Below, piece by piece: positions 1 to 64,000 of a DNA stretch of 64,000 nt (positions are counted from its first letter, which is position 1; each line of letters opens with the position of its first letter). The DNA is taken from NCBI RefSeq assembly GCF_036021035.1, contig NZ_CP107930.1, positions 1,178,001-1,242,000 on the forward strand. Direction: 5' to 3'. Below the pieces are notes generated by a model. The model saw nothing but the letters and a program-made list of their open reading frames with translations. It was not told the DNA's origin and made no database searches. Made by a program: the position numbers and the translations under genes. This DNA is from Kineococcus sp. NBC_00420. GTDB lineage: Bacteria; Actinomycetota; Actinomycetes; Actinomycetales; Kineococcaceae.

Positions 1-113
1 ATGGCCGGACGCGTGATCGCGAACGGACCGCTCCCGATGAGGGGCTGCCAGAACATCTCTGCGTCGGGCGGGGTGAACCCGCCCTCCGCGGCAGCCAGCA
101 TGGGCAGGCTCAC
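1..113 (-). CDS. atpB: ATP synthase F0 subunit a, N-terminal fragment
   Basis: This is the first 37 codons of the proton-channel subunit a of F-type ATP synthase; the rest lies beyond the left edge. The fragment reads FTPPDAEMFWQPLIG and then GPFAITRP, which is the usual actinobacterial AtpB amino terminus just before its first membrane helix. A GTG start at 113 is preceded, five bases away, by a strong GGAGGAG ribosome site (complement of 119-125), so it is preferred over the in-frame ATG at 101. It is the third gene after two small ATP-synthase accessory proteins, matching the usual start of an atp operon. Confidence 0.85.
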   Translation of the reverse strand, partial: MSLPMLAAAEGGFTPPDAEMFWQPLIGSGPFAITRPA

Positions 114-201
114 GTCAACTCCTCCGTGCGAACTTCATCGTGGGTACGGGGCCGGAGTGCCGGCCGCGTGGCCCCCTGAACAGTGATCGGGCGTCTCGCG
201 G

Positions 202-441
202 TCAGTGCGTACCGTACCGGAGCCACACGTAGTACAAAGTCAACGCCTTGCCGACGACGAGACCGATCCCCACGATGAAGTGGGTTCCGAGCAGGTGGTC
301 GAGACCCCAACCCGCCATCGCGCCCATGAGCGCACCGGAGATCAGGTACGACGTGATGCTCCAGGCGATCTTCTCGGTGATGCCGTTGCCCGCGTCCGTC
401 GGCATGGCCGACGGAGCATCGGACGGCTTGGCGAGGCTCAC
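202..441 (-). CDS. AtpZ/AtpI-like small membrane protein
   Basis: A 79-residue protein with two predicted membrane helices, roughly residues 24-47 and 52-72, joined by a short loop containing GWGLDHLLGT. This resembles the small AtpZ/AtpI family, which helps ion supply or assembly of the F0 rotor. The GTG start at 441 overlaps the stop of the upstream gene (GTGA), implying translational coupling. An inner ATG at 405 would give 67 residues and remains possible. Its place directly before atpB supports the assignment; the exact role within the family is inferred. Confidence 0.75.
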   Translation of the reverse strand: MSLAKPSDAPSAMPTDAGNGITEKIAWSITSYLISGALMGAMAGWGLDHLLGTHFIVGIGLVVGKALTLYYVWLRYGTH

Positions 442-875
442 TTCTGGACCTCGTCCGTCATGAAGATGGGGATCCGCAGCTTCATGAAGCCGCGGAGTTC
501 GGCGGCCAGCCACACGACCGCCGTGATGATGACGGTGAACCCCAGCGCGGGACCGGAGATCCCGTCGACCCGGGTGAGCAGCAGCATCGCGATCCCGAGC
601 AGGACCACCTTGACCGAGTAGACGACCATCGCGGTCATCATGATCAGCTGGGGCCGCGCCCGCGTGACCTTGGCCATGACCACCAGGCGGGCTCCGAAGA
701 ACGCGACGACGATGGCCCCGCCGATCAGCGCGGAGAGCCCCGAGGCGCTTCCCCGCCAGATCCAGGCGACGACGACGCAGACCAGAGCGACCGCACCCGA
801 CACCGCGGACGCGCGGCGGAGCAGGATGCCGAAGGCCTCGGCGGCCTGGACTCCTGCGTCGGTGCTGGTGCTCAA
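438..875 (-). CDS. atpI: ATP synthase protein I-like membrane protein
   Basis: A 145-residue protein with four predicted membrane segments (about residues 24-40, 46-66, 77-100 and 108-128), the size and layout of the ATP synthase protein I family that precedes atpB in many actinobacteria. The start is a TTG at 875 with a weak GGAAGA ribosome site; no ATG or GTG fits as well. It overlaps the following AtpZ-like gene by four bases. The 146 bases upstream may hold the atp operon promoter, but no convincing -35/-10 pair is visible. Confidence 0.75.
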   Translation of the reverse strand: MSTSTDAGVQAAEAFGILLRRASAVSGAVALVCVVVAWIWRGSASGLSALIGGAIVVAFFGARLVVMAKVTRARPQLIMMTAMVVYSVKVVLLGIAMLLLTRVDGISGPALGFTVIITAVVWLAAELRGFMKLRIPIFMTDEVQK

Positions 876-1021
876 AGGTTTCTCTTCCGTCGTCGGCGGG
901 TCGTCCGGTGGGACAGGCTCACTGGCGGCAACCCCGGGATGTTGGTCACGTTCCGGGGAGACTTCGTGAAAGCTATCACGAGCGGAAGGGTCTCCTACGT
1001 CACGTCGTGGACCGTCCGGGC

Positions 1022-2206
1022 TCACGTGCGGGAAGTCTCGGACGTGGGTGCCGCAACGGCACTCTGCGTGGGTTCCTCGTCGCTCACCGTCGGGTTCACA
1101 GGGTCCACCGTCCGCCGGTTGCGTCGCCAGTACACGGGCAGGAACGTCAGGGCCAGCACGACGCAGCCGGCCGCGAAGGCCACGGCGAAGGCCTGGGTCA
1201 GCGGGAGGAACGCCGAGGAGGCCACCCCGAAGCTCAGGAACGCCGCCCACGAGTACATGACGAGGACGGCGACGCGGTGGGAGTGGCCGAGCTGCAGCAA
1301 CCGGTGGTGCAGGTGCTTCTTGTCGGGGTGCCAGAACGCCTTGCCCGCCCTCGTGCGGCGGACGACGGCCAGGACCATGTCGCTGAACGGGACCAGCAGG
1401 ACCGCGATGGGCAGCAGCAACGGGAAGAACGCGGGCGCGATCTTCTCGCTCGCCACGGCCTCGGGATCGACCGTGCTCGTCGCCGCGATGGTCGAACTCG
1501 CCATCAGCAGACCGAGCATCATCGACCCGGAGTCGCCCATGAAGATGCGGGCCGGGTGGAAGTTGTGCGGCAGGAAGCCGAGGCACACCCCCACCGTGAT
1601 CGCCGCGATGAGCGTGGCGAGGGAGGAGAAGTCGTCGGGCGCGCTGCCCCGCTGCAGGGCGTAGGAGTAGCCGAAGAAGGCGATCGAGCCGATCCCGACG
1701 ATGCCGGCGGCGAGACCGTCCAGACCGTCGACGAAGTTCACCGCGTTCACCGACACGAGCACCACGAGGATCGTGATGATCATCATGGTCCGGCCGGAGA
1801 GCAGGGTGACCCCGCCGATCGGCAGCTGCAGCAGGCTCACGCCCTGCCAGCCCATGATCCCGGCGGCGAGCACCTGCCCGGCCAGCTTGGTGACGGCGTC
1901 GAGCTGGACGATGTCGTCGGCGACGCCGACGGCACAGACCACCCCGGCGCCGACGAGGACCCACAGCGGTCCGGGGTCGGCGTGGAAGACGCGGGAGAGG
2001 AACGGCACCTGGCTCGCCACGACCAGGGCGGCGACCATCCCGAAGAACATCGCCACCCCGCCCATCCGCGGCACGGGCACCGAGTGCACGTCGCGGTCGC
2101 GCAGCGGGGTGATCGCGCCGACGCGCTGGGCGAGGCGCCGCACCAGGGGTGTCGTCAGGTACGTGACGGCCGCGGCCACGACGATGACGAGGAGGTAGGC
2201 CCTCAT
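1022..2206 (-). CDS. wecA: MraY/WecA-family glycosyl-1-phosphate transferase
   Basis: A 394-residue polytopic membrane enzyme of glycosyltransferase family 4, which moves a sugar-1-phosphate (usually GlcNAc) from a UDP-sugar to undecaprenyl or decaprenyl phosphate. It starts teichoic acid, arabinogalactan-linker or other wall polymers. Visible family motifs are PRMGG (46-50), the Mg-binding ADD (96-98), NFVDGLDG (157-164), MGDSGS (223-228) and a late HLHHR. About ten membrane helices are expected. ATG at 2206 overlaps the stop of the upstream Sua5 gene (ATGA). The position between sua5 and the atp operon is typical for actinobacterial wecA/rfe. The acceptor polymer cannot be told from sequence. 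Confidence 0.9.
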   Translation of the reverse strand: MRAYLLVIVVAAAVTYLTTPLVRRLAQRVGAITPLRDRDVHSVPVPRMGGVAMFFGMVAALVVASQVPFLSRVFHADPGPLWVLVGAGVVCAVGVADDIVQLDAVTKLAGQVLAAGIMGWQGVSLLQLPIGGVTLLSGRTMMIITILVVLVSVNAVNFVDGLDGLAAGIVGIGSIAFFGYSYALQRGSAPDDFSSLATLIAAITVGVCLGFLPHNFHPARIFMGDSGSMMLGLLMASSTIAATSTVDPEAVASEKIAPAFFPLLLPIAVLLVPFSDMVLAVVRRTRAGKAFWHPDKKHLHHRLLQLGHSHRVAVLVMYSWAAFLSFGVASSAFLPLTQAFAVAFAAGCVVLALTFLPVYWRRNRRTVDPVNPTVSDEEPTQSAVAAPTSETSRT

Positions 2207-2937
2207 CCGCTCGTCTGCGGTGCGCTCGCTCCGGTTCCCTCGGTCTCGAGCTGAGGCTCGGGGTCAGCCTCGGGATCGACGTCGGGCTCGTCGAGCTCGA
2301 CCCAGCCCTTGGGCACCGCGGCGCGCAGCTCCGCCTCCGAGATCGCCCCGACGCGCAGGACCCGCAGCGGTCCGTCGGAGGCGTCGACGATCGTCGAGGG
2401 CGCCCCCTTCGTCGCCGGACCACCGTCGAGGTAGACCCGGACGGACTCCCCCAGCTGCTCGACGGCCTCGGTGACGAGGTTCGCGGCGGGGTGGCCGGAG
2501 AGGTTGGCGCTCGAGACGGCCATCGGGCCGGTGCGCTTGAGCAGCTCCAGGGCGACGGGGTGCAGCGGCATCCGCAGCGCGACCGTGCCGTTGGTGTCGC
2601 CCAGGTCCCAGCTCAGCGAGGGCTGGGCGCGGCAGACGATGGTGAGGGCACCGGGCCAGAACGCGTCGATCAGCTCGCGGACCGCGAACGGGATGGACGA
2701 CGCCAGGCCGTCGATGGTCCGGGTCTCGGGCACGAGGACGGGTGGCGGCATGTTGCGTCCACGTCCCTTGGCCTCGAGCAGGCGCTGCACCGCGGCGGGG
2801 TTGAACGCGTCGGCGCCGATGCCGTAGACGGTGTCGGTGGGCAGCACGACCACCTCACCGCGCTTCACGGCGTTGTGCGCTGCGGACAGACCGCGCTCTC
2901 GGATGACGGGGTCGGCGCAATCGAACGGGGGCCTCAC
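2203..2937 (-). CDS. L-threonylcarbamoyladenylate synthase (Sua5/YciO/YrdC)
   Basis: About 244 residues. The enzyme uses ATP, bicarbonate and threonine to make threonylcarbamoyl-AMP for the t6A modification of tRNAs that read ANN codons. The YrdC fold is visible from residue 15 on: VVLPTDTVYGIG, PPPVLVP, WPGALTIV, VALRMP and SSANLSG. The last ~40 residues are acidic and probably disordered. The GTG at 2937 is chosen because it gives the normal family length and has a GGGAG site about ten bases upstream; a GTG at 2964 lacks one. The gene follows prmC and overlaps wecA, a common translation-factor cluster. Confidence 0.85.
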   Translation of the reverse strand: MRPPFDCADPVIRERGLSAAHNAVKRGEVVVLPTDTVYGIGADAFNPAAVQRLLEAKGRGRNMPPPVLVPETRTIDGLASSIPFAVRELIDAFWPGALTIVCRAQPSLSWDLGDTNGTVALRMPLHPVALELLKRTGPMAVSSANLSGHPAANLVTEAVEQLGESVRVYLDGGPATKGAPSTIVDASDGPLRVLRVGAISEAELRAAVPKGWVELDEPDVDPEADPEPQLETEGTGASAPQTSG

Positions 2938-3004
2938 ACGCAGGAGTCTCCCACTGTCGGCCACGGGGAGGACGACAGCGGCGGGATCGGCGGGGTGTCG
3001 ACGC

Positions 3005-3865
3005 TCAGCGACGACGGGCCGTGGTCGTGCGAGGACGGCCGGTGAGGTCACGGTGGCTGCCGACGTCCTGCCACAGCGACGCCGAGAACATCTCCCGCGC
3101 CGAGCGTTCCTGCACCTCGGCGTGCTCGACCACCACGTAGCCCCCGGGCCGCAGCAACCGGGCCGCGGCCGCCACGACCCGGCGCGGGACGAGCAGCCCG
3201 TCGTCACCGAGGCCGTAGAGCGCGATCTCCGGGTCGTGGTGCGCCACCTCGGCGTCGACGGGGACCGCACCCGGCGGGACGTAGGGCGGGTTGCTCACGA
3301 CGACGTCCACCTCGCCGTCGAGGTCGGCGAAGGCGGTGGCGGCGTCGCCTTCGCGCAGGTCCACCCGCGGGGCGAACTCGTCGACGTTGCGCCGCGCCCA
3401 GGCGTGCGCCATGGGATCGAGCTCGACGGCGTGCACGGCGCACCGCGGCACCTCCGTCGCGACGGCCAGGGCGATCGCGCCGGACCCGGTGCAGAGGTCG
3501 ACGACGGTGGGGAACTCCCCCGCCGCCACCAGACGCCTCGTCTCGTCGACGGCGAGCTGGGCGACGGTCTCGGTCTCGGGGCGCGGGACGAACACCCCGG
3601 GCCCGACGTGCAGGTCCAGCTCGCGGAACCCGGCGCGGCCCGTGAGGTGCTGCAGCGGAACGCGTTGCTCGCGCTGGTCGAGCAGGTGCTCGAAGGTCCC
3701 CGGCTCGACGCTCTCGCGCAGCGCGAGGAGGACCCCGAGGCGGGAGCGGTCGACGCGCAGCGCGTGGGCCAGGAGGACCTCGGCGTCCGCGCGGGCGGAC
3801 ACCACCCCCGCGGTGGCCAGTCGCTGCTCGGCGTCGCGCAGCAGTTCCCTCACGTCGCTCGGCAC
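3005..3865 (-). CDS. prmC: Peptide chain release factor N5-glutamine methyltransferase
   Basis: A 286-residue SAM-dependent methyltransferase that methylates the glutamine of the GGQ motif in release factors. The helical amino-terminal domain is followed by VPRPETE (93-99), the SAM-binding DLCTGSGAIA (123-132) and the glutamine-binding NPPY (192-195). It is transcribed in the same direction as prfA, which encodes its substrate, although a two-gene serine hydrolase/regulator unit sits between them. The last ~15 residues are Arg/Thr-rich. Length matches the family. Confidence 0.92.
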   Translation of the reverse strand: MPSDVRELLRDAEQRLATAGVVSARADAEVLLAHALRVDRSRLGVLLALRESVEPGTFEHLLDQREQRVPLQHLTGRAGFRELDLHVGPGVFVPRPETETVAQLAVDETRRLVAAGEFPTVVDLCTGSGAIALAVATEVPRCAVHAVELDPMAHAWARRNVDEFAPRVDLREGDAATAFADLDGEVDVVVSNPPYVPPGAVPVDAEVAHHDPEIALYGLGDDGLLVPRRVVAAAARLLRPGGYVVVEHAEVQERSAREMFSASLWQDVGSHRDLTGRPRTTTARRR

Positions 3866-3885
3866 GTCCCGACCCTACGGGCAGG

Positions 3886-4962
3886 TCAGACGTCGATCCC
3901 GAGCAGTCGGAACGCGGTCGTCTGGGTGTCCACGCCGGCCGACCCGCTGGGCGAGGTGACCGCGACCCAGCGGCTGGAGGCGGGTTCGAGCCAGATCGAG
4001 CTCTGCACCCCGTAGGTCGCCCCGTTGTTGCCGAGCAGCGTCCGACCGTCGACCTCCGCCGGGAACCAGCCCCACCCGGCCAACGCAGCCGCGCCGGGCA
4101 CGTCGCCGGAGACCGCCGCGGCGGCGAGGCGCCCCAGGTCCGCGGCGGTGGAGTAGACGCCGATCCCCGCCGGGACGCTGCCCGTGGAGCTCCAGGGCGT
4201 GGTCGCCCGCCCGTCGGCACCCCGCTCCAGCGCCCGACCGGCGGGTAGCGGGTCCGGCGCGGCGACGGTGGCGGTCATCCCCAGCGGCGCGAGGACGCGG
4301 TCGGTCAGCAGCTGCGGGTACGGGACACCCGCCCGCACGGCCAGCGCCTGCCCGAGCAGGGCGTACCCGAGGTTGGAGTAGGAGAACTCCCCGCGCGGCG
4401 TCCGCAGCCACGTGGAACCGGCGTCGGACAGCAACGACCCGGGGGTGTCCCACTCGTACGGATTTCCGTAGGTGAGGTTCGTGACGAGGCTCCGCAGCTG
4501 CGCACGGGTGCTCAGGCGCGGCAGGCCCGACGTGTGGGTGGCGAGTTCGGTCAGGGTCGTGACCGCCAGTTCTCCCGGGAGACCGGGGTAGACCTCCCCC
4601 AGCGTCGTCGCCGGGGTCACCTCCCCCCGCTCGACGGCGTCGGCGAACAGCAGACCCGTCATCGACTTCGTGACCGAGCCGATCTCCTGCGGCGTGGTGG
4701 CGCTGAGGGGACGACCCGGCGAAGCCTCACCGATCGCTGCCTGCGCCGACGTCGACCCGTCCCCCGCGGCCACGGCGAACCCCTGACCGGGGAGGTCCCC
4801 GACGGCGAGCCGCAACCGCCGGGCGAGCGCGGGATCCCCCGTGCTGTCGGCCGTGGGCGTCGGTGGTGTCGCGGGGGTGAAGGCGCTCAGGCCGGCGACG
4901 AGCGCCGCCGCGAGGACGACGAGGAGGGTGGGCCTAGGACGGCGTGACACGTTGACGGGCAT
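3886..4962 (-). CDS. Exported serine hydrolase, beta-lactamase/DD-peptidase family
   Basis: A 358-residue protein of the class C beta-lactamase / D-Ala-D-Ala carboxypeptidase superfamily. An Arg-rich start and hydrophobic stretch (about 12-30) form a signal peptide. The nucleophile motif SVTK is at 96-99 and the general-base motif YSN at 195-197. The third motif, often HxG, appears as NNG near the carboxyl end (GNNGATYG), so activity on peptides, esters or beta-lactams cannot be predicted. It starts only four bases after its upstream regulator gene and is very likely co-transcribed with it. Substrate is unknown. Confidence 0.82.
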   Translation of the reverse strand: MPVNVSRRPRPTLLVVLAAALVAGLSAFTPATPPTPTADSTGDPALARRLRLAVGDLPGQGFAVAAGDGSTSAQAAIGEASPGRPLSATTPQEIGSVTKSMTGLLFADAVERGEVTPATTLGEVYPGLPGELAVTTLTELATHTSGLPRLSTRAQLRSLVTNLTYGNPYEWDTPGSLLSDAGSTWLRTPRGEFSYSNLGYALLGQALAVRAGVPYPQLLTDRVLAPLGMTATVAAPDPLPAGRALERGADGRATTPWSSTGSVPAGIGVYSTAADLGRLAAAAVSGDVPGAAALAGWGWFPAEVDGRTLLGNNGATYGVQSSIWLEPASSRWVAVTSPSGSAGVDTQTTAFRLLGIDV

Positions 4963-4966
4963 GGGG

Positions 4967-5452
4967 TTACCTCAATCCGGCCGTGGCGAGCAGGGTCACG
5001 AGCGGGACGACGCGCGCCGGCGGGACGTCGTAGACGCCCCGCCCCGAGGTGGCCAGCCAGCCTTCGGCGACCAGCTGACGCAGGTGGTGGTACAGCTGCC
5101 CGGACGTGCCGAGCCCCTCGGAGAGTTCCGCGACGGTGCGTCCGCCGTGCAGCACCCGGTGCAGCAGCTGCAGGCGGACGGGGTGCGCGAGCGCGGACAG
5201 CACGGCGACGGCCCCCGTGGGGTCCGCCGCGAGCAGGGAGGAGACCTCGACGGTCTCCTGCCACTCGTAGTGCGCACCCGTGGGCAGCGTGAGGCTGCCG
5301 GTGAAGAGGACGTGGGACCGTCCCTCCGCCCGCCGCTTCAGCTCGTGCAGCGCCCAGAACTCGTCGGTCTCGCGCAGGTCCGCCCCGTCGGCCGCCCGGG
5401 CCTCCAGGGCCGCGATGCGCTTCTCGAGGACGTCCCACCGTTCGTCGTCCAT
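4967..5452 (-). CDS. ArsR-type winged-helix transcriptional regulator
   Basis: About 161 residues. An amino-terminal coiled segment (DERWDVLEKRIAALEAR) and a FWALHELK stretch precede an ArsR-like winged helix in the second half, with LSALAHPVRLQLLH, TVAELSE and LYHHLRQLV as the recognisable helix-turn-helix. No metal-binding cysteines are visible, so it is not a classic metal sensor. ATG at 5452 is chosen over GTG at 5458 because a TAGGAT -10 box ends six bases before it. It forms a two-gene unit with the downstream serine hydrolase, which it probably controls. Confidence 0.8.
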   Translation of the reverse strand: MDDERWDVLEKRIAALEARAADGADLRETDEFWALHELKRRAEGRSHVLFTGSLTLPTGAHYEWQETVEVSSLLAADPTGAVAVLSALAHPVRLQLLHRVLHGGRTVAELSEGLGTSGQLYHHLRQLVAEGWLATSGRGVYDVPPARVVPLVTLLATAGLR

Positions 5453-5458
5453 GCGCAC

Positions 5459-5486
5459 ATCCTACGCACTTCCGTACTCAGTTCAA
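5459..5486 (-). promoter_or_regulatory. Sigma-A-like promoter of the ArsR/serine hydrolase pair
   Basis: On the minus strand TTGAAC (complement of 5481-5486) is followed after 16 bases by TAGGAT (complement of 5459-5464). The spacer to the ATG at 5452 is only six bases, so the transcript should begin at or next to the start codon (leaderless). This is the clearest -35/-10 pair seen in the window. Confidence 0.6.
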
Positions 5487-5517
5487 GAGATCCGTAGCCT
5501 GAGTGTTCGTGAGGGCG

Positions 5518-6585
5518 TCAGACGTCGGAGACGGCGAGCTGCGCGGCTTCGTCGGCGTCGATGGCCGACTGGATGACCGGGTCGAGGTCGCCGTCGAGGA
5601 CGGTGTCGAGGTTGTAGGCCTTGAAGCCCGTCCGGTGGTCGGCGATGCGGTTCTCGCCGTAGTTGTAGGTCCGGATGCGTTCGGAGCGGTCGACGGTGCG
5701 GACCTGGGACCGGCGCGCCGCGGAGGCCTCGACGTCGGCGGCCTCCTGGGCCGCGGCGTGCAGGCGGGCCCGCAGGATCCGCATCGCGGACTCCTTGTTC
5801 TGCAGCTGCGACTTCTCGTTCTGGCAGCTGGCGACGACCCCCGTCGGCAGGTGCGTGATGCGTACGGCGGAGTCGGTGGTGTTGACGCTCTGCCCACCCG
5901 GGCCGGAGGAGCGGAAGACGTCGATGCGCAGGTCGTTGGCGTCGATGGTGACCTCGACCTCCTCGGCCTCCGGCATCACGAGGACCCCGACGGCGGAGGT
6001 GTGGACGCGACCCTGGGACTCGGTGAAGGGGACGCGCTGGACGCGGTGGACCCCGCCCTCGTACTTCAGCCGGCGCCAGACCCCCTCGGCCGCCGCGCCG
6101 CGGGTCTTCAGCGCCACCGAGACGTCCTTCCACCCCCCGAGGTCGCTGGGGGTGCCGTCGATGACCTCGGTCACCCAACCGTGCTTCTCGGCGTAGCGCA
6201 GGTACATCCGCAGCATGTCGGCGGCGAACAGCGCCGACTCCTCCCCACCCTCCCCCGCCTTGATCTCGAGGATCACGTCGCGGGCGTCGTCGGGGTCCTT
6301 CGGCAGCAGCAACCGGCGCAGCCGCTCGGCGGCCTCGTCCGCGGCCTCCTGCAGCGCGGGCAGTTCGGCGGCGAAGGCGGCGTCCTCGGCGGCGAGTTCG
6401 CGGGCGGCCTCGGCGTCGTCGAGCGCTGCGCGCCAGGTGACGTGCGCCTGCACGACCGCCCCCAGCTCCGCGTAGCGGCGCCCGAGCGTGCGGGCCAGTC
6501 CGGCGTCGGCGTGCACGGACGGGTCGGCCAGCCGGCGTTCGAGCTCGGCGTGCTCGTCGAGCAGTGGGATCACGGCTTCGAACAC
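5518..6585 (-). CDS. prfA: Peptide chain release factor 1
   Basis: A 355-residue class I release factor that ends translation at UAA and UAG. The codon-reading loop holds the tripeptide PFT (in [14 protein letters not shown]), the P-x-T form that marks RF1, not RF2. The catalytic GGQ lies in [10 protein letters not shown] at about residues 228-235. The amino-terminal helical domain and length are normal. It follows rpmE and a hairpin terminator, and is oriented with prmC, the gene for the enzyme that methylates its GGQ glutamine. Confidence 0.95.
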
Positions 6586-6623
6586 GCAGGAGCTCCAGGG
6601 GTCAGGTGCGGACGGGAACGCGA

Positions 6624-6670
6624 CAGCGCCGGCCCCTCCGCGTCTCGTGGAAGCGGTGGGACCGGCGCTG
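6624..6670 (-). terminator. Hairpin terminator after rpmE
   Basis: The nine bases 6624-6632 pair perfectly with 6662-6670, extended by CCC/GGG across one bulged base. It begins nine bases past the rpmE stop. There is no U-tract, as is common in high-GC actinobacteria. It may only reduce readthrough into prfA. Confidence 0.6.
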
Positions 6671-6678
6671 AGGTGATG

Positions 6679-6894
6679 CTACTTGGCGTCCTTCTTGCCG
6701 TAGCGCTGCTGGAAGCGCGCCACGCGGCCACCGGTGTCCAGGATCTTCTGCTTGCCCGTGTAGAAGGGGTGGCAGGCGCTGCACACGTCGGCGCGCATCT
6801 CGCCGCTCTTCTCGGTGCTGCGGGTGGTGAACGTCGCGCCGCAGGTGCAGGTGACCTGGGTCTCGACGTAGTCCGGGTGGATTCCGGCCTTCAT
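6679..6894 (-). CDS. rpmE: 50S ribosomal protein L31, zinc-binding form
   Basis: A 71-residue L31. The four zinc-ligand cysteines of the C+ form are present at positions 16, 18, 38 and 41, and HPFYTGKQ (42-49) is the family signature. A GAGGAG ribosome site lies seven bases before ATG. It sits between the rho and prfA genes as in many actinobacteria, flanked on both sides by hairpins, so it is probably its own transcription unit. Zinc-free paralogues elsewhere in the genome often replace this form under zinc starvation. Confidence 0.95.
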
Positions 6895-6983
6895 GGTGAT
6901 CTCCTCATAGCGCTCAGTCGGTGCCGGGTCGCCGTTCGTGCTGGCGTGAGCCGGTACCTGCGGTGTCGAAGCAGTCTCCCACA

Positions 6984-7015
6984 GGAGCCGCCGGGTAGTG
7001 GAACCCGGCGGCTCC
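6984..7015 (-). terminator. Terminator after rho
   Basis: A perfect 13-bp stem (6984-6996 with 7003-7015) closes a six-base loop, AGTGGA. It starts 16 bases after the rho stop codon. No run of T follows. It separates rho from rpmE. Confidence 0.75.
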
Positions 7016-7030
7016 GGAGAGCATTCCCGA

Positions 7031-9220
7031 TCAGTCCTTGTTCACCAAGGGGGTCGAGCTCTGGACCTGCTGCAGGAACTCGAGGTTGCTGCGGGTCTTC
7101 TTGAGGCGGTCGAGCAGGAGCTCGATGGAGGCCTGCGCGTCGAGCGCGGTGACGACGCGACGCAGCTTCCAGACGGTCGCCAGCTCCTCGCGGGACATGA
7201 GGATCTCCTCGCGACGGGTACCGGAGGCCGGCACGTCGACCGCGGGGAAGATGCGCTTGTCCGCCAGCTGGCGGGAGAGGCGCACCTCCATGTTCCCGGT
7301 GCCCTTGAACTCCTCGAAGATGACCTCGTCGGCCTTCGAACCCGTCTCCACCAGGGCGGAGGCCAGGATCGTCAGCGAGCCGCCGTTCTCGACGTTGCGG
7401 GCCGCACCGAAGAAGCGCTTCGGCGGGTACAGCGCCGAGGCGTCGACACCACCGGAGAGGATCCGGCCGCTGGCGGGCGCCGAGATGTTGTAGGCGCGGG
7501 ACAGGCGGGTCAGCGAGTCGAGCAGCACGACGACGTCGTTGCCGAGTTCCACGAGGCGCTTGGCCCGCTCGATGGCGAGTTCGGCGACCGCGGTGTGGTC
7601 GGCGGCGGGACGGTCGAAGGTGGAGGCGATGACCTCACCCTTGATCGTCCGCTGCATGTCGGTGACCTCTTCAGGACGCTCGTCCACGAGCACGACCATG
7701 AGGTGGCACTCGGGGTTGTTCGTCGTGATGGCGTTGGCGATGGCCTGCATGACCATCGTCTTGCCGGCCTTCGGCGGGGCCACGATGAGGCCGCGCTGGC
7801 CCTTCCCGAGCGGCGACATCAGGTCGATGATGCGCGTCGTCAGGACGTTGGGCTCGGTCTCCAGGCGCAGACGTTCCTGCGGGTAGAGCGGCGTGAGCTT
7901 GGCGAAGTCCGGCCGGTTGCGGGCCTGCTCGGGCGGGGCACCGTTGACGGTGTCGACGCGGACGAGCGCGTTGTACTTCGACCGCGCGCCGGTCTGCTCG
8001 CCCTCGCGGGGCTGACGGACAGCACCCGTGACGGCGTCGCCGGGGCGCAGGTTGTTCTTCTTCACCTGGCCGAGCGAGACGTACACGTCGTTCGCACCGG
8101 CGAGGTAGCCGGAGGTGCGGATGAACGCGTAGTTGTCGAGGACGTCGAGGATCCCCGCGACGGGCAGCAGGACGTCGTCCTCGTTGACCTGCTCGTCGAT
8201 CTCGGGAGCGCCGGGTGCGCCCTCACGGCCACCCCGACGACCCTTGCGGTCGCGGTAGCGGTTGCGACGGCCACGACGGCCACCGGCCTCGTCGTCGTCG
8301 TAGCCCGCGCTGGGGCCGTTGGTCGACGCCGCCTGGGGTTCGGGGCGGTTCTCGGTGCGCTCGGGACGGTCGGTGCGCTCCTGGCGCTCCGGACGGTCGG
8401 TGCGCTCGGGGCGCTCCGTCCTCTCCACGCGCGGCTCGCGGTCCACCCGCGGTTCGCGGGCTTCGCGGTTCTCGCGCGGCTCGCGGTCCACCCGCGGTTC
8501 CGTGCGGGCCTCGGACCGGGCGCGCTCGGGGCGCTGCTCGGCCTCGGGGGCGCTGTTCTCGCCGCGGCGGGGCATGTTCGGCAGCTCGACCTGCTGGTCG
8601 GGCTCGCGCACCCGGTCACGGCGGGCCCGCTCCCGGCGGGACAGGCGCGGGGTGCCGTCCTGGGACTCGGTGCGCTCCTGGCGCTCCGGGCGGCTCTCGC
8701 CACGGGACCCGACGAAGTCGTCCAGCGTCGGCTCGTTGCGCGTGGCGGGCACCTCGACGGCCGGCTGCGCGGGCGTCTCGGACGGCACGGGAGCAGCGGA
8801 CTCGGCGACCGGCGGGGCGCCGGCGGACGAGCTCGCACGACGGGAGCGGGTCCGCGGCGGGCGGGTGGCGGGGGCTTCCTCCGCCACGGGGGCCTCGACC
8901 GCAGCAGCGGCGGGGACCTCGGGTGCCGCAGCGGCGACCGGGGTCTGCGGCGCGCCGGCCTCAGCGGTCTGGGTGGTGGCCTGGGTGCTCGTCTCGGCGG
9001 CGGCGGCCGGACGGCCCCCGCGCTGCGGCACGACGGACTGGTGCTCGCGGATGGCCGCGAGCAGGTCCACCTTGCGCATCCGCGCGGTGCCCGAGATGCC
9101 GAGTTCCGCGGCGAGCGACTGCAACTGCGGCAGTCGAAGGGCGGAGAGGCTGCCGGTACGGCGCGCAGGCGCGTCGGCGGTCGCGCCGTCGGTGGCAGCG
9201 ATGTCTGTGGTGTCGGTCAC
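7031..9220 (-). CDS. rho: Transcription termination factor Rho with long Arg/acidic insertion
   Basis: A 729-residue hexameric RNA helicase that ends transcription. Residues about 25-63 form the Rho_N helical domain. A low-complexity stretch from about 64 to 340, rich in Arg, Glu, Asp and Pro with repeats such as RTDRPER, follows. Next comes the cold-shock RNA-binding domain (about 343-410) and the ATPase core with the P-loop APPKAGKTM near 478. The extra segment is typical of actinobacterial Rho and can bind RNA or phase-separate. GTG at 9220 is chosen because GGAAGGA precedes it at proper spacing; translation further upstream reads no Rho-like sequence. Confidence 0.93.
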
Positions 9221-9565
9221 GAAGGTCCTTCCCCCTCGTCGGAGCGACTGACCTGCAGAGCCGGCCGAACCGGGTCCGGGGTGTCGCGATGACTGCCCGA
9301 TCGGGCAGGAATGGGAATCCACGGTCGCGCGGAGGGGCGCACATCAGACGTGGAGACGCGCTCGAGAGCAGGGAGGAGATGAAACTGCAGACGACCCGAC
9401 AACGAGGTGCGAAGTGGGTACGACTCCAGTGCCCTGCCCGTGAGTGCTGTCCACGACTCTAACACCGTGGGGCCGCCGGACGTTCCACGTCCCCCGTTCG
9501 GACGCGTCGGCGGGTCGCGCGCACGAAGCGAGCCGGCGCCTGCACCCGTTGTCCCGCAGCGCGTC
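9221..9565 (-). promoter_or_regulatory. rho leader and candidate promoter region
   Basis: This 345-base gap holds no gene I can support. On the minus strand GGAAC (complement of 9482-9486) is followed by 18 bases and GTT (9461-9463), resembling ECF-sigma promoters. The overlapping TAGAGT (9456-9461) could instead be a sigma-A -10 box. GGACGT and ACGTCC (9478-9483 and 9487-9492) form an inverted repeat over the GGAAC. The implied rho leader is about 235 bases, long enough for autoregulation. No clear terminator after thrB is seen. Confidence 0.3.
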
Positions 9566-10558
9566 TCAGTCTTCGCGCCACTGCACGCCGCACTGGTGCA
9601 CGGGGCGGTCGTGCACGTCCCAGCCTCCCCGCGACGCCGCGATGCGCTCGACGTCGGCCACCCGGTCGGCCGTCGTCAACGTCAACGCGCTGGGTCCGGC
9701 CCCGGAGACGACGGCCGCCAGTCCCTCGGCGCGCAGGGTGGCGAGGAGCTCGGCGGTGCGCGGCATCGCGGGTGCGCGCTGCGCCTGGTGCAGGCGTTCC
9801 TCGGTCGCGTCGAAGAGCAGCGACGGGTCCGAGGTCAGGGCGTGCACCAGCAACCCCGCACGACCCGCGGTCAGCGCGGCGTCGGCGTGCGGCACCGTCG
9901 CGGGCAGCAGCGCCCGGGCCCGCGACGTCGCGAGCTCCTCGGCGGGCACGCAGACCACGGCCCGCACGTCGGGGTGCACGGGCAGGCGGACCGAGGAGAC
10001 GGCGTCCGGGTGCGTCGGGTCCTCACCCCGCGTCCAGGCGATGGTGAACCCGCCGTGCACGGCGGGAGCGGCGTTGTCGGGGTGTCCCTCGCGGCGCGTC
10101 GACTCGGTCAGCAACCGCTGCCGGGTCTGGACGTCGCTCTCCTGCACGACCCCGGCGGCGCGCAGCAGGGCGCGGGCCGCGGCGAGGCCGGCGACGATCG
10201 CCGAGGCCGACGAGCCCAGACCCCGACCGTGCGGGATCACGTTGCGGCAGAGCAGGTCCAGTCCGGGAGCGGAGAAGCCGGCGGCGGCCAGCTCCTCGAG
10301 CAGGACCCGCGCCACCAGGTGCCGGCCGTCGGTGGGCAGGGCCTCGGCGCCCTGCCCCTCGACGCGCACCCGGACCCCGGGGGACCCCACCTCGGCGCGC
10401 ACCTCGTCGCACAGGTCCAGGGCCAGGCCGAACGCGTCGAAGCCGGGGCCCAGGTTCGCGCTGGTGGCCGGGACCTCGACGAGGACGGCCGTCCCCACCG
10501 GCAACGGGGTGAGCGCACGCGTCCGGGTGGGGACGGACACCCGCCGGGAGGTCGACAC
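9566..10558 (-). CDS. thrB: Homoserine kinase
   Basis: About 330 residues; phosphorylates homoserine to O-phosphohomoserine for threonine synthesis. A GHMP kinase: PATSANLGPGFD near the start, the ATP-binding loop PHGRGLGSSASA in the middle, and GAGPSAL near the end. It is the last gene of argS-lysA-hom-thrC-thrB. GTG at 10558, eight bases past the thrC stop, is favoured by operon spacing but has no good ribosome site; GTG at 10540 is possible. Confidence 0.92.
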   Translation of the reverse strand: MSTSRRVSVPTRTRALTPLPVGTAVLVEVPATSANLGPGFDAFGLALDLCDEVRAEVGSPGVRVRVEGQGAEALPTDGRHLVARVLLEELAAAGFSAPGLDLLCRNVIPHGRGLGSSASAIVAGLAAARALLRAAGVVQESDVQTRQRLLTESTRREGHPDNAAPAVHGGFTIAWTRGEDPTHPDAVSSVRLPVHPDVRAVVCVPAEELATSRARALLPATVPHADAALTAGRAGLLVHALTSDPSLLFDATEERLHQAQRAPAMPRTAELLATLRAEGLAAVVSGAGPSALTLTTADRVADVERIAASRGGWDVHDRPVHQCGVQWRED

Positions 10559-10566
10559 CCGCGCGC

Positions 10567-11658
10567 TCAGACGTCCAGGCCCATGGCCCGGGCGATGGTG
10601 ACGGCGTCCGGCTGCACCCGGACCGGCTGCACGGCGTGCCGCTTGCCGTCGGCACCCTCGCCGGCGAGCTCGAGGGCCCACTGGGGGTCCTTCAGGCCGT
10701 GCCCGGTGACGGTGATCACGATGGTCTGGTCCGGCTCGACCTCGCCGGCCTCGATCGCGGCGAGCAGGCCGGCGACACCGGCGGCGGACGCCGGCTCGAC
10801 GAACACGCCTTCGCGGGCCGAGAGCCAGCGGTGCGCGGCGAGGATCTGGTCGTCGGTGACGGCGCCGATGCGCCCGCCGGAGCTGTCGCGGGCGGTGGTC
10901 GCCCCCGTCCAGGACGCGGGGTGACCGATGCGGATCGCGGTCGCGATCGTCTCGGGCTCGTCGACGGGGTGACCGTTGACGATCGGCGCGGCGCCGGCGG
11001 CCTGGAAGCCCCACATCTTCGGGGTCTTCGTGGCGATGCCGTCGGCGGCGTACTCGGTGTAGCCCTTCCAGTACGCCGTGATGTTGCCGGCGTTGCCGAC
11101 GGGCAGCACGTGGATGTCCGGGGCGTCACCCAGGACGTCGACGACCTCGAAGGCGCCGGTCTTCTGCCCCTCGATGCGGTACGGGTTGACCGAGTTCACC
11201 AGCTCGACGGGGTAGGCCTCGGCGAGCTTGCGGGCCTGGGTCAGGCACTCGTCGAAGTTGCCGTCCACCTGCAGCAGGGTCGCTCCGTGGGCCACGGCCT
11301 GCGAGAGCTTGCCCAGGGCGATCTTGCCGTCCGGCACGAGCACGGCGCAGCGGATGCCCGCGGCGACGGCGTAGGCCGCCGCCGAGGCGGAGGTGTTGCC
11401 GGTGGAGGCGCAGACGACGACCTCGGCCCCGAGCTCCTTGGCCCGGGTCATGGCCATCGTCATGCCGCGGTCCTTGAAGGAACCCGTCGGGTTGCAGCCC
11501 TCGACCTTGAGGTAGACCCGGCCCTTGGCCTTCTCCGACAGCACCAACGCCTGCACGAGCGGTGTGCCGCCCTCGCCGAGGGTGACCACCGGGGTCGAGT
11601 CGGTCACCGGCAACCGGTCCCGGTACTCCTCGATCAGACCCCGCCACACGTGCGCCAT
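10567..11658 (-). CDS. thrC: Threonine synthase
   Basis: A 363-residue PLP enzyme that converts O-phosphohomoserine to threonine and phosphate. The Schiff-base lysine is K62 in TGSFKDRG; the phosphate-binding loop GNAGN is present near the middle. ATG overlaps the hom stop by one base (TGATG), so translation is coupled. The short, single-domain form is the usual actinobacterial type. Confidence 0.95.
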
Positions 11659-12965
11659 CAGGCGTCCCCTCCTTCGACCCGCAGCACGCCGGCCACGGAG
11701 TCCACGATGTCCAGCTGCTCGAGCTCGTCGACGGTCGTCGACAGGGCGGCGTCGGGTGCGCTGTGCGTCACCACGACCAGGACGGCACGACCACCGTCCT
11801 CGGTGGGCACCTGGCGCTGCTGCACGGCCTCGATGGAGACGTCGTGCTTGGCGAAGACGCCGGCCACCTGGGCCAGGACGCCCGGCTTGTCGGCCACGTC
11901 GAGGCGCACGTGGTAGCGGGTCACGGTCTCGGACATCGGCTGCACGGGGAGCTGGGCGTAGGCCGACTCCCCCGGCCCGCGACCCCCGACGACCTTGTGC
12001 CGCGCCACGGCGACGACGTCGCCCATGACCGCGCTGGCGGTGGGCTGACCCCCCGCGCCGGGCCCGTAGAACATCAGCTGACCGGCGGACTCGGCCTCGA
12101 CGTAGACGGCGTTGAACGCGCCGCGCACGCCGGCGAGCTGGTGTCCGCGCGGCAGCATCGCCGGGTGCACGCGCACCGAGACGGCCTCGTTGCCCTCGGC
12201 GTCGACGCCGCGTTCGCAGATGGCCAGCAGCTTCACGACGCAGCCCTGGAGCTGGGCGGCCCGCACGTCGGCGGCGCTGACCTCGGTGATCCCCTCGCGG
12301 TGGACGTCGTCGAGGCTGACGCGGGTGTGGAAGGCCAGCGAGGCCAGGATGGCGGCCTTGGCGGCCGCGTCGAAGCCCTCGACGTCGGCGGTCGGGTCGG
12401 CCTCGGCGTACCCCAGGGCCTGCGCCTGCTCGACGGCCTCGGCGAAGCCCATGCCGGTGGTGTCCATCTGGTCCAGGACGTAGTTCGTCGTCCCGTTGAC
12501 GATGCCGAGCACGCGGGTCACGCGGTCGCCCGCGAGCGACTCCTTCATCGGGCGCAGCAGCGGGATCGCCCCGGCGACGGAGGCCTCGTAGTAGAGGTCG
12601 ACGCCGTTCTTCGCCGCCGCCTCGTACAGCGTGGGGCCGTCGGCGGCGAGCAGCGCCTTGTTGGCCGTGACGACCGAGGCGCCGTGCTCCATGGCGCGCA
12701 GGATGAGCCCGCGGGCGGGTTCGATCCCGCCGATGACCTCGATGACGACGTCGGCGCGGGTGACGAGTTCCTCCGCGTCGGTCGTGAACAACGACGGGTC
12801 GATGGGCAGACCGCGGTCACGGCCGAGGCGGCGCACCGCGATCCCGACCAGCTCCAGCGGTGCCCCGACGCGCGACGCGAGTTCGGCGGACTGCGTGCTC
12901 AGCAGTCGCGCGACCTCGGTGCCCACGACACCGCACCCGAGCAGCGCGACCTTCACCGGCTCCAC
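11658..12965 (-). CDS. hom: Homoserine dehydrogenase with ACT domain
   Basis: About 435 residues; reduces aspartate semialdehyde to homoserine with NAD(P)H, the branch point toward threonine and methionine. The Rossmann motif GCGVVG is at residues 10-15, and [11 protein letters not shown] and GYAEADPT mark the catalytic domain. The last ~85 residues form an ACT domain ([19 protein letters not shown]), so feedback inhibition by threonine is expected. GTG at 12965 has GAGGGG nine bases upstream and gives the family length; GTG at 13007 has no proper ribosome-site spacing. Confidence 0.94.
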
Positions 12966-13049
12966 CGCAGCAGTCCCCTCAGTTCGTCCAGCACGTTCCG
13001 GCCCCACCCTCTCACCTGCGCCGGACCGGGCGGTCCGGGCGACCGCCGC

Positions 13050-14441
13050 TCACCCGGCATCGAGCGCGAGCAGGTCCTCGGGCGTCTCGCGGCGCACCAG
13101 GACCTTCGCGGCCCCGTCGCGCACGGCCACGACCGCCGGGCGGGGCACCTGGTTGTAGTTGCTGGCCATGCTCCGGCAGTAGGCCCCGGTGCCGGGGACC
13201 GCGAGCAGGTCCCCCGCCGTGGTGTCCTCGGGGAGGAACTCGTCCCGCACGACGACGTCGCCGCTCTCGCAGTGCTTCCCGACGACGCGCGACAGCACGC
13301 CCGTGGCGGTGGAGGCGCGCGAGGCGACGGTCGCGGAGTAGTCCGCGTCGTAGAGCGCGGTGCGGATGTTGTCGCTCATGCCGCCGTCCACGGAGACGTA
13401 GCGACGACGGGTGCCGCCCTCGAGCTCGACCTCCTTGGTCGTGCCGACCTCGTAGAGGGTGAACGTGCTCGGCGCCGCGATCGCGCGACCGGGTTCGACC
13501 GAGACGCGCGGGACGGCGATGCCCTGCACGAGGCACTCGCGGGCGACGATCTCGGCGAGGCGGCCGGCGATCTCCACCGGCTGCAGCGGTTTGTCCTCGG
13601 AGGTGTAGGCCACCCCGTAGCCGCCACCGAGGTCGATCTCGGGCAGTTCCACCCCGTGGTCGCGTTCGACCTTCTGGTGCAGTTCGAGCAGTCGACGGGC
13701 CGAGACCTCGAACCCGCCCATGTCGAAGATCTGCGAGCCGATGTGGCTGTGCAGACCCAGCAGGTGCAGCTCCGGACGGGCCAGGATCTTCGCGACCGCG
13801 GCCTCGGCCCGGCCCGAGGCCAGCGACAACCCGAACTTCTGGTCCTCGTGGGCGGTCGCGATGTAGGAGTGCGTGTGCGCCTCCACCCCGACCGTGATGC
13901 GCAGCATGACGGGCGCGACGACACCGCGCTCGCGGGCCATCTCGGCCACGAGGTCGATCTCGGCGAGGGAGTCGAGGACGATGCGCCCCACGCCGGCCTC
14001 GAGCGCGGCGGAGATCTCGGCGCGCGACTTGTTGTTGCCGTGCAACGCGATCCGGCCGGGCAGGATCCCGCCCCGGAGGCCGAGGTCCAGCTCTCCGGCG
14101 GAGGCGGCGTCGAGGTGCAGCCCGTCCTCGGCGATCCAGCGGGCGATGCCCGTCGCGATGAACGCCTTCGAGGCGTAGTAGACGTCGGCACCGCCGCAGA
14201 GGTCGGCGAAGGCGTCGGCGAAGGCGTCGCGGAAGGCGACCGCCCGGGAGCGGAAGTCGAGTTCGTCGACCACGTAGAGCGGCGTCCCGTAGGTCCGGGC
14301 GAGGTCACCGACCGCGGTGCCCCCCACGTGCAGGGTCCCCGCCTCGTCGCGGCCGACGGTGCGCGCCCACAGCTGCGGGAGCAGTTCGTTGACGTCCGCG
14401 GGCGGCGTGAGCCAGGCCGGGACGACGGCGATGTTCGCCAC
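13050..14441 (-). CDS. lysA: Diaminopimelate decarboxylase
   Basis: A 463-residue fold-type III PLP enzyme that makes lysine from meso-diaminopimelate. The PLP lysine is K92 in YYASKAF; HSHIGSQI, the GGGYG glycine loop and EPGR are the other cofactor motifs, and CESGDV supplies the cysteine of the partner subunit. The GTG start has an ideal GGGGAGGA site five bases upstream. It begins 14 bases after argS, the argS-lysA pairing common in actinobacteria. Confidence 0.95.
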   Translation of the reverse strand: MANIAVVPAWLTPPADVNELLPQLWARTVGRDEAGTLHVGGTAVGDLARTYGTPLYVVDELDFRSRAVAFRDAFADAFADLCGGADVYYASKAFIATGIARWIAEDGLHLDAASAGELDLGLRGGILPGRIALHGNNKSRAEISAALEAGVGRIVLDSLAEIDLVAEMARERGVVAPVMLRITVGVEAHTHSYIATAHEDQKFGLSLASGRAEAAVAKILARPELHLLGLHSHIGSQIFDMGGFEVSARRLLELHQKVERDHGVELPEIDLGGGYGVAYTSEDKPLQPVEIAGRLAEIVARECLVQGIAVPRVSVEPGRAIAAPSTFTLYEVGTTKEVELEGGTRRRYVSVDGGMSDNIRTALYDADYSATVASRASTATGVLSRVVGKHCESGDVVVRDEFLPEDTTAGDLLAVPGTGAYCRSMASNYNQVPRPAVVAVRDGAAKVLVRRETPEDLLALDAG

Positions 14442-14455
14442 TCAGATCCTCCCCA

Positions 14456-16120
14456 TCACATGCGGTCCGGCGCCGAGACACCGAGCAGGGTGAGGCCGTT
14501 GGCCAGCACCTGCCGGGTGGCGTCGTTGAGCCACAACCGCGTCCGGTGGACGTCGGTGACCTCTTCGTCGGCGCGCGGGGTCACCCGGCACGCGTCGTAG
14601 AACTTGTGGAACCGACCGGCGAGCTCCTCGAGGTAGCGCGCGACCCGGTGCGGTTCGCGCAGCTCCCCCGCCCGGGCGACCACGGCGGGGAACTCCGCGA
14701 GGGCGGCCAGCAGCAGGGACTCGGTCTCGTCGGTCAGCAGCGAGGGCTCGAAGGCGTCCTCGCGACGCACCCCGGCGGTGGCCGCGTTGACCGCGACGTT
14801 GGCCGTCCGGGCGTGAGCGTACTGGACGTAGAAGACCGGGTTGTCGTTGCTGCGCCTCGTCAGGACGTCGAGGTCGATGTCGATGCTGGAGTCCACGCTG
14901 GAACGCACCAGCGAGTAGCGCGCGGCGTCGACGCCGACGACCTCGACGAGGTCCTCCATCGTCACCACGGTCCCCGCCCGCTTGCTCATCCGCAGCGGGA
15001 CGCCGTCCTTGACGAGGTTCACCATCTGGCCGATGAGGATCTCGAGGTTGACGCCCGGGGTGTCCCCGAACGCGGCGCACATCGCCATCATCCGGTTGAC
15101 GTAGCCGTGGTGGTCGGCGCCGAGCATGATCACGCAGCGGTCGAACCCGCGCTCGCGCTTGTCGAGGTAGTAGGCGAGGTCCCCGGAGATGTAGGCCGGG
15201 TTGCCGTCGCTCTTGAGGACGACACGGTCCTTGTCGTCGCCGAAGTCGCTGGTGCGCAACCAGGTCGCACCGTCGGACTCGTAGATTCGGCCGAGGTCGC
15301 GCAGCTTCTGCACGGCGCGGTCGACGGCACCGGAGGCGTGCAGGGAGTCCTCGTGGAAGTACACGTCGAACTCGACGCCGAACTCGGCCAGGCTCGCCCG
15401 GATCTCGGCGAACATCAGCTCCACGCCCTCGCGGCGGAAGGTCTCCTGCTGCTCCTCGCGCGGGAGGTCCATCGTCCCCGGCACCTTCGCCACCACCGCG
15501 GCGGCGATGTCGGAGATGTAGCCGCCGCCGTAGCCGTCCTCGGGAGCCGGTTCGCCGTTGGCGCGGGCCAGCAGTGAGCGGGCGAAGCGGTCGATCTGGG
15601 CGCCGTGGTCGTTGAAGTAGTACTCGCGGGTGACGGTCGCGCCGGCGGCCTCGAGGACGCGGGCCAGGGAGTCGCCGACCGCGGCCCACCGGGTCCCGCC
15701 GAGGTGGATGGGGCCCGTCGGGTTCGCGGAGACGAACTCGAGGTTGATCCGCTCCCCGCTCGGGGTGGCGGCCCGACCGAAGGCCGCACCGGCGGTCACG
15801 ACGCCGCGGGCCAGTTCCCCGGCGGCCGCGGCGTCGAGGGTGATGTTGAGGAAGCCCGGGCCGGCGATGTCGACGGCCTTGACGCCCTCGACGGTGAGCA
15901 GTCGCTGCTGGACCAGCGTGGCGACGTCGCGCGGGGGCACGCCGGCCTTCTTGGCCAGCTGCAGGGCGACGCTGGTGGCCCAGTCCCCGTGGTCGCGGTT
16001 CTTCGGACGCTCCACGCGGACCTCGGCCGGCACGTCGGCGGGGTCGAGGGACAGCTCTCCGGCGGTCACGGCCGCGGTCAGGGCGTCCCTCAGGGCAGCT
16101 GAGAGCTCGGCGGGAGTCAC
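14456..16120 (-). CDS. argS: Arginyl-tRNA synthetase
   Basis: A 554-residue class I synthetase. [11 protein letters not shown] carries the HIGH signature (here HLGG) and LRMSKRAGT the KMSKS signature. The amino-terminal Arg_tRNA_synt_N domain (about 1-95) and the carboxyl-terminal anticodon-binding helices (DALR domain) are present. GTG at 16120 fits the family start, though the ribosome site is weak. It heads the argS-lysA-hom-thrC-thrB operon and diverges from a tRNA-Arg gene about 110 bases away; the regulatory meaning of that closeness is unknown. Confidence 0.95.
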
Positions 16121-16227
16121 GAAGGACAAGCCTACCGGCGTGCGAGCTCGCTCCCGTCCTCCCGTTCGGCGCAGCGGGTGGTCGGAACGAGCGCGTGGGC
16201 GCTGGTAGTGTCTCCATCGCACCGCGG

Positions 16228-16299
16228 GCCCCCGTAGCTCAGCGGATAGAGCATCGCCCTCCGGAGGCGTGTGCGCAGGTTCGAGTCCTGCCGGGGGCA
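16228..16299 (+). tRNA. tRNA-Arg (anticodon CCG)
   Basis: A full cloverleaf can be drawn: acceptor GCCCCCG/CGGGGGC, D stem GCTC/GAGC, anticodon loop CTCCGGA with anticodon CCG (16261-16263), T stem GCAGG/CCTGC with loop TTCGAGT, and discriminator A. CCA is not encoded. The first anticodon-stem pair is a T-T mismatch. It reads CGG, a common arginine codon here. TAGTGT at 16206-16211 may be its -10 box. Confidence 0.95.
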
Positions 16300-16306
16300 C
16301 AGCAGC

Positions 16307-16338
16307 AGAGGACCTCGCACTGACGTGCGGGGTCCTCT
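16307..16338 (+). terminator. Terminator after tRNA-Arg
   Basis: A 14-bp stem (16307-16320 with 16325-16338, one G-T wobble) closed by the loop TGAC and followed by a modestly T-rich stretch (TCGTCGTTCT). It begins eight bases after the tRNA. Confidence 0.85.
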
Positions 16339-16429
16339 TCGTCGTTCTGGCGTCGTTCCGGCCGCCGAGCCGGTCGTGTCGGAGCTCCGTGCTCGGATGC
16401 CTCCCCGGGTCGAGGGAGAGGATGCGCGG

Positions 16430-17119
16430 GTGGACGTGAGGGACGCGGTGGCGGTGGCCGAAGGGCTGCTCGACGAGCACGGACTGACGGGCTGGAGCGT
16501 CGTGCTGGACCGCGCGAAGACGCGGGCGGGGGTGTGCCGGGCGGACCGGCGCGAGATCTGGCTGAGCGCGCCGCTGACCGCGCTGCACTCGCCCGAGGAG
16601 GTCCGGGACACGATCCTGCACGAGATCGCGCACGCCCTGGTGGGCCCGCGCCACGGTCACGACGCGGTGTGGCGGGCGACGGCCCGACGCATCGGCTGCT
16701 CGGCCCGGCGACTGTCCTCCGCGCCCCGGCCCGACGGCCCCTGGTCGGGGACCTGCCCGGCGGGACACGTCGTGACCCGCCACCAGCGGCCGAGCCGGGT
16801 GGTCGCGTGCGGGAGGTGCGCGGGGGGATTCGACCCGGCCAACGTGCTGCGCTGGAGCCACCGCGGCCGCGAGGTCCCGCTGACGGAGATGACGCCCGGC
16901 TACCGGCAGGAGTGGGCCCGTCTGCAGTCCGGTCCTTCCGGAGTCTTTGCGCCCCAGCACCTGCCGGTGGGTGCCGTGGTACGGGTCGGCGGCGCCGGGC
17001 GGTTCGCCGGAGCCACCGGCCGCATCGTGAAGCTCGGTCGGACGCGTTACCACGTCCAGGTCGGAGGCGGCGTGCTCACCGTCCCGTTCCCGCTGGCGCA
17101 GCCGGTGCGGGGACGGTGA
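16430..17119 (+). CDS. SprT-like zinc-metalloprotease domain protein
   Basis: About 229 residues. The SprT-like core holds HEIAH (64-68) followed by a GHDAVW stretch that supplies the third histidine. A zinc-ribbon-like segment then appears (CPAGH and CGRC), and the last ~70 residues form a basic, beta-rich tail with VGAVVRVGG, reminiscent of a KOW-type nucleic-acid module. Such proteins are related to Spartan/SprT proteases that digest DNA-crosslinked proteins, but the bacterial role is unproven. GTG at 16430 has GGGAGAGG eight bases upstream; an ATG at 16397 has none. Confidence 0.75.
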
Positions 17120-17128
17120 GGGAGGGGG

Positions 17129-17629
17129 TCAGGCGGGGAGCTGGGCCTCGACGGCGGAACGCAGCGCGGCGTCCTCCGGCGTGGTCCGCGAGCGGAACCG
17201 ACCCACGACCTCACCCGCGGGCGAGACGAGGAACTTCTCGAAGTTCCAGGCCACGTCGCCGGCCGCACCCTCGGCGTCCGCGGTGTCGACCAGCGCGGTG
17301 TAGAGCGCGTCGCGGCCCGGGCCGTTGACCTCGACCTTGCCGGTCATCGGGAAGGTCGTGCCCCAGGTCGCGGAGCAGTACTCCGCGATCTCCTCCTCCG
17401 ACCCGGGCTCCTGGCCCTTGAACTGGTTGCAGGGCACCCCGAGCACGGTGAACCCGCGGTCGCCGTACTCCTTCTGGAGGTTCTCCAGCCCCTCGTACTG
17501 CGGGGTGAAACCACAGCGGGAGGCGACGTTCACGACGAGCACGGCCTTGCCGGCGAACTGGGCGGTGTCGAGCGCACCACCGGTGAGCGAGGTGAGGGGG
17601 GTGTCGAAGGGCGAGGTCGGCGAGGTCAT
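17129..17629 (-). CDS. Glutathione peroxidase-family thiol peroxidase
   Basis: A 166-residue cytosolic peroxidase. The peroxidatic residue is Cys39 (SRCGFTPQY), not selenocysteine. The partners of the catalytic tetrad are visible as Gln (CNQFKGQEPG) and WNF near residue 126. Actinobacteria lack glutathione, so thioredoxin or mycothiol-linked reduction is likely. ATG at 17629 lies six bases after a TACGTT -10 box. It converges with the SprT-like gene. Confidence 0.9.
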   Translation of the reverse strand: MTSPTSPFDTPLTSLTGGALDTAQFAGKAVLVVNVASRCGFTPQYEGLENLQKEYGDRGFTVLGVPCNQFKGQEPGSEEEIAEYCSATWGTTFPMTGKVEVNGPGRDALYTALVDTADAEGAAGDVAWNFEKFLVSPAGEVVGRFRSRTTPEDAALRSAVEAQLPA

Positions 17630-17635
17630 GGCCGG

Positions 17636-17641
17636 AACGTA
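17636..17641 (-). promoter_or_regulatory. -10 box of the peroxidase gene
   Basis: TACGTT on the minus strand ends six bases before the ATG at 17629. With no Shine-Dalgarno site between, the mRNA is probably leaderless. No -35 is evident. Confidence 0.4.
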
Positions 17642-17666
17642 CCCCGCGGCCGGCGGTCGCCGGACC

Positions 17667-18719
17667 TCACCGGCCGGCGAGGACCTCGCGCACGGCCTCG
17701 CGGGCCGCCCGGCTCGCACCGATCGTGCTGGCCGAGGGTCCGTAGCCGACGAGGTGCAGCCGCGGTTCGCGGACCGCGCGCGTGCCGTCGACGAGGATCC
17801 CGCCGCCCGGTTCCCGCAGCTTCAGGGGGCGCAGGTGGTCGACCGCGGGCCGGAACCCGGTGGCCCACAGGATGACGTCGGCGGCCTGCTCGGAGCCGTC
17901 GGCCCAGCGGACCCCGTCGGGGAGGACGCGGGCGAACATGGGGTGGCGCTTGAGGACGCCGCGGTCGCGCAGCGCCGCGACCTCCGGGGTGAGCAGCAAC
18001 CCGGTCGCCGAGACGACCGAACCGGGCGGCTCCCCCGCCGCCACCCGCTGGGCCACGACCTCCACGGCCGCCCGGCGGGCGTCGACGTCGAAGTCGTCGC
18101 GGAAGTCCGGTTCGCGCCGGGTGACCCAGGTCGTGGCGATGCCCAGACCGGAGAGGTCCTCGAGGTGCTGGACGGCGGAGATCCCGCCGCCGACGACGAC
18201 GACGTGCTGCCCCAGGAAGTCCCGTGGGCCGGGGTAGTCGGCGGTGTGCAGCTGCCGGCCGCGGAAGGTCTCGCGCCCGGGGGCGGTGGGCCAGAACGGT
18301 TTCGTCCAGGTGCCGGTGGCGTTGATCACCGCGCGGGCGGCGAAGCTGCCCGCCGTGGAGTCGACGACGAGGCGGGCCCCGGCCGGTCGCACCTCCTGCA
18401 CGGCGACGGGTCGACGGACCGGCTGCCCGAGCCGGAGCTCGTACTCGGCGAAGTAGGCGGGGACGACCTCGCGGGCCGGTGCGGTCGGGTCGACGGCCCC
18501 CAGCGGGAAACCCGGCAGGTCGTGGACGCCGTTGACGCGGTCCATCGTCAGACCGGACCAGCGGTGGCGCCAGGCGCCCCCCGGTTCGTCGTCGGCGTCG
18601 AGGACGACGTAGCCGCGACCCGGGTCGAGCCCGGCCCGGTCGAGGAAGAAGGCGGCCGAGAGACCGCCCTGTCCGGCACCGATGACGACGACGTCGACCG
18701 TCGACAGCGCGGGGCTCAT
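17667..18719 (-). CDS. FAD-dependent NAD(P)-binding monooxygenase-like oxidoreductase
   Basis: A 350-residue two-dinucleotide-binding-domain flavoprotein resembling the CzcO/flavin-containing monooxygenase group. GAGQGG (14-19) binds FAD and a second glycine motif, VVGGGISAV, near 174 binds NADPH; ATGFRPAVDHL near the end is the family's ATG motif. The Baeyer-Villiger fingerprint is not complete, so the substrate and even oxygenation are uncertain. ATG at 18719 is chosen because FAD-fold sequence begins right after it. TACGAT (18757-18762) may be its -10 box. It runs tandem to, and upstream of, the peroxidase. Confidence 0.78.
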   Translation of the reverse strand: MSPALSTVDVVVIGAGQGGLSAAFFLDRAGLDPGRGYVVLDADDEPGGAWRHRWSGLTMDRVNGVHDLPGFPLGAVDPTAPAREVVPAYFAEYELRLGQPVRRPVAVQEVRPAGARLVVDSTAGSFAARAVINATGTWTKPFWPTAPGRETFRGRQLHTADYPGPRDFLGQHVVVVGGGISAVQHLEDLSGLGIATTWVTRREPDFRDDFDVDARRAAVEVVAQRVAAGEPPGSVVSATGLLLTPEVAALRDRGVLKRHPMFARVLPDGVRWADGSEQAADVILWATGFRPAVDHLRPLKLREPGGGILVDGTRAVREPRLHLVGYGPSASTIGASRAAREAVREVLAGR

Positions 18720-18832
18720 GAGCCACCCACCCGGTCTCGAGTCGTCACAGTCAGTGATCGTATGCGCCGGGGCCGGTTCTGCGCTCGCCATCGGCCCGGG
18801 CAGCGGGGCCCGGGCGGGACGAGGGGGTCGAC

Positions 18833-18838
18833 TAGCCT
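18833..18838 (+). promoter_or_regulatory. -10 box of the phosphoribosyltransferase gene
   Basis: TAGCCT ends six bases before the GTG at 18845; no ribosome site is present between them, suggesting a leaderless transcript. Confidence 0.4.
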
Positions 18839-18844
18839 CCCCGG

Positions 18845-19354
18845 GTGACGTCCGACGCCCCCGCCCGCGAAGTGCTCACCTGGTCGACCTTCGGGGAGGC
18901 CGTGCGGGAACTCGCCTCCACGATCGCCGCCGACGGGGACTACCGCCCCGAGGTGATCCTCGGGATCGCCCGCGGCGGGCTGCCGCTGGCCGCCGGGCTG
19001 GCGTACGCGCTGGAGGTCAAGGAGACCGCGACCATCAACGTCGAGTTCTACACCGGCGTCGACTCCCGCCTGCCCGAGCCGGTCGTGCTGGCGCCCTCCG
19101 TGGACCTGGCCGAACTGGCCGGCCGCGAGGTCCTCGTCGTCGACGACGTCGCCGACACCGGCCGGACCCTCGCCGTCGTGGTGGGGATGTGCGCCGACGC
19201 CGGGATCAGGGCCCGTTCCGTCGTCGTCTACCGCAAGCCCACCACCCGGCTGGCGCCGGAGTACTCCTGGCGCGAGACGGACCGGTGGATCGACTTCCCG
19301 TGGTCCTCGGAGGGGCCGGTCCCCGAGGTCGCGCGGCGGTCCGCGTCAGCCTGA
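18845..19354 (+). CDS. Purine-type phosphoribosyltransferase
   Basis: A 169-residue type I phosphoribosyltransferase. The PRPP loop VLVVDDVADTGRTL sits at about residues 97-110, and GIARGGLPLA near residue 41 is the pyrophosphate loop. The carboxyl end (WRETDRWIDFPW) resembles xanthine/guanine-type enzymes such as Gpt, but base specificity cannot be read. It probably salvages a purine or acts on a nucleotide precursor. Its stop region overlaps the end of the convergent helicase gene by nine bases. Confidence 0.82.
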   Translation: MTSDAPAREVLTWSTFGEAVRELASTIAADGDYRPEVILGIARGGLPLAAGLAYALEVKETATINVEFYTGVDSRLPEPVVLAPSVDLAELAGREVLVVDDVADTGRTLAVVVGMCADAGIRARSVVVYRKPTTRLAPEYSWRETDRWIDFPWSSEGPVPEVARRSASA

Positions 19355-21856
19355 GCGGGGTTTCGTCCGCGCGGTCGCGACGGCGGTGAGCGGGTCCTCC
19401 GGCCAGGGGTGCTTGGCGTAGCGGGCCCGGTTCTCGGCCCGGACCGCCGGGTAGACGTTGCGCCAGAACGACTCCAGGTCGGCGGTGACGGCCAGCGGCC
19501 GACCGGCGGGTGAGAGCAGGTGCAGCACCACGAGCACCCGGCCCTCGACGAGGCGCGGGGTCGCCGTCCACCCGAAGGCCTCCTGCAGCTTCAGGGCGAG
19601 CACCGGGGCGGCCGGGTCGGTGTAGTCGAGTCGCACCGAGCGACCGCTCGGCACGGGCAGGTCCACCGGGGCGAGCTCGTCGAGGCGGGCGGCCTGCGGC
19701 CAGGGCAGCTGCGCCCGCAGGGCCGCGACGACGTCGATGCGGGCGAGGTCGCGCCGCGAACGCACAGCCGTCAGCTGGGCTCCGAGCCACTGGTCGAGGG
19801 TGGCGAGCAGGTGCTCGTCGCCGAGGTCGGGCCAGGAACCGCCCTGCGCGGCGCGGCAGCACGCCACCCGGGAGCGCAACGACGCCGCCCCCGCCCCGAA
19901 GGACAGCAGACGCAGCCCCTCCCGGCGGATCCCGTCGGCGACGGCCGCGGCCACGAGCTCGGCCGGGGGGTGCGGCAGCGGCCGGGCGGCCAGTTCCACC
20001 GCCCCGACCCCCTCGACCCGGCGGGCCACGACGTCCCCGTCGCGCCAGACGACCTCGTCACGGACCTCGACCCCCACGACGGAACGGGCGAGGTCCTCAG
20101 TCAGCGGCGCCGCCGAGCGGACGCGGGCGGCGGCTCGCCCGGGGGCGCGGTCGGCGACGGCGACCGCGAGCCACGGGGCGGCGCGCAACCCGCTGCCCGG
20201 GGCGACCTCGACCCCCGTCCCGCCCGTCGTCGCGTACGCGACACCGTCCGGGGTGCGTTGCCGGGCAACGCGTTCCGGGTGGGCGAGGGCGACGACGACC
20301 GCCGCCGCGAGGTCGCGGGGCAGACCGGCGGAACCGCCGCGCCCGGACGCCGGGGGCACTGTGGGCATCGAGGGCACCGAGGAGCGCAGCCGGGACACCT
20401 CCCGCCGCCACACCGGGTCCCCCTCCGCCGCCCGCCACGACGCCACGAGGTCGTCACCGCCGCGCAGCAGCGAGTCCTCCGAGAGCAGCGCGACGACCTC
20501 GGCCGCCGTCCGGGGCCCGACCCACCCGGCCCCGTCGAGCAGGGCCCGGGCCAGCCGCGGGTGCAGCCCGACCTCGGCCATCGCCCGGCCCGAGGGGGTG
20601 ATCCGGCCGTCCGCGAGCGCCCCCAGCCGGTCCAGCGCCTCCCGGGCCGCCGCGAGCGGGCCGGCGGGCGGCGGGTCGAGCAGGGACAGCCCGTCGGTGT
20701 CGCCCCAGCCCGCCGTGAGCAGCGCGAACCCGGTGAGGTCCGCGGTCGCGATCTCCGGCGGGGTGTGGGCGAGCAGCAGTCCGTGATCGGCGGCGGACCA
20801 GGCGCGGAGCACCGTCCCGGGGGCCTCGCGGGCTGCGCGACCGGCCCGCTGGTCGGCCGAGGCGCGCGAGACCCGGACCGTGTCGAGACCGCCGAAGCCC
20901 CGGGCGTGGTCGATGCGCGGGACGCGGGCGAGCCCCGCGTCGACGACGGTCCGGACCCCCGGGACGGTCAGCGACGACTCGGCGACGGCGGTCGAGAGCA
21001 CGACCCGACGCCGGGGACCGGGCCGGAGCGCGGCGTCCTGCTCGGCCCCGGAGCGGCCGCCGCTGAGCTCGACGAGGTCGACGTCGGTGAGGAAGGCGCT
21101 GCGCTGCAACCGGTTGGTCACCGCGCGGATCTCCCCGGCCCCCGGCAGGAAGACCAGCACGTCGCCGTCGCGTTCCAGGGCCCGTCCCACGAGCCCGCCG
21201 ACGTGGTCGAGCAGCGCCGGGTCGACGCGCAGGCCCTCGGGCGGTCGCACCGGCCGCGGCGGCGGGCACCAGGACACCTCGAGCGGGTGGACGGGTGCGG
21301 TCGCGGTCACGACGGGGCCGTCCAGCAGTGCGGCCAGGCGCGGCACGTCGAGGGTGGCCGAGGCAGCCAGCAGCCAGAGGTCCTCGCGGAGCAGGTCCCG
21401 GGCCTGCAGGGCGAAGGCGAGGGCGAGGTCGGCGTCGAGCTGCCGTTCGTGGACCTCGTCGAGCAGGACGGTGGCGACACCGGGCAGTTCGGGGTCGTGC
21501 AGCATGCGCCGCAGCAGCAGTCCCGTGGTGACGACCTCGACGCGGGTGTCCGCGGAGACCTTGCGCTCACCGCGGACCGCGTAGCCCACGGTGGCCCCGA
21601 CCGGCTCGCCCAGCAGCGAGGCCATCCGGGCCGCGGCCGCGCGGGCGGCGACCCGGCGGGGCTCGGCGACGACGACCTTCCCGGGGCGCGCGTCGGCCAG
21701 CGCGAGGGGCACCAGCGTCGTCTTGCCCGTGCCGGGCGGGGCCTGCAGGACGGCGGTCCCCCGGGAGCGCAGCGCGTCGATCAGGTCGGGCAGGACCGCC
21801 GCGACGGGCAGGGCCGAGAGCAGGTGGTGGGGGATCGACGGGACGAGGGGTGGCAC
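19346..21856 (-). CDS. hrpB: ATP-dependent helicase HrpB
   Basis: An 836-residue DEAH-type helicase. Walker A is APPGTGKTT (39-47) and Walker B is DEVH (133-136); SATLDVPR and QRAGRAAR are motifs III and VI. The carboxyl half has the HrpB-specific domain with SFGAGAASLRSRV. In Escherichia coli the role of HrpB is unclear; in other bacteria it processes or binds RNA. The GTG start has AGGAT about nine bases upstream. It ends inside the convergent phosphoribosyltransferase gene, so the two mRNAs overlap in antisense. Confidence 0.92.
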   Translation of the reverse strand: MPPLVPSIPHHLLSALPVAAVLPDLIDALRSRGTAVLQAPPGTGKTTLVPLALADARPGKVVVAEPRRVAARAAAARMASLLGEPVGATVGYAVRGERKVSADTRVEVVTTGLLLRRMLHDPELPGVATVLLDEVHERQLDADLALAFALQARDLLREDLWLLAASATLDVPRLAALLDGPVVTATAPVHPLEVSWCPPPRPVRPPEGLRVDPALLDHVGGLVGRALERDGDVLVFLPGAGEIRAVTNRLQRSAFLTDVDLVELSGGRSGAEQDAALRPGPRRRVVLSTAVAESSLTVPGVRTVVDAGLARVPRIDHARGFGGLDTVRVSRASADQRAGRAAREAPGTVLRAWSAADHGLLLAHTPPEIATADLTGFALLTAGWGDTDGLSLLDPPPAGPLAAAREALDRLGALADGRITPSGRAMAEVGLHPRLARALLDGAGWVGPRTAAEVVALLSEDSLLRGGDDLVASWRAAEGDPVWRREVSRLRSSVPSMPTVPPASGRGGSAGLPRDLAAAVVVALAHPERVARQRTPDGVAYATTGGTGVEVAPGSGLRAAPWLAVAVADRAPGRAAARVRSAAPLTEDLARSVVGVEVRDEVVWRDGDVVARRVEGVGAVELAARPLPHPPAELVAAAVADGIRREGLRLLSFGAGAASLRSRVACCRAAQGGSWPDLGDEHLLATLDQWLGAQLTAVRSRRDLARIDVVAALRAQLPWPQAARLDELAPVDLPVPSGRSVRLDYTDPAAPVLALKLQEAFGWTATPRLVEGRVLVVLHLLSPAGRPLAVTADLESFWRNVYPAVRAENRARYAKHPWPEDPLTAVATARTKPRSG

Positions 21857-21860
21857 CCGC

Positions 21861-22691
21861 TCATCCTGCCCGCCGTGACCGCACCCCTCGGAGCAGCACC
21901 CGCCGGAGCAGCACCGCCCCCAGGCCGAGCCCGACGACGACGAGCGCGACGACCTGACGGCCTCCCAGGACGGGTCCGTGGCCGACGTCGACGTAGCCCC
22001 CGAGCCGGAGACCGGCGAGGCGCTCGAAGTGGTTGCGGGCCCCGGGGAAGAAGAAGTCGTCGACGCCGTAGGCGACCGGGAAGCCGGCCGGGCCGGCGAG
22101 CAACGTGGCGACCGCCCACTGCGGTCGGTGGTGCGACTCGTGCTCGGCGAGGTTCGCCGCGTCGGAGGGGACCGTGGGGAACCGCGGGGAGATCACCATG
22201 TCCCCGAAGTTCACCGTGCGCTTGCCGGCCACCGCCTTCGAGACGACCCCGACGTAGTAGTCGGCGGCCGCGTAGCGGCACACGGTGAGACCGCGGGCGT
22301 CGGCGTAGAGCATGGCCAGACCCGTCTCGGGCCAGGTCGCGACCTTCTGCGCGAGCAGCGACGGCGTGAGGTCGGGAACGTCGGCGGTGGAGCCCCACTC
22401 CTCCCCCGGCGGCGCGGCGCAGACGGGAGCGGCACCGAGGTCGGTGACGCTGCGCCAGGCCGTGCCGAGCAGGATCGAGGTGACGGCCAGTCCGGCGACG
22501 ACCCCTTGCAGGATGCGGACCGCCGCCGGCCGGACCGGCGCGTGCCGGCCCTTGAACCACCACCAGAGGGCCCCGAGGACACCCGCGACGAGGAGCCAGA
22601 AGAACAGGTGGGCCGCGGCGCGGCTGTGCGGGTGACTGTAGCCCCACCAGCTGGGCGACCCCGGCCTGCCCACCCCACCCGCCCCGCCCAC
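21861..22691 (-). CDS. Membrane protein with HExxH motif, unknown function
   Basis: A 276-residue protein with predicted membrane helices near residues 28-48 and 60-78 and one near the carboxyl end (about 245-265), leaving a ~160-residue extracellular region. That region contains EHESHHRPQWA, an HExxH arrangement (near residue 184) followed by QW, as in zinc metallopeptidases. Four cysteine or histidine ligands outside it are not obvious, so catalysis is unproven. GTG at 22691 lies six bases after a TAGATT -10 box, which supports this start; a second in-frame GTG lies six codons on. It starts only five bases before hrpB in the same direction. Confidence 0.65.
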   Translation of the reverse strand: MGGAGGVGRPGSPSWWGYSHPHSRAAAHLFFWLLVAGVLGALWWWFKGRHAPVRPAAVRILQGVVAGLAVTSILLGTAWRSVTDLGAAPVCAAPPGEEWGSTADVPDLTPSLLAQKVATWPETGLAMLYADARGLTVCRYAAADYYVGVVSKAVAGKRTVNFGDMVISPRFPTVPSDAANLAEHESHHRPQWAVATLLAGPAGFPVAYGVDDFFFPGARNHFERLAGLRLGGYVDVGHGPVLGGRQVVALVVVGLGLGAVLLRRVLLRGVRSRRAG

Positions 22692-22697
22692 CTCAGC

Positions 22698-22703
22698 AAT
22701 CTA
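22698..22703 (-). promoter_or_regulatory. -10 box of the HExxH membrane protein gene
   Basis: TAGATT on the minus strand ends six bases before the GTG at 22691, with no ribosome site between. hrpB probably shares this promoter. Confidence 0.4.
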
Positions 22704-22715
22704 GGGCGGGAAGCC

Positions 22716-24335
22716 TCAGTTCGCCGGGCCGCCCGTGGCGGGCCCGCGACCCTGACCACCACGACGGCGACGGCGGGGAGCCCCGGTCGCCTCCGCGGCG
22801 GGTGCCGCGCCCCGACGGGCCGCGGGCTGGCGCGTCGGGGTCTTGGCCCGACGCTGCGCCTGGGGCTGGGCCGGGGCGGTCGGCACCGGCGAGTCCGCCG
22901 GGTCGACGTGCGCCGCGGCCGGGCCGACGAGACGGCCGACGAGCTCGTGCTGCGCGGAGACGCTCGTCCACTGCGGCGAGATGCCGGCCTGGCGGGCCAG
23001 GGTCCGGACGTCACCCCGCTGGTCGGGCGTCGCGACGGTCACGACGAGACCACCGGCACCGGCGCGGGCGGTGCGCCCGGAGCGGTGCAGGTACGCCTTG
23101 TGCTCGGTCGGCGGGTCGACGTGCACGACGATGCTGACGTCGTCCACGTGGATGCCGCGGGCGGCGATGTCGGTGGCGCAGAGGACCTTCACCGAGCCGT
23201 CGGAGAACGCACCGAGGTTGCGCTCGCGGGCGTTCTGGCTGAGGTTCCCGTGCAGGTCCACGGCGGGGATCCCGCTCGCGGTCAGCTGCTTCGCGAGCTT
23301 CTTGGCCGCGTGCTTCGTCCGCGTGAAGAGGACCGTGCGGCCCTCCCCCGCCGCCAGTTCGCGCACCAGGGAGTTCTTCCCGTCGGCGGCGACCTCGAGG
23401 ACGTGGTGCTCCATGGTCGAGACCGGCGCGACGGCCGGGTCGACGGAGTGCACGACGGGCTCGGAGAGGTAGCGCTTGACCAGGACGTCGATGCCGTTGT
23501 CCAGCGTCGCCGAGAACAGCAGGCGCTGACCGACCACGGGGGTCGCGTCGAGCAGGCGCTTCACGCCGGGCAGGAAGCCCAGGTCGGCCATGTGGTCGGC
23601 CTCGTCCAGGACGGTGACCTCGACGGCGTCGAGCTGGCAGTGCCCCTGGCGGATGAGGTCCTCGAGCCGGCCGGGGCAGGCGATGAGGACGTCGACACCG
23701 TCGCGCAGCGCGTTGACCTGCGGGTTCTGCCCGACGCCGCCGAAGACGACGGTGGTGCTGAGGCCGAGGGCGTGGGCCAGCGGCGTCACGGTCGCCGAGA
23801 CCTGGTTGGCGAGCTCGCGGGTCGGGACCAGGACGAGCGCGCGCGGGCGCTTGCTGCGGCGCGGGCGGGTCGAGGCGGCGAGACGGGTCACCAGCGGCAG
23901 CGCGAACGCGATGGTCTTGCCGCTGCCGGTGCGACCGCGACCGAGGACGTCGCGACCGGCCATCGAGTCGGGCAGCGTCGCGGTCTGGATCGGGAACGGG
24001 CTGACCACGCCGGTGCTCGCGAGGACGTCGACGAGGGGCTGGGGGACGAAGAGGTCGGCGAAGCTGCGCCCGTCCTCGACGATCTCCACGGCCGTGTCGG
24101 AGAAGCCTTCGGCGCTGGTCGGACGCTGGGCCGGGACGCGCTCGGCGGGTGCCTGGCGCGGGGCCGGGTTCGCGCTCTGGTTCGGGTTCTGGCGGCTGCG
24201 GGACTGCTGCGCGGCCTGGTCGGTCGCGGTGCCCGAACCGCTGGCGCGACGACGCCGGCGCGGCGGCGGCACCGAACCCTCGGTGCGGGGGGTGGAGCTG
24301 GACGTGCGGGGGCCGCGGGACGCGGACGAGTTCAC
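22716..24335 (-). CDS. DEAD-box RNA helicase
   Basis: A 539-residue DEAD-box helicase. Order of motifs: Q motif around FPIQTATLP (~115), Walker A GRTGSGKT (~133), DEAD in VLDEADHM (~245), SATLDN (~275) and HRSGRTARAG (~420). Both ends are low-complexity and basic (RRRRR near residue 30; Arg/Gly/Gln-rich tail), as in helicases that bind structured RNA or ribosomal particles. GTG at 24335 has AGAGG seven bases upstream. Likely job: ribosome assembly or RNA turnover, possibly in the cold. It diverges from the iron-uptake operon. Confidence 0.9.
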   Translation of the reverse strand: MNSSASRGPRTSSSTPRTEGSVPPPRRRRRASGSGTATDQAAQQSRSRQNPNQSANPAPRQAPAERVPAQRPTSAEGFSDTAVEIVEDGRSFADLFVPQPLVDVLASTGVVSPFPIQTATLPDSMAGRDVLGRGRTGSGKTIAFALPLVTRLAASTRPRRSKRPRALVLVPTRELANQVSATVTPLAHALGLSTTVVFGGVGQNPQVNALRDGVDVLIACPGRLEDLIRQGHCQLDAVEVTVLDEADHMADLGFLPGVKRLLDATPVVGQRLLFSATLDNGIDVLVKRYLSEPVVHSVDPAVAPVSTMEHHVLEVAADGKNSLVRELAAGEGRTVLFTRTKHAAKKLAKQLTASGIPAVDLHGNLSQNARERNLGAFSDGSVKVLCATDIAARGIHVDDVSIVVHVDPPTEHKAYLHRSGRTARAGAGGLVVTVATPDQRGDVRTLARQAGISPQWTSVSAQHELVGRLVGPAAAHVDPADSPVPTAPAQPQAQRRAKTPTRQPAARRGAAPAAEATGAPRRRRRGGQGRGPATGGPAN

Positions 24336-24598
24336 AAGGAGCCTCTCGGAGGACGGACACGACGGGAAGTGGCCGTGGTGCCCGACCACACCCGCCGGCC
24401 CGGAGGCCGTGCGAGGGACCTGCGCTCCGGCCCCTGGGGCTCGGTGCTGAACACTCGACCGCGGACGCACTGGCGTCCGCCGACGACCATCCTACCGACC
24501 GTCGCCCCCTCCCATCGGCAGCGCCCCCCGCGATCACAGGAGGGAAGCGTCACGATCCGGGTTCGCGCGGGGTCGGGGACACACGTTCCGGATCGGAG

Positions 24599-24617
24599 GG
24601 TGGAGAGGCTAACCTCA
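24599..24617 (+). promoter_or_regulatory. Candidate IdeR/DtxR iron box overlapping the -10 element
   Basis: This 19-mer matches 13 of 19 positions of the DtxR/IdeR consensus, including an unbroken run of nine (GGCTAACCT). Within it TAACCT (24610-24615) is a TANNNT -10 box ending seven bases before the GTG of the first permease gene, so the mRNA is probably leaderless. Iron-loaded IdeR bound here would block RNA polymerase, giving expression only when iron is scarce. Confidence 0.6.
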
Positions 24618-24622
24618 CTTCT

Positions 24623-25693
24623 GTGTCCACCTCGTCCACCTCCACGAGTGCACCGCCGCCGGCGGCCGCGCGCACCGGGCCGGCTCCGGCGAAGCGGCGG
24701 GTGAACCGCCCCCTCGCCCTGCTCCTCGCCTGCGCCCTGCTCGGTCTGGCCGTGCTCGCGAGCCTCGCGATCGGGTCGCGCGAGATCCCGCTGGGCACGG
24801 TCCTGCGCGCCCTCACCGACGGCAGCGGCGGCTCCCAGGACGTCCTCGTCGTCCGGGAACTGCGGATCCCCCGCACGCTCCTCGGCATCGTCGTCGGCGC
24901 CGCCCTGGGCCTGTCCGGGGCGCTCATGCAGGCGTTGACACGCAACCCGCTGGCCGACCCGGGCCTGCTGGGCGTGAACTCCGGCGCCGCCGCCGCCATG
25001 GTCACGGCGCTCGCCGTGTTCGGCCTCACCTCGCGCCTGCAGCTGGTCTGGGCCTCGATGCTCGGCGCCGCGGTCGTCTCGGTCGCGGTCTACCTGCTCG
25101 GCGCCACCGGCCGCGGCGGGGCGACCCCCGTCCGCCTCGCCCTGGCCGGCACCGCCGTCTCGGCCGCGCTGTACGCCTACACCAGCGCGCAGGTGCTGCT
25201 CGACACCACGACCTTCGACCGGTTCCGGTTCTGGCAGGTCGGCTCGCTGGCCGGGCACGACATGACGACCTTCTGGCAGATGCTGCCGTTCTTCGCGGTC
25301 GGGATCCTGCTGGCCCTCACCCAGTCCCGGGCCCTGAACGCCCTCGCACTGGGCGAGGACTCGGGCCGGGCGCTGGGCGCGAACGTCACCCGGACCCGGG
25401 TGCTCACGGCGCTCGCCGTCACCCTGCTCTGCGGCGCCGCCACGGCCACCGCGGGCCCCATCGCCTTCGTCGGTCTCGCCGTACCGCACGTCGTGCGCGC
25501 CCTGACCGGACCGGACCAGCGCTGGGTCCTCCCCCTCTCCTGCGTCGTCGCACCGGCGCTGCTGCTGTTCGGCGACGTCCTGGGGCGGATCGTGGTCCGG
25601 CCCGGGGAGCTGGAGGTCAGCATCGTGACCGCCGTGCTCGGGGCGCCCGTCCTCGTCGCGCTCGTCCGGCGTCGTCGGCTGGCCCAGCTGTGA
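24623..25693 (+). CDS. Iron-siderophore ABC transporter permease (FecCD family)
   Basis: A 356-residue integral membrane protein of the BtuC/FecCD family, with about ten helices and the family signatures LTRNPLADPGLLGV and TATAGPIAFVGLAVPH. A ~35-residue Ser/Thr/Pro-rich cytosolic tail precedes the first helix. It imports ferric siderophores with a second permease and an ATPase that follow with overlapping stop/start codons. No substrate-binding lipoprotein is encoded in the operon. The GTG is set by the -10 box inside the iron box seven bases upstream. Confidence 0.9.
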   Translation: MSTSSTSTSAPPPAAARTGPAPAKRRVNRPLALLLACALLGLAVLASLAIGSREIPLGTVLRALTDGSGGSQDVLVVRELRIPRTLLGIVVGAALGLSGALMQALTRNPLADPGLLGVNSGAAAAMVTALAVFGLTSRLQLVWASMLGAAVVSVAVYLLGATGRGGATPVRLALAGTAVSAALYAYTSAQVLLDTTTFDRFRFWQVGSLAGHDMTTFWQMLPFFAVGILLALTQSRALNALALGEDSGRALGANVTRTRVLTALAVTLLCGAATATAGPIAFVGLAVPHVVRALTGPDQRWVLPLSCVVAPALLLFGDVLGRIVVRPGELEVSIVTAVLGAPVLVALVRRRRLAQL

Positions 25694-26787
25694 GCGCGGG
25701 AACGTCGGAGAGACTGGCGAGCGTGCCCCCGCTGCGGACCGCCGACCAGGCCCGCACGGGTCGCACCGTCCGGGCCGGACGCGGGATCTCGCTGCGCATC
25801 GAGGGACGCAGCCTGCTCGTCTGCCTCGGCCTGCTCGCGGCGCTCGCCGGCGTGGTGACGCTCAGCCTCACCACCGGCGACTACCCGATCTCGGTGCCGG
25901 ACGTCGTCCGCACGCTCCTGGGCCAGGGCAGCCGGGCGGACGGGTTCATCGTGCTGGGTCTGCGGCTGCCGCGGGTCGTGACGGGACTGCTCGTCGGTCT
26001 CGCCCTCGGGATGGCCGGTGCGGTGTTCCAGCTCGTCACGCGCAACCCGCTCGGCTCCCCCGACGTCATCGGCTTCACCTCAGGCGCCGTGACCGGGGCC
26101 CTCGTCGTCCTGCTGGTGATCGGTGGCGGCGGCAGCCAGACCGCGTTCGGTGCCCTGATCGGGGGCGGGGTGACGGCCGTCGCCGTCTACCTGCTCTCCA
26201 GCCGCGGCGGGGTCCAGGGCTACCGGCTGATCCTCGTCGGGATCGGCGTCACCGCGGTGCTGCAGGCCGTCAACGACTACCTGCTGACCCGCTCCCGCGT
26301 CGAGGACGCCCAGCAGGCGCAGGTCTGGATCACGGGGTCGCTCAACGGCCGCGGCTGGGAGCAGGCGACCCCGTTGGGCCTCGGACTGGCGGTCCTGGTC
26401 CCGCTCGCGCTGCTGAGCAGCCGCTCGCTGACCATGCTCGACCTCGGCGACGACGCGTCGCGCGCCCTCGGGGTGGACGTCGGCCGCACCCGGTCGACCG
26501 TCCTGGTCGTCGCCACCGCCATGACGGCGCTGGCCGCGATGGCCGCCGGCCCGATCGCCTTCGTGGCCCTCGCCGCCCCGCAGGTGGCCCGGCGGATGAC
26601 CCGCGCCGTCGGGGCCGGACTGGTGGCCGCAGGGCTCACCGGGGCGCTCATGGTGCTGGTCAGCGACTTCGTGGCGCAGCGCCTCTTCGCGCCGACCCAG
26701 CTGCCCGTGGGGGTGGTGACCGGCGCCGTCGGTGGCCTCTACCTGGCGTGGCTGCTGGCCACCCAGTGGCGACGGGGCCGCGGCTGA
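25690..26787 (+). CDS. Iron-siderophore ABC transporter permease (FecCD family), second subunit
   Basis: A 365-residue BtuC/FecCD permease, also about ten helices, with VTRNPLGSPDVIGF and MAAGPIAFVALAAPQ. It pairs with the preceding permease to form a heterodimeric pore, as in FepD-FepG. GTG overlaps the upstream stop (GTGA). Confidence 0.9.
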   Translation: MSAGTSERLASVPPLRTADQARTGRTVRAGRGISLRIEGRSLLVCLGLLAALAGVVTLSLTTGDYPISVPDVVRTLLGQGSRADGFIVLGLRLPRVVTGLLVGLALGMAGAVFQLVTRNPLGSPDVIGFTSGAVTGALVVLLVIGGGGSQTAFGALIGGGVTAVAVYLLSSRGGVQGYRLILVGIGVTAVLQAVNDYLLTRSRVEDAQQAQVWITGSLNGRGWEQATPLGLGLAVLVPLALLSSRSLTMLDLGDDASRALGVDVGRTRSTVLVVATAMTALAAMAAGPIAFVALAAPQVARRMTRAVGAGLVAAGLTGALMVLVSDFVAQRLFAPTQLPVGVVTGAVGGLYLAWLLATQWRRGRG

Positions 26788-27695
26788 TGACTCCGACTGC
26801 GAGAGAACGGAACGACGTGACCCGGAACCGTCTGCGCGGCGAGAACCTGACCCTCGCCTACGACGATCGCACCATCACCGAGGACCTCGGGATCGAGATC
26901 CCCGACGGGTCCTTCACAGTCATCATCGGCCCGAACGCCTGCGGCAAGTCCACGCTGCTGCGGGCCCTGGCCCGGATGCTGAAACCCCGGAAGGGCACCG
27001 TGTTCCTCGACGGCGAGCAGATCCACTCGCTGCCCAGCAAGGAGGTCGCCCGCCGGCTGGGGCTGCTGCCGCAGACGGCGACGGCCCCCGACGGCATCAC
27101 CGTCGCCGACCTGGTCGCCCGAGGCCGCTTCCCGCACCAGAAGTTGCTGCGGCAGTGGTCGAAGGACGACGAACGCGCCGTCGACGCGGCGATGGCGTCC
27201 ACCCAGGTCACCGACCTCGCCGAGCGCAGCGTGGACGAACTGTCCGGCGGGCAGCGCCAGCGGGTCTGGATCGCGATGGCCCTGGCCCAGGAGACCCCCA
27301 TCCTGCTGCTCGACGAGCCGACGACGTACCTCGACATCGCCCACCAGATCGAGATCCTGAACCTCTGCGCGCGCCTGCACGAGGAGCAGGACCGCACGAT
27401 GGTCGCCGTCCTGCACGACCTCAACCACGCCACCCGCTACGCGACCCACCTCGTGGCGTTGAAGGAGGGCCGGGTCGTGGCCCAGGGCGACCCGCACGAG
27501 ATCGTCACCAGCGAGCTCATCGAGGACGTCTTCGGCCTGCCCTGCGTCGTCATCCCCGACCCCGAGACCGGCACCCCGCTGGTCGTCCCCCGGGCCCGGA
27601 CGAGCCGGCTCGGCCAGGACGCCGCCACCCGCGGCCACGTCGCCGGGTCGCCCCAGGCACGCCCTGCCGGACGTGTCGGGGGCGCAGGCGTTTAG
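26787..27695 (+). CDS. Iron-siderophore ABC transporter ATPase (FecE/FepC-like)
   Basis: A 302-residue ABC ATPase. Walker A is GPNACGKST (48-56), the signature LSGGQRQRV, Walker B LLLDEPTTYLD and the switch histidine in AVLHDLNHATRYA. It energises the two FecCD permeases. ATG overlaps the upstream stop by one base (TGATG); an in-frame GTG at 26818 is an alternative. The last ~40 residues are Gly/Arg/Ala-rich and not part of the fold. Confidence 0.92.
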   Translation: MTPTARERNDVTRNRLRGENLTLAYDDRTITEDLGIEIPDGSFTVIIGPNACGKSTLLRALARMLKPRKGTVFLDGEQIHSLPSKEVARRLGLLPQTATAPDGITVADLVARGRFPHQKLLRQWSKDDERAVDAAMASTQVTDLAERSVDELSGGQRQRVWIAMALAQETPILLLDEPTTYLDIAHQIEILNLCARLHEEQDRTMVAVLHDLNHATRYATHLVALKEGRVVAQGDPHEIVTSELIEDVFGLPCVVIPDPETGTPLVVPRARTSRLGQDAATRGHVAGSPQARPAGRVGGAGV

Positions 27696-27698
27696 CGT
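27693..27698 (+). promoter_or_regulatory. -10 box of the NAD kinase gene
   Basis: TAGCGT begins inside the last codon of the upstream ATPase gene, covers its stop, and ends seven bases before the ATG at 27706. NAD kinase can therefore be made from its own leaderless mRNA as well as by readthrough of the iron operon. Confidence 0.4.
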
Positions 27699-27705
27699 GT
27701 CGGGG

Positions 27706-28644
27706 ATGCAGCCCGCAACGGTCGGACGACTCGGCCTCGTCGTCCACCCCGTGCGCGACACCTCCGCCGAGGCCGACCTCGTGGTGGCCTGGGCCGCGGA
27801 GCACGGCAAGGAGGTCGTCGGGCTGCGGACCGACGTCACCCGGCTGCCCGCGGGAGTCCTCGGGGTGGGCGAGGACGAGTTCGCCTCCACCGTCGACGCC
27901 GTCGTCAGCCTCGGTGGGGACGGCACGATGCTGGGCGCGCTGCGCCTCGTCGTCGCCCGCGGGGTGCCGGTGCTCGGGGTGAACCTCGGTCACCTGGGGT
28001 TCCTCGTCGAGCTCGAACCCCGCGAACTGCCCGGCGCGCTGGAGCGCATCGCCGCCGGGGACTTCACCGTCGAACCCCACCTGTGCCTGCGCACCGAACT
28101 GCGCACGGGCGACACCCTCGAGCAGGCCGTCGCCTTCAACGACATCGCCCTGGCCCGCACCCCGGGGCGGGGGACGGTGACGGCCGCGCTGTCGGTCGCC
28201 GGCCAGCGCATCGGCTACCTGCGCTGCGACGCGATCGTCCTCGCGACCCCGACGGGCTCGACGGCCTACAGCTACGCCGCCGGCGGTCCGGTCGTCTCCC
28301 CCGGAGCCGACACCCTGCTGGTGACGCCGGTCGCGCCGATGTCCGGCATCGCCCGGCCCATCGTGCTCGGGGTGGAGGAGACCGTCCGGATCGAACTGCT
28401 GGAGTCCTCCGGGCCGCCCGTCGTCGAGATCGACGGGATCGCCTCCGGCGAGCTGCTGCCGGGGTCGGTCATCGAGGTCCGCGCCGAGCGCGACGCGGGG
28501 CACGTCATCCGCTTCGACGCCGCGGGCCACGGACGCCGGTCCCGGGTGAAGCTCAGCCTGCTCGACCTGCCGCTGCTCCCGGACGAGATGCTCGAGCTCG
28601 TCCCGAAGGAGATGCGGCCCAACGAGTCCACGCGTTCCCGCTGA
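27706..28644 (+). CDS. nadK: NAD kinase
   Basis: A 312-residue ATP/polyphosphate-dependent NAD kinase that makes NADP. The catalytic GGDG is at 70-73 (SLGGDGTML), NDIALAR and ATPTGSTAYSYAAGG line the active site. It lies ten bases after the siderophore ATPase gene and is probably partly co-transcribed with it, while a TAGCGT box seven bases before ATG offers a separate promoter. The usual actinobacterial tlyA-nadK-recN neighbours are absent. Confidence 0.95.
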   Translation: MQPATVGRLGLVVHPVRDTSAEADLVVAWAAEHGKEVVGLRTDVTRLPAGVLGVGEDEFASTVDAVVSLGGDGTMLGALRLVVARGVPVLGVNLGHLGFLVELEPRELPGALERIAAGDFTVEPHLCLRTELRTGDTLEQAVAFNDIALARTPGRGTVTAALSVAGQRIGYLRCDAIVLATPTGSTAYSYAAGGPVVSPGADTLLVTPVAPMSGIARPIVLGVEETVRIELLESSGPPVVEIDGIASGELLPGSVIEVRAERDAGHVIRFDAAGHGRRSRVKLSLLDLPLLPDEMLELVPKEMRPNESTRSR

Positions 28645-28679
28645 CCCGCTGACCCGCGCCGCAGCCTCCCCGGCCCGGA

Positions 28680-29552
28680 TCAGCCGGCGGTGGGGTCGGT
28701 CGTGGGGATCCCGCTGGGCCGACTGAGGGCGGCGTCGGAACTGTCCGAGGTCGGTGTCGCCACGGCGGCGGCGTCCTGCTGAGCGGTCGCCTCGCCCGAG
28801 GACGAACTGCTCGAGGAACTGCTGGACGACGACCCGCTGCCGGTCGGTGACGAGGAACTCGTCGCCGTGCTCCTCGAGGTCGGGTCGTCGGTGGCCGTCC
28901 CGGAGCTCGTCGGGCTGTCGGTGGCCGTCGCGGTGCTCGTCGCGGTGTCCGTGCTGGTCGCGGTGTCCGTGCTCGTCGCGGTCTCGGTCGGCGACGAGGT
29001 CTCGGTGGGGGTCGAGGGCGTGCTGGTGATCTCGTTGCCCACGATCCCGGAGTTCACCGTGGCCGTGGACCCCTGACGCTCCGCGGCGACGCTCTGCCCG
29101 CTCAGCTGCTCGAAGGCGAAGATCCCGCCCACGCTCAGCACGAACGCCGAGACCCCGAGGAGCACCGCGTGGGCCGGCCGGAACCGCTTGCGGGGCGGGG
29201 GAACCGGCGCCGGGGGCGGTGTCGGGTCGTCCTCGCCGGGCACGGGCGGGGCCGGGTCGTCGGGGTGCTGATCCTGGGCCGGCGGGACCGGGGAGGGTCC
29301 GGGGGATCGACCCCGGGCGCGACGGGCGGCCTCGGCGAGCCGTTGCCGGCTCGCGTTGAGGTAGTGCCCGTAGATCGCGGCGGCCGTCGAGGCGATGACG
29401 CTGCCCATCGCCGCGCCGACGAGGGTGCCGTAGGAGCCGAGGCTCTTCAGCCCGGCCAGCAGGAACGCCGAGGTGACGGCCGCGAGGGCGCCGCCGGCGA
29501 TCTGCGCCCAGTTGATGGTCAGGGTGGTCCGCTCAGGGGTCTGTTCGCTCAT
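28680..29552 (-). CDS. Ser/Thr-rich membrane protein, unknown function
   Basis: About 290 residues, not assigned to a family with known function. Residues ~12-60 hold two hydrophobic helices (INWAQIAGGALAAV and GTLVGAAMGSVIAS), then a Pro-rich cytosolic linker (~80-125), a third helix (LLGVSAFVLSVGGIFAF, ~130-148), and a 130-residue extracellular tail made almost only of Ser, Thr, Ala and Pro, including a run of more than ten serines. Such tails are often O-mannosylated and span the wall in actinobacteria. ATG at 29552 or 29564 is possible; neither has a good ribosome site. Confidence 0.65.
   Translation of the reverse strand: MSEQTPERTTLTINWAQIAGGALAAVTSAFLLAGLKSLGSYGTLVGAAMGSVIASTAAAIYGHYLNASRQRLAEAARRARGRSPGPSPVPPAQDQHPDDPAPPVPGEDDPTPPPAPVPPPRKRFRPAHAVLLGVSAFVLSVGGIFAFEQLSGQSVAAERQGSTATVNSGIVGNEITSTPSTPTETSSPTETATSTDTATSTDTATSTATATDSPTSSGTATDDPTSRSTATSSSSPTGSGSSSSSSSSSSSSGEATAQQDAAAVATPTSDSSDAALSRPSGIPTTDPTAG
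28933..28986. repeat. Three tandem 18-bp repeats in the Ser/Thr-rich tail
   Basis: Units 28933-28950, 28951-28968 and 28969-28986 differ by one to three bases. They encode the six-residue repeat TDTATS in the tail of the membrane protein. Copy number may vary between strains. Confidence 0.75.
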
Positions 29553-29671
29553 GCCGTGAGCCATCGTCCCATCCGGTTCCGGTGGGTCCTGGCAAGCCCT
29601 GGGGTGAGTCCTGTGAAGGCTCGCCCCGCCCCCCGGTAGCGGTCGTGATCGCCGTCGGCCAGAGTGTGGCC

Positions 29672-30034
29672 ATGAGCATCCTCGTCCAGGACCTGAACCA
29701 GTGGAAGGGCGCTCCCGTCCTCGACGTCAGCGACGCGAAGATCGGCACCCTCGCCTCGGTCTACGTCGACGCGGCCACCGACGAGTGGCTGTTCGCCTCG
29801 GTCGAGACCGGCCTCATGGGCTTCAAGAAGGCCGTCCTCATCCCGCTGGAGGGCGCGGCCGTCGGCCGCCACGACATCCGCGTCGCCTTCTCCAAGGAGA
29901 ACGTCAAGGCCGCCCCGTCGTTCGGCACCGACGAGGAGCTCGGCCCCGACGACGAGCCGAAGATCTACGTCCACTACGGGATGGACTACGTGCCGCTGGA
30001 CACCCCCAGCGGCCGCCGCCTCGCCCGCCGCTGA
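29672..30034 (+). CDS. PRC-barrel domain protein
   Basis: A 120-residue protein with one PRC-barrel domain (about residues 8-80: VLDVSDAKIGTLASVYVD, then ETGLMGFKKAVLIPLE). PRC barrels occur in RimM and in photosynthetic reaction centres, but stand-alone actinobacterial copies have no proven role; stress or membrane association has been proposed. The carboxyl end is acidic, then basic. ATG at 29672 places the barrel at the amino terminus; no strong ribosome site is seen. Confidence 0.8.
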   Translation: MSILVQDLNQWKGAPVLDVSDAKIGTLASVYVDAATDEWLFASVETGLMGFKKAVLIPLEGAAVGRHDIRVAFSKENVKAAPSFGTDEELGPDDEPKIYVHYGMDYVPLDTPSGRRLARR

Positions 30035-30041
30035 CGCCCCT

Positions 30042-30082
30042 GGCCCGTGGCCTCGCGGTGAACGACCGCGAGACCACGGGCC
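30042..30082. terminator. Bidirectional terminator between PRC-barrel and CNNM genes
   Basis: A 17-bp stem with one C/A mismatch (30042-30059 with 30065-30082) and loop GAACG lies between two convergent stops, four bases from the CNNM stop. It can serve both genes. Confidence 0.8.
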
Positions 30083-30085
30083 GGG

Positions 30086-31138
30086 TCACACCCGGGCGCG
30101 CTGCATGGCGTCGCTGACCTCGCCGACGAGCTCCTCGAGGACGTCCTCGAGGAAGACGATGCCGGTGACGGTCCCGGCGGCGTCCACGACCCGCGCGAGG
30201 TGGGCGCCGCTGCGGCGCATCGACGCCAGGGCGTCCTCGACCTCCTCGGCGTCCCCCAGGGTGCCGAGCTGACGGATCCGCTTCTCCGGCACGGCCTGGT
30301 GGTACCGCTCCGGGTGCTCGTGGGGGTCGGCGTAGAGGATGTCCTTGAGGTGCAGGTAGCCGTGCAGCTCCCCGTCGTGGTCCAGCACCGGGAAGCGCGA
30401 GTACCCCGTCCGGGCCACGAGCGCCTCGACGTCGGCCGGTGACGCGCCGAGCGAGAGCGTGCGCAGCTGCGCGAACGGGACGGCGATGTCGCCGACCGTG
30501 CTCTCGGAGAACTCCAGGGCCCCGGCCACCAGACCACCGCTGTCGTCGAGGGTCCCCTCGCGGCGGCTCTCGGCCACGATGGACTGCACCTCCTCGACGG
30601 TGAACGCGCTGGCGACCTCGTCCTTGGGTTCCACGCCCAGCGCCCGCAGGGCCGCGTTGGTCAGACCGTTCAGCGCCCGGATGACGGGGCCGATGACGCG
30701 CCCGAGGGTCACGAGCGGCGGCGCGAGCAGCAGCACCGCGCGGTCGGGACCGGCGATGCTGAGGTTCTTCGGGATCATCTCGCCGACGACGACGTGCAGG
30801 TACGTCACGATCGAGAGGGCGATGACCAGCGAGACCGGGTGCAGCAGGAACTCCGGCAGGTGCACCGCGTGGAACAGCGGCTCCAGCAGGTGCGCGAGCG
30901 CCGGTTCGGCGACCGCACCGAGGCCCAGCGAGCACAACGTCACGCCGAGCTGGCAGGTGGCCAGCATGAGCGAGACGTGCTCCATGGCCACCAGCGCCGA
31001 GCGGGCCCGGGCGCTGGTCTGGGCCAGCGGTTCGATCTGGCTGCGCCGGGCGGAGAGCACGGCGAACTCGGCGCCGACGAAGAACCCGTTGCCCAGCAGC
31101 AGGACGACGGCGAGGAGCAGCGAGGCCTGGGCGCTCAC
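30086..31138 (-). CDS. CNNM/CBS-pair membrane protein (hemolysin C-like)
   Basis: A 350-residue protein: a CNNM (DUF21) membrane domain with four helices (about 1-180, including GEMIPKNLSIA) and a CBS pair (about 200-340, SRFPVLDHDGELHGYLHLKD and VFLEDVLEELVGEV). It ends after the CBS pair, without the CorC_HlyC domain of its upstream neighbour. CNNM proteins export Mg or Co, but many bacterial ones are uncharacterised. GTG overlaps the stop of the upstream paralogue, suggesting the two form a hetero-oligomer. Confidence 0.88.
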   Translation of the reverse strand: MSAQASLLLAVVLLLGNGFFVGAEFAVLSARRSQIEPLAQTSARARSALVAMEHVSLMLATCQLGVTLCSLGLGAVAEPALAHLLEPLFHAVHLPEFLLHPVSLVIALSIVTYLHVVVGEMIPKNLSIAGPDRAVLLLAPPLVTLGRVIGPVIRALNGLTNAALRALGVEPKDEVASAFTVEEVQSIVAESRREGTLDDSGGLVAGALEFSESTVGDIAVPFAQLRTLSLGASPADVEALVARTGYSRFPVLDHDGELHGYLHLKDILYADPHEHPERYHQAVPEKRIRQLGTLGDAEEVEDALASMRRSGAHLARVVDAAGTVTGIVFLEDVLEELVGEVSDAMQRARV

Positions 31139-32493
31139 CGGGCACCTCCCGCGGCGATGCCGGCGTCGGCGGCCTGGACGGCGTCCGCCAGGGTGATCTG
31201 GCGGGTGCGCAGGCGCAGCCGCTCGACGCGGCGGCCCTCCATCCGCGCGACGCGCAGGACGGCGCCGTCGAGCTCGATCTCGTCGCCGACGGTGGGGATC
31301 CGGCCGAGGCGGGACATGACGAACCCTCCGAGGGTCTCGTAGGCGGGGTCGTCGGGGACCTCGACCCCGGTGGCGTCGCGGACCTCGTCGGGTCGGGCCA
31401 GACCGGGGACGGTCCAGGACGCGTCGCGGTGCTGGCGCAGGCCACCGCGGTCGCGGTCGTGCTCGTCGGAGACGTCACCGACGATCTCCTCGATGAGGTC
31501 CTCCAGCGTGACGACCCCGGCCGTGCCGCCGTACTCGTCGACGACGATCGCGAGCTGCAACCCCTTCTGCCGCAACTGCACGAGCAGCGGTTCGAGGGTG
31601 AGGGAGTCCGGGACGCGGCGCGCGTCGGCCATCAGCGCGGCGGCCGGGACGTCGTGGCGACGGTCCGGCGGGACGGCGACGGCGGCCTTGACGTGCACGA
31701 CGCCCCGGATGTCGTCGTCGTCGTCCCCGGTGACCGGGAAGCGGGAGTGGCCCGTCGTCCGGGCGCGGGAGACGACGTCGGCGGCGGTCTCGTCGAGGCG
31801 GATCGCCTCCATCCGCACCCGCGGGGTCATGACGTCGGCCGCGGTCTGGTCCCCGAAGAGCAGGGACCGGCTGATGAGGTTCGCGGTCCCCTCGTCGAGG
31901 GTCCCCATGTCGGCCGAGCGGCGGACGAGCGCCGCGAGCTCGCGCGCGGACCGCGCGCCGGACAGCTCCTCCTGGGGTTCGACCCCGATGCGGCGCAGGA
32001 ACCAGTTCGCGCTGCCGTTGAGGACCTTGAGCAACGGCCCGGTCGCCCAGGTGAAACCGCGCTGGAGCGGGGCGACGACGCCGGCCGTCGCGAGGGGGAC
32101 GCTGAGGGCGAGGTTCTTGGGGATGAGTTCCCCCACGACCATCGAGAACGCCGCCGCGACGACGACGCTGACGACGCCCGCGACGGAGTCGGCGAGCGTC
32201 TCCCCGAGGCCGAGGGAGGTCAGCGGCCCGTTCAGCAGGGAGGCGAGCGAGGGTTCGGTGAGGTACCCGACGAGCAGGGTGGTGAGGGTGATCCCGACCT
32301 GGGCGCCGGAGAGCTGGGTGGAGAGCGTGCGCAGCGCGGGGAGGACACCGGCCGCGCGCTTGTCGCCGTCCTCGACGGCCTTCTCGACGGTGAACCGGTC
32401 GAGGGTGACGAACGCGAACTCGGCCGCGACGAAGACCGCGGTGCCGAGGGTGAGGACGACCCCGACGAGCAGGAGGAGCCATTCGGTCAGCAC
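31135..32493 (-). CDS. CNNM/CBS-pair/CorC_HlyC membrane protein
   Basis: A 452-residue paralogue: CNNM membrane domain (about 1-190, GELIPKNLALS), CBS pair (about 205-340, SRFPVTGDDDDDIRGV, GVVTLEDLIEEIVGDV) and a carboxyl-terminal CorC_HlyC domain (about 365-440). Probable magnesium or cobalt efflux or a regulator of it. GTG at 32493 is chosen because GGGGA lies eight bases upstream; GTG at 32508 has a ribosome site too close. First gene of a two-gene operon. Confidence 0.88.
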   Translation of the reverse strand: MLTEWLLLLVGVVLTLGTAVFVAAEFAFVTLDRFTVEKAVEDGDKRAAGVLPALRTLSTQLSGAQVGITLTTLLVGYLTEPSLASLLNGPLTSLGLGETLADSVAGVVSVVVAAAFSMVVGELIPKNLALSVPLATAGVVAPLQRGFTWATGPLLKVLNGSANWFLRRIGVEPQEELSGARSARELAALVRRSADMGTLDEGTANLISRSLLFGDQTAADVMTPRVRMEAIRLDETAADVVSRARTTGHSRFPVTGDDDDDIRGVVHVKAAVAVPPDRRHDVPAAALMADARRVPDSLTLEPLLVQLRQKGLQLAIVVDEYGGTAGVVTLEDLIEEIVGDVSDEHDRDRGGLRQHRDASWTVPGLARPDEVRDATGVEVPDDPAYETLGGFVMSRLGRIPTVGDEIELDGAVLRVARMEGRRVERLRLRTRQITLADAVQAADAGIAAGGAR

Positions 32494-32681
32494 GGGTGGT
32501 CCCCGCACGGCTCTCCGGGCGACGCCGGGTGTGGATGGTGACTGGTACTGGGAGGGTCGGAATCGACCCGGGCATCTGAACTCATGGCACCTCGAAGCGT
32601 AGACGAGGGACCCCGGGCCCGCGGCTGGAGCGGCGGGTCGGATTCGCGGTCACGGCCGGGACCCGAGGGGCCCGGAGACGG

Positions 32682-32897
32682 CTAACCGGCGTCCTCCGGC
32701 TCCCGGGAACGCCGGACGTACCAGGCGGCGAGGAAGTAGAGCCCCGCGGCGGTGAAGGCGATCTTGACGAGCAGCATGAAGGAGCCGCCGTCGTGGACCA
32801 CGGTCCACGCCAGCGCGGCGAGGGCCAGGTACACGATCCCGGACCGCTTGGACTGCTCGAGGGTCTTCGTCGCCCGCCACCACGGTCGTCGCGCCAT
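32682..32897 (-). CDS. Small two-helix membrane protein
   Basis: A 71-residue protein with a basic amino end (ARRPWWRATKTLEQSKRSG), two predicted helices (about 21-35 and 39-60) and an Arg/Glu-rich tail, giving an inside-in hairpin. No family is recognised. ATG at 32897. It follows the PAS-GGDEF-EAL gene by about 100 bases in the same direction and could be co-transcribed, or stand alone. Confidence 0.55.
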   Translation of the reverse strand: MARRPWWRATKTLEQSKRSGIVYLALAALAWTVVHDGGSFMLLVKIAFTAAGLYFLAAWYVRRSREPEDAG

Positions 32898-32998
32898 GAC
32901 GACAGTGTGGGGCGTGCCCCGGGGTCGCGACGACCTCGCGGCGGCGCCGGCTCCCCCGACGGGACCCCGACCAGGCTCGACGCGGTGGTCGACGCCGC

Positions 32999-34801
32999 TC
33001 AGGGGTGGGCGCCCGCGGGTCGGGGCCGGCTGAACAGGTACCCCTGGGCCAGGTCGCAGCCGAGCTCGAGAAGGACGTCGCGCTGCTCGGCGGTCTCGAC
33101 CCCTTCCGCCACGCAGTCCAGCCCCAGGGCGCGCGCGAGGTGCACGCAGGCTCCCGCGATCGCCCGGTCGGCGGGACGATCGACCAGGGACTCGACGAAG
33201 GAGCGGTCGATCTTCAGCTCGTGCACCGGGAAGCGCTGCAGGTAGGTCAGGCTCGCGTAGCCGGTGCCGAAGTCGTCGATCGCGATCCGGACGCCCAGGG
33301 CCGCCAGGGCGCTCAGCGTGGTCTCGGCCGCGACCGGGTCGGTCATCAGCGCCGTCTCGGTGATCTCCAGGACCAGTTGCGAGGCCGGCACACCGTGCCG
33401 AGCCAGCGCCGAGGTCACCAGGAGCATGAGGTCGGGGTCGCTCAGCTGCCGGGCCGAGATGTTGACGCTCATCTGGACGCCCGCGCCGCTCGAGGTCCCG
33501 GCCGTGGACTCGGCGGTGGGCTCGGCGTTCCACACCGCGGCCTGCGCGACCGCGGTGTCGAGCACCCAGGCACCGACCTCGCGGATCAACCCGGCGTTCT
33601 CGGCGACGTCGATGAACGCGGCCGGGCCGAGCAGCCCCCGGGTGGGGTGCTCCCAGCGGATCAACGCCTCCACCCCGGTGGTCACCCCGTCGACGAGGCG
33701 GACGCGGGGTTGGTAGTGCAGACGCAGCTGGCCCTCGGCCAGGGCGGCACGCAGCTCCTGGAGCAGCCGCAGGCGGTCCGCGGTCGCGTCCCCGGCCTGC
33801 GGGTCGTGCACGGCCCAGCCGCTGCGGCCGTTGTCCTTGACCCGGTACATCGCGGTGTCGGCCCGGCGGAGGACGTCGTCGGCGGCTCGCGCGGCGTCCC
33901 CGTCGGTCGGCAGGGGGTCGGCGAAGGCGATGCCCGCGCTCGCGGAGAGGACGACCTCCACCCCGTGGACGACGACCGGTGCCGCGAGCTCGGCCAGCAG
34001 GCGGCGGCACAGGGCGACCGCCTCGTCCTCGTCGCGCAGGTGTTCCAGGACGACGAACTCGTCCCCGGCGAAGCGCGCCACGACCGCGCTCTCGCGCACC
34101 GCGGCCCGCAGCCGCGCACCGAGCACCTTCAGCAGTTCGTCGCCGCCGGCGTGCCCGACGCTGTCGTTGACGGCCTTGAACCCGTCGAGGTCCAGGAACA
34201 GCACCGTCGCTCGACCCGGCTCGGCCTCCGCGCTGGCGAGAGCGTCGGTCAGGACCGCCTGCAAGCCGGTGCGGTTCAGCAGGCCGGTCACGGGGTCGTG
34301 GTGGACCAGGTGCTGCAGGTGGCGTTCGGCGACGGCCCGCCGGGCCTCGGACGTCTCCGCCGTCCGCTTGGAGGCCAGCAGCTCCTGCTCGTAGCGGCGG
34401 CGTTCCCGGGCGGCGAAGAGGGCGATCAGGACCGGCCCCGCGCCGGCGGCGGGGGCGCCTGCGTGGTCCAGGGAGGTGGCGCTGAGGAACGCCGCGTGCC
34501 GGACGCCCCCCGCGCCCATTACCTGCACGGCGCTCTCGTCGACGCGTCCGGTGGTGGTCAGCTTCGGCAGGCTGTGCGTGGTCCACACGATGCGGTCGCC
34601 GACCGGCAGCAGCCGGGCGAACACCGTCCCGACGACGTCCTCGCGCGACAGCCCCGACCACGCCGTGAAGGTGTCGTTCGCGGCCAGGACGAGACCGGTC
34701 TCGGGGTCCAGCACGAGGTGGGCGCACGGGGAGTGGCGCCACCACAGCGCTTCCGGCCCGGTGACCGGTTCGATCCAGGTCGCGAGCGCGCGGTCGGTCA
34801 C
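32999..34801 (-). CDS. PAS-GGDEF-EAL cyclic-di-GMP protein
   Basis: A 600-residue soluble protein: PAS-like sensor (about 20-130), a short coiled linker, GGDEF domain (about 165-335) and EAL domain (about 350-595). The GGDEF loop reads AGDEF (245-249), a variant found in some active cyclases; no RxxD inhibitory site precedes it. The EAL site looks complete: EALIRW (378-383), NIS, EITE, DDFGTG, KIDRS, EGVE and QGYLFSRP, so c-di-GMP hydrolysis is likely. GTG overlaps the stop of the RsbQ-like hydrolase gene, so the two are translated as a pair. By analogy with RsbQ/RsbP the hydrolase may make or load the PAS ligand. Confidence 0.9.
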   Translation of the reverse strand: MTDRALATWIEPVTGPEALWWRHSPCAHLVLDPETGLVLAANDTFTAWSGLSREDVVGTVFARLLPVGDRIVWTTHSLPKLTTTGRVDESAVQVMGAGGVRHAAFLSATSLDHAGAPAAGAGPVLIALFAARERRRYEQELLASKRTAETSEARRAVAERHLQHLVHHDPVTGLLNRTGLQAVLTDALASAEAEPGRATVLFLDLDGFKAVNDSVGHAGGDELLKVLGARLRAAVRESAVVARFAGDEFVVLEHLRDEDEAVALCRRLLAELAAPVVVHGVEVVLSASAGIAFADPLPTDGDAARAADDVLRRADTAMYRVKDNGRSGWAVHDPQAGDATADRLRLLQELRAALAEGQLRLHYQPRVRLVDGVTTGVEALIRWEHPTRGLLGPAAFIDVAENAGLIREVGAWVLDTAVAQAAVWNAEPTAESTAGTSSGAGVQMSVNISARQLSDPDLMLLVTSALARHGVPASQLVLEITETALMTDPVAAETTLSALAALGVRIAIDDFGTGYASLTYLQRFPVHELKIDRSFVESLVDRPADRAIAGACVHLARALGLDCVAEGVETAEQRDVLLELGCDLAQGYLFSRPRPAGAHP

Positions 34802-35760
34802 GACGGCGGCCCGGAACGGGTCGCACCGGACGCGTCGTGGCGAGCGTGGCGGTCCAGGTGCGCGCGGAGCGCGGCGGCGGTCTCGGCCGGCGCGCTGATG
34901 TGCGGGCAGTGCCCGGTGGCCTGCAGCGCCACGAGGTGACCGCGCGGCAACGCCGCGGCCACCGCGGCCCCGACCTCCTCCGGGGCCAGGGCGTCGTGGC
35001 GGCACTGCAGCACCAGCGTCGGCTGGTCCACCCGTCCCAGCACGTCCCGGGAGTCGCTGAGGAAGATCGCGCTCGCGAAGGTCGCGGCGGCGTCCGGATG
35101 GGTGCCCAGGAAGCTCTCGGTCAGCTCGGCCTCGAGGTCCGGGGACCCGGGGGTGCCCATGACCACCGGCGCCATCGCCGCGGACCAGGCGTAGTAGTTG
35201 CTGTCCAGGGACTCCAGCAGTTCGTGGACGTCCTCCAGGCTGAAACCGCCGACCCAGCCGCCCGCGGGGTCGTCGACGTAGCGGGGGGAGGGCGCGAGCA
35301 GGGCCAGGGAGGCGAACCGGTCCGGTTGGGCGGCCGCGGCCAGCAGCGCGATCATCGCGCTGACCGAGTGGGCGACCACGTGCACGTCGCGCAGGTCCAG
35401 CGCCGCGCAGACCTCCAGCAGGTCCTGGGCGTACCCGCCCAGCTCGGCGTGGCGCTCGTGGTCGAAGTCGGCCAGCCGGGTGCCCCCGGAGCCGGCGTAG
35501 TCGAACAGGACGACCCGGTGGTCCTGGAAGAAGGGCAGCAGCCGCGTCCAGGCCAGCTGCCCGGCACCGAACCCGTGGGCCAGCAGCAGCACCGGCCCGT
35601 GCGGGTCCCCGACCTCGGTGACGCAGTGCCGGGCCAGGACGGCGGCCGCGTCGGGCACCGTGACCACCGGCTTCGGTGGCGTGCTCGACACGACGCAACC
35701 GGCACGCCGGGGCGGGATCGTTCGCGCGGGGTGGTCGGGAGGGGTGGTCGGGTGGTGCAC
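34798..35760 (-). CDS. RsbQ-like alpha/beta hydrolase
   Basis: About 320 residues. The alpha/beta hydrolase core resembles Bacillus subtilis RsbQ along its length: LAHGFGAGQLAW, FDYAGSG, AHSVSAMI, LLAPSPRYVDD, GGFSLEDV and GHCPHISAP. The catalytic triad is complete: Ser132, Asp256 and His284. RsbQ works with the PAS domain of RsbP to activate the energy-stress response. Here the partner encoded next, with a GTGA overlap, is a PAS-GGDEF-EAL protein. GTG at 35760 has GAGG five bases upstream but gives a ~35-residue extra head; GTG at 35691 is possible. Confidence 0.85.
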   Translation of the reverse strand: MHHPTTPPDHPARTIPPRRAGCVVSSTPPKPVVTVPDAAAVLARHCVTEVGDPHGPVLLLAHGFGAGQLAWTRLLPFFQDHRVVLFDYAGSGGTRLADFDHERHAELGGYAQDLLEVCAALDLRDVHVVAHSVSAMIALLAAAAQPDRFASLALLAPSPRYVDDPAGGWVGGFSLEDVHELLESLDSNYYAWSAAMAPVVMGTPGSPDLEAELTESFLGTHPDAAATFASAIFLSDSRDVLGRVDQPTLVLQCRHDALAPEEVGAAVAAALPRGHLVALQATGHCPHISAPAETAAALRAHLDRHARHDASGATRSGPPS

Positions 35761-35944
35761 GGGAACCTCACGAGTGGTTGGACGTCCAGGTGATCTCGGC
35801 GGGAACCGGCGCCCGGTTGAGCGCGGGACGGCCGGATCACCCCGATGGCCGGTCGTGGGCCGCAGCGCGCGGGTCGATGGGCTCAACGGGCGACCCGGGA
35901 CCGGGAACGCTTCATGACGCGGGGAAGCTTGCCGAACAGCAAGC

Positions 35945-37528
35945 ATGCCGAAGATGCGTGACCTCTCAATCACCCGCAAGCTCGTCCTCGGGTTCGGGGT
36001 GGTGTGCCTCCTCCTGGCCGCGGCGATCGGCCTGGGTCTGAAGACGCTGAACTCCTCGCAGTCCACGGTGTCGGCGATGTCCGGGGTCGTGGTGCCGGGC
36101 GTGAAGTACAGCGGTCTGGTCAAGTACTCCTTCGCGCAGAGCCGCCTGGACCTGACGGCGATGGCACTGGCCGTCGACCCGAGCGCGACCGCGGCGGCCC
36201 AGGCGGCCATGACCGCCGACGACACCGAGCTGGACGCGGAGTGGAAGGGCTACCTCGACACCTTCCCCGTCTCGACGCAGGCCGACCGGGACTCCTTCCA
36301 GGCCGACCTCGCCACCTACCGGGCCGAGCGCCAGGCCCTGGTGACCGCGGCGGAGGCCAACGACACCGCCGGCTTCATCGCCACCCGCGACCGCGACGTC
36401 ACACCGCTGGCCACGCGGATCAACACGACGCTCGACCGGATCCAGAAGGCCGAGGTCGACAACGCGAACGCCACCGCCGTCCAGGGTGCAGCGGACTACC
36501 GCCGGGCCCTCGCCCTCCTCATCGGGTTGGGCGTCGCGGCCCTCGTGGTGGCGATGGTCGTCGCCGCGCTCGTCGCCCGCTCCATCACCCGGCCGCTGGC
36601 CCGCACCGCCGCCGTCGTGCGGGGCCTGGCGGAGGGACGTCTGGACCAGCGGGTCGGCTACGAGGCCGCCGACGAGATCGGCCAGCTGGCGGCTGCGGTC
36701 GACCGCACCATGGACCAGCTGTCCACGACCATGACCGAGCTCACGTCGACCGCGCAGGTGCTGGCCGGGTCCAGCGAGGAGATGTCCAGCGTGGCCACCC
36801 GGCTCTCCGCGGGGGCCGCGGAGACGTCCTCGCAGACCCACGTCGTCTCCGCGGCGACGGAGGAGATCTCGGCGAACATCGGCACGGTGGCCGCGGCCGG
36901 TGAGGAGATGACGGCGGCGATCAGCGAGATCGCGAGTTCCACCTCCGAGGCGTCCACGACCGCGGCCGCGGCCGTCGCCGCCGCCGACGGAGCGGGACGG
37001 ACGCTGGCGCGGTTGTCTGCGTCCTCGCGTGAGATCGGCGACGTCGTCAAGCTCATCACCTCCATCGCGCAGCAGACGAACCTGCTGGCGCTCAACGCCA
37101 CCATCGAGGCCGCCCGGGCGGGCGAGCTCGGCAAGGGCTTCGCCGTCGTCGCCGGCGAGGTGAAGGAACTCGCGCAGCAGACGGCGCAGGCGACGGAGTC
37201 GATCACCGCGCGGGTCGCGGCCACCCAGGCCGACGTGAGCGAGGCGACCGCGGCCATCGGCGAGATCACGGAGGTCATCACGCGGATCGACGCGCTGCAG
37301 GCCACCATCGCCGCGGCCGTCGAGGAGCAGTCCGCCACGACGGGCGAGATGGTCCGCAACGTCACCGAGGTCTCCGTGGGCAGCCGGGAGATCTCGGCGA
37401 CCATCGCCGGCATCGCCGGCGCCGCGGAGCAGACGACCGACGCCGCCGCCCAGACGGCCCAGACCGCCGCGGGGGTGTCCCGCTCGGCCGCCGACCTGCA
37501 GCGCCTCGCCGCCCGGTTCACGCTGTGA
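35945..37528 (+). CDS. Methyl-accepting chemotaxis protein
   Basis: A 527-residue receptor. Membrane helix ~14-34, a ~150-residue extracellular four-helix-bundle sensor (4HB_MCP type), membrane helix ~190-212, HAMP (~213-265) and a long signalling coiled coil with the conserved tip [19 protein letters not shown] (~377-395). No carboxyl-terminal CheR-binding pentapeptide is seen. It reports a ligand to CheA, so the organism is motile or uses a chemosensory pathway. It diverges from the RsbQ-like gene with a 184-base gap that must contain both promoters. ATG at 35954 is an alternative start. Confidence 0.92.
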
Positions 37529-37532
37529 GGAC

Positions 37533-37577
37533 GACGCCTCGGAACGGGGGGCCCCCCGCGGGACCCCGACCGGCGTC
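37533..37577 (+). terminator. Terminator after the chemoreceptor gene
   Basis: GACGCC-TCGG (37533-37542) pairs with CCGA-GGCGTC (37566-37577, two bulged bases), enclosing a GGGGGGCCCCCC run that can pair with itself. It starts five bases after the stop. Confidence 0.55.
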
Positions 37578-37637
37578 GCGCGGGGGCTTCCCGGTCGAAA
37601 CGCTTCAGCAGCCTGCTCCGGCGGCCGACGATCCACG

Positions 37638-39947
37638 GTGATCGGTGACGCGAGCCAGCCTGCGGATCGGACGACCCGGCTCCTGCTGGTGGTCGTGGCG
37701 GCGGTCAGCCTGGCGGCGCTGATCGTGCCGCAGCTGCGCACACCCGTGATGCTCGTGGCCGTCTGGACCGCTCCCCTGCTGGTCCTGCGGGGTCGCCACC
37801 GGCACCACCGGGGCGCCTGGCCCTGGACGGTCGTCGCCGCGATGCTGACCGCCTGGGCGGGGGGTTTCACGGCCGGGGAGGTGCTCGGCCCGCACCACCC
37901 CCTGGTCCTGGTCTGCATGGGGACGGGTCAGCTCCTGGGCGTCGTCGTCGTCGCCCACATGGCGCAGCTGGCCGCCCGCCACCGGGGCCGCGCGGGCGCG
38001 AGCAGCCCGGGCGGTGCGCTCGACGTCGTCGTCGTGGTGGCCGTGCTGGTCACCGTCGCCGCCCAGCTCGCCACGCTCGGCACGATGACCCCGTACTTCG
38101 TCCTGGTCGCCGGTGTGGACATCGTCCTGCTGGGTGCCCTCGTGAAGTTCATCGTCTCGAGCACCGGCCTGGGCCCGGCCTCGCACCTGCTGCTCGCCGG
38201 GGGCCTGTTCTCCCTGACCTACGACCTCTCCACCGCCGTGCACGACAGCCGGCTGGCGGAGACCGGCAGCGCGCAGGGGCTGCTGGGGACCCTCGCGGTG
38301 CTGGCGCCGGCGTGCGCCGCGACGCACCCCAGCATGCGGGCGGTCTTCGATCCCGCCACCTTCACCCGCCGCCGGTCCGCCTCCACCGCTCTGCTGGGCC
38401 TGCTCCCGCTGGTCCTGGCCCCCGCCGCCCTCGCCTGGATCACCACCGCGCACCACGGCGGTGCGGGCGGCGCGACGCGGGGGCTGCCGCCCTGGGTCAT
38501 CCCGGTGACCGGCGCCCTCGTGGCGGGCCTCTGCCTGGTGCGCGCGGCCCGCGTGCTGCGGGCCACCGAGCACCTCGCCGAACGCGACCCCCTGACCGAC
38601 CTCGCGAACCGTCGTGGGCTGGCCAGGGCCCACCAGCAGCGGAGCACACCGGTCGGCCTGCTGCTGCTCGACGTCGACGAGTTCAAGCAGGTCAACGACA
38701 CCCACGGCCACGACGTCGGTGACCTGCTCCTCCTCGCCGTGCGCGACCGGTTGCTGGCCGCCACCGCGGGTGACGGCGTCCCCGCCCGTCTCGGTGGCGA
38801 CGAGTTCGTCGTCCTCACCGCACCCGCTCACCTGGACGCCGTCGCGGACCGGCTCCTGCACGCCCTGCGTGCCCCGCTGGTCGTGGGAGCCCTGCAGATC
38901 CGGATCGGGGTGAGCATCGGTCTCGCCACGACGGCGACCACCGGGGCGCTCCCCGCCACCGCCGACCTCGCCGAGCTGCTCACCCACGCCGACATCGCCA
39001 TGTACGCCGCCAAGACCGCCGGTGGTGGACGGGCCGCCACCTTCCACCCCGACATGCGGGCCGAGGTCAGCGCCCGCTACGCCCTGAGCAACGACGTCCG
39101 CCAGCTGCTGGCGCAGGACCCCGACGTCGGTCACCTCGAGGTCCACTTCCAACCGGTCGTCGACCTGCTCAGCGGCGACGCCGTCAGCGCGGAGGCGCTG
39201 ATCCGGTGGCGCCACCCGGTGCACGGTCTGCTCGCCCCCGACGCCTTCCTGGGGTTGGTCGGGAGCAACGACCTCGACACCCAGCTCGACACCGCGGTCC
39301 TGCGCGCCACCGTCCACCACCTGCGCCGGTGGCAGGACGAGGGCCGCCCCGTCCTGCCGGTCAGCGTGAACATGACCGGTGCGAGCCTGGACGACCCCGC
39401 TCTGGCGACCAGCGTCCTGGCGGTGCTGGCCGACGCCGGGGTGCCCACCAGCTCGGTGCGCCTCGAGATCACCGAGCAGGACGAGGTCGCCGGTGCCGGT
39501 CCCGCCGCCGCCTCGCTGCGCGCACTGCGCGACGCCGGGATCCTCGTCCTCCTCGACGACTACGGCACGGGCTACACCTCGCTGGACTACCTGCGCCGCT
39601 TCCCGATCCAGGTCCTCAAGCTCGACCGGTCGCTCGTCAGCGCCTCCCCCCGGCCGGACGCCGACGCGATCGGGGCAGCACCGCAGGGCGACGTGCTGGA
39701 GCGCTCCGAGATCGTGGCGGCCGTCACCGCCATGGCCGGTCACCTCGGGCTGCAGGTCATCGCCGAAGGCGTGGAGACCACCGCGGAGCGCGACGAGCTC
39801 CTCGCGCTCGGCATCCGCTACGCCCAGGGCTACCTCTTCTCCCGTCCCGTCCCCGCCGCGGACTTCGCCGCGCGGTACCTGAGCCACCGCGACGGGTCCA
39901 CCACCCGCTCCCCGGCGGCCGTCGAGGTGGCGTCGAGCGCCGGGTGA
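37638..39947 (+). CDS. Membrane GGDEF-EAL cyclic-di-GMP protein
   Basis: A 769-residue protein. The first ~310 residues contain about eight to ten hydrophobic segments, a MASE-like membrane sensor. GGDEF domain ~320-475 with an intact LGGDEF loop and no RxxD site; EAL domain ~495-750 with EALIRW, NMT, EITE, DDYGTG, KLDRS, EGVE and QGYLFSRP, all catalytic positions kept. Both synthesis and breakdown of c-di-GMP are therefore possible. The GTG start has no clear ribosome site. Next to the chemoreceptor and the PAS-GGDEF-EAL pair it forms a motility/second-messenger cluster. Confidence 0.9.
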   Translation: MIGDASQPADRTTRLLLVVVAAVSLAALIVPQLRTPVMLVAVWTAPLLVLRGRHRHHRGAWPWTVVAAMLTAWAGGFTAGEVLGPHHPLVLVCMGTGQLLGVVVVAHMAQLAARHRGRAGASSPGGALDVVVVVAVLVTVAAQLATLGTMTPYFVLVAGVDIVLLGALVKFIVSSTGLGPASHLLLAGGLFSLTYDLSTAVHDSRLAETGSAQGLLGTLAVLAPACAATHPSMRAVFDPATFTRRRSASTALLGLLPLVLAPAALAWITTAHHGGAGGATRGLPPWVIPVTGALVAGLCLVRAARVLRATEHLAERDPLTDLANRRGLARAHQQRSTPVGLLLLDVDEFKQVNDTHGHDVGDLLLLAVRDRLLAATAGDGVPARLGGDEFVVLTAPAHLDAVADRLLHALRAPLVVGALQIRIGVSIGLATTATTGALPATADLAELLTHADIAMYAAKTAGGGRAATFHPDMRAEVSARYALSNDVRQLLAQDPDVGHLEVHFQPVVDLLSGDAVSAEALIRWRHPVHGLLAPDAFLGLVGSNDLDTQLDTAVLRATVHHLRRWQDEGRPVLPVSVNMTGASLDDPALATSVLAVLADAGVPTSSVRLEITEQDEVAGAGPAAASLRALRDAGILVLLDDYGTGYTSLDYLRRFPIQVLKLDRSLVSASPRPDADAIGAAPQGDVLERSEIVAAVTAMAGHLGLQVIAEGVETTAERDELLALGIRYAQGYLFSRPVPAADFAARYLSHRDGSTTRSPAAVEVASSAG

Positions 39948-39948
39948 G

Positions 39949-40662
39949 TCACCGCTCCCCGGCGGCGAGCTGGGCCCGCAGGTCCACCAGACCCCTCGCG
40001 TGCACCCGGGGGGAGGTGAACGACGCCGGGTACGGGGTGCCGCGGCGGTCGATCCAGGCCGTGCCCAGCCCCGCCCGCGCCGCCCCGTCCACGTCCCACG
40101 GGTGCACGGCGACGAGCAGCGACTCCTCCGCCCGGGCCCCGCTGACGCGCAGGAAGTGCTCGTACGCGGCGGGCGACGGCTTCCACACCCCGACGTCCTC
40201 CACCGACAGCACGGCCTCGAACTCCTCCCGCACGCCGGCCGCCGTCAGCAACTGCTCCCCCACCCCGACCGAGCCGTTGCTCAGGGTGAAGAGCCGGTGG
40301 CCGTCCGCCCGCAGGCCCCGGACACCGTCGACGACGTCGGGGTGCAGGGGCAGTCGGCCCATCCCGTCCAGCACGTGCTCGACCGCGCTCTCCAGACTGC
40401 CGTCCAGACCCGCGGCCGGATCCTTCCGGAGGTCGACGTCGTGCAGCAGGGTCCGCAACGCCTCGGCCCCCAGCTGGGCGAACGGCCGCGCGTCCCCCAC
40501 CGCGCTCAGGGCGAACCCGTCGCGCAGCACGGTGGCGAACCACAGCGGGGCCCGGTGCGCGGGAGCGCCCACCGCGAGGAACCGCTCGGCCAGCGGAGCG
40601 AGGTCGGAGAGCGTCTCGTTGACGTCGAAGACGATCACCGAGGGGGACGGGGTCGGGCTCAC
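39949..40662 (-). CDS. HAD-family hydrolase, haloacid dehalogenase type II-like
   Basis: A 237-residue HAD enzyme. Motif I is FDVNETLSDL with the nucleophilic Asp first, motif II TLSNGSV, motif III lysine in WKPSPAAYEH, and motif IV HPWDVDGAARAG. The order fits L-2-haloacid dehalogenases, but the substrate may be a phosphate ester or halo-acid. GTG at 40662 has AAGGAG six bases upstream. Its stop touches the convergent GGDEF-EAL gene, separated by one base. Confidence 0.85.
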   Translation of the reverse strand: MSPTPSPSVIVFDVNETLSDLAPLAERFLAVGAPAHRAPLWFATVLRDGFALSAVGDARPFAQLGAEALRTLLHDVDLRKDPAAGLDGSLESAVEHVLDGMGRLPLHPDVVDGVRGLRADGHRLFTLSNGSVGVGEQLLTAAGVREEFEAVLSVEDVGVWKPSPAAYEHFLRVSGARAEESLLVAVHPWDVDGAARAGLGTAWIDRRGTPYPASFTSPRVHARGLVDLRAQLAAGER

Positions 40663-40889
40663 GGAGGACTCCTTCACCGGGGACACCGGAGTCATCCTCC
40701 GGCCGACGGGCCCCGCGCGCCCGCGACGGGAACCGCCACGCATCCCCCGTGCTCGGGCGATCACCCCGCGTCGCGGTTCCGGGCGATGGGGTGAATCCGG
40801 CGCTCGGAGACGTCTGTGCGTCGTCTCAGTTCGCCGATGCGACGCCCACGCGGTCTGATCGAGGCTCATCCCCCACCTGGAGGCACCAC

Positions 40890-41045
40890 ATGATCATCCT
40901 GGGCATCGTCCTTCTCATCGTCGGTCTGCTCGCCAAGATCTCGATCCTCACCACCATCGGGGTCGTCCTGCTCGTCATCGGCGCGGTCCTGGCCATCCTC
41001 GGCGCGGCCGGGCGCGAGATCGCGGGCCGCAAGCACTGGTTCTGA
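40890..41045 (+). CDS. DUF6131-like small membrane peptide
   Basis: A 51-residue peptide with two hydrophobic helices (about 2-15 and 19-41) and a basic end GRKHWF. The pattern IILGIVLLIVG...GAVLAILGAAGR matches the small actinobacterial DUF6131 family, whose role is unknown. GGAGG lies seven bases before ATG. It is monocistronic; a 27-bp tandem repeat begins 20 bases after its stop. Confidence 0.8.
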   Translation: MIILGIVLLIVGLLAKISILTTIGVVLLVIGAVLAILGAAGREIAGRKHWF

Positions 41046-41064
41046 GGTTCCGGCGCCGTCGCCC

Positions 41065-41323
41065 CTCCGGCGCTCAGAAGCCCGGTCGCGCCTCCGGCGC
41101 TCAGAAGCCCGGTCGCGCCTCCGGCGCTCAGAAGCCCGGTCGCGCCTCCGGCGCTCAGAAGCCCGGTCGCGCCTCCGGCGCTCAGAAGCCCGGTCGCGCC
41201 TCCGGCGCTCAGAAGCCCGGTCGCGCCTCCGGCGCTCAGAAGCCCGGTCGCGCCTCCGGCGCTCAGAAGCCCGGTCGCGCCTCCGGCGCTGAGAAGCCCG
41301 GTCGCGCCTCCGGCGCTCAGAAG
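41065..41323. repeat. 27-bp tandem repeat, about 9.6 copies
   Basis: Units start at 41065, 41092, 41119, 41146, 41173, 41200, 41227, 41254, 41281 and 41308; the last is cut after 16 bases. Only single-base differences are seen (such as C to G at 41291). Each unit contains GCGCC-TCC-GGCGC, a small hairpin, and TCA, the complement of a TGA stop. The stop codon of the convergent hydrolase lies in the last unit. Because 27 is a multiple of three, some frames stay open through the array, but there is no start or ribosome site for a repeat protein. Confidence 0.95.
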
Positions 41324-42132
41324 AGGGTGTCCCCCAGCAGGAACGTCTCGATCGGCGCGACGCAGCGCCGCGCGGCGCGCAGCAGGGAGTCGTGGCCGCA
41401 GCCGCCCGCGACGAGCGCGGTCGCGGTCGGGACGGCCTCGGCCATCGCGAGCGCCGCGGTGCCGAAGTGCCCGGGGCTCCTCTCCCCGAAGAGCAGCAGG
41501 GCACGGGCGGGAAGACCGGCGTAGACGTCGGCGGGGCCGTCGAACTGCAGACCGGCGCGGGTCTCGGCGAGGACCTGCGGCAGCCGGGCCGCGGTGGAGC
41601 GTCCCCACTCGGTCCGGGCCAGCACCCCGCCGAGCAGTCGCTGCACCCGCTCCGACCGCACGGCCTGCGAGGAGGACCGCAGGTGGCGGTCCAGGTGGGC
41701 GAGAGCGAGGTCGGGGGAACCGGTCGCGAGCGCCCGGGCGGCCTGCTCGAGGGCTTCCTCGGGAACCGACCCGTCGATGGGCAGGACCGCGTCGTAGACC
41801 GCGACGCGGTCGATGTTGCGTTCCAGCAGCCCGGCCGTGGCGAGCAGGGCGACGAGACCGCCGAGGCCGTGGCCGAGGACGAGCCTCGCTCCGGTGCGGG
41901 TCAGCAGCGATCCGAGCAGGGCGACGTCGTCGGCGACGGCGTAGCGCTCCCCGGCGCGGCCGACGGCCTCACGGTCGTAGCGGTGCACGGTGAACCGGGC
42001 GCCGAGGCGGTCGGCGAGCTTCGCGTAGTCGCCCGACCCGCGGGCGCCGTGCACGAGGACGAGACCCGGTCCGGCGCCGGAGGTGACGACGTCGACGGGC
42101 GAACCGTCCGCCCGCCGCACGCCTTCGAGCAT
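41317..42132 (-). CDS. Alpha/beta hydrolase-like protein lacking the nucleophile serine
   Basis: A 271-residue protein with the alpha/beta hydrolase fold: VLVHGARGSGDY (oxyanion loop), YDREAVG, and the nucleophile elbow. The elbow reads GHGLGG (87-92), with glycine at position 89 where serine is expected. A late GGCGHDSLLRAA supplies a likely histidine. Unless another residue acts, it should not be a serine hydrolase. ATG at 42132 lies ten bases after GuaB1 in the same direction, so the two are probably one operon. Its stop sits in the 27-bp repeat. Confidence 0.78.
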   Translation of the reverse strand: MLEGVRRADGSPVDVVTSGAGPGLVLVHGARGSGDYAKLADRLGARFTVHRYDREAVGRAGERYAVADDVALLGSLLTRTGARLVLGHGLGGLVALLATAGLLERNIDRVAVYDAVLPIDGSVPEEALEQAARALATGSPDLALAHLDRHLRSSSQAVRSERVQRLLGGVLARTEWGRSTAARLPQVLAETRAGLQFDGPADVYAGLPARALLLFGERSPGHFGTAALAMAEAVPTATALVAGGCGHDSLLRAARRCVAPIETFLLGDTLF

Positions 42133-42142
42133 CACGGGGAGG

Positions 42143-43600
<1,458 letters not shown>

Positions 43601-43692
43601 GGCCGACCCCTCCCTCGCGGAGAGCGTGTGCAGGCCTCGTGCACACAGCGGGCGTCCGGGCCGCGTCCGGGTTCGGCGGCGCCCGGCCGTCC

Positions 43693-43698
43693 TACCCT
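43693..43698 (+). promoter_or_regulatory. -10 box of the two-component operon
   Basis: TACCCT ends seven bases before the ATG at 43706; no ribosome site is visible, so the response-regulator mRNA is probably leaderless. Confidence 0.4.
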
Positions 43699-43705
43699 GA
43701 GCGGT

Positions 43706-44473
43706 ATGAGCATCGGAACCACGTCCGCACCCCAGGGCGGGCAGGGCCAGCAGCCGCCGCGGACGGCCGTCGTCGTCGAGGACGAGCCCACCATCGCCGA
43801 CGCCGTCGCGCGCCGCCTGCGCGCGGAGGGCTACACCGTCGAGACCGCCGGGGACGGCCCCAGCGGCGTGGAGCTGTGCGAGCGGGTGAACCCCGACGTC
43901 GTCGTGCTCGACGTGATGCTCCCCGGTTTCGACGGGCTCGAGGTCTGCCGCCGCGTGCAGGCCGCCCGGCCGGTGCCGGTGCTGATGCTGACGGCCCGCG
44001 ACGACGAGACGGACAAGCTCGTCGGCCTCGGCGTCGGGGCCGACGACTACATGACGAAGCCGTTCTCGATGCGCGAGCTCGTCGCCCGGGTGAACGGCCT
44101 GGTCCGCCGGGTGGAGCGGGCCCGCGCCCTCGTCGGCGCCCCCGTCCCTTCGGCGGAGGCCATGCGCTTCCCCGTCTCCGACGGCGAGCTGGAGATCGAC
44201 CGCGCGCAGCGCCGGGTCCGCCGCGCGGGCGCGGAGGTGCACCTGACGCCGACGGAGTTCGACCTGCTGGTCTGCCTGGCGGAGTCCCCGCGCACGGTCC
44301 TGACCCGCGAGAAGCTGCTCGAGGAGGTGTGGGACTGGGCCGACGCCTCGGGCACCCGGACCGTGGACAGCCACGTGAAGGCGTTGCGCCGCAAGCTGGG
44401 CGCCGACCTCGTCCGCACCGTCCACGGTGTCGGCTACGCCTTCGAACCCACCGGCGGTCAGGAGACCTCGTGA
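43706..44473 (+). CDS. OmpR-family response regulator
   Basis: A 255-residue two-component regulator. Receiver domain ~20-138 with acidic pocket VVEDE, phospho-acceptor Asp69 (VVVLDVMLP) and Lys118 (MTKPF); winged-helix DNA-binding domain ~155-250 (LTPTEFDLLVCLAES, TRTVDSHVKALRRKLG, VRTVHGVGYAF). It is coupled by a GTGA overlap to the sensor kinase that follows. The target genes and stimulus are unknown. Confidence 0.94.
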   Translation: MSIGTTSAPQGGQGQQPPRTAVVVEDEPTIADAVARRLRAEGYTVETAGDGPSGVELCERVNPDVVVLDVMLPGFDGLEVCRRVQAARPVPVLMLTARDDETDKLVGLGVGADDYMTKPFSMRELVARVNGLVRRVERARALVGAPVPSAEAMRFPVSDGELEIDRAQRRVRRAGAEVHLTPTEFDLLVCLAESPRTVLTREKLLEEVWDWADASGTRTVDSHVKALRRKLGADLVRTVHGVGYAFEPTGGQETS

Positions 44474-45645
44474 GCTCCCGGACGCCCGAACCCCTGCAGG
44501 GCACCGGTCTCACCGGTCCGATCCCGATCACCGGCGCGGCGCACGACGCCCGCGCCGGTGCGGCCCGGACGGCGACGCGCCGGCCGTGGCCGGACGTGCG
44601 TCCGCTCGACCCGGTCCACTCGATCAAGACGAAGCTGGCCGTGCTGGTGGGGGCCTCGGTGACGGTGGCCGCCCTGCTGGTGTGGAGCGGGCTGCGGCTG
44701 GCCGAGATCCACATCGGACCCCGCTACACCCTGCCCATCGCCATCGTCGTGACCCTCGTCTTCACCCAGGTGCTGGCGCGGGGCATGACGTCCCCCCTGC
44801 GCGACATGACGGCCGCGGCGCGCGCGATGGCCGGGGGTGACTACTCCCGGCGGGTCCGTTCCACCTCCAACGACGAGGTCGGCGAACTCGCCGACGCGTT
44901 CAACCGAATGGCCGAGGACCTCGAGGCCGTCGACCGCGAGCGCCGGGAGCTCGTCGCGAACGTGAGCCACGAGCTGCGGACGCCGGTGTCGGCGCTGCAC
45001 GCGGTGATGGAGAACCTCGTGGACGGGGTCTCGGAGCCGGACCACGAGACGTTGAACACGGCGCTGGCCCAGACCGAGCGCCTGGGCCGGCTGGTGGAGC
45101 AGCTGCTGGACCTGTCCCGCCTCGACGCGGGGGCGGTGTCGCTGGACCGCGAGGACCTGGCCCTGGAGCCCTTCCTGGGTCAGGCGACACGGGCGATGTC
45201 GATGACGGGACGCGACGTGCAGTTCGTCCTGGACGTCGAGCCGCGCGGGCTGGACGTCTACGTCGACTCGGCCCGGTTGCACCAGGTGGTGGCGAACCTG
45301 CTGGACAACGCGTCGCGGCACTCCCCGCCCGGCGGCAAGGTGTTCGTCTCGGCCCACCCGGTGGGTGAGGCGGGGCAGGTCGTGCGCATCAGCGTGCAGG
45401 ACCAGGGGCCGGGGATCCCGGACGCCGACCGCGAGCGGGTCTTCGAGCGGTTCCAGCGCGGGAGCGCGCGCACCGACGGCGGGACGGGACTCGGGCTGGC
45501 CATCGCGCGCTGGGCCGTGCAGTTGCACGGCGGGACGATCCGGGTGGCGCCGACCCCCGAGGAGGGCGGGTGTCGGATCGACGTCAACCTGCCCAGGGTG
45601 ATCAATGCGTCACCGGGTGTGACCGAAGCCGCAGCGTCGAGCTGA
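44470..45645 (+). CDS. Sensor histidine kinase
   Basis: A 391-residue HisKA/HATPase_c kinase. A ~50-residue cytosolic head, two close membrane helices (~56-72 and ~87-102) with only about a dozen residues between them, HAMP (~103-155), phospho-acceptor His167 in NVSHELRTP, and the N, G1 and G2 boxes (NLLDNASRHSPPGG, DQGPGIP, GGTGLGLAI). With almost no extracellular loop it probably senses the membrane or an intracellular cue. GGAG precedes the GTG by five bases; partner of the upstream regulator. Confidence 0.93.
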   Translation: MSSRTPEPLQGTGLTGPIPITGAAHDARAGAARTATRRPWPDVRPLDPVHSIKTKLAVLVGASVTVAALLVWSGLRLAEIHIGPRYTLPIAIVVTLVFTQVLARGMTSPLRDMTAAARAMAGGDYSRRVRSTSNDEVGELADAFNRMAEDLEAVDRERRELVANVSHELRTPVSALHAVMENLVDGVSEPDHETLNTALAQTERLGRLVEQLLDLSRLDAGAVSLDREDLALEPFLGQATRAMSMTGRDVQFVLDVEPRGLDVYVDSARLHQVVANLLDNASRHSPPGGKVFVSAHPVGEAGQVVRISVQDQGPGIPDADRERVFERFQRGSARTDGGTGLGLAIARWAVQLHGGTIRVAPTPEEGGCRIDVNLPRVINASPGVTEAAASS

Positions 45646-45676
45646 GGGCGGGCGGCGGGCGCATACCACACGGGGA

Positions 45677-45682
45677 TAGGGT
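45677..45682 (+). promoter_or_regulatory. Candidate -10 box of kgd
   Basis: TAGGGT lies 52 bases before the GTG of kgd, in the only gap between it and the kinase gene. No matching -35 is clear. Confidence 0.3.
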
Positions 45683-45734
45683 GGAGTAGCGCCCGCAGTC
45701 GGATGACAACCTTGAGGAAGAAGGCGACAACGCC

Positions 45735-48700
45735 GTGCCTCCACAGCCCTCGCACCACGAGGACAAGATCGCAGCGACGTTCGGCCCGAACGAGTGGCTC
45801 GTCGACGAGCTGTACGAGCAGTACCTGGCCGACAAGTTCTCCGTCGACGAGGCGTGGTGGGAGTTCTTCGCGGACTACTCCCCCGCGGACAGCCCCGCAG
45901 GCACCACCCAGGCCGGCGCGAACGGCACGAGCAACGGGCACGCGAACGGCGCCACGAGCACGACCCCCGCGGTGAGCGCTCCCGCGAAGACCTCGCAGTC
46001 CCCCGCCGCGAAGGCCCCCGCCGCGAAGGCCCCGGAGCCGGCACCCGCGGCGAAGGCCCCCGAGAAGGCGGTCGTGGCGCCGGCCCCGCAGCCGACGAAG
46101 ACCGAACCGAAGGTCGTGACCAAGGACGTGTCCGTCACGGACAGCGCACCCGCAGCCCCCCGCACCGACACGGTGACCCCGCTGCGCGGCCCCGCCGCGC
46201 GCGTGGTGAGCAACATGGAGGACTCCCTCGAGGTCCCCACCGCGACGAGCGTGCGCGCGATCCCCGCGAAGCTGCTGGTCGACAACCGCATCGTCATCAA
46301 CAACCACCTCAAGCGCGCCCGGGGCGGGAAGGTCTCCTTCACCCACCTCATCGGGTTCGCCGTCGTCGAGGCGCTGGCGACGATGCCGTCGATGAACGCG
46401 GCCTACACCACGGACGCCAAGGGCAAACCGGCTGTGCTGCAGCCGGCCCAGGTGAACCTCGGGATCGCCATCGACCTCCCCAAACCCGACGGCACGCGGC
46501 AGCTGATGGTTCCCGCGGTGAAGGACTCCGGGGGCAAGAACTTCTCGGAGTTCTGGACCGCCTACGAGGACGTCGTGCGCCGCGCGCGTGGCGGCAAGCT
46601 CACCGCGGACGACTTCGCCGGCACGACGATCAGCCTCACCAACCCGGGCACGATCGGGACGGTCCACTCCGTCCCGCGCCTGGTGAAGGGCCAGGGCGCG
46701 ATCATCGGCGTCGGGGCGATGGAGTACCCCGCGGAGTACCAGGGCGCCAGCGAGGAGACCCTGACCCGCCTCGCGGTCAGCAAGGTCATCACGCTGACCT
46801 CGACCTACGACCACCGCATCATCCAGGGCGCCGGCTCGGGTGAGTTCCTGCGGATCGTGCACGCGAAGCTGCTGGGCGAGGACGGGTTCTACGACCGCGT
46901 CTTCCAGGCGCTGCACATCCCCTACCAGCCGATCCGCTGGACGCCGGACATCTCGATCAGCCACGACGACCAGATCAACAAGACGGCCCGTCTCGTCGAG
47001 CTGATCCACGCCTACCGGGTGCGCGGTCACCTCATGGCCGACACCGACCCGCTGTCGTACGAGCAGCGCATCCACCCCGACCTCGAGATCGAGACCCACG
47101 GCCTGACGCTGTGGGACCTCGACCGCGAGTTCCCCACTGGGGGTTTCGGCGGCAAGGCGCACATGAAGCTGCGCGACGTCCTCGGGGTGCTGCGCGACTC
47201 CTACTGCCGCACCGTCGGCATCGAGTACATGCACATCCAGGAACCGGACCAGCGCAAGTGGATCCAGGACCGGGTGGAACGTCCCTACGCGAAGCCGTCG
47301 GCGGCGGAGCAGCTGCGGATCCTGCGCCGCCTCAACGCGGCCGAGGCCTTCGAGACGTTCCTGCAGACGAAGTACGTGGGGCAGAAGCGGTTCTCCCTCG
47401 AGGGCGGCGAGTCCGTCATCGCGCTGCTGGACGCGCTGCTGTCCCGCGCGGCGACGAACGGCATGGACGAGGTCTGCCTCGGGATGGCCCACCGCGGTCG
47501 CCTCAACGTGCTGACCAACATCGCCGGCAAGAGCTACTCGCAGGTGTTCCGCGAGTTCGAGGGCATGCAGGACCCGCGCACCGTCCAGGGTTCCGGGGAC
47601 GTGAAGTACCACCTGGGCACCGAGGGCACCTTCACGGGCGAGGACGGCGAGCAGACGAAGGTCTACGTCGCCGCGAACCCCTCCCACCTCGAGGCCGTCG
47701 ACCCCGTGCTCGAGGGCGTCGCGCGCGCCAAGCAGGACCGGATCAACATGGCGGGCAAGACCTTCCCCGTCCTGCCGGTCCTCATCCACGGTGACGCGGC
47801 GTTCGCCGGTCAGGGGGTCGTCGCCGAGACGCTGAACCTCTCCCAGCTGCGCGGCTACCGCACCGGCGGTTCCGTCCACGTGGTCATCAACAACCAGGTC
47901 GGGTTCACCACCGCCCCCGCGTCCTCGCGGTCCTCGGTGTACTGCACCGACGTCGGCCGGATGATCCAGGCGCCGATCTTCCACGTGAACGGCGACGACC
48001 CGGAGGCCTGCGTCCGGGTGGCGCAGCTGGCCTTCGAGTTCCGCCAGACGTTCGAGAAGGACGTCGTCATCGACATGGTCTGCTACCGCCGCCGCGGTCA
48101 CAACGAGGGCGACGACCCCTCGATGACGCAGCCGTTGATGTACAACCTCATCGAGAAGAAGCGCAGCGTCCGCAAGGGCTACACCGAGCAGCTCATCGGC
48201 CGCGGCGACATCTCCGTCGAGGACGCCGAGGAGGCGTTGCGCGACTACTCCGCCCAGCTCGAGCGCGCGTTCGCGGAGACCAAGGAGTCCAAGTCCGGTC
48301 CCGTCGACGGCGACAGCCGCGGTGGGCTGGAGAAGCCGGCCGCGCAGGAGGCCGACGCGCGAACCCCCGCCAAGACCCACCCGACGGCGGTGGACGCGGC
48401 GGTGCTCAAGCACATCGGTCAGGTGCAGTCGAACCCGCCCGAGGGGTTCACCGTCCACCCCAAGCTGCGGCAGCTGCTCGACAAGCGCGAGCAGATGTCC
48501 ACCGACGGCGGGATCGACTGGGGCTGGGGCGAGCTGCTCGCCTTCGGGTCGCTGCTCATGGAGGGCACCCCCGTCCGCCTCGCCGGCCAGGACTCCCGCC
48601 GGGGTACGTTCGTCTCCCGTCACGCCGTCCTCACCGACCGCGTCACGGGCGACGAGTGGACCCCGCTGCTCTACCTGGGCCGCGAGGGCCAGGAGCAGGG

Positions 48701-49541
48701 CAAGTTCTGGATCTACGACTCGCTGCTGTCCGAGTACGCCGCGATGGGTTTCGAGTACGGCTACTCGGTGGAACGTCCCGACGCGCTCGTCCTGTGGGAG
48801 GCGCAGTTCGGCGACTTCTTCAACGGCGCGCAGACGGTCATCGACGAGTTCATCGTCGCGGGCCAGCAGAAGTGGGGCCAGCACTCCTCCGTCGTGCTGC
48901 TGCTGCCGCACGGCTACGAGGGTCAGGGCCCGGACCACTCCTCCGGTCGCATCGAGCGGTTCCTGCAGATGTGCGCCGAGGACAACATGACCGTCGCGGT
49001 CCCCTCGACCCCGGCGAGCCACTTCCACCTGCTGCGCCGTCAGGCCTACGCCCGCCCGCGCCGCCCGCTGGTCGTCTTCACCCCGAAGTCGATGCTCCGA
49101 CTGAAGGCCGCGCAGTCCTCCGTGGAGGACTTCACCTCGGGGACCTTCCAGGAGGTCATCGACGACCAGGGCGGCCTCGACCCGGCCGCGGTGACCCGGG
49201 TGCTGATGTGCTCGGGGAAGGTCTACTGGGACCTCCTCGCCGAGCGCACCGCGCGCCAGGACACGACGACAGCGATCGTCCGCCTCGAGCAGCTCGCGCC
49301 GCTCCCGGTCGAGCAGGCCGTCCGCGTGCTCGGGCAGTACCCGAACGCGGAAGCGGTCTGGGTGCAGGAGGAACCGGCGAACCAGGGCGGTTGGTGGCAC
49401 GTCGCGATGGGTCTCTTCCCGTCGCTGAACGCGAAGCTCCGCCTCGTCTCGCGTCCCGCCTCCGCCTCTCCGGCCGCCGGTTCGGCCAAGCGTCACCAGG
49501 CCGAGCAGCGCCAGATCGTCGAAGAGGCGTTCAACCGCTGA
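45735..49541 (+). CDS. kgd: Multifunctional 2-oxoglutarate decarboxylase/dehydrogenase E1-E2 (Kgd)
   Basis: A 1268-residue fusion. Residues 1-40 match the E1 head ([16 protein letters not shown]), then an Ala/Pro/Lys-rich linker (~55-130), an E2 acyltransferase domain without a lipoyl domain (~150-390, catalytic DHR at 359-361), and the ThDP-dependent E1 (~400-1268) with [11 protein letters not shown] (~583), GHNEGDDP (~788) and the carboxyl YNAE-like QYPNAEAVW. This is the actinobacterial enzyme that feeds 2-oxoglutarate into the TCA cycle and is held in check by GarA/OdhI binding. It is encoded alone, with a GTG start and a strong terminator. Confidence 0.95.
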
Positions 49542-49545
49542 TCAC

Positions 49546-49603
49546 GGCACCACGCGGCGAACCCCGTCACCCCTCCGGGTGGCGGGGTTCGCCGCGTGGT
49601 GCC
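49546..49603 (+). terminator. Long hairpin terminator after kgd
   Basis: A perfect 21-bp stem (49546-49566 with 49583-49603) with an inner five-base stem CACCC/GGGTG in its loop. It begins five bases after the kgd stop. One of the strongest hairpins in the window; no T-tract follows. Confidence 0.85.
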
Positions 49604-49713
49604 CGGTGAGCGCAGCGGGGTCCCCGGCAGCGACTATCCTCGGCCTGCCCCGCCAGTCATTCGTGGCACGACCCCCTGATGAGGAGCACTACCCGCGTGA
49701 GCGAGGACCTGAA

Positions 49714-50316
49714 GTGAACGGCCGCTACGACGTGCGGGTGTGCCTCGTCGGCGACGAGTTCGTCACCGGTGTGGGCGACCCCCGCGCCCTCGGCTGGGTC
49801 GGCCGCGTGTCGGCCCGCACCCCGCGCGACGACCGCGACATCACCCTCTTCCCGCTCGGCGTGCCGGGCGAGACGACGACGGACCTGAACAACCGCTGGC
49901 GCGAGGAGACCTCGCGCCGCTTCGTCGGCGGCGACGAGCACCGCCTCGTCGTCGGCCTCGGCCACGCCGACCTCGACGCCGGGACGACGCTGGCCCGCAG
50001 CCGGCTCAACCTGGCCAACGTCCTCGACGAGTGCGAGGCCCGCGGTCTGCCGACCCTCGTCGTCGGCCCGACGCCGGTCTCCGACGCGGAGCGCAACGAA
50101 CGCATCGGTGACCTCGCCGACGCCTTCGCCGACGTCTGCGCGCGCCGCCGGATCTCCTACGTCGACACCTTCTCCCCGCTCGCCGAGCACGAGGACTGGT
50201 ACGCCGACCTCGCCGCCTCCGACGGGATCCACCCGGGCCAGGCCGGCTACGGGCTGCTGGCGTGGCTGGTGCTGCACAGCGGGTGGTACGACTGGCTGGG
50301 CGTCCCGCAGCCGTGA
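49714..50316 (+). CDS. SGNH/GDSL-fold protein with serine replaced by glutamate
   Basis: A 200-residue protein with the SGNH hydrolase fold. Block I reads VGDEF (12-16), so the nucleophile position after GD is Glu15 where serine is expected; block V keeps the Asp-His pair as DGIHPG (D170, H173). Block III GxND appears as GHAD. It is cytosolic (no signal peptide). With the serine missing it is probably not an ordinary esterase; a non-catalytic or altered role is likely. GAGG precedes GTG by seven bases. It converges on the truncated AAA gene. Confidence 0.8.
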   Translation: MNGRYDVRVCLVGDEFVTGVGDPRALGWVGRVSARTPRDDRDITLFPLGVPGETTTDLNNRWREETSRRFVGGDEHRLVVGLGHADLDAGTTLARSRLNLANVLDECEARGLPTLVVGPTPVSDAERNERIGDLADAFADVCARRRISYVDTFSPLAEHEDWYADLAASDGIHPGQAGYGLLAWLVLHSGWYDWLGVPQP

Positions 50317-50332
50317 CGGCTCACGCGACGAC

Positions 50333-50908
50333 TCACAGGACCCGGCGCCAGTAGCGCTGCGGCGCTGGGCACCTCCCGGCGCCCAGGACGAGGGAGTTCC
50401 GGAACGACAACGCCGACTCGGGTTCGTCCAGCAGCAGCATCCCGACCGGACGCATCCACGCGGCGCCGACCACGTCGAGGAACGACTCCCCGTGGCTCAT
50501 CTCGTGCAGGTTCGAGTGCGCCGGCGACCCGGCGTCGCGCAGGAAGCTGTAGAAGCGGTGCATCGTCTCCGCGCGCAGGAAGAACACCTCCCGGGCCCTC
50601 GCGACGCCGCGCACGACCTCCAGCCGGGACCCGAGGCTCGAGGCGTCCACGGCGGCCTCCGCCCGACCGGGGGCGTGGCGGCGCAACCCGCCCTCGGCGT
50701 GGACCTCGAGGGCCTCGGCGATCCCCTCGACCAGCGTCGACTTCCCCGCCCCGTTCTCCCCGACGAGGAACGTCACCCCGGCGGGCAGGTCCAGGCCCTC
50801 GGTGAGCAGTTGTGTCACAGCGGGTATGGAGTCCGGCCACGCAGTGCCGTCGATCTCGGCATCCGGGCGACGGTGGACACGGCGTACGAGTCGCGGACCT
50901 CTCGGCAT
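50333..50908 (-). pseudogene. AAA/SMC-like ATPase, truncated at the carboxyl end
   Basis: About 191 residues of an ABC/AAA_21-type ATPase. Walker A GENGAGKST (50-58), the signature-like MSHGES (137-142) and Walker B LLLDEPES (158-165) are normal. The conserved fold stops at ALSFRN (~171); the ~60 residues that should bring the switch histidine (ATHSP region) are missing and replaced by a short unrelated tail ending PAPQRYWRRVL. No continuation is found in other frames before the convergent SGNH gene. It is therefore likely a decayed or truncated gene, or a sequence end created by rearrangement. Confidence 0.6.
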
Positions 50909-50924
50909 GGTCCAAGATTGCCCG

Positions 50925-52610
50925 GTGCCCCAACTCCTGCTCGGACCGATCCTGCGCCACGTCGATGCGACGGGAGCCACGGTCTGGGTGGAGGTCGACT
51001 CCCCCGGGTCCGTCACCGTCGACGTCACCCTGCCCGACGGCTCCACCGTGCGGGGCGGGGACCGGACGCTGAGCCTGCACGGGCACCACTTCGCCCTCGT
51101 CGTGGTCGACGGGCTGCCGACGGGCCAGTCGCTGCCGTACACCGTCAGCGTCGACGACGTGGGCGTCTGGCCGCTCGTGGGGTCCTCGTGGCCCGCGTCG
51201 TGGATCAGCACCCCCGCGCCTGGGGACGAACTGCGCCTCGCCTTCGGGTCGTGCCGCCGCGCCGGGGACGACGGGGAGGAGTCCACGGCCCTCGTCGGGG
51301 TCGACGCGCTCTCCGCGCTGGCCCGGCGGATGGTCGACCAGCCCGAGACGCCGCGCCCGGACCTGCTGCTCTTCGTCGGCGACCAGGTCTACGCCGACGA
51401 CCCCAACCCCGGGATCGTCGACCGGCTGCGCGAGCGCAACGAGGGCCGCCCCGAGGGGGCGCGCGAGGTCCGCGACGAGATCGGGGACTTCGAGGAGTAC
51501 ACCTGGCTCTACCACGAGACCTGGGGCCCGGAGGCGGTCCGCTGGCTGCTCTCGACGGTCCCGACCTGCATGCTGCTCGACGACCACGACCTGCGCGACG
51601 ACTGGAACACCTCCGACGTGTGGCGTCGCCAGGTCAGCGAGCGGCCGTGGTGGGAGGACCGGGTCAAGGGCGCGTTCGCGAGCTACTGGATCTACCAGCA
51701 CCTCGGCAACCTCTCCCCGAAGGACCTCGCGCAGGACCGGCTCTGGCGCGTGCTGCGCGACATCGAGGACGACACCGAGCGCGACGCGGTCCTCGACGAG
51801 TTCGCCGCGACCGCCGACGCGGACCCCGCCAGCGCGCGCTGGAGCTTCTCGCGCGACCTCGGCGCGACCCGGCTGGTGGCCATCGACTCCCGCTGCGCGC
51901 GCCGCCTCGACCCGGACGACCGGCACATCACCGACGCCCAGGAGTGGGAGTGGGTGCGCGCCCAGGCCCTCGGCGTGGACCGCGAGGAGCCGGTGCAGCA
52001 CCTGCTGCTGGCCACCACGCTGCCCGCGTTCCTGCTGCACGGGATCCACCACGCCGAGACGTTCGACGCGGCCGTCGCCGACGGCCGCTGGGGCGCCCGG
52101 GCCGCGGCGTGGGGCGAGAAGCTGCGCCAGGCCGCCGACCTGGAGCACTGGGCCGCCTTCCACCGCTCCTTCGTCGAGCTGGTGACGCTGCTGGGCGAGG
52201 TGGGCCGGCGCGAGCAGCCCCCCGCGAGCGTCCTGCTGCTCTCCGGCGACGTGCACTGCAGCTACACCGCGCAGGTCCACGTCCCCGGGGTGGACGCGGG
52301 ACGCACCGCGATCCACCAGCTGGTGATGTCGCCGTTCCGCAACCCGCTGGAACGCGGGATGAAGGTCGCGAACCGGATCCTCGACCGCGCGCCCGTCCGC
52401 GGGTTCATCCGCGGGCTGGCCCTGTTGGCCGGGGTGCGCGAGCCCGACGTGCGCTGGGACGTCGAGCACGGACCGTGGTTCGACAACGGCGTGATGACCG
52501 TCGTGCTCGACCCCGACGGCCCCGCCGGGGTCGAGGTGGACCACGCCGGGCGCAGCCAGGGCCTGCCGCGCCTGCGCCGGACGCTCACCCGGTCGTTGCG
52601 CGCCGTGTGA
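50925..52610 (+). CDS. PhoD-like phosphodiesterase/alkaline phosphatase
   Basis: A 561-residue metallophosphoesterase of the PhoD-like family. An amino-terminal beta-sandwich (~1-95) precedes the catalytic domain with FGSCRRAGDD, VGDQVYADD, LLDDHDLRDDWN and LLSGDVHCSYTAQ, which hold the Fe/Ca ligands. No signal peptide is seen, unlike secreted PhoD, so it may act in the cytosol. GTG at 50925 is favoured because the protein then begins PQLLLGPILRH; ATG at 50907 is possible and overlaps the divergent AAA start. Confidence 0.85.
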   Translation: MPQLLLGPILRHVDATGATVWVEVDSPGSVTVDVTLPDGSTVRGGDRTLSLHGHHFALVVVDGLPTGQSLPYTVSVDDVGVWPLVGSSWPASWISTPAPGDELRLAFGSCRRAGDDGEESTALVGVDALSALARRMVDQPETPRPDLLLFVGDQVYADDPNPGIVDRLRERNEGRPEGAREVRDEIGDFEEYTWLYHETWGPEAVRWLLSTVPTCMLLDDHDLRDDWNTSDVWRRQVSERPWWEDRVKGAFASYWIYQHLGNLSPKDLAQDRLWRVLRDIEDDTERDAVLDEFAATADADPASARWSFSRDLGATRLVAIDSRCARRLDPDDRHITDAQEWEWVRAQALGVDREEPVQHLLLATTLPAFLLHGIHHAETFDAAVADGRWGARAAAWGEKLRQAADLEHWAAFHRSFVELVTLLGEVGRREQPPASVLLLSGDVHCSYTAQVHVPGVDAGRTAIHQLVMSPFRNPLERGMKVANRILDRAPVRGFIRGLALLAGVREPDVRWDVEHGPWFDNGVMTVVLDPDGPAGVEVDHAGRSQGLPRLRRTLTRSLRAV

Positions 52611-52711
52611 CAAGTGCGTTACGAACGGGCGCGGCACCGGACACGGTGCTTCATCCCCCGGCCACGTGGTCCACACTGTGTCCGCTCGACACCCGCCAAC
52701 GGAGGTTTCCC

Positions 52712-53647
52712 GTGCCCGTTCGTCCCACCGCCCGCCGCCCGTTCCTCGGGGCCCTCGGTGCCCTGGCCGTCCTCGGTCTGACCGCGACCGGCTGCGGGTC
52801 GGACTCGCTCTCGCCCAGCGGCTCCTCCTCCTCCACCACCAGCTCCGCGGCCGCGAGCGCGACCGGCAGCGCCGACGCCGCGCTGAAGGCGATGCTGCCG
52901 CAGTCGGTGCAGGACTCCGGCACGCTGAGGGTCGGCACCAACGCCGAGTACGCGCCGAACGAGTTCCTCGACGGCGACACGGTCAAGGGCATGGACATCG
53001 ACGTCCTCAACGCCGTGGCCGCCAAGCTGGGCGTGAAGGTGGAGTACTCCAACGCGAGCTTCGACTCCCTCATCACGGGCGTCACGAGCAACCGCTACGA
53101 CATCGCCATCTCGTCGTTCACCATCAACGCCCAGCGCCTCGGGCAGGTGAACATGGTCCAGTACTACAACGCCGGCACCCAGTGGGTCGTGGCCAAGGGC
53201 AACCCGGACGGCATCGACCCCGCCAACGCCTGCGGCAAGACCGTCGCGGTGCAGTCGAACACCACCCAGTCCGACGACGACCTGCCGGTCCGCATCAAGG
53301 CCTGCACCGACGCGGGCAAGCCGACCATCACCGTCCTGTCCTTCGACTCCCAGGAGGACGCGACGACCGCCGTCGTCCAGGGCCGTGCGGCCGCCATGCT
53401 CGCCGACTCCCCGATCTCGGCCTACGCCGTCAAGCAGACCGGTGACAAGCTGGAACTCGCCGGGGACATCTACGACGCCGCGCCCTACGGCATCGTCACC
53501 CCGAAGGAGCAGACCTCCGAGGCCGACGCGATCTCGAAGGCCCTCACCGCGATCGCCGCCGACGGCAGCTACAAGGCCGCGCTGGACAACTGGGGTGGCG
53601 CCTCGGGTGCGGTGACGGAGTTCCCGGTCAACCCCTCCGTGTCGTGA
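52712..53647 (+). CDS. Polar amino-acid ABC transporter, substrate-binding lipoprotein
   Basis: A 311-residue family 3 solute-binding lipoprotein. A signal peptide ends in LTATGC (lipid-modified Cys ~29), followed by a Ser-rich linker and the two-lobed binding domain: [33 protein letters not shown] and [11 protein letters not shown]. Such proteins bind Glu, Gln, Arg, cystine or similar. GGAGG precedes GTG by six bases. Genes for permease and ATPase follow with overlaps. Confidence 0.9.
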
Positions 53648-54606
53648 GCACGAACTCCGCGGAGGAACGTCCCGGACGGATCGACGCCGTCGAGGTCCGG
53701 CACCCCTGGCGCTGGGTCGCGATCGCCGTCGTCGCCGTCCTGGCGCTCATGCTGGTGCACCTGCTGGCGACGAACGACTCGTTCGACTGGCCCTTCACCC
53801 TGCAGGTGATGAACCAGAACATCGTCATCCGCGGTTTCCTGGTGGGGACGTTGTTCACCACCGTGTGCGCCATGGTCATCGGTGTGCTCGGCGGGGTGCT
53901 GCTCGCGGTCCTGCGACTCTCGGACAACAAGGTCCTCTCCGGCGTCGCGTGGGCGTTCACCTGGTTCTACCGGGCCATCCCGCGCTACGTGCTGCTCTCG
54001 ATCACCGGCGGCATCGGCGCGCTGTTCGCGACGGGGTTCTCGATCGGGTTCCCCTTCGACTTCCTGCTGACCCACTGGTTCGGGACGCCGGACCTGCGGC
54101 TGCTGACCGTCAGCCAGACGACGCTCTTCGCCCTGTTCGGCAGCGTCTTCGGCGGCATCGTCGGACTCGGGTTGTCCGAGGCCGCCTACATGGCCGAGAT
54201 CGCCCGGGCCGGGCTGCTCAGCGTCGACGAGGGCCAGCACGAGGCGGCCGCGGCGCTGGGAATGTCGAAGCGCCTCTCGATGCGGCGCATCGTGCTCCCG
54301 CAGGCGATGCGCGTCATCGTGCCGCCCACGGGCAACGAGGTCATCGCCATGCTCAAGGACACCTCGTTGCTCGCGGCGATCCCCGTCCAGGCCGAACTGT
54401 TCTTCCGGGTCGGCCAGATCAAGAACCAGACCTACCAGGTGATGGCGGGCAACATGGCGGCCGTCCTGTACTACCTCATCGCGACGTCGATCCTCATGGT
54501 CGGCCAGTACTTCCTGGAACGCCGGTTCGGTCGCGGCTACGGCGGCCAGCCCCGTCGTCGCCCGGCCGCCGCGGGCGTCTCGCTGGGGCCGGGGGGTGCG
54601 AAGTGA
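53644..54606 (+). CDS. Polar amino-acid ABC transporter permease
   Basis: A 320-residue permease of the His/Glu/Gln family. A cytosolic head, one extra helix (~24-42), then the permease domain (~65-290) with the EAA loop [24 protein letters not shown]. The carboxyl tail is basic and Gly/Pro-rich. A single permease means it acts as a homodimer. GTG overlaps the upstream stop. Confidence 0.92.
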
Positions 54607-55382
54607 GCACCCCGCTCGTCAAGGCGCTGAACGTCTCGAAGGCGTTCGGCCACGTCGAGGTCCTCAAGGGCATCGACCTCGAGGTGAACTCCGGTGAGGT
54701 CGTCTGCCTGCTCGGCCCGTCGGGTTCGGGCAAGACGACGTTGCTGCGCTGCATCAACTCCCTGGAACGCATCGACGGTGGCCGGATCTGGGTCGACGGC
54801 GACCTCGTCGGCCTGGAGGAGCGCAACGGCCGGCTGCACCGGCTCACCGACAAGCGGATCGCCGCCCAGCGCCGCGACATCGGCATGGTGTTCCAGCGGT
54901 TCAACCTCTTCCCGCACCTGACCGCGCTGGAGAACGTCGTCGAGGCCCCCATCAAGGTCCGCGGTCTGAGCCGGAAGCAGGCCCACGAACGCGCCGACGT
55001 CCTGCTGGAACGGGTCGGCCTGGCCGACCGGGCGCAGAACTACCCCTCGCAGCTCTCCGGGGGGCAGCAGCAGCGGGTCGCCATCGCCCGGGCGCTGGCG
55101 ATGCAGCCGAAGCTCATGCTCTTCGACGAGCCGACCTCGGCGCTGGACCCGGAACTCGTCGGCGAGGTCCTGCAGGTCATGCGGGAGCTCGCCGCCGACG
55201 GGACCACGATGGTCGTCGTGACCCACGAGGTCGCGTTCGCCCGCGACGTCGCCGACCAGGTCGTCTTCATGGACGGCGGGGTCGTGGTGGAGCGCGGCAC
55301 CCCGGCCGAGGTCATCGGGAACCCGAAGGAGGAACGCACCCGGACCTTCCTGGCCCGGATGCGCGCCCATCAGGACGACTGA
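54603..55382 (+). CDS. Polar amino-acid ABC transporter ATPase
   Basis: A 259-residue GlnQ-like ATPase: Walker [10 protein letters not shown] (~39), signature [15 protein letters not shown], Walker [13 protein letters not shown] and switch His in [15 protein letters not shown] overlaps the permease stop (GTGA). Its last 13 bases overlap the convergent hydrolase gene. Confidence 0.94.
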
Positions 55383-56200
55383 GGCAGGACCCGGAAGAAC
55401 TCCCGCAGGCTCGCGGCGACGAGTTCCGGGGCACCGGCGACTCCACCGGTGACGGACGACCGGTCCTCCCACACGACCCGACGGGCGTGCGGGAGGGCCG
55501 CCGCGAGCGCGTCCATCCCAGCGGGCAGCGGAGGACGGCTCCGCTCCCCCTGCGCCAGCAGGATCGGCAGGTCGAGGTCGGCCAGCACCGACCACCGGGT
55601 GGTGTCGACCTCGTCGGCGGCTAGGGCCTCGAGGTCGTGGGTCCAGCCCACGGCCTCGCGGGCGGCGGCCACCGGATCCGGGTCGGCCAGCGTCGACAAC
55701 GCGGCCAGGACGGGTTCCGGGGTCAGGGTGACCTCCCGGGCGAACAGGTCGGCGGCGGCGCGGAAGTCGCGGTCGGCGACGAGGCCGCGGTAGCGGGTGA
55801 GGACCCCCTGCAGGTGCGGACCGACCAGCAGCAGCGGCGGCTCGATCACCGTCAGCGAGCGGATCCCGGCGGGTTCCGCCAGGGCCGTGTGCAGGGCGAG
55901 GCTCGCGCCGTAGCCGACCCCGACGAGGTGGACGTCGGACTCGGTGACCGCGCGGATCGTGGCCAGCAGGTCGTGGACGTCGTGCACCTCCTGGACGAAG
56001 GTGCGGGTGCCCCGGGCGTCGGGACTCGGTGGGTACCCGCGCCGCGCGCAGCGCCACACCTCGAAGTCGGGCAGTGCCCGGGCGAGCGGGGCGAAGGTGT
56101 GCAACCCACCGCCCGACCCGTGCAGGGCGAGCACCGGTTCGCCGGTTCCCGTCCGGCGCACGGCGAGGCCGGCGATGCGGTCCGTCGTCAACGTGTCCAC
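55370..56200 (-). CDS. Alpha/beta hydrolase-like protein lacking catalytic serine and histidine
   Basis: A 276-residue alpha/beta hydrolase-fold protein ([37 protein letters not shown]). The nucleophile elbow is GVGYG (94-98), with Gly96 in place of serine. The usual late histidine loop is also lost: the region before [12 protein letters not shown] reads SVTGGVAG. It is most likely a non-catalytic relative. The GTG start at 56200 has no good ribosome site. It diverges from the PH-domain gene over a 52-base gap with back-to-back TAGGCT and TAGCCT boxes. Confidence 0.75.
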
Positions 56201-56252
56201 ACGAGTGAGCGTGCCACTCCGAGGGCGGGGAAGCCTAGCCTGACGTGCTGAG

Positions 56253-56723
56253 ATGTCCCCCGTGACGTCCTCCCCGCACCCCGTCCACCTGCGCGTGCCC
56301 CTCGGCTGGCGTCTCTACCTGGGGTTGTTCGGCGTCGTCTGGCTCGCCCTGCTGTCGACGTTCGCCGTCCAGGCCGTCCGGGGCGGGCAGCCCGGCGGGG
56401 TCGCGGTGATCGTCATGATGTTCCTCGTCGGCGAGGCCCTCGTGCTGCGCTCGGTGCGGGCCCGGGCCACGGCGTCGGGATCCACGCTGACCGTCCACAA
56501 CGTCCTCTCCACCCGCCGGCTGGAACGCGCGCAGGTCGAGAGCGTCCGCGTCGGGCGCCCCACGGGGAACCCGGCCCGGCTCGGGCAGGTCCTGACCGTG
56601 CTCGACCGCTCGGGCGGCCTGGTCACGATCGACGCGTCGATGCGCACGACGTTCACCGCCGGCGGCAGGCAGGCGCTGGAGGAGCAGCGCGAGGCCCTGG
56701 AGGCCTGGCGCCGCTCCCGCTGA
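56253..56723 (+). CDS. PH-domain membrane protein
   Basis: A 156-residue protein with two membrane helices (~20-40 and ~48-62) followed by a bacterial PH-like domain (ATASGSTLTVHNVLSTRRLERAQVESV...). This is the bPH6-type layout found in actinobacteria; function unknown. TAGCCT (56236-56241) is a likely -10 box, putting the mRNA start close to the ATG; GTG at 56262 is an alternative start. Confidence 0.75.
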   Translation: MSPVTSSPHPVHLRVPLGWRLYLGLFGVVWLALLSTFAVQAVRGGQPGGVAVIVMMFLVGEALVLRSVRARATASGSTLTVHNVLSTRRLERAQVESVRVGRPTGNPARLGQVLTVLDRSGGLVTIDASMRTTFTAGGRQALEEQREALEAWRRSR

Positions 56724-56733
56724 ACCGCAGCGG

Positions 56734-57366
56734 TCAGGGGACGATGAGGCCCACGGTCCGGCTGCGCGCACGCTCGAAGCGCGAGGCCGCGTCCGCCCAG
56801 TTCGCGACGTTCCACCAGGCCTTGACGTAGTCCGGCTTCACGTTCTTGTAGTCCAGGTAGAAGGCGTGCTCCCACATGTCCAGCACCAGCACCGGCACCA
56901 GACCCAGGGCGATGTTGGACTGCTGGTCGTAGAGCTGGACGTTGACGAGCTTCTGCCCGATGGAGTCCCAGGCCAGGATCGACCAGCCGGAGCCCTGGAT
57001 GCCCAGCGCGGTGGCGGTGAAGTGCTTCTGGAAGCCCTCGAAGGAGCCGAAGCTGTCGTCGATGGCCGCGGCGAGCTCACCGACCGGCTTGTCGCCGCCG
57101 TCGGGGCTGAGGTTGGGCCAGAAGACGGAGTGGTTGACGTGTCCGCCGAGGTTGAACGCGAGGTTCTTCTCGTGCAGGTTCACGGTGGCGAAGTCGTCGC
57201 TGGAGCGGGCTTCGGCCAGCTTCTGCAGGGCGGTGTTCGCGCCGGCCACGTAGGTGGCGTGGTGCTTGTCGTGGTGCAGCTCCATGATCGCCCCGGAGAT
57301 GTGGGGTTCGAGCGCGGAGTAGTCGTAGGGAAGGTCCGGAAGCGTGTAGCCAGTCGTGATCGCCAT
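56734..57366 (-). CDS. sodA: Superoxide dismutase, Mn/Fe family
   Basis: A 210-residue cytosolic superoxide dismutase. Metal ligands are visible in [10 protein letters not shown] (~31-40), NHSVFW (~83) and [11 protein letters not shown] (~170). [11 protein letters not shown] resembles the manganese form, but the metal cannot be fixed by eye. ATG at 57366 gives the family length with AGGG upstream. It lies 34 bases after the [2Fe-2S] reductase gene in the same direction, with an 18-bp palindrome between. Confidence 0.95.
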
Positions 57367-57382
57367 GCGGACGACCCTGCCC

Positions 57383-57400
57383 CCTCCAGCGCGCTGGAGG
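57383..57400. promoter_or_regulatory. Perfect 18-bp palindrome upstream of sodA
   Basis: CCTCCAGCG is followed directly by its reverse complement, immediately after the reductase stop codon and 16 bases before the sodA start. TTGACC (complement of 57399-57404) overlaps it. It could be an operator or a stem that separates sodA from upstream transcription; without a loop it is not a normal terminator. Confidence 0.45.
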
Positions 57401-58351
57401 TCAAGCGGGGGCGACGGTGATCTCCGCGGTGAGCGCGCGAGAGACGCACGGCATGACGGAGCGGGCACGTTCGTCCTGGGTCAGGACGAGGTCGCGGTGG
57501 TCGGCCTCCCCCGCCACGAGACCCAGCCGGCAGGTGCCGCAGGTACCGGACTCGCAGGAGGAGTCGACGTCGAGCCCCTCGGCGCGCAGGGCGCTCAGCA
57601 GCGACCGGTCGGCGGGGACCTCGACCCGGGCTCCGGTGGGGGCCCAGACGGCGGTGAACGGGACCGGGCGAGCGCCGAGGGCGTCGACACCGGCGAAGTC
57701 CTCGACGTGGATCCGGCTGGGGCGCCAGTGCATCGTCAGGGCGAGGACCTCGTCGATGAGCGCGGTCGGCCCGCAGCAGTAGACGCGGGTGTCCGACGCG
57801 TCGCCGCCGTGGGGGTCGGCGAGGTACGGCCACAGGTCGAGGCGGCCGTGGGTGGAACTGTGGTGCAGCAGCGACCCGTCGGCGCTGAACTCGTCGAGGA
57901 ACGCCGTGTCCGCGGCGCTGCGGCTGAGGTAGAGGACCTCGATCTCCGCGCCGCCGCGGGCCCGCAGTTCCCCGACCATCGCGCGGATCGGGGTGATGCC
58001 GATGCCACCGGCGATGAACAGGTAGCGCTTCGCCCGTTTGAGCGCGAAGTTGTTGGCGGGCCAGGTGACCTCGAGGACGTCGCCGACGCGGACGTCGTCG
58101 TGCAGGCTCACGGAACCACCCCGGCCGCCCGCGTCGCGACGCACGCAGATCGCGTACTCGCGCGGGGCCCGGGAACCGGCGTCGACGAGGCTGTAGCTGC
58201 GGCGCGGGCCCGCGGGGGTGGTCACGGTGACGTGGGCGCCGCCGCGGTAGCCGGGCAGCGCTCCCCCGGCGGGATCGCGCAGGACGAACCGGGTGACGTC
58301 GCGGGTGAGGTCGGCGCGTTCGGCGACGAGCAGGTTCAGGACGTCAGGCAA
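57401..58351 (-). CDS. FMN/NAD(P)H [2Fe-2S] oxidoreductase (phthalate dioxygenase reductase type)
   Basis: A 316-residue reductase. FMN-binding domain ~1-105 with RRSYSLV (50-56), NAD(P)H domain ~106-215 ([24 protein letters not shown]) and a carboxyl-terminal plant-type ferredoxin with Cys266, 271, 274 and 302. This is the VanB/phthalate-dioxygenase-reductase layout, which passes electrons from NAD(P)H to a partner oxygenase or reductase. The partner here is likely the MOSC protein whose stop overlaps this TTG start by eight bases. GGGAG lies six bases before TTG. Confidence 0.88.
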
Positions 58352-59132
58352 CGCGTTCTCCCACGGTGAGTTCGGCCCCGTCGTGCAGGGTCCCGCCGTC
58401 GAGGACCTCGGCGTAGAAACCCATGGACTCGTGGCCGTAGGTGGTCGAGAGCAGTTGCGGGACGGGCAGGTCGCGCTTCCCGGTGCCGGGTTCGACCTCG
58501 GTCGCCGCGCACCGGACGGTCCGCTGGGTACCGCGGAACCGGACGTCGCCGAGGGTGAACTCCCGGTCGACGAGGTCGAACTCGCTCCACGCCGCCAGAC
58601 CCTCGAGGTGGACGTTCGCGCGGAACCGCAGCGGGTCGACGTCGTGCCCGACGCGGGCGGCGAGGTCGCGGACCGATCCCAGGTTGACGAAGGAGACGAA
58701 CTCCATCGCGCGGTCGGAGCCGTGCGCGGTGTCGGTGAACCGGCGTCCCGGTTCGCGGGCGACCACGGGTTCGGTGCCCGGCGGCAGGTCGAGGACGCGG
58801 GCGTAGAAGCTCCGCAGCTCCGCCAGTCCTCCGTCGGTGCCCAGGTCCGCGGTGAGGACCCGGTGGCCGCGGACGTCGACGGTGTAGACGCCCGACGTCG
58901 GTTCCAGGTGGGTGCTCAGCCCCGCGAGGCGGGCCTCGGCGACGAGGACGAAGAACTCCCGCTTGGAGATGCCGTGACCCAGCCCGGGTTCGTAGGCCCC
59001 GCCCGGCCGGGCCAGCGCGATCGTGCGGTCGAAGGGGACCCCGCACCCGGCGGTCAGGTCGACGTGGGTGAGCGGCTGCGGCGTCATGCCCTTGACCGGG
59101 TAGACGAAGAGTCCCTCGACGCGCGCTGCCAC
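58344..59132 (-). CDS. MOSC domain molybdenum-cofactor protein (YcbX/mARC-like)
   Basis: A 262-residue protein with an MOSC_N beta-barrel (~1-90: VEGLFVYPVKGM, LTHVDLTAGCGVPFDR) and a MOSC domain (~110-262). Cys208 in VRCAATEV is the expected molybdenum ligand. It resembles Escherichia coli YcbX and eukaryotic mARC, which reduce N-hydroxylated compounds, but YcbX carries its own ferredoxin domain whereas this one lacks it. The next gene supplies a [2Fe-2S] reductase, suggesting a split system. GTG start; 32 bases after the GntR gene. Confidence 0.85.
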   Translation of the reverse strand: MAARVEGLFVYPVKGMTPQPLTHVDLTAGCGVPFDRTIALARPGGAYEPGLGHGISKREFFVLVAEARLAGLSTHLEPTSGVYTVDVRGHRVLTADLGTDGGLAELRSFYARVLDLPPGTEPVVAREPGRRFTDTAHGSDRAMEFVSFVNLGSVRDLAARVGHDVDPLRFRANVHLEGLAAWSEFDLVDREFTLGDVRFRGTQRTVRCAATEVEPGTGKRDLPVPQLLSTTYGHESMGFYAEVLDGGTLHDGAELTVGERVA

Positions 59133-59164
59133 GGCCCCAGGGTAGCGAGTGTCCGGGGCGCCCC

Positions 59165-59824
59165 TCAGCGCTCGTGGCGCAGGACGGCCAGCGACGGTTC
59201 CCGGTCCCGCTCGATGTGGGCGAAGGCCAGGGCCTCGGACATCCGGACGTCACCTCTGGCGACCGCCGCTGCGAGTTCGACGTGGTCCTGGAAGGCGTTG
59301 TGGACGTCCAGCTCGGAGGTCAGGTGGAAGAGCCACTGGACCCGCCCCGACACCGACCGCATGGAGGCCTGCATGAGCACGTTGCCCGTCATCTCGACGA
59401 CGACCTCGTGGAAGCGGGTGCTCGCCTCGGCGATGCGGTAGGGGTCGCCCTCCTCGACGACGCGGTGGGAGTGCTCGACGGCGTCCTCCAGCGCCGCGGT
59501 CGACGCCCCCGCCGCGACGGCCCGGGCGGCGTGGCCGGCCGCACCCACCTCGAGCACCTCCCGCAGGTCGAAGAGGTCGTTGACCAGCTGGGTGCTCCAC
59601 GTCGTCACCACCGCCCCGCGCTGGGGAGAGGTGACGACGAAACCCTCCATCTCCAGCATCGGCACGGCCTCGCGCAGCGGAACCCGGGACACGCCCAGTT
59701 CCTCGCCGATGCGGCGTTCCACGAGCTTGTGGCCCTGGGGGTAGTCCCCGCGGATGATGAGTTCGCGCAGCCGCGCGTGGATCTGGCGGGAGAGCGAGGG
59801 CGGCTCACTGGGTGCGGCAGTCAT
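59165..59824 (-). CDS. GntR/FadR-family transcriptional regulator
   Basis: A 219-residue regulator: amino-terminal winged helix (~12-78, VERRIGEELGVSRVPLREAV) and an FCD ligand-binding domain (~88-215) with histidines placed as in metal- and carboxylate-binding FadR relatives. ATG at 59824 is preferred to TTG at 59827. It lies between the peptide-type ABC transporter and the MOSC/reductase/sodA genes, and may control either. Confidence 0.88.
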   Translation of the reverse strand: MTAAPSEPPSLSRQIHARLRELIIRGDYPQGHKLVERRIGEELGVSRVPLREAVPMLEMEGFVVTSPQRGAVVTTWSTQLVNDLFDLREVLEVGAAGHAARAVAAGASTAALEDAVEHSHRVVEEGDPYRIAEASTRFHEVVVEMTGNVLMQASMRSVSGRVQWLFHLTSELDVHNAFQDHVELAAAVARGDVRMSEALAFAHIERDREPSLAVLRHER

Positions 59825-59871
59825 CAACCTTGTTCTTCCGGGGTCGTCGTTCTTCCGAGGGCCTCGCGCCT

Positions 59872-59904
59872 GCGACGGCCCGGTCCACCGGACCGGGCCG
59901 TCGC
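59872..59904 (-). terminator. Terminator after the peptide-binding lipoprotein gene
   Basis: A perfect 15-bp stem (59872-59886 with 59890-59904) with a three-base loop. It begins 24 bases after the lipoprotein stop and separates the transporter operon from the GntR gene. Confidence 0.8.
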
Positions 59905-59927
59905 GTCGAACCTAGCGGCCCGACGAA

Positions 59928-61526
59928 CTACTTCTCGAGACCGAGCTTGCTGAAGTCGAGCTCGTTGGCCCCGATGTTGTGCGATGCGGCCACCCCGGTG
60001 AGCCACTTCTGGGCGAGGACCCAGTCCTTGTTGTAGGAGAGGTTGTAGTAGCACCCCGTCTTGGCGTACTCCTCCGCGGCCTTGACGTAGAGGGCGTCGT
60101 CACCGGTGGCGACCGCCTGGTCGAGCTGGGCGTTGACGTCGGCGACCTCGCAGCCGAAGTAGTTGATCCCGCCGGAGGCGTCCCAGAACACGTGACCCCA
60201 CATGTACGGGGACCCACCGTCGGGGCCGTTGTTGCCGTCGAAGAACGCGTCCGGCCCCTGCGTGGGGTCGTTGATCCAGCCGAAGACCTGCGACGTCGGG
60301 TAGGACACCGCGGTCGCCTTCACGCCCAGCGCCTGGAGCTTCGCGGCCTGGATGTTCGCCATCTGCTCCGCGTTGGTGTTCCCGCTCGCGAAACCGATGG
60401 TCATGGCCGTTCCCGCCGGCAGGGTCTTGGCGTAGGCGGTGAGGACGCTGGGGTCGTAGGTCAGTTCCTGCTTGTCGGCCCCACCGGGGATCATGCCCTT
60501 GGCGTACAGGGTGGTCGCCGGTTCGGACCGGCTGCCGAGGACCTGGTCGACGAGGGACTTCTGGTCGATGCTCTGCAGGAACGCCAGTCGCGCGTCCTGG
60601 TCCTTGAAGAAGTCCTTCGAGGGGTTGAGCGTCACGAGCGCGGACTGCAGGGTCGGGAGCATGTAGCTGGCGTAGTCGGTGGACTTCTCGTACTTCTTCA
60701 GGCTGGAGGACGGCAGCGCGGCGACGACGGCCGACACGTCCCCCTGGTCGAAGGCCAGCTGCAGGGCCGAGACGTCGGAGTAGATGGGGAGTTTCACCGT
60801 GGTGAACGGCGACTTGTCGCCCCAGTACCCGTCGTACTGCTTCAGCGTCCAGGACGTCCCCGGCTGCGCGTCGGAGATCGTGTAGGGCCCGGTGCCGACG
60901 TCGTGGGTCTGCAGGTAGGTCTGCGCGTCGTCGGACCCGGCGTTGCTCTGCAACGCGGTCGGGGACTCCATCTTCGGCCCGAACGGCGAGGCGAGGTAGT
61001 CCAGGAACGCGGAGTTCGCCGCCTTGAGCGTGACGACGGCGGTGAGGTCGTCGGGGGTCGCGACGTCCTGGACGCCCTCGACCATGTACGCCGCCCCGCC
61101 TTCGACGGCGATGCGACGGTCGAAGGCGACCTTCACGGCGGCCGAGGTGAAGGGGGTCCCGTCGTGGAAGGTCACCCCGTCACGCAGGTGGAACGTGTAG
61201 ACGGTGTTGTCCGCGTTGACGTCCCAGGACGTGGCGAGCCGCGGCGCGATCTCGACGGAGTCCTTGTCGTTCGCGTACTGCACCAGCCCCTCGTAGGTGT
61301 TGAGGACGATCGCGAGCCCGTTGTTGGCGTAGTAGACGTCCGGGTCCGGCGGCTGGCCGATGTCCCCGAGCAGACCGACGGTCAGGGTCCCGTCGGTGGG
61401 GGCGGCGTTCGCGGCCCCCTGGTCGTCACTGCTCCCGCCGGAACAGGCGGAGAGGGCGATCAGCGGGACGGCGGCGGCGGTGGCCAGCAACGTGCGCGTC
61501 CGCCGGCTGAACGAGCTGAACCTCAT
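59928..61526 (-). CDS. ABC transporter substrate-binding lipoprotein (family 5, peptide/nickel type)
   Basis: A 532-residue family 5 solute-binding lipoprotein. The signal peptide ends LIALSAC (Cys28), followed by a short Gly/Ser/Ala linker. LATSWDVNADNTVYTFHLRDGVTFHDGTPF is the DppA/OppA-type signature (~95-125). GGAG precedes the ATG by about five bases. It is the last gene of a transporter operon, after the ATPase and two permease genes. The substrate is not predictable; peptides, nickel chelates and glycosides are all bound by this family. Confidence 0.9.
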   Translation of the reverse strand: MRFSSFSRRTRTLLATAAAVPLIALSACSGGSSDDQGAANAAPTDGTLTVGLLGDIGQPPDPDVYYANNGLAIVLNTYEGLVQYANDKDSVEIAPRLATSWDVNADNTVYTFHLRDGVTFHDGTPFTSAAVKVAFDRRIAVEGGAAYMVEGVQDVATPDDLTAVVTLKAANSAFLDYLASPFGPKMESPTALQSNAGSDDAQTYLQTHDVGTGPYTISDAQPGTSWTLKQYDGYWGDKSPFTTVKLPIYSDVSALQLAFDQGDVSAVVAALPSSSLKKYEKSTDYASYMLPTLQSALVTLNPSKDFFKDQDARLAFLQSIDQKSLVDQVLGSRSEPATTLYAKGMIPGGADKQELTYDPSVLTAYAKTLPAGTAMTIGFASGNTNAEQMANIQAAKLQALGVKATAVSYPTSQVFGWINDPTQGPDAFFDGNNGPDGGSPYMWGHVFWDASGGINYFGCEVADVNAQLDQAVATGDDALYVKAAEEYAKTGCYYNLSYNKDWVLAQKWLTGVAASHNIGANELDFSKLGLEK

Positions 61527-61574
61527 GGGTTCTCCTCAGGTGGGGGGTGGGGAGTTCGGGGGTGAGGGGGGAAA

Positions 61575-62510
61575 TCAGGCGAGTCGCGGGTCCGCCGCCG
61601 TCTGGAGGACGTCGGCGAGGGTGTTCACGACCACGTAGACGGCGCCGAGGACGAGGGTCACGGCGGCGATGGCGGGGTAGTCCGAGGTCGGGATGCTGTT
61701 GGCGAGGTAGTTCCCCATCCCGGGCCAGCTGAAGACCTTCTCGACGACGACGGTCCCGGCGAAGAGGAAACCCAGCTGCAGGCCCGCCATCGACACCGAC
61801 GGGCCGATGGAGTTGCGGACCACGTGCCGCGCGAGGACGCTCGCCTCCCCGAGTCCCTTGGACCGGGCGGTGCGGACGTGGTCGGCGGCCAGGGTGGTCT
61901 CCAACCCCGACCGCAGGATCCGGCCGATCGCCAGCGCCGGGGCGATGGCCAGCACGGTGGCCGGCAGGACGAGGTGCTGGAGTTCCGACCCGGGACCGCC
62001 CTCACCGCGCCCGGACCCCGGGAGCCAGTCCAGCCGGGCGTAGAACAGGATGATCCCGGCCAGCGCCAGCAGGAACGGTGGAGCCGTGGCGGCCACCAGC
62101 AGCACCCCGCGGTAGACGCCGGCGAACCGCCAGCGCAACGCGGCCGAGGCCGCGAAGAGGGTCGCGAGCAGCAGGGCGACGACGAAGGAGGCCAGCACCA
62201 GTTCCAGCGTCGCCGGGAACGCCGACGCGAGGTCGGTCGCCACCGGGCGGTGCGTCCGGTAGGAGGTGCCGAAGTCCCCCCGGACGGCGTGCCCGAGGAA
62301 CCGCAGGAACTGCACGGGCCACGGGTCGTCGAGGCCGAGCCGGTGACGTTCGGCGTCGACGGCCGCGCGGGAGGCGTTGGCCCCCAGCGCGGCCCGGGCC
62401 GGGTCCCCGGGGGAGATCTGCTGCAGCGCGAACACGACGGCGCTGAGGACGAGGAGCACGGCGACCAGCGCACCGAGCCGACGGACCACGAAGCGCAGCA
62501 CGGGGTTCAC
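61575..62510 (-). CDS. Peptide/nickel-type ABC transporter permease (DppB family)
   Basis: A 311-residue permease: an amino-terminal helix (~9-30), then a GDPARAALG periplasmic segment and five more helices; the ATPase-contact loop is TARSKGLGEASVLARHVVRNS (~200-220). GTG overlaps the stop of the upstream DppC-like gene. It pairs with that protein to form the pore. Confidence 0.92.
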   Translation of the reverse strand: MNPVLRFVVRRLGALVAVLLVLSAVVFALQQISPGDPARAALGANASRAAVDAERHRLGLDDPWPVQFLRFLGHAVRGDFGTSYRTHRPVATDLASAFPATLELVLASFVVALLLATLFAASAALRWRFAGVYRGVLLVAATAPPFLLALAGIILFYARLDWLPGSGRGEGGPGSELQHLVLPATVLAIAPALAIGRILRSGLETTLAADHVRTARSKGLGEASVLARHVVRNSIGPSVSMAGLQLGFLFAGTVVVEKVFSWPGMGNYLANSIPTSDYPAIAAVTLVLGAVYVVVNTLADVLQTAADPRLA

Positions 62511-63367
62511 CTCCGGGTTCCGAGCAGGGTGCGGATGCCGTCGCCGGCGAGGTTCGCGACGAGGCTGAGCAGCAGGACCGCCGCGCCGGGGACGACGGGG
62601 ACCCACCACGCGCTGAGCAGGAGCTGGGTGTTCGCGGCGGTGTCCGCCCCGAGTTCCGCGGCGGGCGAGGGTTGTCCCAGGCCGAGGAAGGAGAGTCCGG
62701 CCAGCAGCAGGACGACGTTGCCGATGTCCAGGCTGGCGGTGACGACGGCGGTGGGGACCGCCCCCGGCAGGACGTGGCGCAGGACGAGGCGTGCCCGGCC
62801 CACCCCGGCGACGCGGGCGGCCTCGACGTGCGGACGGGTGACGATCGAGCGGACCTCGGACCGGATCAACCGGGCGTAGTAGGGCCACCAGACGATCGAC
62901 ATCCCGAGCAGGGTGTTGCGCAGACCCGGCCCGAGCGCCGCCACGAGGGCGATGGCGACCAGCGTCGAGGGCAGCGCCAGGAACAGGTCGGTGAGGCGCA
63001 TCAGCACCGTGTCGACCCAGCCGCCGGCCACCCCCGACGCGACCCCGACGACCCCACCGACGAGCAACCCGATCGCGACGACGGCGAGGGCGGAGAACCA
63101 CGAGGTCTGCAGGCCGAAGAGGGTGCGGGAGAGGATGTCGCGGCCGATGGAGTCGGTGCCCAGCAGGTTGCCCGCCGACCCGAGGGGCAGTTGCGGGGCG
63201 GCCACCGGCTGGATCGGGTCGGCCGGGGCGAGGAAGCGGGCGAACACCGCGAGGACGGTCAGCGCGCCCAGCAGGGCGACGAGGAACCAGGCGAGCCGGC
63301 GGCCGCTGCGACCGCGGCCGGTGACGACCGGGACCGTGAGCCGGCGGGTGACCAGGACGGAGCTCAC
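62507..63367 (-). CDS. Peptide/nickel-type ABC transporter permease (DppC family)
   Basis: A 286-residue permease. A basic amino-terminal tail, first helix (~25-45), LLGTDSIGRDILSRTLFG (~68-85) as the DppC signature, then five helices with the EAA loop EAARVAGVGRARLVLRHVLPG (~185-205). GTG overlaps the ATPase stop. Partner of the DppB-like permease. Confidence 0.92.
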   Translation of the reverse strand: MSSVLVTRRLTVPVVTGRGRSGRRLAWFLVALLGALTVLAVFARFLAPADPIQPVAAPQLPLGSAGNLLGTDSIGRDILSRTLFGLQTSWFSALAVVAIGLLVGGVVGVASGVAGGWVDTVLMRLTDLFLALPSTLVAIALVAALGPGLRNTLLGMSIVWWPYYARLIRSEVRSIVTRPHVEAARVAGVGRARLVLRHVLPGAVPTAVVTASLDIGNVVLLLAGLSFLGLGQPSPAAELGADTAANTQLLLSAWWVPVVPGAAVLLLSLVANLAGDGIRTLLGTRR

Positions 63368-64000
63368 GCGACCACCCCGATCTCGGGGACGGAGGCGACG
63401 AGCGCCCGGGTGTAGGGCTCGCGGGGGTTTCCGATGACCGCGTCGGCGTCGCCGAGCTCGACGATCCGGCCCGCTTCGACGACGGCGATGCGGTCCCCCA
63501 TCAGCCGGGCCACCGCGAGGTCGTGGGTGACGAAGAGGACGGTCATGGCGAGCTCCTCCCGCATGTCCCGGATGAGGTTCAGGGTCGTGGCCGCGAGCGA
63601 GGCGTCCAGGGCGCTGGTCGGTTCGTCGCAGAGCAGCACGGCGGGGCGCAGGATGGTCGCCCGGGCCAGGGCGACCCGCTGACGCTGTCCGCCGGAGAGG
63701 TCCGCGGGTCGTGAGCGGGCGAGCGAGGCCGGCAGCGAGATGGCCTCGAGGGCCGCCGCGACCCGGCGGTCGGCCTCGGCGCGCCCCAGTCGCAGCGGGG
63801 CGAGGCGTTCCCGCAGCGTCTCCCCCACGCTCAGCCACGGGGTGAGCGAGGAACCGGCGTCCTGGAACACCATCTGGGCGCCGCCCGCGGCGACGGTGAT
63901 GCGCCCGGAGCGGACGGGGACGAGGCCCGCGATCGCTCGCAGGATCGTCGACTTGCCGGAGCCGCTCTCGCCGACGATGGCCAGCGCCTCCCCCGCGGGG
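63364..64000 (-). CDS. Peptide/nickel-type ABC transporter ATPase, partial
   Basis: About 211 residues of an ABC ATPase whose start lies beyond the right edge. Walker A GESGSGKST, Q-loop MVFQDAGSSLTPW, signature DLSGGQRQRVALARA, Walker [13 protein letters not shown] and switch His FVTHDLAVARL are all present. The short end after REPYTRALVAS lacks the long oligopeptide-binding extension of many DppD/DppF proteins. A second ATPase domain or gene may lie upstream, outside the window. Confidence 0.9.
   Translation of the reverse strand, partial: PAGEALAIVGESGSGKSTILRAIAGLVPVRSGRITVAAGGAQMVFQDAGSSLTPWLSVGETLRERLAPLRLGRAEADRRVAAALEAISLPASLARSRPADLSGGQRQRVALARATILRPAVLLCDEPTSALDASLAATTLNLIRDMREELAMTVLFVTHDLAVARLMGDRIAVVEAGRIVELGDADAVIGNPREPYTRALVASVPEIGVVA

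Follow-up and report, generated by a model that had tools for sequence, protein, structure and literature searches.

The overlapping gene pair of Kineococcus sp. NBC_00420 in Table 1, which lies within the window (the whole stretch of 64,000 nucleotides that was analysed), is a real member of the RsbQ-PAS sensing module that was described in 2011 (Nadezhdin, Brody and Price 2011, PMC3183031). We consider it likely that the pair is an actinobacterial form of this module with c-di-GMP as its output, most likely c-di-GMP breakdown. The pair shares with RsbQ-RsbP of Bacillus subtilis the hydrolase fold, the catalytic triad, the gene order and an N-terminal RsbP-type PAS domain followed by a helix, but carries a GGDEF-EAL output where B. 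subtilis uses a PPM phosphatase to feed the sigma-B pathway.

A previous sequence-only reading had proposed that the hydrolase-to-PAS logic of RsbQ is wired here to c-di-GMP turnover. Homology, adjacency, the tree and the PAS profile all speak for the wiring, but its novelty had to be rejected, since modules with GGDEF and GGDEF-EAL outputs are already in print (PMC3183031). That study lists 45 RsbQ-PAS pairs whose output is a phosphatase, a kinase or a cyclase, including three cyclases with a C-terminal EAL domain, and reports cyclase outputs in both lineages as well as contact between RsbQ and the PAS domain of RsbP. As of 2011, the target of the module was known only for B. subtilis, where the signal was unknown, and two models were considered for RsbQ, delivery of a reaction product or sensing of its occupancy (PMC3183031). 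The module is cited in PMC12143880, in which an AlphaFold2 model places RsbQ at the PAS-linker interface. No functional test of a c-di-GMP-linked member was found in the passages of PMC3183031, PMC12143880 and PMC3974145 that we consulted.

Table 1. Features of the hydrolase and PAS-GGDEF-EAL genes, in window coordinates.
Feature	Position	Strand	Evidence
RsbQ-type alpha/beta hydrolase, 320 aa	34798..35760	-	phmmer, AlphaFold2 model, Foldseek; Pfam: Abhydrolase
Nucleophile Ser132 (AHSVSAM)	35365..35367	-	aligns with RsbQ S96
Cavity-adjoining loop, 20 residues, SPRYVDDPAGGWVGGFSLED	35230..35289	-	loop alignment; role in RsbQ according to PMC3183031
Triad Asp256 of hydrolase	34993..34995	-	aligns with RsbQ D219
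Triad His284 of hydrolase (GHCPH)	34909..34911	-	aligns with RsbQ H247
GTGA stop/start overlap, hydrolase gene to PAS-GGDEF-EAL gene	34798..34801	-	sequence
PAS-GGDEF-EAL protein, 600 aa	32999..34801	-	Pfam (GGDEF, EAL); starts at GTG of GTGA
RsbP-type PAS domain, residues about 16-131	34409..34756	-	AlphaFold2, Foldseek, profile
PAS-to-GGDEF helix, residues 132-157 (model stops at 157)	34331..34408	-	AlphaFold2 helix 132-156
GGDEF domain, degenerate, residues 167-327	33821..34303	-	Pfam E 1.7e-37; AGDEF, I-site R..A
AGDEF motif, residues 245-249	34055..34069	-	motif check
EAL phosphodiesterase domain, residues 348-593	33023..33760	-	Pfam E 3.7e-74; residue check 10/10

The hydrolase as an RsbQ protein

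Judged by its sequence, the hydrolase is a true RsbQ homologue. Among the best 60 of 141 phmmer matches to PDB sequences, the top match was B. subtilis RsbQ (1wom, E 8.8e-64, 219 bits), followed by Olei00960 (193 bits), plant receptors of the D14/KAI2 type (at most 174 bits) and other hydrolases (at most 57 bits). The AlphaFold2 model (mean pLDDT 94.2) superimposes on 1wom with a TM-score of 0.96 by target length and an rmsd of 1.3-1.4 Å, and in the E-value order of Foldseek Olei00960 came first and RsbQ second, with nearly equal values. The strigolactone and karrikin receptors D14/KAI2 belong to the same hydrolase family and share its fold (38% identity and a TM-score of 0.95 by target length for D14); to our knowledge, these plant receptors have other partners and no PAS domain.

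The alpha/beta hydrolase with an intact Ser-Asp-His triad and an overlapping downstream gene that the sequence-only reading had described was confirmed, including the coordinates, the strand and the GTGA overlap. All seven residues named for the triad (S96, D219, H247) and the cavity (F27, V97, F136, F196) of RsbQ (PMC3183031) are identical in NBC_00420, and all 167 unique hydrolases in the alignment, NBC_00420 included, have the nucleophilic serine. The next-best hydrolase in the NBC_00420 genome scored only 32 bits, which leaves a single close RsbQ match in this genome. We favour the GTG codon at 35760 as the start of the hydrolase because its two nearest relatives begin alike (VHHPTT in NBC_00420, MHPTT in L131 and VHPST in L132).

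A quick tree of 91 rows contained all GGDEF-linked RsbQs except one duplicate, 22 of the 69 phosphatase-linked, 16 of the 32 kinase-linked and 10 of the 20 partnerless RsbQs from the Arthrobacter group, together with six Bacilli, three PDB and two outgroup rows, a further two candidates for the outgroup being of insufficient length. The hydrolase was placed inside the RsbQs, as the sequence-only reading required, among PAS-partnered proteins in the actinobacterial part of the tree. Its clade of 36 rows (SH-aLRT 99) comprises 25 actinobacterial PAS-GGDEF-linked RsbQs, the RsbQ at locus L140 and the 10 partnerless RsbQs of the Arthrobacter group, which themselves form one clade. Because the branches of the outgroup rows and of D14 are very long, neither the root nor the placement of D14 is secure.

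The PAS partner and its distribution

A Pfam search of the 600-residue protein detected the GGDEF and EAL domains and left the PAS domain under the threshold, and a phmmer search of PDB sequences with the PAS region gave no matches up to E 1. Residues 1-157 were modelled with AlphaFold2 from a 60-row alignment (mean pLDDT 91.3); the model has five strands and a 25-residue helix that leads towards the GGDEF domain, and all 50 matches listed by Foldseek are PAS/LOV-type sensor domains or proteins containing them. As modelled, the N-terminal region is thus a clear PAS fold. With a profile of RsbP-type PAS domains, made from 44 rows of phosphatase- and kinase-linked partners and no GGDEF-linked ones, it scored 115 bits, against 35 for the runner-up in the genome, and nothing else exceeded 36. 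The single close RsbQ match and the single strong RsbP-type PAS domain adjoin, and the pair recurs widely, which argues that the pairing is not due to chance.

Positions in the PAS domain are given in RsbP numbering, which was anchored on locus L220, a Bacilli RsbQ with 89% identity to 1wom whose downstream RsbP fits the published residues. NBC_00420 has C10, L13, L48, R53, V55, W56, H59, P62, E72 and A86. Six of the nine distinguishing positions match (C10, L13, L48, the basic residue at 53, H/Y59 and E72), while V55, W56 and A86 differ from RsbP. In B. subtilis RsbP, the substitutions L48A, F55A, Y59A and E72A gave a null and P86A a weak phenotype, and F55 was essential for contact with RsbQ (PMC3183031). 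Of these mutation sites, the PAS domain of NBC_00420 retains L48, E72 and a histidine for Y59, but not F55 and P86. No DIT motif was found at the end of the domain, which reads VLIALFAARERRRYE. A coiled-coil linker of at least 21 residues was reported in 36 of 45 RsbQ-PAS partners, with EAL-bearing proteins among the exceptions (PMC3183031). The domain order is shared with the oxygen-sensing PAS-GGDEF-EAL protein DosP, as seen in NCBIfam and Foldseek matches, but the heme-ligand position of DosP (56) is a tryptophan in NBC_00420, which makes DosP-like heme ligation unlikely.

The pair was compared with loci from three sources: named genomes, from which the best 80 of 119 relatives were taken (the nearest being Quadrisphaera and Motilibacter), 13 genus or family loci and 74 loci from a search of the class, in which 72 of 394 genomes, NBC_00420 included, had a match at E 1e-50. 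After removal of one duplicate (L144, identical to L010), 166 unique loci outside the window remained, 164 of them with at least 600 bases downstream. A PAS gene follows RsbQ at 136 of the 164, a share that is biased in that all loci are by construction relatives of the NBC_00420 hydrolase. The coupling is thus not peculiar to NBC_00420, and the PAS partner is kept across many phyla and with three kinds of output. Home-made profiles, for which ten representatives were confirmed against Pfam, assigned the 136 partners to PAS with phosphatase (68), kinase (31), GGDEF and EAL (27), GGDEF (3) or an unassigned remainder (7). The other loci had no PAS match and were followed by a kinase, a GGDEF protein or a phosphatase (one each), by a frame without such a domain (22) or by no long frame (3). 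RsbQ was identified in all 11 genomes of the genus, NBC_00420 included, and one other genome (G009) has two copies, one linked to a GGDEF-EAL protein (L138) and one to a phosphatase (L142).

Twenty of the 22 loci having a frame without such a domain belong to the Arthrobacter group, and a clustering of neighbouring frames at the 27 loci without PAS or frame revealed no recognisable conserved partner. These 20 paralogues indicate that RsbQ-like hydrolases can stand alone and, together with V55 and A86 in the PAS domain, would fit a metabolic esterase that is linked to a c-di-GMP enzyme by nothing more than a common operon and makes no signalling contact with it. We regard this as very unlikely in view of the conservation of the PAS partner across phyla and outputs, the RsbP-type PAS domain that is single in the genome, and the genetics of B. 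subtilis (PMC3183031).

The conserved unit is the hydrolase gene plus the PAS-GGDEF-EAL gene, and an overlap of -4 or -1 is possible in 24 of the 25 actinobacterial PAS-GGDEF-linked pairs. A diverging chemoreceptor gene and a second GGDEF-EAL gene, which the sequence-only reading had noted next door, lie with the pair within at most 7 kb and could on that ground form one functional locus in a larger motility circuit. This arrangement was found at none of 17 loci of relatives (13 from the genus or family and four others), where partial chemoreceptor matches beside the pair occurred only at L131 and L140, and a second GGDEF gene nearby is unremarkable given 92 GGDEF matches in 5.4 Mb. With synteny not conserved, the larger locus was dropped, and we judge a motility circuit extremely improbable.

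The putative hydrolase-PAS interface

The cavity loop of RsbQ has been proposed as a contact site (PMC3183031). It is 20 residues long in all 25 actinobacterial PAS-GGDEF-linked RsbQs, one residue longer in NBC_00420 than in B. subtilis RsbQ, and 18 residues long in 65 of the 69 RsbQs with a phosphatase partner and 23 of the 32 with a kinase partner. The same 25 rows have leucine or valine at PAS position 55, where an aromatic residue stands in 67 of the 69 phosphatase-linked and 29 of the 32 kinase-linked rows. All 20 RsbQs without PAS from the Arthrobacter group have the 20-residue loop as well. Loop length and residue 55 were considered as matched changes, a candidate that found no support outside the clade, where the two occur together in one of four pairs: among the other RsbQs with a 20-residue loop, the kinase-linked L044 has V55, the phosphatase-linked L150, L171 and L185 have an aromatic residue and L188 was unreadable, and position 55 is non-aromatic in eight rows whose loops have 18 or 19 residues. 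With L188 excluded, the three to four independent pairs, too small a number for a proper test, gave no p-value below 0.05.

Covariation between RsbQ and PAS was analysed in 139 pairs. In the top 20 signals, 85% fell on the RsbQ cap (residues 140-200, bounds that were fixed only after viewing a first covariation list), which holds 23% of the columns; shuffling gave shares of 11% (all rows) and 16% (within output class), and none of 200 shuffles of either kind reached 85%. With preset bounds, the cap and loop (residues 122-200) accounted for 57% of the top 60 compared with 30% of the columns, and the PAS F helix (residues 48-62) was not enriched in the top 60 (12% versus 12%). When each output group was taken by itself, 30-40% of the signals fell on the cap. 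With the phosphatase output domain put in the place of PAS as a control, 69 rows gave a z-score of 12.3 and a cap share of 15%, as compared to 4.9 and 30% for PAS on the same rows. The total signal of the control exceeds that of PAS, showing that ancestry alone yields strong covariation, and the RsbQ-PAS signal is therefore suggestive and not confidently separable from shared ancestry.

The GGDEF-EAL output

All three domains of the proposed PAS-GGDEF-EAL protein are present, but the GGDEF domain reads AGDEF with R..A at the I-site and so departs from the GG(D/E)EF and RxxD of an active diguanylate cyclase, which suggests a possibly weak or inactive cyclase. This pattern is shared by the clade. 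In the 25 actinobacterial-clade PAS-GGDEF rows, NBC_00420 included, the motif always begins with alanine or serine (8 AGDEF, 11 SGDEF, 6 SADEF) and the aspartate of the I-site is always lost. Because the 25 rows constitute one clade, the loss of the motif may be a single event. We also examined ten metal-binding or catalytic positions of the EAL domain and found them complete in NBC_00420 (10 of 10) and in 23 of the 24 EAL-bearing clade rows; L009 has an alanine at one aligned position, and the frame at L015 lacks the EAL domain. Beyond these 25, there are seven GGDEF-linked rows (four from Pseudomonadota, one from Acidobacteriota, L140 and L215), all of which keep GG(D/E)EF and six of which keep RxxD. 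As a genomic background, 18 other EAL-bearing GGDEF proteins of NBC_00420 gave 15 GGDEF, two AGDEF and one without a motif readout; 17 of these came from the 30 best-scoring of the 92 GGDEF matches (the other is the protein at 37638), a selection that biases the background towards intact motifs, with the pair's own domain ranking 31st, just below.

The "turnover" of c-di-GMP in the sequence-only reading is probably breakdown here, and the degenerate GGDEF domain beside an intact EAL domain points to a 600-residue protein that is probably a c-di-GMP phosphodiesterase, acting in breakdown and not in synthesis. A bifunctional or cyclase output, in which the AGDEF site retains its synthetic activity and the hydrolase turns that activity on or off, would also agree with the word "turnover" but is less probable, and we think it unlikely. 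Cyclases with AGDEF (VCA0965) or SGDEF (ECA3270) can be active, and degenerate motifs occur in more than 40% of EAL-GGDEF proteins (PMC3974145), which leaves the phosphodiesterase reading short of proof. NBC_00420 and 18 other clade rows keep the second glycine and DEF, and the hydrolase at L140, in the same RsbQ clade, has a GAF-GGDEF partner that reads canonical GGEEF and RxxD and matches neither EAL nor PAS. Against synthesis stand the uniform loss of the I-site aspartate, the SADEF motif in six rows and the retention of EAL in 24.

Under the phosphodiesterase reading, we infer that the hydrolase would bind or turn over a small molecule and directly contact the partner PAS domain, altering the PAS-GGDEF-EAL protein, which is probably dimeric. 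The change would travel along the post-PAS helix into the GGDEF-EAL part. Since its active site is degenerate and its product-inhibition site is lost, the GGDEF half would make little or no c-di-GMP and may serve as a regulatory, perhaps GTP-binding, platform, and the EAL half would cleave c-di-GMP. A more far-reaching scenario, which we hold to be doubtful, is that in one actinobacterial clade RsbQ-PAS evolved into an input reserved for c-di-GMP breakdown, with the cyclase disarmed and the interface re-cut (the 20-residue loop, and the aromatic residue at 55 replaced by leucine or valine); in that case, a bacterial cousin of the strigolactone and karrikin receptors would adjust c-di-GMP according to a small molecule resembling a lactone or an ester.

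The cleavage of c-di-GMP in vitro is a directly readable enzyme output and would provide a simple assay for the ligand of the module, which could also separate hydrolase catalysis from mere binding as the property that matters. The direction of output predicted by the degenerate-cyclase clade is testable with two proteins.

We also compared the clade with the description of the module in the main text of PMC3183031, in which the words Arthrobacter, Kineococcus, AGDEF, SGDEF, degenerate and I-site are all absent; a clade-wide degenerate GGDEF motif and I-site with the EAL domain intact was not found in that text. The cyclase/EAL modules of 2011, such as Psychromonas ingrahamii A1SX34, are the same module with the same class of output as NBC_00420. 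A1SX34 carries an extra PAS domain, and NBC_00420 differs from it by the clade-wide degeneration of the GGDEF motif and the I-site.

Partnerless RsbQ paralogues and a GAF-GGDEF neighbour

Among the RsbQ loci L016-L041, 20 paralogues from the Arthrobacter/Pseudarthrobacter group have no downstream PAS partner. In the tree, the partnerless RsbQs of this group nest beside GGDEF-EAL-linked RsbQs, all 10 of those sampled being held in a single clade, and the alignment shows that these paralogues retain the Ser-Asp-His triad and the 20-residue loop by the cavity. At L140, a locus from the same genus as the window, an RsbQ of the clade that includes the window protein adjoins a gene for a GAF-GGDEF protein, which has a canonical GGEEF motif and in which no recognisable PAS was found.

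Coordinates of the features discussed
Feature	Sequence	Positions	Details
RsbQ and GAF-GGDEF genes	L140	5507-8153	
Tandem repeat	window	41058-41323	unit 27 bases, 9.9 copies, match 98%

Position 56 of phosphatase-linked PAS domains

Position 56 of RsbP corresponds to the heme-ligating position of DosP/FixL, according to PMC3183031. In the PAS alignment, this residue is His in 45 of the 69 phosphatase-linked RsbP-type domains, which may possibly bind heme there.

Signalling genes and a repeat in the window genome

The 5.4 Mb genome has a rich signalling set, with 92 GGDEF matches and 29 SpoIIE phosphatase matches, the latter at 28 places. A frame across the tandem repeat gives LLSAGGATG repeats.
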